Below are positions 1 through 64,000 of a DNA stretch of 64,000 nt, piece by piece (the first letter of the stretch is position 1; the number at the start of each line of letters is the position of its first letter). Under the pieces are notes generated by a model. That model saw nothing but the letters and a program-made list of their open reading frames with translations, was not told where the DNA came from and ran no database searches. Source of the DNA: Sorghum bicolor. Taxonomy: Eukaryota > Streptophyta > Magnoliopsida > Poales > Poaceae. Location: the NCBI RefSeq assembly GCF_000003195.3, contig NC_012877.2, positions 21,833,737-21,897,736 on the forward strand, in the 5' to 3' direction. The position numbers were made by a program, and so were the translations under genes.

Positions 1-30
1 ATACATTAATTCGGATGGAACATACGCCAC
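1..30. other. Left edge, unassigned flank
   Basis: Homology to the second pol copy (from about 11237) begins near base 31. These 30 bases do not convincingly match the gag-protease sequence that precedes the second copy. Too short to assign. Confidence 0.3.
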
Positions 31-33
31 TTC

Positions 34-3000
34 TTGCTAATTCTGGGGATGAAGTGGATAAGTGGCAATGGAGTTCTTATCGACACCACCACTCGTGTAG
101 TGATGTTGAAAGACCCAAATACCAAGGAGGCATTTCTAGTGCAACTCCCTTGTGATATTCAAATCCGTAGCACTATGAATGCAGTTACATCTAAGGCTAT
201 TCAGGACATTCTGGTGGTGTGTGAGTTCCCGGATGTATTTCCTGATGATTTACCCAGGCTTCCTCCAGATCGGGATGTGGAGTTCAAAATTGAGTTGATT
301 CCAGGTACCGCTCCTATCTCTAGAAGACCTTATAGAATGCCACCCAATGAATTAGCTGAGCTTAAGACCCAACTAAATGAGTTGTTGAAGAAGGGTCTTA
401 TCCGTCCTAGTTCGTCTCCTTGGGGTTGTCCGGCTATCTTTGTGAAGAAGGATCAATCTTTGCGCATGTGTGTGGACTATCGTCCCTTAAATGCGGTAAC
501 CATCAAGAACAAATACCCTCTTCCTCGCATTGATATCTTGTTTGATCAGTTGTCTAAAGCCAAGGTATTCTCCAAGATCGATTTGCGATCTGGGTATCAT
601 CAGATCAAGATCCGTCCTAAAGATGTGCCTAAGACGGCTTTCTCGACGAGGTATGGGTTGTATGAGTATCTCGTCATGTCCTTCGGTCTTACAAATGCAC
701 CTGCTCACTTCATGTATCTCATGAATTCGGTGTTCATGCCCGAATTGGACAAGTTTGTGGTGGTCTTCATTGACGATATTCTAGTATATTCTAGCAATGA
801 AGAGGAGCATGCAGAGCATCTGCGTATAGTGTTGTCGCGTTTGCGCGAACATCAGCTTTATGCCAAGTTTAGCAAATGCGAGTTCTGGCTAAAGAAAGTA
901 CCTTTCTTGGGCCATGTCTTATCTGAAGAAGGCATATCGGTGGACCCAGCCAAGGTGCAAGAAGTGCTGGATTGGAAAGTTCCAACTTCGGTACACGAGG
1001 TTCGGAGTTTTCTTGGTCTAGCTGGATATTATCGTCGATTCATTCCCGAATTCTCAAAAATATCCAAGCCTATGACTCGGCTACTTCAGAAAGATGAGAA
1101 GTTTGTGTGGATGCCTGAGTGTGAAGAGGCATTCCATAAGTTGCGGACATTGCTGACATCAGCCCCTGTCCTAGCCCAACCTGATATCGAAAAACCCTTT
1201 GATGTCTTCTGCGACGCGTCGGGTATTTGTTTAGGCTGTGTGTTGATGCAAGAAGGACGCGTTATCACGTATGCCTCACGCCAACTTTGGAAGCATGTGG
1301 TCAATTACCCTACTCATGACTTAGAATTGGCAGCAGTTGTTCATGCCTTAAAAATCTGGAGGCATTATTTGCTTGGAAATCTGTGTAATATTTACACTGA
1401 TCATAAGAGCCTCAAGTATATCTTCACTCAACCTGAACTGAACATGCGGCAGCGAAGGTGGCTTGAGTTGATTAAAGATTATAATCTGCAAGTGCACTAT
1501 CATCCGGGCAAGGCAAACGTGGTGGCGGATGCCTTGAGTCGGAAAGCGCACTGTCACTCAATCCAAGTGGAAGATCCGTTGTTGTCACATCATATGCATC
1601 CACTTGTGCTCCACCAGATTTCTCTGGAGAGTACTCTTCGCAATCGAGTTATCGAATTGCAGCAGACAGATGTAGGCATCTATCACATAAAGAGAAAAAT
1701 GAAAGAAGAAGAAACCAAGCATTTCCGAGTCGATGAGAATGGAATTCTTTGGTTCAAAGATCGACTAGTGGTTCCAAAAGACCGTGAATTACGAAATCAG
1801 ATCTTGTCTGAAGCTCATTCATCCAAATTGTCTATCCATCCTGGTAGTAGCAAGATGTATCAGGATCTGAAACCTTTGTTTTGGTGGACAAAGATGAAAA
1901 AGGAGATTGCTGCTTTTGTCGCCCGTTGTGACAATTGTTGTCGTGTGAAGGTTGTTCACATGAAAGCTGGTTTGCTTCAACCCTTGTCAATTCCTGGTTG
2001 GAAATGGGAAGAAGTCAGCATGGATTTCATCAGTGGACTCCCAACTTCTGTTAAGGGTTACGATTCCATCTGGGTGATTGTAGATCGTTTGACCAAGGTT
2101 GCTCGATTTATCCCAGTTCGAATTGACTATCGTCCACATCAATATGCAGAATTGTATTTCGAGCACATTGTTCGTCAGTATGGTGTGCCTTGAACAATTA
2201 TATCAAATCGTGGACCACAGTTCACTGCTCGTTTTTGGGAATGTTTGCATGAGCAGATTGGTACTCATTTAGTCCGTAGCTTTGCTTATCATCCCCAAAC
2301 TGCAGGTCAGACTGAACGGGTTAACCAAATCCTAGAAGACATGTTGAGGGCATGTGCTCTCTCTTCAAAAGGTTCTTGGGTTAAGTGGTTGCCATTAGCT
2401 GAGTTCTCCTACAACAATAGTTATCAGGAGAGTATCAAAGTGGCTCCATTTGAAGCCCTATACGGTCGGAAGTGTCGAACCCTGTTGAATTGGGTAGAGG
2501 CTGGAGAGCGAAGGTTTTATGGCATCGATTTCGTGAATGAAGCGGAGCAGAAAGTCCGTACCATCCAGCAACATCTGGAAGCTGCTCAAGCTCGTCAGAA
2601 AAGTTATGCCGACAAAAGAAGGAAGACGATTGAGTATTCAGTTGGTGACCATGTGTATATCAAGGTGTCTCCGATGAAGGGTGTACAAAGGTTCGGAGTC
2701 AAGCGAAAGCTTGCACCTTGTTATGTGGGACCTTATCGGATTCTCGAAAAGAAAGGAAATGTGGCGTACAAAGTTCAACTTCCCGTTGCGCTTTGAGCCA
2801 TTTTCCCTGTCTTCCACGTATCGCAATTAAAGAAGTGCCTTTGTGTACTGGAGGAACGAGTGGAAGTTCGAGATATCAAGCTGAAGTCCAACTTGGTGTA
2901 TGAAGAAAAACTCGTAGCAATTCTTGATCGCAAGGAACGGGAGACTCGTAATCGGGTGGTTAAGCTCTACAAGGTATTGTGGAGCAACCACGGGGAGGAA

Positions 3001-3066
3001 GGTGCTACTTGGGAGACGGAGGATTATTTAAGAGAAGTTTACAAAACATTCTTCGAAAATCAGTAA
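34..3066 (+). pseudogene. Tekay-like Ty3/gypsy pol fragment, copy 1 (RT, RNase H, integrase, chromodomain)
   Basis: One reading frame runs from about 34 to the TAA at 3064-3066, broken by TGA at 2191-2193 and at 2794-2796. In order it shows RT (VDYRPLN, then the catalytic FIDDILVYS near 763-790), RNase H (FDVFCDAS near 1197, TDHKSL near 1395), an HHCC integrase zinc domain (about 1816-1945), the integrase core, and a C-terminal chromodomain-like segment with ATWETEDYL (about 2900-3050). Such polyproteins copy element RNA to DNA and insert it. Gag and protease are missing at the left edge. The second catalytic Asp of the integrase (normally ISDRG) is Asn at 2206-2208, so with the stops this copy is dead. 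It ends at a polypurine tract and LTR. Tekay/Del placement rests on the chromodomain, long LTR and Met-type primer site; clade assignment is moderately sure. Confidence 0.9.
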
Positions 3067-3093
3067 GCTTTCAAATCTCGGGACGAGATTTTT

Positions 3094-3108
3094 GTAAGGG
3101 GGGAGGGC
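3094..3108 (+). other. Polypurine tract of family A
   Basis: GTAAGGGGGGAGGGC lies directly before the LTR that starts TGTAACACCCC at 3109, as expected for the plus-strand primer site of an LTR retrotransposon. Confidence 0.8.
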
Positions 3109-6011
3109 TGTAACACCCCAGTGTTATGGTTGCATTAATCATGTGCATAGCATGAGCATCATCATCTACTCAAAGCACATCATGATCATCATCTATCTTG
3201 AGCCATGTCATTCTTTGCAAAATGTGGTCTAAATTGCTTAAATAGGCTCCCTAGGCTTATGTTTGAGTGAACCATGCTTGTGTTTGTGCTCTATGCCTTG
3301 GTAATTAGTTTACTTATGCTTAACTTAACTTTGGGAACAATGTTCATGTTGATCACTTCTCCAAAATAATCACTTAAGTCATACTTATGTAAATAGGCCC
3401 TAAAAACCTCTTTTGCTTAAGCTTTTAAAAAGTGTTTCATAAAATGTTTGCATGTCAAAACTTCCTACAGCAAAGTTGTAGAAAATTTTATAAGGAACAA
3501 AAGTTATTTTATGGCCATCTCATGAAAATGAGCACAAATAGCTCAAAACTGCCCCAAAAGGCAAATTTGGGGCTGTTTCCAACACTTAGAAAATTTTCTA
3601 AGTCTCGGAACACAAACAGTTTGCTCGATCGATTTTGAAAACTTCATACCTCTCGATCCAGGCCGATCTGGCTTTTGCTCCAGTTGACAAAGTTGTAGAT
3701 CTCGGCTAGTACTCCAACTTTGCCAACTACACCATCTCCTAACTCGCTTTGGTTTGGGAGCTAATCGTCGATGAAGTTGCTCTGTCAGTCGGTGATCGTG
3801 AGGCTCGATTCAGAGCTGAGCTCGCCGGCGTGGATGTCCCGATCGACACCTGTCCGCCAGATGTCATCCGTACGCCGGTGATGGCCCCGCTCGTCAGCTC
3901 CCAGCGCGCGCATGACGTCCACGGCGACGCCCCGGACGCAGTGGACGCGTCCACTCTCGCCATCCTCGCCCTCTCTCGCCAGAAGAGCGCCCGCAGCGAT
4001 CTCACCGTCGCGAGCTCACTCCGGCGAGCTCGTGCACGCTCCTCGCTGGGTCTCAGCCGACCAAACTTCACCCAAAGCTCCGTCGTGAGCCACTCTTCAC
4101 TTTCCACCCTCTAGCTCACCGCAAAACCCACCGGTGAGCCGCCATTTTCTTCTTCCCCCAACTCGGGTCGCCGTGACCTTCTTTTCTGGCGAACTCAATG
4201 CCGAGCCCTGTGAAGCCGCTCGTCGTCTCTGGTTAGATCCTACAGGTTGCTTAGGTTCCTAGCTTGCGTTTGCGCCATTTGGTGGACGCTCTACCGAACT
4301 CTCCGTCGCCGGACACGATGCGCAGCGCCGCCGTGTTTCCGCCGGAGATGGGTGCTCTCGTGGCCAGCGTGTTCCACGAGGTTTCAAGCCAAGCTGCGTA
4401 CCTAGGAAGCTTCGCCGTAGTTCGCTGGTGCTGTAGAAGGTCTTAGGTCACGCTCTACGGGCCTGAGGACTACGGCGTAACACCGAGCACCTCCGCCGAG
4501 CCGCCATCGTCGACGGTGAGCTCCTTCCGGTGGCTCCGCTGTAGGGAAAAGGGGATCAATAGAGTCGTTAGAGTATGGGGATCACGTTGGTGTCCTTGGT
4601 TTGGCCGGAGACCTTGCCGTCGCGGAGAAATCACCGGCGAGAGTCGCCTCAGCCGTGAGGGAGAAGAACCTGACAGATGGGGTCCACTGTCAGTGTCACC
4701 TCCTTCCCTCCTTTTCTTTTATTCAAAATCTGGATTTTTGGCTTTCTTGCAAAAAAATCATATCTCTAGTTCTGGTGATCCAAAAATTGTGAAACCAATT
4801 TTGTGATGTTCCTTGAGATGGCTAGTTTTTAATAAAAATATAAAATGAACCATGTTTTCTGGGAAAATATTTATTAAGGATTTAATCTTGTTATTCATGG
4901 ATAAATGCATATCTCTGGTTATACTGCTTAGTTTGCTGTGAAAATTTTATGGTAGTCTCTGTGTGGTATTAGAATGCTTTGATAAATATTTCATGATTTT
5001 TGGAGTACTGCAGCTTTGATATGTAATTTATGTTTGAGATATGGCTTGCTTTCTTATTTAAATTATATAAAATAATTGGCACTTATGCTGGTGCTCTACC
5101 TTGGTGGTAAACTTGTTTATGGCATTCATAATGTGTAAATAATGTAAAACCTGTTGTTTGGCACATATAAGTCATGTTTCTGAATTTATAAAATCAACAC
5201 CTTGTCATATGTTAAATACATATCTTTAATTTGGAATATGCTATTGCTCTGAAAATTTTATGATAATGTCTTAATGCTATACTGGTGCTGCTGTAATTTT
5301 TGTAGATTTTTCTGAACAATTTGACTAGTATCTTGTAATTATGCTCCTTTCTAGAGTTAATTAATAAATGCCTTGTTAAATAAATGTTTGAGGGTTATCA
5401 TCTGATGTTCTGGTAACCTTGTGTTATGCTTGTGCTCATAAGCTATGTGGTTGGCATGGTTTATGTCTTGGTTATGTCATCAAATAATTAATTAAAGGGT
5501 TAAAGGCTGTTCTGGACAGCAAGGGAGTAATTTAACTTTTGCTTAATGATAACTTGGTTTTCTGGGAAACATGTCTAAGTCAAAGTTGTTGTAAACTTAT
5601 TGAACTAGCTGTGGTTTAAATTTGGGATCAATTGGTCCAGTAGTTTAAAAGTTATGGCTGTTCCAAGTTGGGTTCCAGAAATAGGTGTTCTCTGTTTTTC
5701 TGAGACAGAACCTGGAACTTTGTTTAAATGACTTGTTTAATATATGAATCTTGCTGTGATATTTAAATATGATTTGTAGACAATTTTATAAGCTTTCCAG
5801 AATATCCTCACTTAAATGTGTTGGATCTTTGTGGTAATAGTTATGATCTGTTTACTGAGCTCATCCTGCTGTTTGATGCTTGCTGTTATAGGCTTTCATG
5901 ATAGGTTTTGGGCTAAGTTAACTTGTTAACTTGTGTGAACTTGTTATAACTATTGCTCCGTAAATGAGTGTCCAGTGGGTCACTTATGTTATCAAGCATC
6001 CATTCTTTTGT

Positions 6012-6272
6012 ATGCACACCCTCTCATTCACCGAGCATGCAATAGGTGTATCGGACGTGGCAGCCTCCTTCGATCTGCAAGTGAATCCCGAAGGCCAGGA
6101 GGGCAACCCGGAGGTGGAGGTCCAGCAAGTCGGACTCGAGGAGCCCGAAGAAGAGATTGAGTGCCCAAGTCATGAGCCAGCTTCGTTCGTGAAAGGCAAG
6201 CCCCGGAGCATTCTAAGTCTCCCTTTTACTTTTGAAAGTTTATCTGATATGTTATATCTATTGATGCATTAA
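6012..6272 (+). other. Conserved acidic small reading frame inside family A LTR
   Basis: An 86-codon ATG frame, Glu/Pro-rich, ending with a FVKGKPRSILSLPF segment and LYLLMH. The other family A LTR (23143-23403) keeps the frame. An equivalent frame with GKPRSILSLP and LYL occurs in the LTRs of the element at 39279-53798 (40703-40924 and 51303-51524, - strand). No known protein recognised. It could be a leader peptide, or a conserved nucleotide motif that happens to be open; the shared core AAGGCAAGCCCCGGA is also well conserved as DNA. Confidence 0.35.
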
Positions 6273-7198
6273 GTATAGGAGTTGTGGTGCATTTTACTCC
6301 ATCCTTGTCTAGATAATTTACCCTACCTAGTTATAGAGTTAAGGTCGAGTAGCAGCTTAGCCATGCTTTAATCGGTAGAAGTCGGGTGATATCCTGTCAC
6401 CTGCGCGATTTAGGGTTATGTCGGTTTACGATGGTCTATATGTGCTATCATGGATGGAACCTGATTAACTTGACTTAAGCCGGGCGGAGTTTTGCAAGGT
6501 TGTAGTAACTCCGTCTGTGGCAGCTAAGGACCGATCGTTGTACGTCCTCTTGTCATGTTGAACGCATGCCTAACACTTAGTTGGCCGGATAACTCGTTCC
6601 GACCGCGAAGCCGAGTAGTATGACTCTGGCCGGAAGACCGGCAAGTATAAAGTGCGCACTACCGGAGGAAGTGCGGTGTGCGGGGTACCATTGGCGTAAG
6701 CCCAAAGGCAGGTGAGTTAAAATTCCTAACCTCCCTGGCATAATGGTAGCCCTGGGAGTGCGGCGCTGATCGGAGCCGCGATTCCTGAGTTGTACCAAAG
6801 GTGACCCGTTAGCTCTCCGACGGGGGATGCTTGGGTGAGTGCTAGGAATAACCCTCCAGCTGGATAGGAGTTCGATTCGAATCGCCGTCTCTCCCGGTCA
6901 GTGAGAACTTGACAGAGCAGCGGCAAACGTAGCATTCACTAATGAACTTGGTTCATGATAATGATGATAGCAAGGAAGAACATAAGATGAACTTGATATG
7001 GTTATTATTGCTTGTATTAATCAAGTGAAGTGTTTTAGTTCAGGTGCTAATCTAAGTGGTAGGCTGATGATAAATAAATAAGATGCTCTCACAATGAGTT
7101 AGTCAGAATAAAGGCTTTTAGCAAAATGTCGAGTCAACCAGCTCTACTTTTATATCTTGGCCTTGCATGATCCTTGGTGTCTTTTATGTTTACTAGAC

Positions 7199-7256
7199 GG
7201 GTAAGTCTAGCTGAGTACATTCTCGTACTCAGGGTTTATTCCCACCTGTTGCAGAT
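7199..7256 (+). promoter_or_regulatory. Conserved LTR hairpin flanked by splice-like signals
   Basis: GGGTAAGTCT (donor-like) is followed by TGAGTAC (7212-7218), a 6-base loop and GTACTCA (7225-7231), then CCTGTTGCAG (acceptor-like, ending 7254). The same order is found in two other LTR families of this window. Role unknown; an R/U5 RNA structure or a small LTR intron would fit. Confidence 0.5.
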
Positions 7257-7687
7257 GACATCTTCTATGACGGTTTCTGCAAGACCTGTCTCCATCCCGC
7301 TGGGGATGAGGACTAACCGTTGGGCACGGTTCTCTAACAAACTCGTACCTGTTGCTTTTGGAAGGATGGTGTAGACTCTGGCAATAACAAAAACTTGTGA
7401 ACTGAACTTTGGACAAGTGTGTGTAATTATTTTGCTTCCGCTACTTCGAACTTGGGTTGTAATGACTTAATGACTCCGATGTGGTGCCGCTTCGACGGCA
7501 ATGAATGAATATGTAACATTCGCTGTGTTGTGCTGAATTATTACGATCTTGGTTTGTTGCAAGTTGGTTTGAAGTCCTTCGTGATTTCAATTGACTACCG
7601 GGATTATATGGGCTCAAGTTTGGAAACTTGATTGCTTGTCGATCGTTTCTTCACTTGAACTCTTATAATTTGGTCGGTTCTATGAAA

Positions 7688-7704
7688 GCTAGCATCAGAG
7701 CAAG
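7688..7704 (+). other. Primer binding site, initiator Met tRNA type
   Basis: GCTAGCATCAGAGCAAG follows the LTR and resembles the plant tRNA-iMet complement TGGTATCAGAGC. The element at 39279-53798 has the closely related GCTGGCATCGGAGCAAG at its own LTR edge (49862-49878, - strand). Confidence 0.75.
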
Positions 7705-8503
7705 TTCAGCATTATAAATGCAGCGTTTGTGTATTTAAAAACAAAAGAGTTTGTAAATAAAATGGTGTAAATCAATAATTAAGTTATGCCAGTGGTCGAA
7801 TCCTCCTTGCCCACATAAGGACTATAGGTGGCTAATTAAGTACTGACTTGGGGGGTTTTATTTATGCATCTCCGGCAGTACTTAGGTATGGATGTGTGAT
7901 GACCGCACTATGCTACCCTGTGGTCTAATGGTGGAGGTAGCCTTGATATGTGAATTAGCCACATATGTCGCTAGATTTAAATTATGCAACGTCGCACCTA
8001 CGCCCTTGTAAGTGTGAGCTGTGAGAGCATGATCGTCCAAACGGTGGTCTAGGGGAGTGTTCGCGATGGTTTTCTGGAGGGGTTACATGTCAAAACCATG
8101 GAACCACAAAAGAAACTTAATTTGGGAGCATTTAATTTCTCGGGTACCTGTGGTGTCATTGTTTGTGCATGTTGGGCATGTCCAAGCAATGTGCACTTAG
8201 TTTACTGCTTTCTTGAGTGATATACTGGGAACTGTTGGGCTGAAATGAAGTTTTCTGCAGGTACTCTAACAGCGCACGTGTAACTCGATAGTTATCGTAT
8301 TGAGAGACGAATGTATGCCACCGTATATCCGATAGAATATTAGTTTTCTAAGTTTGTGAGGACGTACGGTTCGTGCATGCATCATGTCGCATTCGTACAT
8401 ACATTTTGTCTACTCCTTCCCTTACAATGTCGTCCCTTTTAATTAAATAAATGTTGCTTAAACTAATCCTCTTTTACCCATGGTATTCCACTCCTTTCCA
8501 CAG
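7705..8503 (+). other. Family A 5' leader
   Basis: Untranslated region between primer site and ORF0. It contains GTAAGTG (donor-like, about 8008) followed by a 20-base motif at 8016-8035 and a 16-base motif at 8046-8061. Both are identical in the leader of the other Tekay-like family (49510-49556). A third shared stretch, GGGCTGAAATGA then TTTTCTGCAGGTAC, lies near 8240-8265. A pyrimidine-rich CTTTCCACAG ends just before the ORF0 ATG. No long reading frame. Confidence 0.6.
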
Positions 8504-9589
8504 ATGGACGCACCCGCTTCACCCCGTCCCAGTGACACTTTCTTGCGCGAGTTTGGCACTCCTACCCTGCTCTGGAGAGTGTTACAGACTGTCGGGTATA
8601 CTGAGCCACCTCAGTATTCTTGGTGGGAGTTGGAGAGCACAGGAGGGATACAGTGGTTTGCTGTGCAGGGAGTTGTCCCTCCACATGGGGACAAGCCTGC
8701 ATGGACAGGCTGGACTTGTAGCTCAGATGGGCAGACTCCTTGGGAGGCAGCTGAGGTTGCAGCCCAGACTATCCTGCTCGATATCTGTCAGAGGTGTGGT
8801 GATGAGCTGACGGGAGGACCAGCGGCCTCCATTCCCCGTGCTGACCCAGCAGCAACGGAGTGGAAACAGGCTGATGGTTGTGCTTTGGTTCGAGGCAGGG
8901 GAGAGAGAGCTGAGAGTTCTAGTCCTGCTATGAGTGCTGTGATGGCGGTGCTCAAGCTGATCAGTCAGCGAGAGGACACCTATGCACAGGTGATGGTGGC
9001 TGTTCGCCAGGCTCAGGAGATGCAACGGAAGGCGGAAAAGCGTGCTCGCAAGTTTCGCAAGCAAGCTAGACTCCTAGAGCAAGCTCAGAAGGACCGCAAT
9101 GACTGGGAAGACATTATGGAGTACCGTAGGCAGCAGTGGGTGAAAGCCATTAGGGAGAGAGATCATAAGCAGGATCAGATGAGTCAGTTAGCTAGAGAGA
9201 AGAAGACCGTGCAGGAGCGCTTAGTGCAGATCACTCGTGAGAGAGATACTGCACTCCGTGTGTCGGAGAACAGGCGTCGGGCATGGGAGATGCACCGAGT
9301 TCAGTCTCTTGAGCGGGAGAACTATCTGTAGGATCAGATTGAGGCTGGTCTTGTGGAGATTCACCATCTCAACAACTTACTACACCCTATTCCTCGCCGT
9401 ATACCCGTGTATCCAGAGGTGGGACCTCAGGTGATTGTGGCCGATGATGATGGTATGGAGGTCGATGGACCAGCGGCGGCTGCACCACCTTTGCACGAGG
9501 ACGTGGAGGACGAGGAGCTTGAGCCAGTTAGCGACGAGGATGGAGAGGCGATCTTCGACGCTAACTCGGACGACGAGCCTGGAGTGTAG
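8504..9589 (+). pseudogene. Family A ORF0 (coiled-coil protein with acidic tail)
   Basis: The frame opens at ATG 8504, directly after a CACAG acceptor-like sequence, and runs to the TAG at 9587-9589, interrupted by one in-frame TAG at 9329-9331. The N-terminal third contains REFGTPTLLWRVL, matching EEFGMPTLLWRVL in the ORF0 at 48009-49052 (- strand). Then comes a long charged segment rich in Arg, Lys, Glu and Gln, predicted coiled coil (about residues 150-300), and a strongly acidic C-terminus (EDVEDEELEPVSDEDGE). Function unknown. It lies between the primer site and gag, an extra gene beyond standard gag-pol. Unlike its relative, it has no histone H3-like N-terminus. Confidence 0.7.
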
Positions 9590-9950
9590 GGAGTAGTGGG
9601 TAGTGTTATGTGGGGACCTTTTGCAGTTTGGCAGCTAGCGAGGATGCTTTTGTAACCATGTTGTAATCCGGAACTTTGACCTTGACTCATGGCATGTACT
9701 GTGATGGTGTAATAACCTTGTGGACCCAATGTGCAATCTTAACATGTTCGTTATGTTATGACGATGTTTTCTGTGGTGGTGCATTTTGCGGATATCTCTG
9801 TCATGTGTTGGATTGGTGATGTTGTTTTGTGGAATTGAATTATTGTGCCTTTTCTGTAAAGCTATTCTCTCGAATACTTTCAGGCATATATATAAGTTCT
9901 TCTCTGGCAAATCTTGTCATCATCAATGCTCACTGACTATGTCTTTACAG
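9590..9950 (+). other. Spacer between ORF0 and gag
   Basis: About 360 bases without a supported gene. It ends in ATGTCTTTACAG immediately before the gag ATG, another acceptor-like CAG|ATG junction. Confidence 0.5.
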
Positions 9951-11236
9951 ATGTCTCGTGGCACCCGAGGTGCGGAACAGCGTGCAAACATGAATCCACC
10001 ACCTCCTCCTCCACCACCAAATCCCGCTGAGTTAATGCAAATGATGGTGGACAATCAGAGGATGCTCACTGAGACCATCAATCGAATGGCAAATCAGGGT
10101 GGTCATAATGCACATGAAGGGCCAGCTCCTAACCAGTACAGTAGTTTCAAGGACTTCATGGATACAAAGCCCCCACCTTTCAGAGAAGCTGAAGAACCTC
10201 TTCAATCTGAGGAATGGCTGAACACGGTGGAACAAAAGTTCCGCTTGCTTCGGTTGATTGAAGGTTTGAAGGCGGAGTATGCCGCTCATCAACTGCAAGG
10301 CCCGACAGGCATCTGGTGGAATCAGTAAAGCTCTTCCAGCCGACACTGTGCTTGACTGGAATCTTTTCCATGATGCTTTTAAAGGGCATTTCATTCCTCC
10401 TAGTGTCATGGACATGAAGCATACTGAATTCATGCAGTTAACCCAGGCTAACAAAACTTTGAAGGAGTATTTACATGCCTTCAATCATTTGTCTAGGTAT
10501 GCTCCTGAGTTTGTGAACACGGAGGCAAAGAAGATTGCTAGTTTCAAGTGGGGTTTGGGCCCCAAGTTGCTGAAGACTATGGGCCGCACTAAGTGTGCAA
10601 CTTTCAATGAGTTTGTCAGTGATGCTCTCACTCAAGAGAACTATAACACTGTGTACACTGCGACCAAGACTCGCAAGAGGGCTTTTGAGGCCGGGGCAGG
10701 GTCATCTCAGTCCAAGGCTCCAGTGGCAGCTAAGCCACCGTTCCGTGCTCCAACGCCTAACCAGCGGTACCGCACTCCAGTGAAGAAGAATCAGGCCAAG
10801 ACGGGTTTTCGCAAGGGGTACTCCATTGCTCTTCCTAGGGGCAACACGGGTCCCAACTATGCCAAGACTCCACCTGCCAACCGTCCGTGCTGGAACTGCA
10901 ATCAGACCGGGCATTGGCAGAGCAACTGTCCTTACCCACCAAAGAAGGGCAACCAAGGGAACGTCCGTGAGGGGCGTGTTCACTACAAAACCGTGGAGGC
11001 AATCCCTCCTGGTGAGGTAGTCACAATAGGTAAGTTTCTGGTCAATCAATGTGACGCACTTGTGCTTTTTGATTCAGGAGCATCGCATTCTTTTGTGAGT
11101 TCTGAATTTGTGTCTAAGCATAATATCAAGGCAATTACACTTGATAAGGGCAGTTATTGTATTAGTGCTGCAGGAAATGATATTTCCACCAATCAAGTGG
11201 TTTTGGGGGCAACTCTGGAAATAGGAGGCCGTCAGT
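9951..11236 (+). pseudogene. Family A gag-protease, frameshifted
   Basis: Gag opens at ATG 9951, with a Pro-rich N-terminus and the conserved [15 protein letters not shown]. The first frame stops after GIWWNQ at 10326-10328, and the continuation is in another frame from about 10330, so there is a small indel. That frame shows [17 protein letters not shown], a CCHC zinc knuckle CWNCNQTGHWQSNC (about 10889-10930), and the aspartic protease active site VLFDSGASHSF (about 11065-11097). After GGRQFLA the protein homology breaks and the next recognisable segment (ILGMKW) is in a third frame at about 11240. This implies a deletion of some 20 codons by comparison with the intact relative at 43222-47712. 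Gag would form the particle and the protease would cut the polyprotein; this copy cannot make either intact. Confidence 0.88.
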
Positions 11237-11239
11237 TTC

Positions 11240-13684
11240 TTGCTAATTCTGGGGATGAAGTGGATAAGTGGCAATGGAGTTCTTATCGACACCACCACTC
11301 GTGTAGTGATGTTGAAAGACCCAAATACCAAGGAGGCATTTCTAGTGCAACTCCCTTGTGATATTCAAATCCGTAGCACTATGAATGCAGTTACATCTAA
11401 GGCTATTCAGGACATTCTGGTGGTGTGTGAGTTCCCGGATGTATTTCCTGATGATTTACCCAGGCTTCCTCCAGATCGGGATGTGGAGTTCAAAATTGAG
11501 TTGATTCCAGGTACCGCTCCTATCTCTAGAAGACCTTATAGAATGCCACCCAATGAATTAGCTGAGCTTAAGACCCAACTAAATGAGTTGTTGAAGAAGG
11601 GTCTTATCCGTCCTAGTTCGTCTCCTTGGGGTTGTCCGGCTATCTTTGTGAAGAAGGATCAATCTTTGCGCATGTGTGTGGACTATCGTCCCTTAAATGC
11701 GGTAACCATCAAGAACAAATACCCTCTTCCTCGCATTGATATCTTGTTTGATCAGTTGTCTAAAGCCAAGGTATTCTCCAAGATCGATTTGCGATCTGGG
11801 TATCATCAGATCAAGATCCGTCCTAAAGATGTGCCTAAGACGGCTTTCTCGACGAGGTATGGGTTGTATGAGTATCTCGTCATGTCCTTCGGTCTTACAA
11901 ATGCACCTGCTCACTTCATGTATCTCATGAATTCGGTGTTCATGCCCGAATTGGACAAGTTTGTGGTGGTCTTCATTGACGATATTCTAGTATATTCTAG
12001 CAATGAAGAGGAGCATGCAGAGCATCTGCGTATAGTGTTGTCGCGTTTGCGCGAACATCAGCTTTATGCCAAGTTTAGCAAATGCGAGTTCTGGCTAAAG
12101 AAAGTACCTTTCTTGGGCCATGTCTTATCTGAAGAAGGCATATCGGTGGACCCAGCCAAGGTGCATGAAGTGCTGGATTGGAAAGTTCCAACTTCGGTAC
12201 ACGAGGTTCGGAGTTTTCTTGGTCTGGCTGGATATTATCGTCGATTCATTCCCGAATTCTCAAAAATATCCAAGCCTATGACTCGGCTACTTCAGAAAGA
12301 TGAGAAGTTTGTGTGGATGCCTGAGTGTGAAGAGGCATTCCATAAGTTGCGGACATTGCTGACATCAGCCCCTGTCCTAGCCCAACCTGATATCGAAAAA
12401 CCCTTTGATGTCTTCTGCGACGCGTCGGGTATTTGTTTAGGCTGTGTGTTGATGCAAGAAGGACGCGTTATCACGTATGCCTCACGCCAACTTTGGAAGC
12501 ATGTGGTCAATTACCCTACTCATGACTTAGAATTGGCAGCAGTTGTTCATGCCTTAAAAATCTGGAGGCATTATTTGCTTGGAAATCTGTGTAATATTTA
12601 CACTGATCATAAGAGCCTCAAGTATATCTTCACTCAACCTGAACTGAACATGCGGCAGCGAAGGTGGCTTGAGTTGATTAAAGATTATAATCTGCAAGTG
12701 CACTATCATCCGGGCAAGGCAAACGTGGTGGCGGATGCCTTGAGTCGGAAAGCGCACTGTCACTCAATCCAAGTGGAAGATCCGTTGTTGTCACATCATA
12801 TGCATCCACTTGTGCTCCACCAGATTTCTCTGGAGAGTACTCTTCGCAATCGAGTTATCGAATTGCAGCAGACAGATGTAGGCATCTATCACATAAAGAG
12901 AAAAATGAAAGAAGAAGAAACCAAGCATTTCCGAGTCGATGAGAATGGAATTCTTTGGTTCAAAGATCGACTAGTGGTTCCAAAAGACCGTGAATTACGA
13001 AATCAGATCTTGTCTGAAGCTCATTCATCCAAATTGTCTATCCATCCTGGTAGTAGCAAGATGTATCAGGATCTGAAACCTTTGTTTTGGTGGACAAAGA
13101 TGAAAAAGGAGATTGCTGCTTTTGTCGCCCGTTGTGACAATTGTTGTCGTGTGAAGGTTGTTCACATGAAAGCTGGTTTGCTTCAACCCTTGTCAATTCC
13201 TGGTTGGAAATGGGAAGAAGTCAACATGGATTTCATCAGTGGACTCCCAACTTCTGTTAAGGGTTACGATTCCATCTGGGTGATTGTAGATCGTTTGACC
13301 AAGGTTGCTCGATTTATCCCAGTTCGAATTGACTATCGTCCACATCAATATGCAGAATTGTATTTCGAGCACATTGTTCGTCAGTATGGTGTGCCTTGAA
13401 CAATTATATCAAATCGTGGACCACAGTTCACTGCTCGTTTTTGGGAATGTTTGCATGAGCAGATTGGTACTCATTTAGTCCGTAGCTTTGCTTATCATCC
13501 CCAAACTGCAGGTCAGACTGAACGGGTTAACCAAATCCTAGAAGACATGTTGAGGGCATGTGCTCTCTCTTCAAAAGGTTCTTGGGTTAAGTGGTTGCCA
13601 TTAGCTGAGTTCTCCTACAACAATAGTTATCAGGAGAGTATCAAAGTGGCTCCATTTGAAGCCCTATACGGTCGGAAGTGTCGT
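11240..13684 (+). pseudogene. Tekay-like pol fragment, copy 2, cut by assembly gap
   Basis: Nearly base-for-base the same as 34-2478. I see only about three substitutions in the first 2160 bases (one Gln to His, one silent, one Ser to Asn). It shares the TGA in the integrase (13397-13399), the Asn in place of the second catalytic Asp (13412-13414), and single-residue losses relative to the intact relative. RT, RNase H, HHCC and half of the integrase core are present. Identity with copy 1 stops at about 13684, 16 bases before the run of N. Confidence 0.9.
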
Positions 13685-13700
13685 ACTAGATCGCCTTCTG

Positions 13701-13800
13701 NNNNNNNNNNNNNNNNNNNNNNNNNNNNNNNNNNNNNNNNNNNNNNNNNNNNNNNNNNNNNNNNNNNNNNNNNNNNNNNNNNNNNNNNNNNNNNNNNNNN
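13701..13800. other. Assembly gap, 100 N
   Basis: Exactly 100 N, a usual placeholder for a gap of unknown length. Left is family A pol; right is an unrelated Tat element. The join and distance are therefore not established. Confidence 0.99.
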
Positions 13801-15236
13801 TGACGAGTCGGGGAGCTGAAAGAAGTGCATCGGTGGATCCTCAGCATCAGATCACTACTGTCGATGCAAAGGGGAAATGCTTGATCCAGGAGGGAACTAA
13901 CTCGGGAAGACCTCCCCGATCTGGTATTGTGATAACTCACAGGAGGCCTTGGGAAACATGGCAGCAACGAGAGGATCGGTATCGGCGCCAGCAAGAAGAT
14001 TATCATCGGGAAGAAGAAAGACGCCGACAAAAGTGGAATCAGCATAAGGATCACTGGAACTGCCCGTTCTTTATCCATTGCTGGGAGCAGAACATCAAGT
14101 TGCCCACTGTTAGAGATTGTCCTGAGTGCAATGGTTATGATCGTTATGATAGATCCGATCAGCGCTATCAAAATGATGATCAGCGGTTTAATGGGTCGAT
14201 CAGGGGGAAAGCGTCAGTCCATGATCGACTGGGGGGCAGGCTCAGTGTACATGATAGGCTTGGTGATCGTGTTGAATATTTTCCCAGGAACCAGGAAGAG
14301 CTTGAAGAGATGGCTAATGCACGAGTTCCCAATGAGTTCATATTTTGCAGGGATGCTAATACTCATCGGATGGAGTCAAGGGAACATCGTCGTCCATCGG
14401 CAAGGCAGTCTCCACTTCCCCCATGGTGTCCTGAGGGGTTGACTAAGACTCAGAAGAGGAGATTGCAGCGCGAAAGACGAGAAGAGCTAAGCAAGGGTGA
14501 CAACTCTGGCCAATCTGGGGATCAGCAACAATCAGATTCTAAAGGAAAAGGTCCATCGGCAGAAATCAACATGGTATTTATGTTGCCGATGGAATTCCTT
14601 GCACCGTCCAGCGATGATGAGGGGTTGGAATTTTCCGACCAGATAGCTGAGTTGGCTCAGGATCCCATGACGGCTATCTTTGAAAAGCCTGCCGACAATG
14701 AAAGGCAACATCTTAAAGCTTTGTTTGTCAAAGGAAGAGTTGATGGTCAACCAATGACCAAGATATTAATTGATGGTGGAGCCGCTATCAACATCATGCC
14801 GTATGCTATCTATCGGAAGCTTGGAAAAGGGGATCAAGATTTGACCAAGACCGATATGATGTTAAAGGACTTCGAGGGAAACGTGTCTCTAGTTAAGGGG
14901 GCAATATGCGTCGAGTTGACCATCGACAGCAAAACCTTGCCGATAACTTTCTTCGTGATCAGCGGAAAAGGTGCTTATAACTTGCTGTTAGGGAGAGATT
15001 GGATTCATGCCAATTGTTGTATCCCGTCTACAATGCATCAGTGCTTGGTCCAGTGGGTAGGTGACAAGATTGAGATTGTCCCAGGGGATTCTTCTTATGT
15101 CATCGCATCGGCAGAAGCAGACACTTACGAAAGGACTAGGTGTATCTCGGGAGAAATTTGGGAGAAAGATATTCTCAAAGTTGCCGATTACGAAATTCCA
15201 CCGATCCAAGCAGTCGGTTCTGATGAAGGTTTTTAA
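13801..15236 (+). pseudogene. Tat-lineage gag C-terminus and protease (element T1)
   Basis: Open frame from the gap to TAA at 15234-15236. It contains a basic/acidic gag linker, the cysteine cluster CPFFIHCW...CPEC (about 14058-14130), PPWCPEGLTKTQKRRLQR (about 14418-14470), and an aspartic protease with LIDGGAAINIMP (about 14767-14800) and LLGRDWIH (about 14985-15010). This wording is typical of grass Tat-lineage gag-pol. The active site reads DGG instead of the common DSG/DTG. The 5' part of gag is lost in the gap. A frameshift at about 15234 separates it from RT. GCCGAT/ATCGGC words are abundant. Confidence 0.88.
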
Positions 15237-15239
15237 AGG

Positions 15240-15964
15240 ATAGGTTCGCCGATGATGGAAAATTGGGCCAGGGATTCACATCGGCCGATGATTTGGTAGA
15301 AGTAGATATAGGTAGTGGTGATAAGCCTAGACCTACTTTTATTAGTGCTAAGTTAAATTCTGAGTGTAAGCAGCAGTTAACCGATTTGTTAAAGGAATAT
15401 AAAGATTGCTTTGCTTGGGATTATACTGAGATACCTGGTTTGGACCGATCAATTGTTGAACATCGGTTACCCATCAAGTCTGGATTTCGGCCACATCAAC
15501 AACCAGCTCGCCGATGTAATCCTAATATTGTTCCTGATATTAAGGCAGAAATAACCAAACTTATTGAAGCTAAATTTATTCGGCAGTGTCAGTATGCCGA
15601 GTGGATTTCCAATGTTGTTCCAGTTTACAAGAAAAATGGGAAGCTTCGAGTTTGCATTGATTTCAGGAATCTTAATAAAGCTACGCCGATGGATGGTTAC
15701 CCAATGCCATTTGCCGATCTGCTAGTTGATGCTGCAGCTGGACATCGGATCACCAGCTTCATGGATGGCAATGCAGGATACAATCAAATATTCATGGTTG
15801 AAGAAAACATTCCAAAGACTGCGTTTAGATGTCCTGGTCATGTTGGGTTGTTCGAATGGATAGTTATGACCTTTGGCTTGAAAAATGCTGGTGCTACTTA
15901 TCAGAGGGCCATGAATTTTATCTTTCATGAGTTCATCGGCAAGCTAGTGGAAATTTATATTGAT
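15240..15964 (+). pseudogene. Tat RT, N-terminal part, interrupted in YIDD
   Basis: Shows FAWDYTEIPGL, the fingers region, VCIDFRNLNKATPMDGYPMP, FMDGNAGYNQI and MTFGLKNAGATYQRAMN, then VEIYID where the sequence is cut by an LTR beginning at 15965. The missing half resumes as DDVVVKSED at 24831. The duplicated target TTGAT (15960-15964 and 24831-24835) encodes part of the catalytic YIDD, so the insertion hit the RT active site. Confidence 0.9.
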
Positions 15965-18900
15965 TGTAACACCCCAGTGTTATGGTTGCATTAATCATGT
16001 GCATAGCATGAGCATAATCATCTACTCAAAGCACATCATGATCATCATCTATCTTGAGCCATGTCATTCCTTGCAAAATGTGGTCTAAATTGCTTAAATA
16101 GGCTCCCTAGGCTCATGTTTGAGTGAACCATGCTTGTGTTTGTGCTCTATGCCTTGGTAATTAGTTTACTTATGCTTAACTTAACTTTGGGAGCAATGTT
16201 CATGTTGATCACTTCTCCAAAATAATCACTTAAGTCATACTTATGTAAATAGGCCCTAAAAACCTCTTTTGCTTAGGCTTTTAAAAAGTGTTTCATAAAT
16301 TGTTTACATGTCAAAACTTCCTACAGCAAAGTTATAGCAAATTTTATAAGGAACAAAAGTTGTTTGATGGCCATCTCATGAAAATGATCACAAATAGCTC
16401 AAAACTGCCCCCACAATGAAAATTTGGGGCTGTTTCCAACACTTAGAAAATTTTCTAAGTCTGGGAACACAAAAAGTTTGCTCGATCGATTTTGAAAACT
16501 TCATACCTCTCGATCCAGGCCGATCTGGCTTTTGCTCCAGTTGACAAAGTTGTAGATCTCGGCTAGTACTCCAACTTTGTCAACTACACCATCTCCTAAC
16601 TCGCTCAGGTTTGGGAGCTAATCGTCGACGAAGTTGCTCTGTCAGTCGGTGATCGCGAGGCTCGATTCAGAGCTGAGCTCGCCGGCGTGGATGTCCCGAT
16701 CGACACCTGTCCGCCAGATGTCGTCCGTACGCCGGCGATGGCCCCGATCGTCAGCTCCCAGCGCGCGCATGACGTCCACGGCGACGCCCCGGACGCAGTG
16801 GACGCGTCCACTCTCGCCATCCTCGCCCTCTCTCGCCAGAAGAGCGCCCGCAGCGATCTCACCGTCGCGAGCTCACTCCGGCGAGCTCGTGCGCGCTCCT
16901 CGCTGCGTCTCAGCCCACCAAACTTCACCCAAAGCTCCGCCGTGAGCCGCTCTTCACTTTCCACCCTCTAGCTCGCCGCAAAACTGTAACATCTCCGATG
17001 TTATGGTTACTAAAAACGGATCATGTCATCATGAGCATTGCAAAGCATATTTGTTAAGCACATTAGTATGCATCAACTTAAAACAAGTTTACTTTGATTG
17101 CTTGAGCTTAGGGAGGTAGAGTGTGCTTATGTGGTGTGTTGATGCTTGTGTGGTTGCTAAAACCCTAGGGTGGAAGATTTCCGAGAGCTAGGGAGGGGGA
17201 ACCCCGATTTCTGGACCCTAGATTTGCCCCTTTTTCACAATTTAAAAACCAAACAAAATTTGAGTTTGAGTTCAAAAGCAAAGTTGTAGATCTTGTCAAG
17301 ATGTACAACTTTGGTGTTTTGAGTTTTTGAAGTTTCAATACAAAATTCAAAGTAATTTTGAAAATACAGATTTCCAGAAAGTGTCCCCTTTTCCAACTTA
17401 AACCCCCAATTCAAAATCCATTTGGAATTTTGAAAAGTGGTCAACATGAAAGTTGTAGAGCACAAAAAGTTGAGCAACTTTCATGTTGGGAGTTTTTCAA
17501 GTTGTTATGCAAAATCAAAAGTAATTTTGGAAATCCTGTTTTGTCCCCAATTCAAAAATTTGAATTTCTTTGAATTGAGTTTAATTTCAAAACTGTTTGG
17601 CCAAATTAGCTATTTTCTACTCAGAATCAGCCTTGGCCACCAAAAGATGATTTGTAGCTTATAAAATTTGGAACAACTTTTGTTTTCACACAAATTTGAC
17701 TCCAGTTCAAATTTCGGCTGAATTTCACAAAGTCCAGAAAAGAGGGGATAAGGGTCTCCTACAGTGTCCCGATAGGGATCACCGGCTCCCTGTCCAGCAC
17801 GGCCGCCGCGCGCGCAGCGCCGCGTGCGCGCGCGCAGGCACGCAGCCTGCCTGCCTGCTAGCATCGCCAGGCGACGTGGACGCCCCAGGCTCGTTCCCTT
17901 CTCCCCTTTGAGCACCAGCGTGGGCGCCGCCGCGCGTTTCCTCCGCCCTGAGCCAGAGAACCCCGACGAGCTCCCCTCTTCAATTCACCATAACCACTCC
18001 TTCCCGAGCCAAATTGAGCAACCCAGCGTCTTCGTCACCTTCGTGCGGACCCAGTGCACCCCCAAGCTCCCTCTCTAACCCCCTCAAACGCCCGAGCTCC
18101 TCCCTCTTCTCCAACTCCGGCCGAGACCGCCGCCGCGGAGCTCTTCCCATGTCCACGGTGTTCCAGTGAGTATCACACCCCGCTGGCGACTGTTTCAAGT
18201 TCCTTCCGTGCCCTGGTTGCTCATGCTCTCGCTCATTCTCCTTGAATGTGAGCAGGATCGCTGGAACAAGCTTGCCGGAGCCAGAGCTCCCGCCCGACGA
18301 CACTGCTTCCGTCGCCAGCTGCTTCAGCTGCTTCTCCGAGCCTTGCAGCGTGAGCACCACCCTCCCCAACCCCTATGGAAGCTCGCTCGGCCATCGGCTT
18401 GCACTCTACCGGGCCCTAGCGGCCGGCCGAGGGTCGGCCATGGCGGCTGCCCGCCCTTCTCGTGACCGAGGTGGAAGAGGTAGGGTAGAGCGTGGGTAGG
18501 GGGTGTCCACAGTGTCGCGGAGTTGAAGTGAAGCCGATGCGCACGCGCACTCCGGCCGAGACCCTCGCCAACGGCGGCCGGAGCCGTGGCCGAACCGCCG
18601 TGCGCGGTGAGGACGCAGCTGACGGGTGGGGTCGCCCCGTCAGCGTCCCGTAGAGAGAGGGCCTGACGAGCGGGACCCGCTCGTCAGTGACCGCTCAGAG
18701 AGAGGGGGGCAGCGCGCGCAGCGCGGTTGTGGGCCGAGCACGCATGGGCCGGCCTGCGGGCCAAGATCCAGGCCGCCCACTGTGCAAAGATCTTTTTCTT
18801 TTTCTTTTTATGCAATTTTTGTTTGATGTTTGAAATTATGTGATAAATTGTGTGCTAATCCAAAAATGATGAAAGTTTTTGTATAGGTTCCATGAAGTGG

Positions 18901-21900
18901 GTAGAACACAACAAAAATAGTGGATTCTGTTTTCTGGTAGTTTACATGTCTGTAAAAATTTGCTCTTTTAATTAGTGAATAAAACTACTAGGAATTTTAA
19001 TAATTTATTTGTATGTCCAAAAATCACCAAAAATTGTGGGGAGCCTCTGAATATTATTCCCTGGCTCCACACCAAATTTGGTGGCATTTGGATAATGTTT
19101 GATTAAAATACTAATAAATCCTTATTTAGCACTTAAATAATAATTCCAAAATAATTAAATAGTGATTATTTAGATCCTCATAATTAGGGTTGAGTGATTT
19201 TGGGATTGTGGGATGACCTGAGGTCATTAACCCTAATGACCTTTGGCATTTTATTATTATTTAGCCTTAATGCTTAATTACTGTCATTAGTAGTTAATTA
19301 AGAATTAATTAAGGTAAATAGGATTAATAATTAACTAATTTAAGATAATTATGAATTAAATAAAGTCTTAGTTTACAGATGCAACCTCTTGGGTAAAAAC
19401 ATTAAGATATTAAACAACTTTACTTATTGATTATGCTGTATTGCATCAAGAAGGCAAGTTGTACTCGATTTGGTCCTTCTTGCATATTTGTCATACGCAT
19501 ATCATGAGCATTCATCATTTTGCGTATAGTGTCCGTGACCGAAGGAGCGCCCGTTGAACCGAACCCCGAGGTCGGTGCTCCGTTCGAGGAAGTCGGATCC
19601 GAGACTTGGGAAGTCTCCGAGGGTCCCTCTCTGCCCTGCAACCAAGGCAAGCCCCGGATGCATTAACCCCTCCTTGGATGTTTTAAATCTTTATCACATA
19701 TGAATTGAAAATGCTGCATTAGATAGTTGAGAATTGGGTTAACCTACTTGCTGCATTTACTGCCTTGATATTTGTATCTTGTCCTTGGCACCTGTTTTAC
19801 TTTAAAAACTGCGTAGTGATGCTTAGCCCTGCTACTAGATAGGTTTTCAAGCAAAGTTTGAAGGGTTGTTGTGGAATACACTTATGATCAATGATGTTTC
19901 AATTTGAGACCGGTCGGTGGACTTGCTTTAAGAATGGAGTCTTAAAGTAGTGTCTCCAACTGTGTCGATTAAGGACCGTTCCGTTGATGGCCTGCTGGGT
20001 TGAGAATTTATAGTACTAGCCACTTGCCCTCGGTAAGCCCGGTCTTGTGATCCCTCGACGCGAACAGCTACTCGCGCACTGGGAGTGGAAAGATGGCGAG
20101 AGTAACGTGTGCCCACCTTACGGATCTGAGATGACCGGAAAACATCTAGATCGGCTGTAGGATGGTGGGGTACTGTGCTCTCGGGTGCCGCGAACCTGGT
20201 CAAATTTGGGGAGAGCCTGACTTGGGTTGATATATGCAAGATTTGGTTCTACATATGTCGGGTGGTTAGGAACTCCAGCTGGATTGCTAAGCGATTCGAA
20301 TCGTCGTTGCTCCCCGATTGGGAGACTCAATTCCTTCGACCCTCATCGTAGTTAAATATGCAACTGAATGATAAAATGAGAAAGGGAAAAATGTCTCATG
20401 AGGTTCGGATCCCAATTCCCGGACTCATAGCGACATGAAGCTATGGCCATCGATAAATAATACTTGGTGTTAGAACTAGGAACTCACGGATTCGTCTGTG
20501 GGGAACAACTAGTTAAACTGTCCTCGAACTCCTCGGCCTCTGCGGGAGAGGAATTCGCGGTTAAAACTTGAAAACAAGGATGCACTACTAGTAAGCTTTT
20601 AGCAAAACATTTTGGCTCCTTGCTCAGCCACCCCTTGTCTACCCTAAGCCTGCATCCCTAAGTTCTCCTCTTTTCCCATCGGGTAAGTCTTGTTGAGTAC
20701 TCCCGTACTCAGGGTTTCAATACCCCTGTTGCAGGTGAAGCACAGGAGCCGACTTGCTTCGGACCCTGTTGTGTGACCGTCGTCGAGGTTGACGACGAAG
20801 AAGAGTGAGCGTGACCCATGGGCAGGGTCTGTAAATTTCTACTGTCTGTACTAAAGTTTCAGTTGCTCCGCTGGACCAGGCTTGTAATAACACTCTACTA
20901 TTTGGAAGAACTCCTTTTGTAATTTAAGTTATGTAATACTTCCGCTGTTTTACTCTGAAATATTATTTTAGTCTTGTGTCGTTTAAGTTACTGCTTTATC
21001 TTCGCAATGAATGATCCTGGTGTTAAGGTGGCCACTTGCTATCCTGTAAGGGCGAAAAGAAGCAGTTCTCGTTGTTTGACCATTACTAGTGGTCAGAACG
21101 AGCCCGCTTGGTACGCCATAGGTAGCAGTGGAATGAGCGTCCAGCGATGCTCATCGGACTTCTAAGGTGGGAGGACTCCCGGCATCACCGTCAGAGGTCC
21201 TTAGGACAATGGCAGGTGCCGGTGGGCCCAAACACTTAGGGGGTTCTGCCACAAAAACCCACCGGTGAGCCGCCATTTTCTTCTTCCCCCAACTCGGGTC
21301 GCCGTGACCTTCTTTTCCGGCGAACTCAATGCCGAGCCCTGTGAAGCCGCTCGTCGTCTCTGGTTAGATCCTAGAGGTTGCTTAGGTTCCTAGCTTGCGT
21401 TTGCGCCACTTGGTGGACGCTCTACCAAACTCTCCGTCACCGGACACGATGCGCAGCGCCGCCGTGTTTCCGCCGAAGATGGGTGCTCTCGTGGCCAGCG
21501 TGTTCCACGAGGTTTCAAGCCAAGCTGCGTACCTAGGAAGCTTCGCCGTAGTTCGCTGGTGCTGTAGAAGGTCTTAGGTCACGCTCTACGGGCCTGAGGA
21601 CTACGGCGTAACACCGAGCACCTCCGCCGAGCCGCCATCGTCGACGGTGAGCTCCTTCCGGTGGCTCCGCTGTAGGGAAAAGGGGATCAATAGAGTCGTT
21701 AGAGTATGGGGATCACGTTGGTGTCCTTGGTTTGGCCGGAGACCTTGCCGTCGCGGAGAAATCACCGGCGAGAGTCGCCTCAGCCGTGAGGGAGAAGAAC
21801 CTGACAGATGGGGTCCACTGTCAGTGTCACCTCCTTCCCTCCTTTTCTTTTATTCAAAATCTGGATTTTTGGCTTTCTTGCAAAAAAATCATATCTCTAG

Positions 21901-24830
21901 TTCTGGTGATCCAAAAATTGTGAAACCAATTTTGTGATGTTCCTTGAGATGGCTAGTTTTTAATAAAAATATAAAATGAACCATGTTTTCTGGGAAAATA
22001 TTTATTAAGGATTTAATCTTGTTATTCATGGATAAATGCATATCTCTGGTTATACTGCTTAGTTTGCTGTGAAAATTTTATGGTAGTCTCTGTGTGGTAT
22101 TAGAATGCTTTGATAAATATTTCATGATTTTTGGAGTACTGCAGCTTTGATATGTAATTTATGTTTGAGATATGGCTTGCTTTCTTATTTAAATTATATA
22201 AAATAATTGGCACTTATGCTGGTGCTCTACCTTGGTGGTAAACTTGTTTATGGCATTCATAATGTGTAAATAATGTAAAACCTGTTGTTTGGCACATATA
22301 AGTCATGTTTCTGAATTTATAAAATCAACACCTTGTCATATGTTAAATACATATCTTTAATTTGGAATATGCTATTGCTCTGAAAATTTTATGATAATGT
22401 CTTAATGCTATACTGGTGCTGCTGTAATTTTTGTAGATTTTTCTGAACATTTTGACTAGTATGTTGTAATTATGCTCCTTTCTAGAGTTAATTAATAAAT
22501 GCCTTGTTAAATAAATGTTTGAGGGTTATCATCTGATGTTCTGGTAACCTTGTGTTATGCTTGTGCTCATAAGCTATGTGGTTGGCATGGTTTATGTCTT
22601 GGTTATGTCATCAAATAATTAATTAAAGGGTTAAAGGCTGTTCTGAACTGCAAGGGAGTAATTTAACTTTTGCTTAATGATAACTTGGTTTTCTGGGAAA
22701 CTTGTCTAAGTCAAAGTTGTTGTAAACTTATTGAACTAGCTGTGGTTTAAATTTGGGATCAATTAGTCCAGTAGTTTAAAAGTTATGGCTGTTCCAAGTT
22801 GGGTTCCAGAAATAGGTGTTCTCTGTTTTTCTGGGACAGAACCTGGAACTTTGTTTAAATGACTTGTTTAATATATGAATCTTGCTGTGATATTTAAAGA
22901 TGATTTGTAGACAATTTTATAAGCTTTCCAGAATGTCCTCACTTAAATGTGTTGGATCTTTGTGGTAATAGTTATGATCTGTTTACTGAGCTCATCCTGG
23001 TGTTTGATGCTTGCTGTTATAGGCTTTCATGATAGGTTTTGGGCTAAGTTAACTTGTTAACTTGTGTGAACTTGTTATAACTATTGCTCCGTAAATGAGT
23101 GTCCAGTGAGTCACTTATGTTATCAAGCATCCATTCTTTTGTATGCACACCCTCTCATTCACCAAGCATGCAATAGGTGTATCGGACGTGGCAGCCTCCT
23201 TCGATCTGCAAGTGAATCCCGAAGGCCAGGAGGGCAACCCGGAGGTGGAGGTCCAGCAAGTCGGACTCGAGGAGCCCGAAGAAGAGGTTGAGTGCCCAAG
23301 TCACGAGCCAGCTTCGTTCGTGAAAGGCAAGCCCCGGAGCATTCTAAGTCTCTCTTTTACTTTTGAAAGTTTATCTGATATGTTATATCTATTGATGCAT
23401 TAATTATAGGAGTTGTGGTGAAACCTTTGCTGCATTTTACTCCATCCTTGTCCAGATAATTTACCCTACCTGGTTATAGAGTTAAGGTCGAGTAGCAGCT
23501 TAGCCATGCTTTAATCGGTAGAAGTCGGGTGATATCCTGTCACCTGCACGATTTAGGGTTATGTCGGTTTACGATGGTCTATATGTGCTATCGTGGATGG
23601 AACCTGATTAACTTGACTTAAGCCGGGCGGAGTTTTGCAAGGTTGTAGAAAATCCGTCTGTGGCAGCTAAGGACCGATCGTTGTACGTCCTCTTGTCATG
23701 TTGAACGCATGCCTAACACTTAGTTGGCCGGATAACTCGTTCCGACCGCGAAGCCGAGTAGTATGACTCAGGCCGGAAGACCAGCAAGTATAAAGTGCGC
23801 ACTATCGGAGGAAGTGCGGTGTGCGGGGGACCATTGGCGTAAGCCCAAAGGCAGGTGAGTTAAAATTCCTGACCTCCCTGGCAGAATGGTAGCCCTGGGA
23901 GTGCGGCGCTGATCGGAGCCGCGATTCCTGAGTTGTACCAAAGGTGACCCGTTAGCTCTCCGACGGGGAATGCTTGGGTGAGTGCTAGGAATAACCCTCC
24001 AGCTGGATAGGAATTCGATTCGAATCGCCGTCTCTCCCGGTCAGTGAGAACTTGACAGAGCAGCGGCAAACGTAGCATTCACTAATGAACTTGGTTCATG
24101 ATAATGATGATAGCAAGGAAGAACATAAGATGAACTTGATATGGTTATTATTGCTTGTATTAATCAAGTGAAGTGTTTTAGTTCCGGTGCTAATCTAAGT
24201 GGTAGGCTGATGATAAATAAATAAGATGCTCTCACAATGAGTTAGTCAGAATAAAGGCTTTTAGCAAAATGTCGAGTCAACCAGCTCTACTTTTATATCT
24301 TGGCCTTGCATGATCCTTGGTGTCTTTTATGTTTACTAGACGGGTAAGTCTAGCTGAGTACATTCTCGTACTCAGGGTTTATTCCCACCTGTTGCAGATG
24401 ACATCTTCTATGACGGTTTCTGCAAGACCTGTCTCCATCCCGCTGGGGATGAGGACTAACCGTTGGGCACGGTTCTCTAACAAACTCGTACCTGTTGCTT
24501 TTGGAAGGATGGTGTAGACTCTGGCAATAACAAAAACTTGTGAACTGAACTTTGGACAAGTGTGTGTAATTATTTTGCTTCCGCTACTTCGAACTTGGGT
24601 TGTAATGACTTAATGACTCCGATGTGGTGCCGCTTCGACGACAATGAATGAATATGTAACATTCGCTGTGTTGTGCTGAATTATTACGATCTTGGTTTGT
24701 TGCAAGTTGGTTTGAAGTCCTTCGTGATTTCAATTGACTACCGGGATTATATGGGCTCAAGTTTGGAAACTTGATTGCTTGTCGATCGTTTCTTCACTTG
24801 AACTCTTATAGTTTGGTCGGTTCTGTGACA
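15965..24830 (+). mobile_element. Solo LTR of family A, itself interrupted
   Basis: Starts TGTAACACCCC, ends TTCTGTGACA, flanked by the 5-bp duplication TTGAT (15960-15964 / 24831-24835). Leaving out the nested insert 16985-21253 and its duplicated AAAAC gives about 4592 bp, close to the family A LTR at 3109-7687 and very similar in sequence. There is no internal region, so it is a solo LTR left by LTR-LTR recombination. It repeats the GC-rich segment, the acidic reading frame (23143-23403) and the hairpin (about 24342-24400). Confidence 0.93.
16985..21253 (+). mobile_element. Solo LTR of a third Tekay-like family nested in the family A solo LTR
   Basis: Starts TGTAACATCTCC, ends GTTCTGCCACA, flanked by AAAAC (16980-16984 / 21254-21258). 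The uninterrupted family A LTR at 3109 has a single AAAAC at the same point (4123-4127), an empty-site comparison inside the window. Length 4269 bp. It shares with family A the terminal palindrome, a GC-rich segment (about 17760-18780) with two CTGAC...GTCAG palindromes (18619-18643, 18663-18687), a GKPR-ending frame (about 19508-19666) and the GAGTAC/GTACTC hairpin (20681-20734). Confidence 0.93.
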
Positions 24831-25808
24831 TTGATGATGTGGTGGTTAAGTCTGAAGATTTGACAAGACATCTTGCCGATTTGCGAAAGGTGTTAGAGTG
24901 CACAAAGAAGTATGGTTTGAAGATGAACCCTAACAAGTGTGCATTTGGCGTATCGGCAGGACAATTCCTTGGTTTCATGGTGCATCAAAGGGGAATTGAA
25001 ATTAGTAGAAGATCCATTGATGCTATCAATAAAATAGTTGCTAACCGAGCTCCAATCCTTGATCTGCAAGGTAAATTTTATCAGGAGATTTATATCTAAC
25101 GTGTCTGGTAAAATTCGTGCTTTCAGCCCTTTACTCAGATTGAAAGCCGATCAAGAATTCATATGGGGAAAGGAGCAACAGTTGGCTTTACATGAAATCA
25201 AGAATTATGTGGTAAATCCTCCAGTTCTGATTCCACCTCAGCAAGGAAAGCCCTTCAGGTTATATTTATCTACCGATGGGATGGTCATCGGTTCAACTTT
25301 AATTCAAAAATTTGAAGGGAAGGAACGTGTAATTTATTATTTAAGCAGGAGATTGGTTGATGCTGAGACCAGGTATTCGGCCATTGAAAAGTTGTGTTTA
25401 TGCCTATGTTTCTCATGTACTAAATTGAGGCACTATTTACTATCGTCCGAGTGCACCATTATATGCAAAGATGATGTGGTCAGGTATATGCTATCTATGT
25501 CGATCATGAGTGGCAGAGTCGGTAAATGGATTTTGGCACTGTTGGAATTCGATCTGCGTTACGAATCGGCTAAAGCAGTTAAAGGACAGATTATGGCCGA
25601 TTTTTTAACTCAACATTGTGGTGCATTAGAGACTTTGGAAATTGTGCCTTGGACGTTCTTCTTTGATGGATCTACGTGTGACCGGGGAGCAGGAATCGGC
25701 ATAGTGTTAATTTCTCCTCAGGAAAGGAACTATGAATTCTCCTTGCCGATTATTGCCACGTCAACAAATAATCAAACTGAGTATCAAGCCTTAATTAAGG
25801 AACTATGA
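24831..25808 (+). pseudogene. Tat RT C-terminus, RNase H and second RNase H (element T1)
   Basis: Continues from 15964. RT connection up to about 25040, then a frameshift (the frame ending 25097 is replaced by one reading KVNFIRRFISNVSGKIRAFSPLL). RNase H-like segment with RLYLSTDGMVIGSTLIQ and YYLSRRLVDAETRYS (about 25257-25385), then IMADFL and WTFFFDGSTCDRGAGIGIVL (about 25650-25710). The last resembles the additional archaeal-type RNase H known from the Tat lineage. The frame ends at 25806-25808 soon after the start of that domain, where a deletion joins it to the integrase C-terminus. Confidence 0.85.
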
Positions 25809-25829
25809 ATTCTCCTTGCCGATTATTGC
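25724..25829 (+). repeat. 33-bp perfect direct repeat at a deletion junction
   Basis: Bases 25724-25756 and 25797-25829 are identical (start AAGGAACTATG, end CCGATTATTGC). The second copy sits exactly where the second RNase H joins the integrase C-terminus and is followed by new sequence. This looks like filler copied from 73 bp upstream during repair of a break. Confidence 0.85.
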
Positions 25830-26472
25830 AATCGGTATGGGAATTAAAGTATTAAATTCTTCTCCTTATTATGCTCAAGCTAATGGGCAGGCCGAGGCAT
25901 CTAACAAAGGAATTATCAAGCTTATTAAATGGAAGGTTGAAGAAAATCCTAGGAGGTGGCATACGTTGTTAAATGAAGCTTTATGGTCATATCGGATGGC
26001 TTGTCATGGATCGACCAAAGTTTTGCCTTATCAGTTGGTATACGGGCACGATGCAGTGCTACCTTGGGAAATTAAGACCGGGTCTAGGCGATTATCTTTT
26101 CAAGATCAATTGACTGCCGATGATTATACTACTTTGATGACAGACGAGTTGGATGATCTAGCAGGGCGTCGGCTGAGGGCTTTGATGAGTATAGAAGAGA
26201 ATAAGAAGAGAGTTGCCAGATGGTATGATAAGAAGGTAAAAACTAAGGAGTTTGCCGATGGAGACTTAGTGTGGAAACTAATCTTACCGATCGGGACTAA
26301 AAGTTCAAAATTTGGAAAGTGGTCTCCTAATTGGGAAGGTCCCTATCGGGTAAATCGGTCTGCTCCTGGCAATGCCTATATCTTAGAAACTCTCGAAGGA
26401 GTTGAATTCCCCAGAGCATTGAATGGGAAGTATTTAAAGAAATATCACCCAAGTATGTGGGTTGATGCATAA
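25816..26472 (+). pseudogene. Tat integrase C-terminal part (element T1)
   Basis: Reads SSPYYAQANGQAEASNKGII (the region of the third catalytic acid, Glu in GQAEASN), then LNEALWSYRMACHGSTKVLPYQLVYGHDAVLPWE and a C-terminal DGDLVWKL...WEGPYRV segment, ending in TAA at 26470-26472. The zinc domain and first two catalytic Asp positions are deleted. No chromodomain, as expected for Tat. Confidence 0.88.
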
Positions 26473-26629
26473 GAATTTAAAATGCCGATAACATTCCTAT
26501 CGGCTAGATCAAAGTGTGTCTGGGGTTAAACTCAATGTTTTAAAGGGTGCTGATAACAATCCTATCGGCTAGACCAAAATATCAGGAGGATTGGAAAGAA
26601 GAGAGCAGGGTATGTTGCCAATGGAGAGT
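26473..26629 (+). other. Short region between integrase and antisense gene
   Basis: Contains two near copies of CCTATCGGCTAGA.CAAA (about 26503 and 26560). No gene seen. Confidence 0.4.
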
Positions 26630-29600
26630 TCACATGTTCAACAGCGCCTGGATCGTCGATATAGCACGCAGACGGATCTTGTTGGCTTCTTCTATTTCCT
26701 TCACGTCATCATCGGCAGAACCTTCCACTGGTTTCAGCTTCTTCTTCATCTGCAGTGCTTTGCGGGCTTGGATATTTTGTTCTTGTTCAAGAAGCTTGAT
26801 CGTTTCAGGCAGCTGGCTTTCTTCCTGTTGGGCTTGAGATAGAGCTTCTTCTACCTGCTTAAGTTCTGCCAGCAGGGCTTCTCTTTTTGCCGACAGGTCA
26901 GAGATCTTTTGTTTCAGCACATCTTCTGAGGATTCCAGAGTGCCGATGCTCTTGTGCTTCTCATTGGCAAGGAGCTTCACTTTCATCATCTCCTCTAGGA
27001 GCTGAGCATGGGCAGCTCTTTCGGCAAGGCGTTGAGCAGCCTTTTGGTACTCCAGCTGACGACTCTCTAGGTATGCAACTTGGAAAAGAATTTCTTCGGC
27101 ATCAGCGGGAATTTGGCCTCTGAGGGTCTTGAACAAGGCCTTGGCCGGATCGGAGTCATCGACTAATTGGGCTGTGTCTTGGTGGAGGAGGGCTGATAAT
27201 TCTACTAACTTTGCCCTGATTTCTGCCGATGTGATCCCAACTGCTCGAGAAGAACTTGCCTCCTTGCCTTCATCCTTAGAGATGTCGATGGCAAAGGAGA
27301 ACAAGTTGTCAGGAGAGTCTTGTTCCTAAAAAATAAAATAAAATAAGTTATTCTATGATCAAGCACTGATAAACAATACAGATAGAGATTGGGTAACTTA
27401 CTTGTTTCAGGGCAATTTCTCGCCTCTGACTAGATGATGCCGATGGAACATGGGCTGATCGTATGAAGTTGCCGATGAGACTATGTCAGCTGAAAGATTA
27501 ATAGGAGTAATTATAAGACGGGAAAAGTAAGTCCATCGGTAATGATTTCATAGAGAGTATGTTACTTTGAGGGGGTACAGTACTTGTTTGGATTGAAGAA
27601 ACTACCGATGCTATACTCAGGCTTGCTAGATCGGCGGTTTTCTCCTGCACGTCAGCCGATGTGTCTTCTGGCTAAGGTTCCTCTGGTAGGAGTTCTTCTG
27701 TTTGGGGTTCTTCTTGTGGCTGAGAAGGAGAGGATTCCACCGGGATCGGTGACCTTGGAGAAGGGGAAGGTGTTGCTGTTCTCTGGCGCTTCGCCTAGGT
27801 TCTGGTACTCTTGGAGCCTTTCCTCTTTGGTTGGCTGGACTGGGGGGCATCAGCAGTCACACCTTTGGTTTTTGCCGATGTGCCAGTTTGCTGATACAGT
27901 AATGAGAAGTTTAAGAATATAGGTGCAACAAGTGTAAGAATAGAATCGGCTAAGAGAACAATTTTGAAAGTTGAAAGTTTACCTTGAAGGCTTGTGTTAA
28001 AGCAGTGGCAGCTACCGATGGAGATGTTTTCATCCGCTTAGTAGTGACTTTCTTGAGACGCACACCCCGATGCATTATAGCAGCCAAAGTTGGAGCATTG
28101 TTGCCGATCAGAGAGATCGAACCCGATGGAAGGAGCTCAATCGGCTTACCACTCCTACTCACCGATGGGGGTGTGTTATCAACCTATAATATAACACAGA
28201 AAGTGAGTTACCAATGGAAGTGAAAGTGAAAGGATTGAAACATCGGTTTAGAAATACTTACAGTATTGTCGGGGACTTTGTACTGTGGGTCGATCATGCC
28301 GCGGTACGTGAGAGCCGATTTGTAGAACAAATGCTTTTTCCATTCTTCCCACCATTGTTTGTATGCCTGAGTAATGAAGAGGGCCGGAATCCAATTTGAT
28401 AGATCGGCATCTGTGTCGGCCTTTGGTGGCAGTTGAGCTATTCTGGTCCACTCAAGAAGACTAGTGATGGTTTCCCTTGGTTTTATCACATCGGCATAAC
28501 AGAGTGCAATCGGCAGCTGACCGAAAGCTAGCTGACGAGCTAGTGCCGATGGGTTGTAGAATTCATAGGTCTGGTTGGAGGCTTTCCCACTGCCAAAGAA
28601 GTTTACTGGTATAGCTCAGGGAGTCATAAGCGCCATCATCACATCATGATCCATATTGAGAGTATCGTCGAAGGGGTGAAAGGTCAGAGGAAATCTGGTG
28701 TATGTATCTTCATAAGGCATCCATGCTCGTTGTTCATTGGTCAGACCCTCATAAAGAGTCTGAAAGAATCAGCTGACTTGGTCTCCATTGCCTCCAGTAC
28801 TAGGCAAGACTATGACGGCTTCGCCGTAGTTTAAGGAAGAACGGGTTGCCGATTCTTCTTCATCTAACTCATGATCCTCTGCTATATCCCTGGGGAAATG
28901 CTAGGCAAAGAGGTTGAATTCTAGTCGTTTGTGCATATGGAGGCTAAGCCACATGTTGATCAACCACCAAGGGCCCCCTAAGTTGCCGATGGGCTCCCCG
29001 AGCAGAAGTTTCCTAGATACTTGGTGGAGGAGATGATAGGCAGAACCAAGCAGGTATCGGCCGAGGGGAAATCGGCCACCATTAGCTAATCTCTCTGCTG
29101 CCGATAGGTAGACAGAGGTTGGTCCTGCCGATCGACCAAAGAATACAAATTTGTCCAGCCACATGTTCAGGAAGGTGGTTTGTTCCTTTATGTTAACAGG
29201 CCCTGTTGTACGGTACTTCTGAATATACCCAGACCAACCGCCGATAGAGCGGGTTTCCACTTTAGCACTAAGTGTGGTGTCAAATATGTGACTACTATCG
29301 GTAGTGGATACATCTAAGCCGGTGAGCATGAGCACATCGGCAAGAGTGGGAGAAGCAGGGCCGTGGCCGAAAACAAAAGCATTCAGTGTGTCTGACCAGA
29401 AATATGATGCAGCAATCAGCAGTGACTCATTCCTATGCATATCGGCAAGAGATAGTCTAATGCACTGGTCCAATTTTCGCTCGCCCCATTGAACTTCATT
29501 TGAATGGCTGACTCTCAAGAACCAATCCTTCCATGCCTTGGTAGGACTGGGCCAAGAGCGGAAGGCATCTTTCCACAGATCTAGAGAAAAATTCTCGGCT

Positions 29601-29859
29601 CTAAAGGGGATTCTGTTTGTTTCTGCATTGATCAGATCGATAGGATCTAGGTTCCCTATCGGACCGAGACATTGGAGGTGTGGTTGATCGGTAGGGATAA
29701 CGATTCTATTGGATAGATCCTATAAGGTTTTGGGGGTAAAAGAAGAGCAAAAGAAAGAAAAAAAGTATTCAGTAAGATGAACTGCGGATGAACAAGGGTG
29801 TAGTGAAAATACAGGAGAGAAATAGAACTGACCTCAGGCACGATGAAGTTGATGGCCAT
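26630..29859 (-). pseudogene. Antisense spliced gene of Tat element, plant mobile domain protein (broken)
   Basis: Opposite strand to T1 pol, between integrase and 3' LTR. I can place six exons: 29859-29833 (ATG...CCTGAG|GTCAGT), 29719-28262 (TTATAG| ... ACT|GTAAGT), 28183-27983 (ATTATAG| ... AAG|GTAAAC), one from 27890, one about 27480-27403 ending before GTAAGT, and 27325-26630 (TTTTTAG|...). The first three joins are all phase 0 and keep one reading frame. Exon 2 carries a plant-mobile-domain-like region (AASYFWSDTLNAFVFGHG, then SPTLADVLMLTGLDV), a family found in host nuclear proteins and in transposons. The last exon is a long coiled coil. In-frame stops: TAG 28901-28903, TGA 28769-28771, TGA 28616-28618, TAG 27795-27797, TAG 27672-27674. 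All could be C-to-T changes. Function in the element unknown. Confidence 0.75.
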
Positions 29860-30401
29860 TTTCTCGCAGGGAAGAAGATTGAAAACTTGAGGGTTGTTGG
29901 AGGAAGTTCTTGCTAGATTTCTTGGAGTCCTCGAACAGTGCCACCGCCAAGGAAGTGGATTTTGGGGTTGTAGAATGATAGATGAAGAAGGAGTACCCGA
30001 GAAGTAAGTAATTATATTACAAAACGGGTAGGGGCAGATCTGACTTATCTCTTTGCCGCATCCGTGAAACCCGAGGGTTCTCAGGTAGATATGGTAACTG
30101 TTCGTACAGTAATCAAGGGATTGTGCAGGTGATTTGACAGCAAGCGGTCATGATTTTAGAGATATTTCACTATGCAAAGATCTCTTGGTCGGTCCATCGG
30201 CAGCTCTCTCTAACGGTAATATTACCGATGGACGAATAAAGTGGAGATGTCCGTTCCGGATGGATGAGGAGTTCGAGGAACCTGCAGGAGAATCGGGTCA
30301 AGGTTGTTCAGATTTAAGCTGTCGGTTACTAGATTGGGTGAATTAATTGCAGAAAGGCATCATTACTATAGAGAATTTTGGAGCATTAATTATTTTATAC
30401 T
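29860..30401. other. Region between antisense gene start and polypurine tract
   Basis: About 540 bp, non-coding as far as I can see. By comparison with T2 (63343-63897, opposite orientation) it should hold the promoter of the antisense gene. T2 has a clear TATAAATA; the matching place here is a degraded AATATAATTA-like sequence on the - strand (about 30010). Confidence 0.4.
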
Positions 30402-30419
30402 CCGAAATTGGGGGGCATG
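30402..30419 (+). other. Polypurine tract of Tat element T1
   Basis: CCGAAATTGGGGGGCATG immediately precedes the LTR start TGTAGACACCG. The same sequence, slightly changed, precedes the T2 LTR on the - strand (63343-63360). Confidence 0.75.
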
Positions 30420-31131
30420 TGTAGACACCGTTTTTGGACACGTACCCAGGGATCGGTAAAATATAGTTAGGCAAGTTATGGCAACAGTAACTGGTCTGCA
30501 GGGGAGTTGCCGATGAGGGTGGTTGCCGATGAGGAGACAGCTGAATGTGACTAAGTCCAGAAGTGGTGATGCGTTCGTGCCGATGGTCAGCGTTTGCCGA
30601 TTGCTATGATGAAGTCTGCCGATGACTCGGAAGGAAAACATGAAGGATGCCGATTGATCTATGGTGGTGTCTTAGTTTGTCACGGGAGGATAGTTTTATG
30701 CTTCCCATAGATATTTAAATTTGTTTTTTATACGGATTCCGTTTAATTTGGAATTTGAGTCCTAGTCGTGTCTGATTGTAGCTCTTGGAGCAGGGTATAA
30801 ATGTAGACCCCAGGGCCTTGTAATGAGACATCTATCAATCAATCAAACACAAGTTTTTACTCATATTCCAACATCTACTTTTTCAACGACTTCGTCATAT
30901 TTTTCCCTTTTCGATTACGAGTTCTTAGGAGTTCGTCGACTTAAGCTCGGCGTATTCTCGAGTTCTGCGTGAATACCTCTTGGCCGTGACATCCGGGTGC
31001 ATCGCTGTTGTCGGGACCAAAGTATTCGAGTTATCACCTTTGCCGATAGTAAGGTCAAATCGGCTGGCACGCCTTAACCTTTGAATCGGGTATTAGCCCT
31101 TTGTGTTTGCAGATCTACTTTTGCATCAACA
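30420..31131 (+). repeat. 3' LTR of Tat element T1
   Basis: About 712 bp, from TGTAGACACCG after the polypurine tract to GCATCAACA. The inverted LTR at 62625-63342 matches over its length (718 bp). TATA-like TATAAAT at 30796-30802. Directly after it lies copia gag sequence (31132), so T1 is inserted in S1. The partner LTR is not in the window or fell in the gap, so the target duplication cannot be checked. Confidence 0.85.
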
Positions 31132-31206
31132 ACTACAACGGTAAAAAGTGCCAAGTTGTACATGCTCAAGGACAAGCTATCCAACTTCAAGATGAAGGAT
31201 GATGAG
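31132..31206 (+). pseudogene. Sire/Maximus-type copia gag, piece a (element S1)
   Basis: Encodes AKSAKLYMLKDKLSNFKMKD, a gag segment that continues without loss of frame at 39108 once the 31207-39107 insertion and one ATGAG copy are removed. Left side cut by the Tat LTR. Confidence 0.85.
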
Positions 31207-32538
31207 TGTTGACGGTCCTTAAGTATCAAATTTAATTATCAAATAAACAAAGAAAAGGATCTAAATGAAATCAACATCTAGACTTAGGGTTTTATGTGAC
31301 AGAATTCCACGAGTTTGTCTATTTCTGCAGGGGGTTATCAGGAAATATGAAAGAAAGGCCCACACGTCGGGTTTACATAGAGATATTAACGTGCCGCGCA
31401 ATTTTCTACCATCTAGAAGACTGCAGAAGCCACGGGAACGAACAGGAGGCCGATCAGGCCCGGGGGCAGGGCGCCCGCCCAAGTCCCTTGGGTGCCCGCC
31501 CAGCTACAGTAACCAATCAACTTCAACTTCGCAGATCATGCTGCACCGACCTAATACTTCAAGGAAAACCACACGATCAATGTCGGTTTGATCCGACGGC
31601 CTAGATTCATCTGAAAAGACTATATAACCAGACCCCCTGGCCCCGGGAGGAGGCACCCCTTGATCATTATTCATTATTCATAGACAGAGCAAAAGCTAGG
31701 GTTTAGAGATGAGAGCTCTCCTCTCTTCTCTAAACTAGAGTAGATCTAGATAGTAGTGAGATGGAGAGCGAAGGAGGATTAGAGGAGAGGCCGGCCTGTC
31801 GGTTCTTCCTCCGGTTGTACTTCGTCATGATCAAGCTCTAATCAAGCTTGCTCATGGGATGACTCTGGTAATCTACTTCTAATTCATTATGCAATTACTA
31901 ATCATGTATGTTCTCGTTCACAAGTCTTTTGAGTACTTATAATCTATAGGACGCTATAGGTGAGAGTTGTAGTATAGGTGTAAGCGTGGTGCTTAGACCT
32001 AGATTACTTGTGGATATCCCCTGTCTAGCTGGATCGTGTTGTAGGCCGCGTAGGTGACAGTTACGTTGGTCCTCTGTAGTCCACCTCTCGTTAGCAGGAC
32101 GGGTAGGGTTTATCGGCCTAAGGATAAGCATCCTTTGTGGTGTACTCTTATCACGTGGTTCGTCCCAGACATAGACATACCCCTTTGAAGTAGAGAAACC
32201 ATAGTTATCCTCTCTATTCTGCTACCATCGCCCATATACTAGATTGCTCTACTCTCTATTCCCATATTACCACCCATTGTTATCTTACCTTTAATATTGT
32301 TCTTATTCGATTCTACCATCTTTCCTATCTACACCTATTTACTTATCTTGGTTAAGTTAGAGCGTAGATCAGTTCTCCCGTTTCCCTGTGGATACGATAA
32401 AACCTTTAACCGGGTAAAAGCTATAACGGTATCCGTGCGCTTGCGGATTATCTGTGTGCGTATAAATACCATAGTACACTCTATTGCCATGCTGGGGATG
32501 ACAACCTAGTATTCAAGTGGTGTTAGCAAGTGTCAACA
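31207..32538 (+). repeat. 5' LTR of gag-only Athila-like element
   Basis: TGTTGACGG...GTGTCAACA, with perfect terminal TGTTGAC/GTCAACA. TATA-like TATATAA at 31621-31627. Pairs with 37774-39107. Confidence 0.95.
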
Positions 32539-32546
32539 AGCATTTT

Positions 32547-32564
32547 TGGCGCCGTTGCCGGGGA
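32547..32564 (+). other. Primer binding site, tRNA-Asp type
   Basis: TGGCGCCGTTGCCGGGGA, nine bases after the LTR; the form known from Athila-group elements. Confidence 0.9.
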
Positions 32565-32702
32565 AACGGTTGCTGAGTTGACTACGAACTAGCTTAATCA
32601 TTTTCTAAAATAAATAATAATAAAAAAAAATATTTTCCTTTTATCCTTTGCCTCATCTCTGCTAATCTTTCTTCTTATCTAATCCTTGTTCTCTGGTCTA
32701 TC

Positions 32703-34073
32703 ATGAATTCAAACATGTCTATCTATGAGTTTCATAGACCTACGGCCACACATCTCGAACCACCAAAATCTTCAAAGCCTATCATAGCATCTAGTTTTGA
32801 GATAGACCCCGAATACATAGACTTTGTTCAAAAACAACCTTTCTCAGGAGAATGTGAGGAAAACCCATACACACACCTAATAGAGTTTTATCGAGTCTGT
32901 GACCTCCTTCGCATTGAAGGAATGTCCGATGAGACCCTCAAATGGAAGCTCTTTCCGTTCTCTTTAACGGGAAAAGCTAGACATTGGTATAAACTCAGAG
33001 TAGGGAGTGTTCATGGAGATTGGAAGGAGTTACATAATAGTTTTCTTTTAAAATATTTTCCAATCTCCAAAGTGGCGGAACTTCGGCGTGAGATTATTTC
33101 TTTTAGACAACTGGAAGAAGAATCTCTTAGGAAATCATGGGACCACTTTATTAACCTTACTCTCACTGGTCCAAAGCTTTCTATTCCAGAAGAAGTTCTT
33201 CTAATTCACTGTTTTGAGGGCCTTAGTAGGGAAAATAAGCAAACCTTGAATACAGCCTCTAGAGGATCCTTCTATCACCTACCTGCTAGTGAAGCTTGGA
33301 ATTTGATTGATTTATTAAGCGGAAAGTCTCCTAGCTTTTATATCCCTGAGAAAGAGAAAGAACCAGTTCCTAGACAAGAAGAAGAAGTTTCGATAGCCAG
33401 ATCACAACCACTTCAATTCCAAACTTTAGCTATCGATCCTAAACCATCAATACCCCAAAATTCTCCAAGGGAGGAAGGAATTCCGACCTTAAATCTTTCA
33501 GATGATGATGGTTTAGACTTCTGGTTCCATAAGAGTCCTTCAAGCAGGGATAATTCAAATCCTCGCAATAATGGTTCTCTTAGAGAATGTCCTGGTTCCT
33601 GTTATGAAGAAGTCGAGGATGACATATCAAGTGAAGGAGAGCTAAGCCATATTGAAAATTCTAACACCTCCCCTTTCCTGATCACAAGTTCTAAATGGCT
33701 AGAATGTGTAGAATGGATGGATAAGGAAGAAGCCTTAATGAATTCTGACTTTGGTTCAATTTCAAATGGTGAGTTCTTGACTCCCTTTGAAGATGAGATT
33801 CATCCAACTACAGAAGAGGACATAAGTGAGACCAATCCAAGAGAAACTCTGAACATTCAGATTGGAGACGAAGATAACATTAATGAGCATGGAATTTATT
33901 TCATAGCCACTTTGTTTACTCCATGCTCATATGCAACATCTTCCCAATCTATTTGTCTCTCCAACATCACCACATTTGAGATCTCCAACCCCCTCTCCCT
34001 TTCTATTTATAAAAATTTTAAAAGGGCGGTTGTCGATGCATATGTCTATAATAAATATTGCACATCTCGTTGA
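32703..34073 (+). CDS. Athila-like Gag of the gag-only element
   Basis: ATG at 32703, 456 codons, uninterrupted. The N-terminal half is a retrotransposon gag capsid domain: FSGECEENPYTHLIEFYRVC, LKWKLFPFSLTGKARHWY, a LLKYFP segment and a basic/acidic RQLEEESLRKSW helix (about residues 45-190). The second half is acidic and Ser-rich with no zinc knuckle that I can see. The product would assemble particles around element RNA. It is the only protein this element encodes. The C-terminal 40 or so residues, including EHGIYFIATLFTPCSYATSS, are all that survives of gag in the related element at 54681-61183. Intact frame in a pol-less element suggests it was under selection, or is young. Confidence 0.9.
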   Translation: MNSNMSIYEFHRPTATHLEPPKSSKPIIASSFEIDPEYIDFVQKQPFSGECEENPYTHLIEFYRVCDLLRIEGMSDETLKWKLFPFSLTGKARHWYKLRVGSVHGDWKELHNSFLLKYFPISKVAELRREIISFRQLEEESLRKSWDHFINLTLTGPKLSIPEEVLLIHCFEGLSRENKQTLNTASRGSFYHLPASEAWNLIDLLSGKSPSFYIPEKEKEPVPRQEEEVSIARSQPLQFQTLAIDPKPSIPQNSPREEGIPTLNLSDDDGLDFWFHKSPSSRDNSNPRNNGSLRECPGSCYEEVEDDISSEGELSHIENSNTSPFLITSSKWLECVEWMDKEEALMNSDFGSISNGEFLTPFEDEIHPTTEEDISETNPRETLNIQIGDEDNINEHGIYFIATLFTPCSYATSSQSICLSNITTFEISNPLSLSIYKNFKRAVVDAYVYNKYCTSR

Positions 34074-37000
34074 GTTGATCTTGATATAGGTCAGCGTTGG
34101 AAGGGAAACCACTTCGTCAACATAAATTGATGGTTTCCCAAGGACAAGCTTAGTGTCCTAAAATAAGCACTGATCAGATCATTACATGAGCTTTTAATTA
34201 TTTACAACATTACCTTGTGTATTGAGCATATAAAGATAATTGTGAAAATATTCCTTCGGGTATTCTTGTCACTAACCTTTCCAGGATTGGAACAAGAAGA
34301 TCAGATGAATGACAAGCAAGTACAAGGCATGTCCAACCAATCATCATACAACACTGAATTAAATTCATCCAAACTTGACTTCTGCAAAATTCAAGCTTGG
34401 GGGAGTACTTTACATAAAAACATCCTTTGCCATGTTGCTATGTTGGTTGTCCCTACCTTTAAGACATGCTCAATTGGTTAAATACTAATCACACTACTTC
34501 ATCTCCACTTGAGTAGATCTCTATAAATGCTGTCATGTTACCTTTGTCTATTTACTAGTAAGTGTTAGTTTGGAAGTACTGCACATACTTCTATTGGCTT
34601 TTAAATTAAGCATGGTGCTTAGGTTAAACAGCCTTCCTTAATCTGATTAGACATGGAGTCTAGTTCGGTTATTGAACTAAAAACTGCTTGTGTAGACATT
34701 GGTATATTTTTGTCGGACTAACCCCTGCAGAAAAAAAACTTTCAATATCGATTTGGGAAGTCCTGAGATAAACTCACATCAGAGACGAAGAGAGTGACAC
34801 ATGAAGTTTAACAATTTGCATAAGAAGGACATAGCTCATTCATCATAGAGAGATGATCCATGGAGGGTGCCACAAACATGATGCACAACCGCTAAGAAAG
34901 GAAAGCTTCCACAAGGTGATACTGTACCATCACTCTTCAAGCAAGGTAACATCTTAAGGTACTTGACTATCACTTTTATAAGCTTCTCCTTGGTTCTGGC
35001 ATTCATATAAATAAAAGAGACAAACATGTATGATTTACAACTCTAGATTAACCACCTAACTGATTCAACATGTTTAGTCCTTTAATCCTTGTTCTTAGTA
35101 CTACCTCTATGATCCCACACTCCTAATCATATGAGCTAAAATGTTACACATTCAATCATTGAGAGATATAAAGAAAGAGACATATACATAGATAGATTAT
35201 CTTTCCATAAGGTTGAGCGATCTGATCTGACAAATGTTATAAGTGCTACACTTATGAACTTTTTATCCATCAACTTTGTCGTGCTCACTATGCTTAGGGT
35301 TAGAGAAGAACAAATACACTTTAGGTTCTGTTGGTGTTTTCCACCAACAGGACCCATGCACTTGATCTCTGCCTTGTCTCTATGAGCAGGTACACTTCGA
35401 GCAAAACACGGAGGAGTTTTATAACTCTCAGACTCTACCAAGCGAAGGACCTGGATCTATGAGCACAAACACACTGAGCAGGATACTGCCAACGCCGCAC
35501 TTCGAACTGTTGGGCAAACGAAGAACATGGGTGACACCGTATCAAGAGGTGCAGACGTCAAGGTCTGCACCTGAATCAAATGACGTACCTGAAGAATGAA
35601 CACGGTGAGAAGTCTTGACAAGAAGACTTAAAACATTGAACCTTCGCCGAAAGGTAAGATCGGTAGTTATCCATATTTATCCTTTCTGCATTCCCTTTTC
35701 CCTTTAATTATTTACTTTCCTTAAATAGATTATTAGTTAATCATGCTATCTTGAAAAGAAAATAAAAATATTAAAAAATACTAAGCCCCATGTGAGTATA
35801 CGAGTGGCATAAAACCCATAAGTACCTTCACTGTGGTGGCATAAAAATAAATATTTCTTTTCTGCTTTATAAAATAAAAGTATAAAAACAGGGAGTAATA
35901 TTTATTGAGGAAGCTCAACACGATAAAGGCTAGATATTTATGCTAACACTTAATTAGTTCCACAAGCTTTGTTGTCTATTTGAGCTCCACAAAATTTAAG
36001 AATCAAGAAGACTAGCAGACGGGGGACACTCTAATCGCTGTCAGAATGCTGCTGACTTTCAAATACACCTCTGCCACCTGCTAGCTACATCAAGAGAAAT
36101 TACGTCAAAATTCAGCTTGGGGGAGAGCACCCCCATTTATCTCGCTAAGTATTTCTACCTATCTTTATACTTATATTATATTAGAATATTAAAATACATA
36201 AACTATGAAAAACCAAATAAAGATTTTGTGCTTATATATATCTTTTGCTTAGTGTGTTTAATAAATAAATAAAGTGGCTATGCTAATCTGAATCTTAATA
36301 ATAAAACTCTAGCATGGATATGATGAATAGTTGCTCTGCCTAATTTGCAAATTTGAAGTTCTCTCTCAAGTTTAGACATAACTGTTATAATTTAAAGCTT
36401 GCTCTAGATCTAAATTTGTGGGATAAAAACTTGATCTGAAATCTAAGTTGTTAACGGATATGATATGGGAAGGTTGAGCTGCTGTTTATCTATTCCTAAA
36501 GATGCTAGAACTCTGGAGAATTTTATCTTTGAAAAATCTTTAAAATATTGCATGATGAGTTCCTATATGATGAAAGTTTAAATTCCTACCACAGCCATAT
36601 ATACATGCTTGCTAGACTTTGAGCCACACATTTATGAGCATTGAGTGTGGTCAAGCTGTGTAGACTCTTAGGAGCTTGTCATGTGGCTAAATCAAGATTC
36701 ACTTGCACGTTCACTCATTTATGCTCCGGAAGTACCATCCACATATATCCATCCATGTCCATCTCCAGAACCACCCAAAAATATTCTACTCCTAATCCGG
36801 GAGAGAATAGCCAAAAATATTTCTATTTTCCCTTGTGAAATAAATGCTCAAGTTATCTTGCTACTACCACTTGCTATATTATCTCAAGAGATGAGTGCTC
36901 TGAAAGAAAAAAAAGAAAAGAGAAGAGAAAAAAATAAACGAGGAAATAAAAAGGGGCAAGTGCCCGAAATCTCGAAAGAAAGAAAAAGTGAGACGAGAGG

Positions 37001-37759
37001 TAAAAATGGACAAGTGTCCGACAGTAGAATTAGAGGTACAAGATACCCACCTGAGAGGAAAGAAAAATAAGAGCATCTCATTCTCCTCATAAAGTTTCAA
37101 AAAGCAAGGAAGGTATGTATCCTCTCAAAAGAGCAAAAGTAGAATTAGACTTTCACCATTGTTATCACCATCATCACCATACCACCATTCATTCGCCACA
37201 CATGCACATCTTGATTTGGCTTATTGATTTGTTTCTTTGGATCCATGGTTTGACTATAGAATAAATGTCTTGTAAGTATGTATACTTTATCTCCCACCTA
37301 TGAGATCCAGATATTAAAGCCTTATTAGAGTAGGGTGAGAGAGAAGGCAATGTCACTATGCCTTATACCACAAATACCACATATCTTGAGAGAAGGCATA
37401 TACTATCAATGCCTTGGTAAGGATCCAGAAATACCACAAAAGAGAGATTTAGAGAGTCATACAAGGAATCTCTGAGTTTTATTTGAAAATCTACAAAAAC
37501 TCCAGAGCTATAGCTGATCAAGAATAAGAGACATGGCACTTGGCTAGACTGTTCTATCTTTTAACTACTCAAGACAGAAGTGACGGTTACAAGTCCCATG
37601 GTGAAAGGTAAAGTAAGTAAGTTTTAGTTCTTGACAGTTTACTCTAACTCAGAGATGAGATCTTATTTAAAAGCATGTGTACCGTCAAATTTTTCAGATA
37701 TTGCAACAACTTCTGATCCATTGCTGAGTCTATCCTTGCTCAGGGACGAGCAAGAGGTA
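34074..37759 (+). other. Long non-coding part of the gag-only element
   Basis: About 3.7 kb where pol would be expected. Contents: two internal polypurine-like AGCTTGGGGGAG motifs (34393-34405 and 36113-36126) identical in core to the terminal one; a hairpin at 35548-35571; a purine-rich tract about 36895-37080; and a 63-codon frame on the - strand (34836-35027) also present in the sister element. Nothing resembles pol. Confidence 0.7.
35548..35571 (+). other. Hairpin in non-coding region, conserved in sister element
   Basis: GGTGCAGAC, loop GTCAAG, GTCTGCACC: a perfect 9-bp stem. In the sister element (58145-58168, element sense on - strand) it reads GGTGTAGAC, ATCAAG, GTCCACACC, with one compensatory C:G to T:A change and one mismatch. 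Confidence 0.5.
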
Positions 37760-37773
37760 AGCTTGGGGGAGTT
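37760..37773 (+). other. Polypurine tract of the gag-only element
   Basis: AGCTTGGGGGAGTT just before the 3' LTR start at 37774. Confidence 0.8.
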
Positions 37774-39107
37774 TGTTGACGGTCCTTAAGTATCAAATTT
37801 AATTATCAAATAAACAAAGCAAAGGATCTAAATGAAATCAACATCTAGACTTAGGGTTTTATGTGACAGAATTCCACGAGTTTTGGTGTTTGTCTATTTC
37901 TGCAGGGGGTTATCAGGAAATATGAAAGAAAGGCCCACACGTCGGGTTTACATAGAGATATTAACGTGCCGCGCAATTTTCTACCATCTAGAAGACTCCA
38001 GAAGCCACAGGAACGAACAGGAGGCCGATCGGGCCCGGGGGCAGGGCGCCCGCCCAAGTCCCTTGGGTGCCCGCCCAGCTACAGTAACCAATCAGCTTCA
38101 ACTTCGCGGATCATGCTCCACCGACCTAATACTTCAAGGAAAACCACACGATCAATGTCGGTTTGATCCGACGGCCTAGATTCATCTGAAAAGACTATAT
38201 AACCAGACCCCCTGGCCCCGGGAGGAGGCACCCCTTGATCATTATTCATTATTCATAGATAGAGCAAAAGCTAGGGTTTAGAGATGAGAGCTCTCCTCTC
38301 TTCTGTAAACTAGAGTAGATCTAGATAGTAGTGAGATGGAGAGCGAAGGAGGATTAGAGGAGAGGCCGGCCTGTCGGTTCTTCCTCCGGTTGTACTTCAT
38401 CATGATCAAGCTCTAATCAAGCTTGCTCATGGGATGACTCTGGTAATCTACTTCTAATTCATTATGCAATTACTAATCATGTATGTTCTCGTTCACAAGT
38501 CTTTTGAGTACTTATAATCTATAGGACGCTATAGGTGACAGTTGTAGTATAGGTGTAAGCGTGGTGCTTAGACCTAGATTACTTGTGGATATCCCCTGTC
38601 TAGCTGGATCGTGTTGTAGGCCGCGTAGGTGACAGTTACGTTGGTCCTCTGTAGTCCACCTCTCGTTAGCAGGACGGGTAGGGTTTATCGGCCTAAGGAT
38701 AAGCATCCTTTGTGGTGTACTCTTATCACGTGGTTCGTCCCAGACATAGACATACCCCTTTGAAGTAGAGAAACCATAGTTATCCTCTCTATTCTGCTAC
38801 CATCGCCCATATACTAGATTGCTCTACTCTCTATTCCCATATTACCACCTATTGTTATCTTACCTTTAATATTGTTCTTATTCGATTCTACCATCTTTCC
38901 TATCTACACCTATTTACTTATCTTGGTTAAGGTAGAGCGTAGATCAGTTCTCCCATTTCCCTGTGGATACGATAAAACCTTTAACCGGGTAAAAGCTATA
39001 ACGGTATCCGTGCGGATTATCTGTGTGCGTATAAATACCATAGTACACTCTAGTGCCATGCTGGGGATGACAACCTAGTATTCAAGTGGTGTTAGCAAGT
39101 GTCAACA
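37774..39107 (+). repeat. 3' LTR of gag-only Athila-like element
   Basis: Same ends as the 5' LTR; TATA-like TATATAA at 38196-38202. Followed by the ATGAG duplication and S1 gag. Confidence 0.95.
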
Positions 39108-39278
39108 ATGAGTCAATTTCGAAGATGTTCTATAGGCTTCAAGTCATCATCAATGACCTCAAAGGCCTTGGTGAGAAAGTAAAGGATGAGGACATCATTC
39201 ACAAGTTCTTAATGTGCTTGCCCAAGAGGTTCAAGACATTGAGAACCATCATCTTTAGAGGTGGATTGACCGGTGTAT
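39108..39278 (+). pseudogene. Sire/Maximus-type copia gag, piece b (element S1)
   Basis: Encodes SKMFYRLQVIINDLKGLGEK and IIHKFLMCLPKRFKTLRTII, typical Sire-lineage gag. Frame joins piece a on the left; the right end is cut by the - strand Tekay element, and the frame resumes at 53799. Confidence 0.9.
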
Positions 39279-42200
39279 TGTAACAGAACCGACCAAATTA
39301 TAAGAGATTAAGCCTAATAGTGACCATTTGCATAGTCGAACCATCACGCTTAAGCCCATATAATCCCGGTAGTCCGTGAAATCTCGAAGGATTTCAGACC
39401 ACACATCGCATACAGCCAAGATCGTAATAAGTTTAGCGGCCGCCATCCACAAGTACATCCAGATTACAACATTCATGAAACACATCGGAGTACTTAAGTT
39501 ATTACAAACCAAGTTCTTCAAGTAGCGGAAGCTTCATAGTTCGAAATTACAACACACACGATAAGTCTGATACAGTGCCATAGTTTGGTCATTCCCACAA
39601 AAGCAAAGGAAGAGACGGAGTGACCATCGCCCTTGGTCTAGTCATCACCCATAGCTGGGTACAGACAGAGCATGCAATAACCATAGTACATTTGACCATC
39701 TGCAAAACAACATGGGAATAGGACCCTGAGTACGAGAAAGTACTAAGCTAGACTTACCCGTCATAAACTTAAAATAAAGACTCATCAAGGATCATGAAGG
39801 CTATTTAGTGGGGTAGCTGACAACCATTTTGCAAAGACCGCAAGGTTTTATTACCCTAACCTACATAAATCTTTTCTTCTTTTAATCTGCTCAAGTTGAA
39901 AGTATCATTACCTATTATCTAGGTTTGCTCCTGTGCTATTACAAGCAAGTATGAGACTATGATAGTACCTCATCATAGCATTTCTTAAACCATTCATCAT
40001 TATAACCCAAGTGTTCCATAGTCCTTACTACGAGGACGAAGCTCATGTCAAGTGCTCACTATCCAGGAGCGATGGCGATTCGAATCGATTTCTAACCAGC
40101 TGGCGAATTTATTCCCCACACAAACCACACTCACTGATCAAGTGAGCTACAGGTCACCGTGTTGCACTATCCAGGACCAATTCGCGGGTTCGACAGGCAC
40201 CGCCCGTACCCGAGGACCGTTCCGGCGACCGAGGTATCCAAGGTATACCAAGGTTGCGCGCCGCGCCCTCATCGTTCTCCTCAACCATCACCAATACAGC
40301 GCGTACATCGAGCCGATTCCCGGCCCGGATAGTGCTCAGGCTTCGCGGTCGGAACGACTTATCCTTCCAGCTAAGTGTGGGGCATGCGTTCAACATGACA
40401 AGAGGGCCGTCAACGATCGGTCCTTAATCGACACAGGCAGGGGCACTATGGTCAACCCACCATAAGACCCTGCCCGGTCTCCAAATTCATTCCATAATTG
40501 GTCATCCTTTTCCCAAGCAACCAATGCTTAATCAAGCAGGTATCCACCTATATCTCGTAGGTGACAGGAAATCACCCGACTTCTACCAGACTAAGCAAGC
40601 TAAGCATAGACTCCGCGCCTATCTACATAGGACAAGGTAGATAAACGAGTAGGAATAACAAGGAGTACATATGCAGCAACGGTATCAGGCAACTCCTACC
40701 ACTTAAATGCAGTAGTAGAACAAGTATAGTGCATCACATAAGTTAGCGAGAATAGGGAGACTTAGAATGCTCCGGGGCTTGCCTTTCTCAAACGTGCTGG
40801 GTCGGTGATCCGGACACTCCTGCAGTTCCTCTCCGGGTTCCGGTGCTTCCGGAGGTTCCTGCTCCAGAGTCTCCTCTGGCTCCTCGGGTCCCACCTCGTT
40901 CTCCTGCGAGCCTGTATGATGCATGTGTGCTCATGAGTGGAGTGTGAGATGCCCGAATGGATGCTTGTATGAGAAGGTACCAAAGGACCATGTCATGATG
41001 CATGGATGATACACTTGGTCATGCTCATCACAAGGTATGCAACATCATCCAAGAACAGGCACTTGGATTAAACATCTATTGCATTCTCTTTTACAATTAT
41101 TTTTCAAATGCAATCAGTAACCCACAGGATGCATCAAAGATACACCAAACCCAACTTATTCCATTCAACCTAGATATGCAACCATTCATAATTTTCTTTA
41201 TTCATTTCTAGGCTCATTAAAATCACATGCAATTCTGTTCATCAATAAATTCCAGAAAAATTACAGGAGACTACTAGCTAATCATAAAGTCTACTGTAAA
41301 ATTTTCATAATTTTGTGGTTACTTATTTTGAGCCACAAAAATCACAAGATTAATTGATAAGGTAAGTAAAATCACTCTACTGTGATATAAGTGTCAAACA
41401 ACAGATTTCATATTTTTACAATTTGTCTAACATTATAAGAAACACCCACAAAATTTTCCAGATTTATTGCATGACCCATTTAATTATTAAAAATCATAAA
41501 GCACTGCCATGCAAGCATTTAAATTACCATAAATTCATTTATTCATCAAATAATATGTACCCACATTTTCCCAGTGAGCAAACACACATGCAAAGCCAAC
41601 AAATCAAGTTTCACATTTTTCTGAGCCATATTTTATTTACTATGCATTTTCCTAGTTTAACAAAATCATGGATAAAATATATTCACACAGAAAAGTTACT
41701 CCAACATGACATGCAATTACACCAAACTGTAGATCTGGAAATATAGAGCACACCAAAATTTATTTCATTCAATTTGGAGCTGTAGAACTCAAGATATAGA
41801 TTTTACAAACTTTAAATCAATTTCTGGAAAACACTTTTTCAAGAAAACCGACGAAAAAGGCTACGCACACCCAGATCTACACCCACCGGGGTACCCCTGC
41901 GACTGACAGTGGGTCCCCGACCCCACCAGTCAGCGAGACCGAGAGGGAGCTCACCTCCGACGAGCGGATTTCGCCGGCGGTGAGGTCTCCGGCCACGGGG
42001 TGAGCACCAACGTGCTCCCCGCAGCAAGACGCACCCAGCGGTACCCTTGGATCGACCAGAGGACGGCCGGAACACCTCCGGCGAGCATGCATGGCGGCAC
42101 GGCGGCGCTGCTCGCCGTGGCCAGGCTGCTCCGGCGCGGTAGAGCGTGCGCAAACGCCTCTCCGAGCTTCCTCACCTTCCTACCGACCTAGCGCAACAGA

Positions 42201-43198
42201 GAACGAGCGAAAAGAGGCAGGGAAACGCTAGATCCGTCGCGGCGGAGTACTCCGGCGAGCTCGGGGTAACTCCGGCGAGCGATTCACGGCACTCGACGGA
42301 CTCTCACCTCGGTAGAACGTTCGCACGAGCTTACCCTAGCGACGGCGAGTGCCCTGGTGCTCTCGGCGTCGAGCTTGAGGCTCTGGTGCGGCCGGCGACG
42401 AGCGGCGGAGCTCTCTCCGGCAATGGCGCGCGGAGGAGCGGCTGCTGCTGCGCGGTGCGAGCGGAGGAGGAAGGAGAAGGAGGGCGCGGGGGAGACAGGA
42501 TGGAGGGAGTGGCCTGGGAGCCTGCGCCGGCGTCCCGACCAGGGGGGTTGGAGGCCGGCCGCGGCGCGTCCAACGCCGGCGTACGGCCGCCACGTGGCCG
42601 GCGCCGGGTGGGGCAAGGCGGGCGCCGCGCGCGCGGGAGAGAGGGGAGGGGGAGCGGGCCGCGCTGCCCAGCTGGGCCAGAAGGGAGGCGGGTCGGCCCA
42701 GCAGCGCCTGCCCCCTTTCTCCTTTTTTTTGAAATTCTTTTCTCAAATTCTTTCTAAATTCATTTGGACCAATTTAAAATCATTTTCACCTCTTGCTCCC
42801 AAAAACAAAGTTGTTCCAAAACAAAAACTCTACAACTTTGCTTTAACAAGCAAGACAAAATTCCAAACAGAATTTGAATTACAAGTTAAAACTCAGTTCT
42901 AGGTTTTAAATAAATTCTTTTTGGATATTTTTGTATAAATTCCATTTCTCAATTTCCATAGCTCCAAAAATTGCACAAAAATATTCTAAATTCTTCTTAC
43001 ACATAAAGCAACCTAATTTGAATATTTCACAATTTTAGAAGCAAGCATCATATTTTTAGCATATTTAAACTCATGAAGTGAAGCACATCAAATCATAATT
43101 TGAGAAGAGTGTCATGCTCATGATGCTTATGCTTGATGGGAATGCTTATGCATGACTTTGATGAGACTAAGTGCATGCTTAACACCTAGGGTGTTACA
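39279..43198 (-). repeat. 3' LTR of the Tekay-like element
   Basis: Element-sense start TGTAACACCCTAGG (at 43198), end GGTTCTGTTACA (at 39279). GC-rich part about 41840-42720; GKPR frame 40703-40924; splice-flanked hairpin about 39705-39755, with one stem arm mutated (GTACTA). Confidence 0.95.
40703..40924 (-). other. Acidic small reading frame in LTR (GKPRSILSLP type)
   Basis: 73 codons, ATG start, Glu/Pro-rich with EKGKPRSILSLPI and ALYLF near the end. Aligns with the frame in the family A LTR (6012-6272). The second copy is 51303-51524. No known protein recognised. Confidence 0.35.
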
Positions 43199-43212
43199 GC
43201 CCTTCCCCCCTT
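43199..43212 (-). other. Polypurine tract of the Tekay-like element
   Basis: Element sense AAGGGGGGAAGGGC just before the LTR start. Confidence 0.85.
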
Positions 43213-43221
43213 AGGGAAATC

Positions 43222-46200
43222 TCATCCCGAGATTTTTGGGGTTACTAACCATTTCTTATGAAATTTTGGATAAACTGTTTTTAAGTAATCCTCTGTTTCC
43301 CAAGTGGCATCCCTATCGTCATGATGACTCCACACCACCTTGTATGTTCGAACAACTCTGTTTCGGGTTACTCGCTCCTTGGTATCCACAATCCCCACTG
43401 GCTGCTCTTTGTACTCTAGGTCTGCTTTTATCTTGATTCCTCGAGGTTCAATTCTTTGCTCCGGTACTTTCAGACATTTCCGCAGTTGAGACACATGGAA
43501 GACCGGAAAGATCGAGCTCATCTCTTCAGGTAACTGAATCTTGTAGGCCACTGGGCCTTTCCTTTCTAGCACTTGGTATGGTCCCACATATCTGGGTGCA
43601 AGCTTGCTTCGAACTCGGAAACGTTGAATTTTCTTCATTGGCGTAACCTTGAGATACACATAGTCGCCTACTTTGAACTCAAGCGGCCTTCTCCTCTTGT
43701 CAGCATAACTCTTCTGTCGTGATTGCGCTACTTGCATATGTTGCTGTATAATCTGCACCTTTTTCTTGGCATCATTCACAAAGTCGATACCATAGTATCT
43801 TCTTTCACCAGGTTCCACCCAGTTTAACGGAGTTCGACATCTCCGCCCATACAAAGCTTCGAACGGGGCCATCTTGATGCTCTCTTGATAACTATTATTG
43901 TATGAGAACTCAGCCAAAGGTAACCATGATTCCCACGATCCCTTGGATGATAGCACACAGGCCCTCAGCATATCTTCTAACACTTGGTTTAGCCTCTCTG
44001 TTTGGCCTGAAGTCTGGGGATGATACGCTGTGCTTCTTATCAGACTGGTCCCCAAACTCTTATGCATGCGCTCCCAGAAGTGAGCAGTGAACTGCGGTCC
44101 TCTATCCGATATGATGGTTTTGGGGATACCATGCAACTTGACGATCTCAGCCATATATATATCAGCATACTCGGGAGGTCTGTATGTGTTCTTGACTGGA
44201 ATGAAATGAGCCGACTTGGTTAATCGATCTATGATTACCCAAATCGAGTCATTCCCCTTCCTGGTTGTCGGTAAGCCGGTGATAAAGTCAATACTGACCT
44301 CTTCCCATTTCCACTCTGGAACTGATAACGGTTGTAACAGACCTGCAGGTTTCATATGGATGGCCTTAACTCTGCAACATGTGTCACAACGGGCCACATA
44401 AGCGGCTATTTCTTTCTTCATCATGGTCCACCAAAAGTGGGGCCTTAGATCTTGATACATTTTGCTGCTGCTAGGATGAATAGAAAGCTTAGAGAGATGG
44501 GCTTCATCCATGATGCGATTCTTCAACTCCCGATCTTTCGGGACCACTAACCGCTGTTGAAACCACAGTACCCCCTTCTCATCAACCCGAAACTGAGTCT
44601 TTGGGTCATCTTTGATCTTCTCTTTGATGTGGAAAATACCCTTGTCTGTTTTCTGACCTTCAATGACTTGACTCTCGTGTGAACAACTGAGTTGTATATG
44701 ACATAAGAGCTCAGGATGCATAAGATTGAATCCATCTTCAAACAATGGTTGCACCACTTGATAGTGCGGTTTACGACTCAACGCATCTGCTACCACATTA
44801 GCCTTGCCTGGATGATAGTGAACCTCCAGATCATAGTCCTTGATTAACTCTAACCACCGTCGTTGCCTCATATTCAGCTCGGACTGAGTGAAGATGTTCT
44901 TCAAACTCTTGTGATCGGTGTAGATGTGACACTTATTTCCTAGCAGATAATGTCTCCAAATCTTCAAGGCATGCACCACTGCTGCTAACTCGAGGTCGTG
45001 CGTTGGGTAATTGACTTCATGCTTTCTCAGCTGTCGGGAAGCATAAGCTATCACCCTGCCATCTTGCATCAACACACATCCCAGGCCACTCTTCGATGCG
45101 TCACAAAACACATCAAAAGGCTTCTCTATATTGGGTTGCGCCAGAACGGGGGCAGTGGTTAGCAACTTTCGCAAGGTGCGGAAGGCTAACTCACACCCTT
45201 CCGTCCAGACAAACTTATGATCCTTTTGTAGCAAACTTGTCATTGGCTTAGCAATCTTGGAGAAGTCAGGTATGAAGCGACGATAATACCCGGCCAGACC
45301 AAGAAAACTTCTAACTTCCGATACAGAAGTTGGTGCCTTCCAGTCCATGACTTCCTGCACTTTTGATGGATCCACAGCAATTCCTTCTTCAGACAGAATG
45401 TGCCCTAGGAAAGGAACTTTCTTCAACCAGAACTCACACTTGCTGAACTTGGCATATAACTGGTGCTCTCGTAATCGTGTTAGCACGATTCTCAGATGTT
45501 CGGCGTGATCTTGCTCATTTTCTGAATACACCAGGATATCATCGATAAACACCACAACAAACTTATCCAATTCTGGCATAAAGGCTGAATTCATCAGATA
45601 CGTAAAGTATGCAGGAGCATTTGTCAACCCAAAGGACATGACAAGATACTCATACAACCCATATCTGGTGGAAAAAGCAGTCTTCGGGATATCTTGCGGA
45701 CGAATCTTGATTTGGTGATACCCAGATCTCAAATCTATCTTAGAAAACACTCTGGCCTTGGATAACTGATCAAACAGGATATCAATCCTTGGCAGGGGAT
45801 ACTTATTCTTGATCGTCACTGCATTAAGTGGACGATAGTCCACGCACATGCGCAACGACTGATCCTTCTTTTTCACAAACAACGCTGGACAACCCCATTC
45901 CGACGAGCTTGGCCGGATGAACCCTTTTTCTAGTAACTCCTTCAGTTGCTTCTTCAACTCTGCGAGTTCGTTTGGTGGCATCCGGTACGGCCTTCTAGAT
46001 ATTGGTGTTGTACCTGGTATCAACTCGATTGCAAACTCTACCTCCCTATCTGGGGGAAGTCCTGGTAACTCCTCGGGAAACACATCAGGGAACTCGCATA
46101 CTACGGGTATGTGTTCTAGGGGAACTACCTGTACTGCACACGAAAGACTGGCGAAGTCCAAACGCCGGGGTAACTTGACCTGAAACACACCCTTCCCTTG

Positions 46201-47712
46201 CGGCTCTCTGAGGGAAAGGGTTCTATTCCCAACATCTATAACTGTGCCCCAGTCAGTCATCTTGTTCATTCCAATGATGACATCCAAAACCAGTCCTGGC
46301 ATGACCACAAGGTTTACACGAAACCTCCGGCCACTGATATCCAAAGTAACTCCTATTACCGTTTTATTAGTCAACACATCGGCTCCGGCTGAGCTGATGC
46401 GATAGCCATAACCTAACTCAGTAACTGGCTGATCATGCTTTTGTGCAAATGCTTGGCTCATGAATGAATGCGATGATCCAGAATCAAACAAAACAACTGC
46501 GAGATGTTGGTTGACAGGAAACATACCAGCTGTCACCGGTTCTCCTTCCGGGATCTCCTCAATCGAGGTATGGTGCACACGAGCTGGATAGGTTGGCTGC
46601 TGCCTCTTGGGGTAGGGACATTCCTTAGCAAAGTGCCCCATCTTGTGGCAGTTATAGCACGGACCCTTGGGCGCATTGTTGACGGCAGGTGCTGCAGCTT
46701 GAATTGCCTTTGGCTTGGCAGGAGCTATCGCCACCTTGTACGGCTTCTGCTGGGTTGGATGCCCGGTGTTCCTTCTCTGCGGCGGTCGGAACTTAGCACC
46801 TGGGGCAGGAGGACGATACTGCTGTCGCCCTGTCACTGGTGCCCTGGACTGAGATGATCCTGCTTCAAAAGCCCTTTTACGTGACTTGGATGCACTGTAG
46901 TTGTTGTTATTGTTCTCTTGGGTCAGACAGTCACTGATATAGGCATTGAAAGTAGCCCTGGCCCCTGTACCCATGGTCTTCAGCATCTTTGGATTCAAGC
47001 CTCTCTGGAAACTAGCAATCTTCTTAGCCTCCGTGTTCACAAACTCAGGGGCATAGCGAGCGAGATTGTTGAAAGCGTGTAGATACTCCTTCACAGACTT
47101 CGTCCCTTGGGACAGCCTTATGAACTCCCCAACCTTCATTTCAACCACACCAGGAGGAATGTAATTTCCCCGGAAAGCGGTGGTGAAGCGGTTCCAGGTG
47201 ATTGGTGTCCCCTCTGGGTAGGTGGTACGGTGATGGGACCACCAAATCCCAGCAGGTCCTTGCAACTGATGTGCCGCATACTCAGCCTTGAGTTCTTCTG
47301 TCATTCGGAGAAGACGAAACTTCTGCTCCATGGTGTTGATCCACTCATCTACTTCGAGTGGTTCCAAGGCCTCCTTAAAGATTGGTGGCTTGGTATCCAT
47401 GAAGTCCTTGAACGAACTGTACTGGTTGACCTCCCGGCCACCGTGATTATCCCCACGACGGGTGTTGTCAGCTATGTTGCGCAAAGCTTCTTCCATGTTG
47501 CGCTGCATCTGTTCCATGTTGCGTTGGCTCCCCAGAAACTGCGTGAAAAACACATCCGCAGTGTACGGGGGAGGCGGTGGTGGGGGCGGTGTTGGTGCTC
47601 TGTCCTCATTCCGTTGAGCCCCACCTCCGGATGTACCTGCTCCAAGGCCCGGGTTGCTGTTACCCCCGCCACGTGTTTGCACCATCTGCTTATGCCAATG
47701 ATAAGCAATCAT
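43222..47712 (-). CDS. Gag-Pol polyprotein of Tekay-like chromovirus
   Basis: One uninterrupted frame of 1496 codons. The likely start is the second Met (ATG at 47685, reading MVQTRGGG) because it follows a CAG acceptor-like junction and matches the gag start of family A. Domains by residue from 47712: Pro-rich N-terminus (about 40-50), gag core with [15 protein letters not shown] (about 95), CCHC knuckle [14 protein letters not shown] (about 350), aspartic protease [11 protein letters not shown] (about 405), RT with VDYRPLN and FIDDILVYS (about 600-730), RNase H FDVFCDAS and TDHKSL (about 867-935), HHCC (about 1070-1115), integrase core with DFITGLP, SDRGPQF and GQTERLNQ (Asp, Asp, Glu; about 1141, 1204, 1238), and a chromodomain-like end with YKVVWSHH and ATWETEDYL (about 1440-1476). 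All catalytic residues are present. It does replication, processing and integration; the chromodomain is known to bias integration to heterochromatin in this group. Confidence 0.97.
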
Positions 47713-48008
47713 TAGGAGTTGCCATCAACGGTAGAAAATGTGTAGAATCGTGCCATACTGATTTTACTGAGGGAATAAATTCACACAATAAACAAAGGCA
47801 CAACAACTCATCATCCACGCACAACATCACTAACAGATTACTTAACATTCACGTAGCAAGGTTTGCATACATCCAACTTGCCAGCATACATACACTGGAC
47901 TTTCAGCATTAACTCATAAAGTCTTACACAGCCCAGATCCAAAAGTACACGACATGCCATGCAACATACATCACAAAAGAGGAAGGACTAGCTCTAGAGC
48001 CCTAGCAT
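47713..48008 (-). other. Spacer between ORF0 and gag-pol
   Basis: About 300 bases without a gene. On the - strand the region ends in GGCATAAGCAG directly before ATGGTGC, an acceptor-like junction. Confidence 0.5.
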
Positions 48009-49052
48009 CTACTCGCTATGGTCACTGTCCATGCCGGAACCATCCTCATCTTCATCACCACTAGCAGCTGCTCCTATCTCGAGATCCGCGTCCATCTCGT
48101 CCTCAGAGTCTAGCTCAGCTGCTCCAGGCAGGTGGTGAGGGTGGAGCTGGTTATGCAGCTGGTGGATCTCCTCATGCAAGTTCTCATTGTACTCCTCAGC
48201 ATTAGCTAGCTGCTGCTCTAGCTCTAGCTGTCGGGCCCTCAAAGTGTCCTCCTCGTGCCAGGCTTCATTCCTCTGTCCAAGCACATGGACTAGCATGCGC
48301 TCGCAGTTCCTGTGAGCAGTAGTCACCCTGTCCTTCTGCTCCCGCACTGCAAGCAGGTCCTGACACAGCTCACTGTTCTTCTGGACCGCCTGGTCTCTCT
48401 CTCTGGTCACACGGGCCAACTCTGCCTGTAGCCTCTCAACCTCAGAGTCAAACTCACGCTGCAACTGACGCTTCTCATCCTGGACGGTGAGAAGAGACCC
48501 GGACAAGCGACCCAAACAACGCTCCAGGCCTCCATAGGTCTTCATCAACGCGTACATGGCACTCATAGCTGCACTGTCACTGTGCTGGTCCTCATCCGCA
48601 CTCCTCTCTAGAGCATTCACCTCGGACTGATCCCACACCGAAGTGTAAGGGTCACCCCGGGGAAACACCCCAGCGAAGGCGTGGGCCAGCTCCTGTGGAA
48701 ACCTCTCCATGAGGTCCCTCAAAACTGCGAAAGCTGCCCTGCTGGCACCGTGGAAAGGCGTGACACCTCGGGACTCGTACACCCAACCGCCCCAAGCAGG
48801 GTCTCCTCCACTGGTAGGGACAACTGCCTCGATCCCCACCAGGGTCTCGTCACCAAGCGGCTCCTTATCCCAATAGTAGCAAGGCTCCCTTCCTTTGGGA
48901 TACCCCATCGAACTGAGCACCCTCCAAAGCAAAGTGGGCATCCCAAACTCCTCCAGGAACTTGCTCTTATGTCGCGAGCTCCTAGCTGCCAACGGATGGC
49001 GAGGGGCCCGCCCACCAGTGGACTTGCGAGCGGTGAGCCTAGTGCGTGCCAT
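48009..49052 (-). CDS. ORF0 with histone H3-tail-like N-terminus, coiled coil and acidic tail
   Basis: 347 codons from ATG at 49052 (preceded by GCAGCAG). The first residues read MARTRLTARKSTGGRAPR, against histone H3 MARTKQTARKSTGGKAPR. Over H3 positions 1-21, 16 are identical, including T3, T6, R8, K9, S10, T11 and R17. K4 and K14 are Arg, K18 is His. A later SRHKS resembles the ARKS around K27. There is no histone fold after it: residue 31 onward reads KFLEEFGMPTLLWRVL, shared with family A ORF0, then a Gly/Trp-containing globular part (to about 150), a long coiled coil (about 185-300) and an acidic tail (DSEDEMDADLE ... DEDEDGSGMDSDHSE). The gene lies between primer site and gag on the coding strand of an intact element. 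Function unknown. Inference: it may imitate the H3K9 region for chromatin readers or writers, including the element's own chromodomain. Confidence 0.85.
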   Translation of the reverse strand: MARTRLTARKSTGGRAPRHPLAARSSRHKSKFLEEFGMPTLLWRVLSSMGYPKGREPCYYWDKEPLGDETLVGIEAVVPTSGGDPAWGGWVYESRGVTPFHGASRAAFAVLRDLMERFPQELAHAFAGVFPRGDPYTSVWDQSEVNALERSADEDQHSDSAAMSAMYALMKTYGGLERCLGRLSGSLLTVQDEKRQLQREFDSEVERLQAELARVTRERDQAVQKNSELCQDLLAVREQKDRVTTAHRNCERMLVHVLGQRNEAWHEEDTLRARQLELEQQLANAEEYNENLHEEIHQLHNQLHPHHLPGAAELDSEDEMDADLEIGAAASGDEDEDGSGMDSDHSE

Positions 49053-49861
49053 CTGCTGCAAATGGAATACCGTGGGTAAGAGTGAGGATTACCTTTAATT
49101 ATTTTATTTAGAATTGGGACAGATTAAATTAAGGGGGAAAGTAAGCAATGATATGGAATGAACATGATGTATGCACGAACTTACGATCTCACAAACCTAG
49201 AAACAAGGGTTAACACTAAGCGGTATATGCGGTGGCATACAACGTTCTCTCATAATGTAACTAGCGTTCTAAGCGGGAACGTGGTTAGGGTACCTGCAGA
49301 AAACTCATTTCAGCCCACCCACAGTATGATCGTGCAGAACAAAATTTAAAACTATGCACTTCACATACGCAGACACCCGTCCATGCATGTGACGTGTCAC
49401 TACCCACATCATCGCCCTAATGACGGCATCGCCTCTCAGGACAGAATTCCCAGCATGCGGCACTGTTCCCGAGACACACCAAACATGTGTGCATGACACA
49501 GTACCTAACAACACTCCCCTAGACCGGCAGTGTATCCGATCATGCTCTCACAGCTCCCACTTACCGTGGCGTAGAGGAAAAAGGGATCCATACATTACCA
49601 CTCAAATGAATGGCACTCATACTATTGCACGCCGTATGAGCGACGAAAATAGAAATATGATGCATTCACCCCCAAGTCAGTACTTCCTAGCCACCTTAGA
49701 GTCCTTAACTGGGCATAAAGGATATGACCATGGCACACTAGATAATTTTCCCAAAACTTAGTTTAACACCTTGATCATTATTAATTAATTAATAAATCTT
49801 TTACTAAACCGGTTTAGATTTTTTTGTTTAAAACGTACTTATGAACAGTAACTCGCTAAAC
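49053..49861 (-). other. 5' leader of the Tekay-like element
   Basis: Untranslated part between primer site and ORF0. Contains GGTAAGTGG (donor-like, about 49557-49565) next to a 20-base motif (49537-49556) and a 16-base motif (49510-49525), both identical to the family A leader, and a TTTTCTGCAGGTACC stretch (about 49290-49304) also shared. No supported gene. Confidence 0.6.
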
Positions 49862-49878
49862 CTTGCTCCGATGCCAGC
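49862..49878 (-). other. Primer binding site, initiator Met tRNA type
   Basis: Element sense GCTGGCATCGGAGCAAG, immediately inside the 5' LTR. Confidence 0.8.
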
Positions 49879-52800
49879 TGTAACAGAACCGACCAAATTA
49901 TAAGAGATTAAGCCTAATAGTGACCATTTGCATAGTTGAACCATCACGCTTAAGCCCATATAATCCCGGTAGTCCGTGAAATCTCGAAGGATTTCAAACC
50001 ACGCATCGCATACAGCCAAGATCGTAATAAGTTTAGCGGCCGCCATCCACAAGTACATCCAGATTACAACATTCATGAAACACATCGGAGTACTTAAGTT
50101 ATTACAAACCAAGTTCTTCAAGTAGCGGAAGCTTCATAGTTCGAAATTACAACACACACGATAAGTCTGATACAGTGCCATAGTTCGGTCATTCCCACAA
50201 AAGCAAAGGAAGAGACGGAGTGACCATCGCCCTTGGTCTAGTCATCACCCATAGCTGGGTACAGACAGAGGATGCAATAACCATAGTACATTTGACCATT
50301 TGCAAAACAACATGGGAATAGGACCCTGAGTACGAGAAGGTACTCAGCTAGACTTACCCGTCATAAACTTAAAATAAAGACTCATCAAGGATCATGAAGG
50401 CTATTTAGTGGGGTAGCTGACAACCATTTTGCAAAGACCGCAAGGTTTTATTACCCTAACCTACATAAATCTTTTCTTCTTTTAATCTGCTCAAGTTGAA
50501 AGTATCATTACCTATTATCTAGGTTTGCTCCTGTGCTATTACAAGCAAGTATGAGACTATGATAGTACCTCATCATAGCATTTCTTAAACCATTCATCAT
50601 TATAACCCAAGTGTTCCATAGTCCTTACTACGAGGACGAAGCTCATGTCAAGTGCTCACTATCCAGGAGCGATGGCGATTCGAATCGATTTCTAACCAGC
50701 TGGCGAATTTATTCCCCACACAAACCACACTCACTGATCAAGTGAGCTACAGGTCACCGTGTTGCACTATCCAAGACCAATTCGCGGGTTCGACAGGCAC
50801 CGCCCGTACCCGAGGACCGTTCCGGCGACCGAGGTATCCAAGGTATACCAAGGTTGCGCGCCGCGCCCTCGTCGTTCTCCTCAACCATCACCAATACAGC
50901 GCGTACATCGGGCCGATTCCCGGCCCGGATAGTGCTCACGCTTCGCGGTCGGAACGACTTATCCTTCCAGCTAAGTGTGGGGCATGCGTTCAACATGACA
51001 AGAGGGCCGTCAACGATCGGTCCTTAATCGACACAGGCAGGGGCACTATGGTCAACCCACCATAAGACCCTGCCCGGTCTCCAAATTCATTCCACAATTG
51101 GTCATCCTTTTCCCAAGCAACCAATGCTTAATCAAGCAGGTATCCACCTATATCTCGCAGGTGACAGGAAATCACCCGACTTCTACCGGACTAAGCAAGC
51201 TAAGCATAGACTCCGCGCCTATCTACATAGGACAAGGTAGATAAACGAGTAGGAATAACAAGGAGTACATATGCAGCAACGGTATCAGGCAACTCCTACC
51301 ACTTAAATGCAGTAGTAGAACAAGTATAGTGCATCACATAAGTTAGCGAGAATAGGGAGACTTAGAATGCTCCGGGGCTTGCCTTTCTCAAACGTGCTGG
51401 GTCGGTGATCCGGACACTCCTGCAGTTCCTCTCCGGGTTCCGGTGCTTCCGGAGGTTCCTGCTCCAGAGTCTCCTCTGGCTCCTCGGGTCCCACCTCGTT
51501 CTCCTGCGAGCCTGTATGATGCATGTGTGCTCATGAGTGGAGTGTGAGATGCCCGAATGGATGCTTGTATGAGAAGGTACCAAAGGACCATGTCATGATG
51601 CATGGATGATACACTTGGTCATGCTCATCACAAGGTATGCAACATCATCCAAGAACAGGCACTTGGATTAAACATCTATTGCATTCTCTTTTACAATTAT
51701 TTTTCAAATGCAATCAGTAACCCACAGGATGCTTCAAAGATACACCAAACCCAACTTATTCCATTCAACCTAGATATGCAACCATTCATAATTTTCTTTA
51801 TTCATTTCTAGGCTCATTAAAATCACATGCAATTCTGTTCATCAATAAATTCCAGAAAAATTACAGGAGACTACTAGCTAATCATAAAGTCTACTGTAAA
51901 ATTTTCATAATTTTGTGGTTACTTATTTTGAGCCACAAAAATCACAAGATTAATTGATAAGGTAAGTAAAATCACTCTACCGTGATATAAGTGTCAAACA
52001 ACAGATTTCATATTTTTACAATTTGTCTAACATCATAAGAAACACCCACAAAATTTTCCAGATTTATTGCATGACCCATTTAATTATTAAAAATCATAAA
52101 GCACTGCCATGCAAGCATTTAAATTACCATAAATTCATTTATTCATCAAATAATATGTACCCACATTTTCCCAGTGAGCAAACACACATGCAAAGCCAAC
52201 AAATCAAGTTTCACATTTTTCTGAGCCATATTTTATTTACTATGCATTTTCCAAGTTTAACAAAATCATGGATAAAATATATTCACACAGAAAAGTTACT
52301 CCAACATGACATGCAATTACATCAAACTGTAGATCTGGAAATATAGAGCACACCAAAATTTATTTCATTCAATTTGGAGCTGTAGAACTCAAGATATAGA
52401 TTTTACAAACTTTAAATCAATTTCTGGAAAACACTTTTTCAAGAAAACCGACGAAAAAGGCTACGCACACCCAGATCTACACCCACCGGGGTACCCCTGC
52501 GACTGACAGTGGGTCCCCGACCCCACCAGTCAGCGAGACCGAGAGGGAGCTCACCTCCGACGAGCGGATTTCGCCGGCGGTGAGGTCTCCGGCCACGGGG
52601 TGAGGACCAACGTGCTCCTCGCAGCAAGACGCACCCAGCGGTACCCTTGGATCGACCAGAGGACGGCCGGAACACCTCCGGCGAGCATGCATGGCGGCAC
52701 GGCGGCGCTGCTCGCCGTGGCCAGGCTGCTCCGGCGCGGTAGAGCGTGCGCAAACGCCTCTCCGAGCTTCCTCACCTTCCTACCGACCTAGCGCAACAGA

Positions 52801-53798
52801 GAACGAGCGAAAAGAGGCAGGGAAACGCTAGATCCGTCGCGGCGGAGTACTCCGGCGAGCTCGGGGTAACTCCGGCGAGCGATTCACGGCACTCGACGGA
52901 CTCTCACCTCGGTAGAACGTTCGCACGAGCTTACCCTAGCGACGGCGAGTGCCCTGGTGCTCTCGGCGTCGAGCTTGAGGCTCTGGTGCGGCCGGCGACG
53001 AGCGGCGGAGCTCTCTCCGGCAATGGCGCGCGGAGGAGCGGCTGCTGCTGCGCGGTGCGAGCGGAGGAGGAAGGAGAAGGAGGGCGCGGGGGAGACAGGA
53101 TGGAGGGAGTGGCCTGGGAGCCTGCGCCGGCGTCCCGACCAGGGGGGTTGGAGGCCGGCCGCGGCGCGTCCAACGCCGGCGTACGGCCGCCACGTGGCCG
53201 GCGCCGGGTGGGGCAAGGCGGGCGCCGCGCGCGCGGGAGAGAGGGGAGGGGGAGCGGGCCGCGCTGCCCAGCTGGGCCAGAAGGGAGGCGGGTCGGCCCA
53301 GCAGCGCCTGCCCCCTTTCTCCTTTTTTTTGAAATTCTTTTCTCAAATTCTTTCTAAATTCATTTGGACCAATTTAAAATCATTTTCACCTCTTGCTCCC
53401 AAAAACAAAGTTGTTCCAAAACAAAAACTCTACAACTTTGCTTTAACAAGCAAGACAAAATTCCAAACAGAATTTGAATTACAAGTTAAAACTCAGTTCT
53501 AGGTTTTAAACAAATTCTTTTTGGATATTTTTGTATAAATTCCATTTCTCAATTTCCATAGCTCCAAAAACTGCTCAAAAATATTCTAAATTCTTCTTAC
53601 ACATAAAGCAACCTAATTTGAATATTTCACAATTTTAGAAGCAAGTATCATATTTTTAGCATATTTTAACTCATGAAGTGAAGCACATCAAATCATAATT
53701 TGAGAAGAGTGTCATGCTCATGATGCTTATGCTTGATGGGAATGCTTATGCATGACTTTGATGAGACTAAGTGCATGCTTAACACCTAGGGTGTTACA
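49879..53798 (-). repeat. 5' LTR of the Tekay-like element
   Basis: 3920 bp; element-sense start at 53798 and end at 49879. Differs from 39279-43198 at about 27 positions. The hairpin TGAGTAC/GTACTCA (about 50327-50345) is intact here. GKPR frame at 51303-51524. Confidence 0.95.
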
Positions 53799-54680
53799 TG
53801 TATCTCCCAATGAGGTACTTGGAGATGTCATGACCAAAGATCAATACAATGACAATCATGATGATGAGATCATGAAGGAGGATGATGATGACAAGAGGAA
53901 GAAGAGTGTAGCATTCAAAGCTAACTCTTCATCCAAGAGCAAGAACAAGGGCAAGGCCATGAAGGAAGAATCAAGTGATGAGGAGTGCTCCAATGATGAT
54001 AGTGATGATGAAGCACTAGCACTCTTCGACCGCAAGTTTGGCAAGATGAAGAAGAAGAAGGGCTATCACACAAGAAAGAGAAGAGATCACTTCAAGAACA
54101 AGGAGCATGTGTGGCTATGCTACAAGTGCAAGAGCCTCGATCATATTGTGGCAGATTGTCCTTACAATAGTGACAATGATGAGCATGACAAGAAGAACAA
54201 GAAGGAGAAGAAAGAAAAGAAAGAGAAGAAGATGGTCTTCAAGAAGAAGAAGAAGGGTGGATCCTATGTTGTGACATGGGATGGTGATGCTTCTTTGGAT
54301 GGTGATTCTAGTGATGATGACAAAGCATCCAAGAAGAAGGCGCTTGCAAGCATTGCTATCAACAAGCCATCACTCTTTGACACTCCTTCATGCTTCATGG
54401 CTAAGGGCGAGAAGGTACAATATGATGAGATTGAAAGTGAAAGTGAAAATGAATATGATAGTGATAGTGATAATGATGATGAACTCACTAATGAACAACT
54501 CATGGACATGCTAGAACAAGTCGATCACTTATTCAATCTAAAAACAAGAAGTGCAAAGAATTGGCTAAGAAGCTAAAAGCTCTTGAGCAATCCTTTGATG
54601 AGGTCAATGCTAGTCATGAGAGGCTAGTGGAAGCCCATGAGAAGCTTGGCAAAGCTCACACCAAGCTTGAGAAAGCTCAC
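53799..54680 (+). pseudogene. Sire/Maximus-type copia gag, piece c (element S1)
   Basis: Reads SPNEVLGDVMTKDQY, a Lys/Asp/Glu-rich run, the CCHC knuckle CYKCKSLDHIVADC (about 54118-54160), SYVVTWDGDAS, KKKALASIAINKPSLFDTPS and a very acidic stretch. The frame stops at 54574-54576, but the coiled-coil continuation (KALEQSFDEVNASHERLVEA) lies in the neighbouring frame, so a 1-base indel occurred near 54533. The right end is cut at 54680 by the - strand Athila-like element. Confidence 0.9.
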
Positions 54681-55919
54681 TATTGGGTATTTTAAACGCA
54701 AACAGAAAAAATCCACAAGCGCACGGATACCGATGTAGCTTTCACCCGGGAGTATTCCAGAGTATCAATTTTCCACAGGGAACGTGAGTGTACTAATTAG
54801 GATTCAAGATCGCCGAAGGATAACTATATAATTATTTTTAGTGGGAAGAGAGGAAGTTTCCTAAGAGTTCTCTAATTGATCTAAGAATAAAGAATTACTT
54901 CAAAGATTATTTATTTCGGGACATCAGAACACTAACCACAGAAAGAGATGAAAAGGGGGCTAGGAAGCTCTGACTATGGTCGTACAAACACCGATCCGAA
55001 CGAGGTGGAATATGTTGACTGTTAGGGCTGTCACTACCCTAGGGCTACCACAACAATCTGTAGGATTGGGTGTAATTCCAGGTAATTGCAAGACTAAACA
55101 CCACGTCTAATCTATTAATTACTACTCTAGCGTTTCAAAGACTAGAGTACTTGATGCAAGCGGGAATCCAATAAATAACTTGAATGTAAATAAAAGTAAT
55201 TAAAGAACTCAGGAATTATGAATTGAAGAACTTGGAGAATGATGAAGAACGAACTAGTTGCTGCAAAAGTACAATGTTGAGGTAGATCCGACAGATACGG
55301 CTCCTCCTCCGCTCTCCTCTTCTCTCTCCCTATTTTCTAGATTACAACTAGAACTAACTAGAACTAGAACTAGATGAACTAGAACTAGAACTAGATGAAC
55401 TAGAGGGATCCTCTCTACTTGGATGAATAATTGAAACCCTAGCTTTGATTTTGTAGAAGAGGTATGTTCTCCAGGGGGCAGGGGGCCTGCTTATATAGCC
55501 CTTCCAAATGAACGTGGGCCGTCGGATCAAATCAACCTTAATCGCACGGTTATTCTTGAAGATTAGAGGCGGTGGAGCACGATCCGCGAGACCTGCCCTG
55601 ATTGGTCACCAGGGCAGGGCGAGCGCCCAAGGGGGGAGGGCGGGCTCCTAGCCCCCGAGCCCACTCGGCCTACCGTTCGTTCTCGTGGCTTTTGGAGTCT
55701 TCTAGATGATAGAAAATTGGTGCACATGTTAATATCTCTATGTAAACCCGACGTGTGGGCCTTCTCTCCATGTTTCCTGATAACCCCCTGCAGAAATAGA
55801 CAAACACCAAAACTCATGGAATTCTGTCAGATGAAACCCTAATTTTGGATGTTGGTTGCATATAGGTCCTTTTCCATGATTAGTTGACGGTTAAATGTGA
55901 GCATTAAGGACCGTCAACA
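54681..55919 (-). repeat. 3' LTR of older Athila-like element
   Basis: Element-sense start TGTTGACGG at 55919; the other end reads TATTGGG on the + strand, a TG to TA change. TATA-like sequence 55491-55497. GAACTA-type microsatellite about 55345-55403. Confidence 0.88.
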
Positions 55920-55934
55920 AGATTCCTCAAGCTT
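55920..55934 (-). other. Altered polypurine tract
   Basis: Element sense AAGCTTGAGGAATCT where the sister has AAGCTTGGGGGAGTT; the G run is broken. Confidence 0.6.
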
Positions 55935-58900
55935 ACCTCTTGCTCGTCCGTGAGCAAGGATGGACTCAAGAGTTTCTGCAGTGGTTTTATGCCTTAAAGG
56001 TACTCATGCTTTCAAACAAGATCTCATCTCTCGATTTGGGTAAACTATTAAGATTTAAACATACTCATTTTACCTTCCACCATGGGGCTTGCAACCGTCA
56101 CTTGTGTCTTGAGCAGTTAAAAGATAGAACGGTCTAGTCAAGCGCCATGTCTCTTGTTCTTCGATTAACTATAGCTCTGGAGTTTTTGCATATTTTCAAA
56201 TAAAACTCAGAGATTCCTTGTATGACTCTCTCTAGTCTCTCTTTTGTGGTATTTTTGGATCCGTACCAAGGCAGTAATGGTGTATGCCTTCTCTCAAAGT
56301 ATGTGGTATTTTTGGTATGAGGCATAGTGGCATTGCCTTCTCTCTCACCCTACTCTAATAAGGTTTTGATATCTGGAGCTCATAGGTGGGAGACAACTAA
56401 TACATACTTACAAGACATTTATTGCATAGTCAAACCATGGATCCATAAGAACAAGTCAATAAGTCAAATCAAGATGTGCATGTGTGGCGAATGAATGGTG
56501 ATAATGGTGAAAATAATGGTGAAAGTATAATTCTACTTTTGCTCTTTTGAAGGGGTACCTACCTTCCTTGCACTTGAGGCTTTTGAGGGGAATGAGATGC
56601 TCTATATTTTATTTTTCTTTTCTCTTAGGTGGGTATCTTGTACCCCTAATTCTACTGTCGGACACTTGTCCATTTTTACCTCTCGTCTCACTTTTTCTTC
56701 TTTTTTTCAAGGTTTCGGGCACTGGCCCCTTTTTATTTCCTCGTATTCACTTTTTTTAGAGCACTCACCCTCCTGGAATAATGTAGCAAGTGGTAGTAAC
56801 CAAAATATTTTGAGCATTTATTTCATGGGGAATAACAGGGATAGGATAATGTTTTTGGCTATTCTCTCCTAGATAGGAGTAGAATAATTTTGGGTGAATT
56901 TGGATATGGAAATGAGTGGATGTATGTGGATGTGTACTTCCGGAGTAGAAGCAGCATGTATGAGTGAATGCGCAAGTTAATCTTGATTATAACCGCATGA
57001 CAAGCTCCTAAGGGTCTACACAGCTTGACCACACTCAATGCTCATAAGCTGTAAAAAGTAAATGTATGGTTCATAGTCTAATAAGCATGTATATATGGCT
57101 GTGGTAGGATTTTAAACTCTCATCATACAGGAACTCATCATGCAACATTTTACAGATTTTCAAAGATAAAATTCTCTAGAATTCTAGCATCTCTAGGAAC
57201 AGATAAACAGCAGCTCAACCTTCCCATATCGTATCCGTTAACGACTTAGACTTTAGATCAACTACTCTTACCACAAGTTCAGGTTTAGAGCAAAGCTTAA
57301 TTAATAACAGTCATGCCTAAACTTGAGAGAGATTTCAATTTTGAGAACTTGTCATGGTAGAGCAACTATTGATCATTTCCATTTGAGAGCTTATCATGAG
57401 GGTTCATAGCAAACTTTATTTATTTATTTATTTAGCAAACTAAGCAAAGATATATATATATATAGGCATAAAATCTTTATTTGGGTTTTTATGATTATGC
57501 ATCTTTTTATTATTTGAGTAAAATATAAACGTGAGTAGAACACTTAGCTGGATAAACGGGGGTGCTCTCCCCCAAGCTGGATTTTGACGTAATTTCTTCT
57601 GATGTAGCTAGCAGGTGGTGGATGTGTATTTGAATGTTGGCAACACCCTGACAGCGATTAGGATGTCCTCCGTCTGCTAGTCTTCTTTGATCCTTGAATT
57701 CTGTGGAGCTCAAATAGACAACAAAGCTTTGTGGAACTGGTTAAATGTTAGCATAAAATCTCTTAGCCGTTATCATGTTGAGCTTCCTCTAATAAATATT
57801 ACCCTCTTTGGTAGGATCATAAATTTATTTTTATATTTTCATTTTTATAGGACAGGAATATATTTATTTTATTTTTGCCACCACAGTGAATGTACTTATG
57901 GGTTTTATGCCATGAGCATACTCACATGGGGCTTACTATTTTTAACATTTTTATTTTCTTTTCAAGATAGCATGATTAACTAGCAAGCCATTTAATGAAA
58001 GTAAATAATTTAAGGGAAAAGGGAATGCTGAAAGGATAAATATGGATAACTACCGATTTTACCTTTCGGCGAGGGTTCAATGTTTTAAGTCTTCTGAACA
58101 AGACTTCTCACCATGTTCATTCTTTAGGTGCGTCATTTGATTCAGGTGTGGACCTTGATGTCTACACCTCTTGATACGGTGTCACCCATGTTCTTCGTTT
58201 GCCCAGCAGTTCGAAGTGCGGCGTTGGCAGCATTCTGCTCAGTGTGTTTGTGCTCGTAGATCTAGGTTCTTCACTTGGTGGAATCTGGGAGTTGTAAAAC
58301 TCCTCCATATTTTGCTCAAAGTGTACCTGCTCATAGAGACAAGGCAGAGATCAAGTGCATAGGCCCTGTTGGTGGAAAACACCAATAGAACCAAAAGTGT
58401 ATTTGTTCTTCTCTAACCTTAAGCATAGTGTGCAAGACAAAGTTGATGGATAATAAGATCATGAGCGTAGCATTTAAAGCATTTGTCAGATCAGATCGCT
58501 CAACCTAATGGAAAGATAATCTATCTATACTTATGTTTTTTTATATATCTTCCAAAGATTGCATGTGCAACATTTTAGCTCATATTATTAGGAGTGTGGG
58601 ATCATAAAGGTGGAAGGACTAAACATATTGAATCAATTGGGTTGGTTAATCTAGAGTTGTAAATCATATATGTTTGTCTGTTTTATTCATGTGAACGCCA
58701 GAACCAAGGAGAAGCTTATAAAAGTGATAGTCAAGTACCTTAAGATGTTACCTTACTTGAAGAGTGATGGTACGGTATCACCTTGTGGAACCTTTCCTTT
58801 CTTAGCGGTTGTGCATCGTGTTTGTGGCACCCTCGATGGATCATCTCTTGTGAGCTATGCCTTCCTTGTGTAAATTGTTAACCTTCATGTGTCTCTCTCT

Positions 58901-59648
58901 TTCTCTCTAATGTGAGTTTATCTCAGGACTTCCCAGGTCGATATTGAAAGTTTTCTTGTAGGGGTTAGTCCAACAAAATATCTCATATCTACTATAGCAT
59001 ACTATCGGCTCAAAAAATCAACCTAGACACCATGTCTAATTTGATTTAGGAGGGCATTTTAACCTAAGCACCATGCTTAATTTAAAATCCCTTGGAAGCA
59101 AGATCATCATTCCTAAACTAAGCACCATGCTTATTTAAGAGATAAATGAAACTACTCCAAACCTAGACATATACTAAAGCAAATAAAGCTAGCATGAGAG
59201 CATTTATAGAGATCTACTCAAGTGGAGATGAATTAGTGTGATTAGTATTTAACAAATTGAGCATGTCTAAAAGGTAGGGACAACCAACATAGCAACATGG
59301 CAAAGGATGTTTTTATGTAAAGTACACCCCCAAGCTTGAATTTTGCAAAATTCAAGTTTGGATGAATTTAATTCAATGTTGTATGATGATTGGTTGGACA
59401 TACCTTGTGCTTGTCATTCATCCGATCTTCTTGCTCCAATCCTAGAAAGGTTAGTGACAAGAATGAATACCTGAAGGAATTTTTATCAATTATCCTTATA
59501 TGGTCAATACACAAGGTAATATTGCAAATAATTAAAAGCTCATGTTACGATCTGATCAGTTTAGGACGCTAAGCTTGTCCTTGGGAAACCATAAATTTAT
59601 GTCGGCGAAGTGGTTTCCCCTCTAACGCTGACCTATATCAAGATCAAC
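55935..59648 (-). other. Long non-coding part of older Athila-like element
   Basis: Colinear with 34074-37759 in reverse. Keeps the internal polypurine-like motifs (about 57565-57580 and 59325-59335), the hairpin (58145-58168) and the 60-codon frame on the opposite strand (58670-58873). Short TTTA and AT microsatellites about 57416-57462. No pol. Confidence 0.7.
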
Positions 59649-59856
59649 TTAATGAGATCTGCAATATTTATAATAGACATATGCATCGATAGCTGCCCTT
59701 TTAAAGTTTTTATAAATAGAAAGGAAGAGGGGGTTGGAGATCTCGAATGTGGTGGCGTTGGAGAGACCAGTAGATTGGGAAGATGTTGCATATGAGCATG
59801 GAGTAAACGAAGTGGCTATGAAATAAATTTCATGCTCATTAATGTTTGGAGTGAAA
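59649..59856 (-). pseudogene. Remnant of Athila-like gag C-terminus
   Basis: Encodes NINEHEIYFIATSFTPCSYA and NPLFLSIYKNFKRA, matching the last residues of the gag at 32703-34073. Everything upstream is missing up to about 90 bases from the primer site. Confidence 0.8.
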
Positions 59857-59944
59857 TCCATGTGGTGTGGTGAAAATGGTAAGGTGAGTGTGGTAAAAAA
59901 GTAAAAGAAAAGGATACACGGACGACTTGGTTCGAAACTAGCAC

Positions 59945-59970
59945 AGCTACCGTTCCCCGGCAAGAGAGCT
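59945..59970 (-). other. Damaged tRNA-Asp primer binding site
   Basis: Element sense has TTGCCGGGGAACGG, but the preceding TGGCGCCG portion is gone (about 13 bases fewer than in the sister element between LTR and this point). Confidence 0.65.
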
Positions 59971-61183
59971 TGTTGGGAATTTTAAACGCCAACAGAAAAA
60001 TCCGCAAGCGCACGGATACCGATGTAGCTTTCACCCGAGAGTAATACAGAGTATTGATTTTCCACAGGGAACGTGAGTGTACTAATTAAAATTCAAGATC
60101 GCCCAAGGATAACTATATAATTATTTTTTCATGGGAAGACAGGAAGTTTCCTAAGAGTTCTCTAATTGATCTAAGAACAAAGAATTACTTCAAAGATTAT
60201 TTATTTCGAGACATCAGAACACTAACCACAGAAAGAGATGAGAAGGGGGCTAGGAAGTTCTCACTACGGTCCTACAAACACCGATCCGAACGAGGTGGAA
60301 TACGTCGACCGTTAGGCTGTCACTACCCTAGGGCTACCACAACAATCCGCAGGATTGGGTGTAATTCCAGGTAAAAGACTAAACACCACGTCTAATCTAT
60401 TAATTACTACTCTAGCGTTTTAAAGACTAGATTACTTGATGCAAGCGGGAATCCAATAAATAACTTGAATGCAAATAAAAGTAATTAAAGAACTCAGGAA
60501 TTATGAATTGAAGAACTTGGAGAACGATGAAGAACGAACCAGTTGCTGCAAAAGTACAATGTCGAGGAAGATCCGACAGATCCGACTCCTCCTCCGCTCT
60601 CCTCTTCTCTCTCCCTATTTTTTAGATTACAACTAGAACTAACTAGAACTAGAACTAGATGAACTAGAACTAGAACTAGATGAACCAGATGGATCCTCTC
60701 TACTTGGATGAATAATTGAAACCCTAGCTTTGATTCCGTAGAAGAGGTATGTTCTCTAGGGGCCAGGGGGCCTGCTTATATAGCCCTTCCAAATGAACAT
60801 GGGCCGTTGGATCAAACCGACCTTAATTGCACGGTTATTTTTGAAGATTAGAGGCGGTGGAGCACGATACGTGAGACCTGCCCTGATTGGTCACGAGGGC
60901 AGGGCGAGCGCCCAGCCCCCGGGCCCGCTCGGCCTCCCGTTCGTTCCTGTGGCTTCTGGAGTCTTCTAGATGATAGAAAATTGGCGCACATGTTAATATC
61001 TCTATGTAAACCCGACGTGTGGGCCTTTTCTCCATGTTTCCTAATAACCCCCTGTAGAAATAGACAAACACCAAAACTCGTGGAATTCTGTTAGATGAAA
61101 CCCTAATTTTGGATGTTGGTTGCATATAGGTCCTTTTCCATGATTAGTTGACGGTTAAATGTGAGCATTAAGGACCGTCAACA
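59971..61183 (-). repeat. 5' LTR of older Athila-like element
   Basis: Element-sense start TGTTGACGG at 61183; ends with CCCAACA at 59971. TATA-like sequence 60776-60782; GAACTA microsatellite about 60622-60685. Confidence 0.88.
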
Positions 61184-62624
61184 CAAACTCCTTGTTGTTA
61201 GAAGAGAACAAGGAAAAGGTTGTCGTATCATGTGATGTGGGCACACCATGTGACTTAATTAAGGAATCACCCAACCCACCTATTGTTGTTGCCACTAACT
61301 CCTGTTGTAGGTCTTCATCCACCACCGCCAACTCTACCTCTACTTCTAGTGATGGTATCACATGTGATGCTTCACTAAAGGTTGAGAATGAGACTCTCAG
61401 GAGAGAGGTGGATGAGCTCACTCACGCCCTAGGCAAAGCCTATGGTGGTGAGGCCCACTTGCTAAAGTGCTTGGGTAGCCAAAGGTTTTCTCTCAACAAA
61501 TAGGGATTAGGCTATAACCCCAAGAAAGGCAAGGCGGCCTTTGTAACTCACAAGCCTAGCTTTGTGAAGTGCAATGGTCGGTTTTGCAACAAATGCAAGC
61601 AAGTTGGGCACCTAGAGCTTAATTGCGATAAAATGAACAAGAACAAGAAAAATGCTAATGTATCTTACATTCCATTTGATTCTTGTTATGTGCTTACCAA
61701 GGGTGAGAAGGGTGTGCATGCTAAGTTTGTTGGTACACCAATTGTGGGTCCAAAGAAGAAGGCCATTTGGGTACCAAAGAGCTTAGTCACTAATCTCCAA
61801 GGACCCAAACAATTATGGGTACCTAAGAAACATTGATTTGTTTTGTAGGTAAACTATAAAGCTGGAGGAAGGCATTGGGTGCTTGATAGTGGGTGCACAC
61901 AACACATGACCAGTGATTCAAGAATGTTCAATGCAATCAATCCAAATGATGACAATGGTGTTGATAGTATCACATTTGGTGACAATGGCAAAGGCAAGGT
62001 CAAAGGGCTTGGTAAAATTGCTATATCTAATGACTTGAGCATTTCCAATGTGCTAATAGTATAGAGCTTGAACTTCAACTTGCTATCCGTAGCTCAACTT
62101 TGTGATCTTGGTTTCAAATACATATTTTGAGTTGATGATGTAGAGATCATAAGTGTAGATGGCTCCAACTTGATATTCAAAGGCTTTAGATATGAGAATC
62201 TATACTTGGATGATTTCAATGCTAGTGAAGCTCAATTATCAACATGCTTGCTCACTAAATCAAGCATGGGTTGGTTATGGCATAGAAGGCTTGGTCATGT
62301 TGGAATAAAACAATAAAACAAGTTAGTCAAGCATTATCTTGTTAGAGGCTCGAAAGATGTTACATTTGAGAAAGACAAGCTTTGTAGTGCATGTCAAGCC
62401 AGAAAGCAAGTTGGCAACACTCATCCAAAGAAGAGCATCATGAGTACATGCAAGGCATTTGAGTTGTTGCACATGGACTTATTTGGACCAACCACATACA
62501 CAAGCATTTGTGGAAAAAAATATGGATTTGTGATAGTGGATGATTTCACAAGATACACATGCGTATTCTTTTTTAGTGACAAGAGTGATGCTTTTGCAAC
62601 CATCAAATCATTTGTCAAAAGAAT
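61184..62624 (+). pseudogene. Sire/Maximus-type copia gag end, protease and integrase start, piece d (element S1)
   Basis: Coiled-coil gag segment (NETLRREVDELTHALGKAY), in-frame TAG at 61501-61503, a second knuckle CNKCKQVGHLELNC (about 61585-61628), IWVPKSLVTNLQGPKQLWVP, TGA and TAG before pol, protease HWVLDSGCTQHMTSD (about 61875-61918), then an integrase zinc domain (HRRLGHVG ... LCSACQARK) and the start of the catalytic core (LLHMDLFGP, VIVDDFTRYT). Several further stops interrupt pol (for example after SNVLIV at 62061-62064 and near 62315). Cut at 62624 by the T2 LTR before the catalytic Glu. An old, dead copy that served as landing ground for the others. Confidence 0.9.
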
Positions 62625-63342
62625 TGTTGATGCAAAAGTGGATCTGCAAACACAAAAGGCTAATACCCAATTCAACTTAAGGCGTGCCAGCCGATTTGAC
62701 CTTACAACCGACAAAGGTGATAACTCGAATACTTTGGTCCCAACAACAGCGATATGCCCGGATGCCACAGCCAAGAGGTATTCACGCGGAACTTGAGAAC
62801 TCGCCGAGGTTAACTCAATGAATTCCTAAGAACTCGTAAGGAAAATGAAAATATGCAAGTTGACGAAGTCGTCGAAAAAGTAGATGCTGGAATAGATTTA
62901 AAACTTGTGTTTGATTGATTGTGATTGTCTTCTTACATCGCTACTAGGTCTATATTTATACCATGTCCCAAAGAGCTACAACCAGGTACGACTAGAATTC
63001 TATTTCCAAATTAAACAGAATCCGTATACAAACAAACTCTAATAACTATGAAAATCATTAGTTTATCCATCCTAGGTAATCGGCACGCTACCACTGTTTC
63101 CTCGACAGTTCCTATACCCTTCTCCACCATCATCGGCACCTCATCCTCCATCGGCATCGGCAACTGTTAACATCAGCCATCGTTATAGATCAATCATTAT
63201 TCCTAGACTCGGTCATATTCTGCTGCTCTATCATCGGCATCATAACCCATTGGTAACTCCTCCGTCAACCAGTCATTACTTTTTCACCTCCCGATCCAAG
63301 TTCCACTATCTGTCCGGATACATGTAAAAAACGGTATCAACA
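62625..63342 (-). repeat. LTR of second Tat element T2
   Basis: Inverted relative to T1. On the + strand it begins TGTTGATGCAAAAG and ends GGTATCAACA; in element sense TGTTGATACC...GCATCAACA. Matches 30420-31131. TATA-like TATAAATATA in element sense at 62951-62960. The element continues past the window. Confidence 0.88.
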
Positions 63343-63360
63343 CATGCCCCACAATTTCGG
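63343..63360 (-). other. Polypurine tract of T2
   Basis: Element sense CCGAAATTGTGGGGCATG before the LTR start. Confidence 0.7.
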
Positions 63361-63897
63361 AGTATAAAATCATTAATGCTCTAAAATTCTCTTCAGTAAT
63401 GATGTCTTTCCACAATTACTCCCCTCTGACAGCAATTAATTACCAAATCCAAACAACCTTAGCTCGGATCTCTAGCATGCACCTCGAATCCCTCAACTTC
63501 TCGACCGAATCTCCTAAACACACGTTCATCGGCAACTTTTCCGTTAGAGAGGATTGCTGATGAGCTGACCAGGAGATCCTGCACAGTAAAATATCTCCCA
63601 AAATCATGACCGCTTGCTGTCAAATCACCTGCACAATCCCTTGATTACCGTACGAACAGCTACCATATCCACCTGAACACCCTCGAGTTTTATGGATACG
63701 GCAAAGAGATAAGTCAGAAATGCCCCTGCTCACTTTATCCTATAAATACTTCCTTCCTCAGCACTCCTTCTTCACCTTGTCATCCTGCATCCTCCAAACT
63801 CACCTCTCTGGCGGCAGCATCGTTGAAGAGCCCAAGAACTTCAACAAAATCTTCCCCAACGGTTCCTGAAGCTTCCGATCTCCTTCGTCGGGAAGAA
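63361..63897 (+). promoter_or_regulatory. Probable promoter and 5' UTR of the T2 antisense gene
   Basis: Contains CCTATAAATACTTCC (TATA-like 63741-63748) about 150 bases before the ATG of the antisense gene, followed by a C/T-rich leader. This orientation is opposite to the T2 LTR promoter, so the gene could have its own promoter. Confidence 0.5.
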
Positions 63898-63924
63898 ATG
63901 GCCGTCAACTTCATCGTCCCTGAG
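63898..63924 (+). CDS. First exon of T2 antisense plant-mobile-domain gene
   Basis: ATG then AVNFIVPE, followed by GAG|GTTAAT. T1 has the same exon (MAINFIVPE, 29859-29833) with GAG|GTCAGT. The rest lies beyond the window. Confidence 0.6.
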
Positions 63925-64000
63925 GTTAATCTATTCCCATATTTCTTCTCTCTGCTGTATTTTAACTTTTTTGCAAGTCTATTTACTTAGCATTTTCTTT

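Follow-up and report, generated by a model that had tools for sequence, protein, structure and literature searches.

The 64,000-nucleotide stretch of the Sorghum bicolor genome analyzed here (the window) carries a retrotransposon open reading frame, ORF0, whose first codons read like the tail of histone H3. Plants silence transposons via H3K9 methylation and small RNAs, and a first-pass annotation of the window proposed that ORF0 imitates the H3 tail around K9 and could recruit or titrate the H3K9 machinery or be bound by the chromodomain of the element itself. Is this likeness real, is it retained, and what could it be for? Counted after the initiator methionine, ORF0 is identical to H3 residues 1-21 at 16 of 21 positions and in register, as annotated: T3, T6, R8, K9, S10, T11 and R17 are retained, K4 and K14 are Arg, and K18 is His (residue 19 is Pro). 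Chance matches to H3 reached a maximum of 8 of 21 positions in 200,000 random draws from the ORF0 composition and of 10 in 200,000 shuffles of its first 30 residues. Further, H3 chains were the top matches when the whole protein was compared with the PDB sequences by phmmer (best E 5.4e-4, residues 1-24). The reported absence of a histone fold after the tail also held, for no Pfam histone family matched up to E 1 and the modelled domain is dsRBD-like. These results confirm the ORF0 N-terminus as a real K9-centred imitation of the H3 tail, with a net charge of +9 over residues 2-30.

ORF0 belongs to an LTR retrotransposon on the minus strand of the window (Table 1). The K2P distance between its two LTRs is 0.0069, which gives an age of ~0.27 My at a rate of 1.3e-8 per site per year, and its primer binding site presumably resembles the initiator-Met type. 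Pfam recovered gag, protease, RT, RNase H and integrase in that order within one ORF; the zinc-binding part of the integrase scored above the cut-off and the integrase core (rve) below it (24.0 bits, cut-off 32.6). LTRs of 3920 bp together with an ORF0 upstream of gag-pol make up the Retrosat2/RIRE3/RIRE8-type layout. By the published description, Retrosat2, RIRE3, RIRE8 and FRetro3 likewise have an ORF0 between the 5' LTR and gag-pol and LTRs of ~3 kb or more (PMC3485330). The LTR start of this element, TGTAACACCC, also matches the one given there for the Retrosat2 group, TGTCACACCC, at 9 of 10 positions (PMC3485330). We infer that this Ty3/gypsy chromovirus is of the grass Tekay/Retrosat2 type.

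Table 1. Features of the retrotransposon and of ORF0, in window positions.
Feature	Position	Strand	Basis or remark
LTR retrotransposon, 14.5 kb	39279-53798	-	
5' LTR	49879..53798	-	99.31% identity to 3' LTR over 3920 bp
3' LTR	39279..43198	-	LTR pair comparison
Target-site duplication TGTAT, left	39274..39278	.	
Target-site duplication TGTAT, right	53799..53803	.	
Primer binding site TGGCATCGGAGCAAGG	49861..49876	-	sequence following 5' LTR
Putative leader intron, CG/GTAAGTGG ... TTTGCAG/CAG ATG	49056..49564	-	predicted splicing
ORF0, 347 aa + stop	48009..49052	-	between 5' LTR and gag-pol
H3-tail-like N-terminus, ORF0 codons 1-30, MARTRLTARKSTGGRAPRHPLAARSSRHKS	48963..49052	-	translation
Codon AAG, residue equal to H3 K9	49023..49025	-	Lys in 59/59 copies, 23/23 proteins
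dsRBD-like domain (a-b-b-b-a), residues 40-123	48684..48935	-	AlphaFold2 and structure comparison
Long helix, predicted coiled coil, residues 159-303	48144..48578	-	AlphaFold2
Acidic C-terminal segment, residues 304-347	48012..48143	-	net charge -16
gag-pol ORF, 1496 aa: gag, CCHC, protease, RT, RNase H, integrase	43222..47712	-	Pfam
Weak type II-like chromodomain, integrase end	43252..43374	-	Pfam Chromo 16.8 bits, cut-off 25.1
Purine-rich tract ahead of 3' LTR	43199..43215	-	

Confinement of the tail to one copy, which the annotation had named as fatal to its proposal, does not apply: at least 117 ORF0 matches were scored out of 3361 first-look candidates in the genome searched (709,120,108 bases; 846 contigs, of which ten are large), all 117 start at residue 1, and K9 is present in 59 of 59 copies compared. 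Internal stops interrupt 13 of the 117. A query with P0012, a related protein described below, returned 123 matches in the same genome, all from residue 1. We took 40 of the 117 copies, half of them high in the list and half lower down; because the lower 20 included 12 of the 13 copies with stops, broken copies are over-represented among the 40. All 40 have an ATG start. In 37 the tail is that of the window or departs from it only by R at position 18; the remaining three have one or two further tail differences, and a stop interrupts codons 1-30 in one of these. Twenty additional copies were taken, 19 via the P0012 query (90.6-99.0% identity to the window ORF0) and one via the P0033 query, picked because its match reached residue 1, and the 20 have Lys at K9 in 20 of 20 and Ser at S10 in 19 of 20. 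The window, 38 of the first 40 copies, 19 of the additional 20 and L043, a diverged ORF0 copy picked up by a histone query, form a set of 59 sequences (56 distinct), from which two indel copies and L103, with its internal deletion, were left out. Within this set T6, K9 and T11 are invariant, R8 and S10 are kept in 58 each, position 14 is Arg in 58 and Pro in one, and position 18 is split between His (40) and Arg (19). The deleted copy (L103, C4:27028477-27029100; match at C4:27028537) has the same tail as P0079, a protein with the H3-like tail and the coiled coil but only a minor part of the dsRBD-like domain, an arrangement similar to that of a separate short class. Queries with P0012, P0010 and P0033 (short class) reached best genome identities of 53%, 57% and 62%, with no close members among the best candidates scored.

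The protein search that the annotation had called for did recover the tail elsewhere. Relatives came mostly from metagenome contigs (the best 120 of 350 in one search, 42 in another), with P0043 from Miscanthus floridulus, and within a 128-protein set that includes the window protein, P0001, we counted as tail-bearing those with at least 9 of 22 positions equal to H3 within the first 70 residues. This applied to 23 of the 128, the window protein among them; the others are fragments or have an internal Met as their first residue. A tail-less lineage could be missed, because these 23 were chosen by H3 likeness and the genomic copies were ranked by protein likeness. A7, K9, S10, G13, P16 and L20 are present in all 23, T6 in 22 and R8 in 19, whereas K14, K18 and K23 are replaced in every one (position 14, Arg 22 and Gln 1; position 18, His 22 and Arg 1; position 23, Arg 20, His 2 and Cys 1). 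At position 11, Ala (15) outnumbers Thr (8), and P0078 starts with MARTKQTARKSTGG, which is exactly H3 1-13. These counts are not independent events, because the short class contributes many near-identical proteins. The statement that the protein offers only the K9 site holds for the sorghum family, in which position 4 is Arg in 58 of 59 copies and Lys in one, and must be confined to it, because the same position is Lys in 20 of the 23 proteins and Arg in three. Tail-bearing proteins fall into four long classes (P0001, P0012, P0078 and P0086) and the short one, which has the tail, the coil and the acidic end and is devoid of the central domain. Between the four long classes, tail columns 1-21 are identical at 15-19 of 21 positions, the linker at 7-9 of 14-15 and the next domain at 51-66 of 93 (55-71%). 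No relatives were found among the viral contigs, genome contigs and plasmids searched, a tail-only query (residues 1-45) gave one partial relative among 4 candidates and nothing new, and no rice-named match was present among the 42 listed and the best 120 of 350 in the two ORF0 searches.

Neutral evolution of the tail, the other outcome that the annotation considered adverse, was contradicted in part. Variants shared by at least 2 of the 59 copies in codons 2-30 were 2 non-synonymous (N) and 7 synonymous (S), a per-site ratio of 0.11 that equals the ratio outside the tail codons (47 N, 119 S, 0.11). The case is less clear for codons 2-22, where the ratio was 0.30 for shared variants (2 N, 3 S, small numbers) and 1.11 once singletons were included (15 N, 6 S). 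With singletons, codons 2-30 had 18 N and 13 S (0.55) and the rest of ORF0 had 194 N and 204 S (0.27). A 39-sequence set gave ratios of 0.10 (shared) and 0.25 (all) for codons 2-30. The ranking of copies by protein likeness lowers these non-synonymous counts. We read the pattern as roughly equal strictness towards the tail and the remainder of ORF0 in transposing lineages, with singletons representing the decay of dead copies. Retention across the sub-classes makes a firmer case for selection than the variant ratios. ORF0 combines both properties of an H3-tail mimic, an in-register likeness beyond chance and retention by selection, the latter evident in the shared variants and not in the singletons.

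The leader of ORF0 and the host H3 genes bear on where the tail came from. A putative splice acceptor, TTTGCAG, lies 3 nt before the ORF0 ATG, and at 509 nt upstream in the window copy (L001), 507-510 nt in others, there is a donor, GGTAAGTG, present in 8 of 8 loci (L001-L008) and absent from L043. The exact 10-base intron end, TTTGCAGCAG, is found in 39 of the 40 first copies but in 11 of the 20 additional ones. Left unspliced, the leader would contain 21 ATGs, 14 within the putative intron and 7 upstream. Among the host H3 genes found, eight were read in one piece and three are of the H3.3 type (L039, L040 and L041); the start of a fourth H3.3-type candidate, L042, was not found by pattern. 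In the three H3.3-type genes one coding exon encodes exactly M1-K23, the stretch best imitated by ORF0, and one of them has a predicted splice acceptor directly before the ATG. Recent capture of an exon from a host H3 gene came into consideration because tail and H3.3-type exon are equally long. Of the 16 residues shared with H3, however, 8 have codons identical to those of the best of four host H3 genes (4.5 expected, P 0.043) and 5, 6 and 6 to those of the other three. For L043, whose tail is nearer to H3, the best gene matched at 9 of 18 codons (5.2 expected, P 0.042) and the others at 7-8. Because the synonymous codons in common with host H3 are near chance, the amino acids rather than the DNA appear to have been kept. 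A recent capture was rejected on this comparison, which retains no clear DNA memory, and the codons would fit either an old capture or a likeness built by selection.

Beyond the tail, the annotation was right that no histone fold follows and had overlooked a dsRBD-like fold between the tail and the coiled coil. The a-b-b-b-a fold was predicted in two AlphaFold2 models, of ORF0 and of sub-class P0078, and by structure comparison; mean pLDDT exceeds 90 over residues 181-300 of the long helix, and the tail and the acidic end are low-confidence. A KKxAK sequence at the second helix is the canonical dsRNA-binding motif of the dsRBD. It was absent from 17 of 17 dsRBD-like domains caught by pattern, and the domain of P0001 has a net charge of -3, both of which make dsRNA binding doubtful. 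The nearest folds are DRB7.2 and DCL4 dsRBD2 (8igd, 9k9p), which share 16-17% identity with the ORF0 domain and differ from it in that ORF0 has no KKxAK. Foldseek gave no match at E <= 0.001, with unrelated folds among the top rows. The function of the modelled domain could not be deduced from its dsRBD-like fold alone.

Binding of the tail by the chromodomain of the same element, another suggestion of the annotation, was weakened. This C-terminal domain, a weak Pfam match after the integrase, is closest among PDB entries to an uncharacterised protein (2m2l, E 1.5e-4) and then to Clr4 (E 0.0076). In its aromatic cage the middle Trp is kept, the third position is His and the first lies outside the aligned stretch. 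Published descriptions of plant type II chromodomains report that they lack the first cage residue and in most cases the last, that the Tekay chromodomain is without the first and third, and that their partner has not been identified (PMC6317226, PMC3350952). With His at the third cage position, and type II chromodomains being without cage residues, the element's own chromodomain would be an unlikely partner.

How much of this has been described? The main text that reported ORF0 in Retrosat2 and grass homologs called it divergent and suggested a metabolic-enzyme role (PMC3485330), a proposal that Pfam left unsupported. For Tekay elements of maize and sorghum (Sb7), a protein encoded by a 5' aORF was described as predicted nuclear, with a long C-terminal helix, a weak Foldseek match to a DRBM protein and a suggested role in RNA silencing (PMC11728184). 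It agrees with ORF0 in position, nuclear prediction, helix and DRBM likeness, Sb7 being likened by description; what goes beyond that account is the H3 tail with its lysine pattern, and the short class. The dsRBD part is not new, because the weak DRBM resemblance had been published (PMC11728184). The word 'histone' occurs in neither main text (PMC3485330, PMC11728184), nor do 'ORF0' and 'histone' in the available text of PMC7264820. The open-licence papers searched yielded no description of this ORF0 as having an H3 tail, and within that literature the tail appears to be new. As described, viral histone mimics of the ARKS type (PMC10208167; one case rebutted, PMC10833455) are also foreign proteins with an H3K9-like motif, but that motif is short, whereas ORF0 follows H3 in register from residue 1 over ~21 residues, at a true N-terminus and in a plant transposon. 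VANC of the VANDAL transposons is likewise transposon-encoded and counteracts epigenetic silencing; its description sets it apart as sequence-specific, from another element class and with no mention of H3 mimicry (PMC10398659).

We tentatively propose, with somewhat less than even confidence, that ORF0 is an accessory protein whose selected K9-centred H3-tail mimic would engage host H3K9 writers or readers. The N-terminus would be a disordered, selected copy of the H3 tail, and, after removal of Met, the coiled coil would display two or more tails and make the protein multivalent. Host SUVH-type enzymes could methylate K9 of ORF0, and acetylation at the lost sites could not counter them: K14, K18 and K23 are common H3 acetylation sites, and their replacement therefore removes these sites and leaves K9. 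H3K9me2 readers or writers (ADCP1, CMT, SUVH) could then bind ORF0, and the dsRBD-like part may give contact with RNA-silencing proteins or element RNA. The likely use would be anti-silencing near the element, with the H3K9 machinery occupied or diverted in the vicinity of its own RNA and DNA. H3 exceeds any attainable amount of ORF0 by far, which makes simple titration implausible and a local effect more likely. On this stoichiometry, genome-wide titration of the H3K9 enzymes was rejected as the main mechanism. H3K9me2 readers would be a fitting target because ADCP1, by the published account, holds its peptide via R2, K4 and K9me2, not A7, R8 or S10 (PMC6318295), and in ORF0 R2 and K9 are retained and position 4 is basic; a caveat for the predicted binding is that the contacted K4 is Arg in the window ORF0.

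The main rival would make the tail a tether: host multivalent H3K9me2 readers would hold K9-methylated ORF0 and dock the element complex at heterochromatin, in place of the reading lost by the type II chromodomain. The missing cage residues of type II chromodomains and their unidentified partner, as reported (PMC6317226, PMC3350952), are consistent with it, as are the three tandem Agenet domains of ADCP1, all described as H3K9me2 readers (PMC6318295). The central half of the chromosomes also holds 74 of the 114 placed copies (P 0.002 against an even spread; 3 of the 117 copies are on small contigs, outside the 114). That bias is modest, however, and may reflect the survival of copies, and sunflower Tekay groups described as having no 5' aORF also have type II chromodomains (PMC11728184), so we consider a tether unlikely. 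It is quite unlikely, in our estimate, that the tail is merely a basic stretch for nuclear import or nucleic-acid binding, derived from H3 by happenstance. Its net charge of +9 would suit either role and the reported nuclear prediction of grass Tekay 5' aORF proteins (PMC11728184) would suit import, yet the non-basic A7, S10, G13, P16 and L20 are kept in 23 of 23 proteins and K9 is never Arg, and an import signal needs neither.

Charge is also the basis for an intramolecular role, in which the tail would fold back on the acidic C-terminus or compete with histones for an acidic, histone-binding end. The +9 of the tail faces -16 at the C-terminus, and the short class retains the tail, the coil and the acidic end. 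Because charge pairing requires neither the exact K9-S10 context nor G12-G13, we hold this to be very unlikely; the low confidence of both segments in the model neither supports nor excludes a predicted contact. Extremely unlikely is a captured host exon that drifts without function. Three H3.3-type genes do have a coding exon M1-K23, the predicted acceptor of one, directly at the ATG, resembles the putative acceptor that ORF0 has 3 nt ahead of its start codon, and non-synonymous singletons are not depleted in codons 2-22. Against drift, no clear codon memory of H3 DNA is left, yet the amino acids are kept across sub-classes, and shared variants in codons 2-30 include 2 non-synonymous and 7 synonymous changes.

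To our knowledge, the ORF0 tail would be the most extended histone-tail mimic in a mobile element. If ORF0 does present a selected copy of the H3 tail to H3K9 writers or readers, related elements that keep this copy may use it as a bait or handle for the plant silencing machinery. It belongs to a multicopy transposon protein and has K9 kept and K14, K18 and K23 replaced, beside a predicted fold of a type used by plant RNA-silencing proteins. Such a mimic would supply a testable function for ORF0, published without a settled one, and would bear on what partner the plant type II chromodomains lost or replaced. A more elaborate version, which we regard as doubtful, would be a two-headed antagonist: a non-acetylatable, K9-methylated H3 tail would occupy H3K9me2 readers or writers, the DRB7.2/DCL4-like domain joined by the coiled coil would enter the small-RNA machinery, and in grass Tekay elements 'be the mark' would have replaced the lost 'read the mark' of the chromodomain.

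Elsewhere in the genome, three same-strand ORF0 pairs lie 10.6-10.7 kb apart (C7:8369431/8380029, C7:10709517/10720149 and C9:52439654/52450367), a spacing of about one element minus one LTR. These are probably tandem elements with a common LTR, a kind of arrangement described before (PMC11899658). To the left of the element, the window contains two further direct-repeat pairs, 31-2477/11237-13683 (99.9%) and 4123-7685/21254-24828 (98.5%), both probably the LTRs of other elements; a 100-N gap is placed at 13701-13800 because the self-match is interrupted there and the window contains 100 N. To its right, ORFs at 53752-54576 and 62440-62796 are, by eye, CCHC-bearing gag-like and integrase-like, respectively, and are probably pieces of another retrotransposon, which would make these nested insertions.
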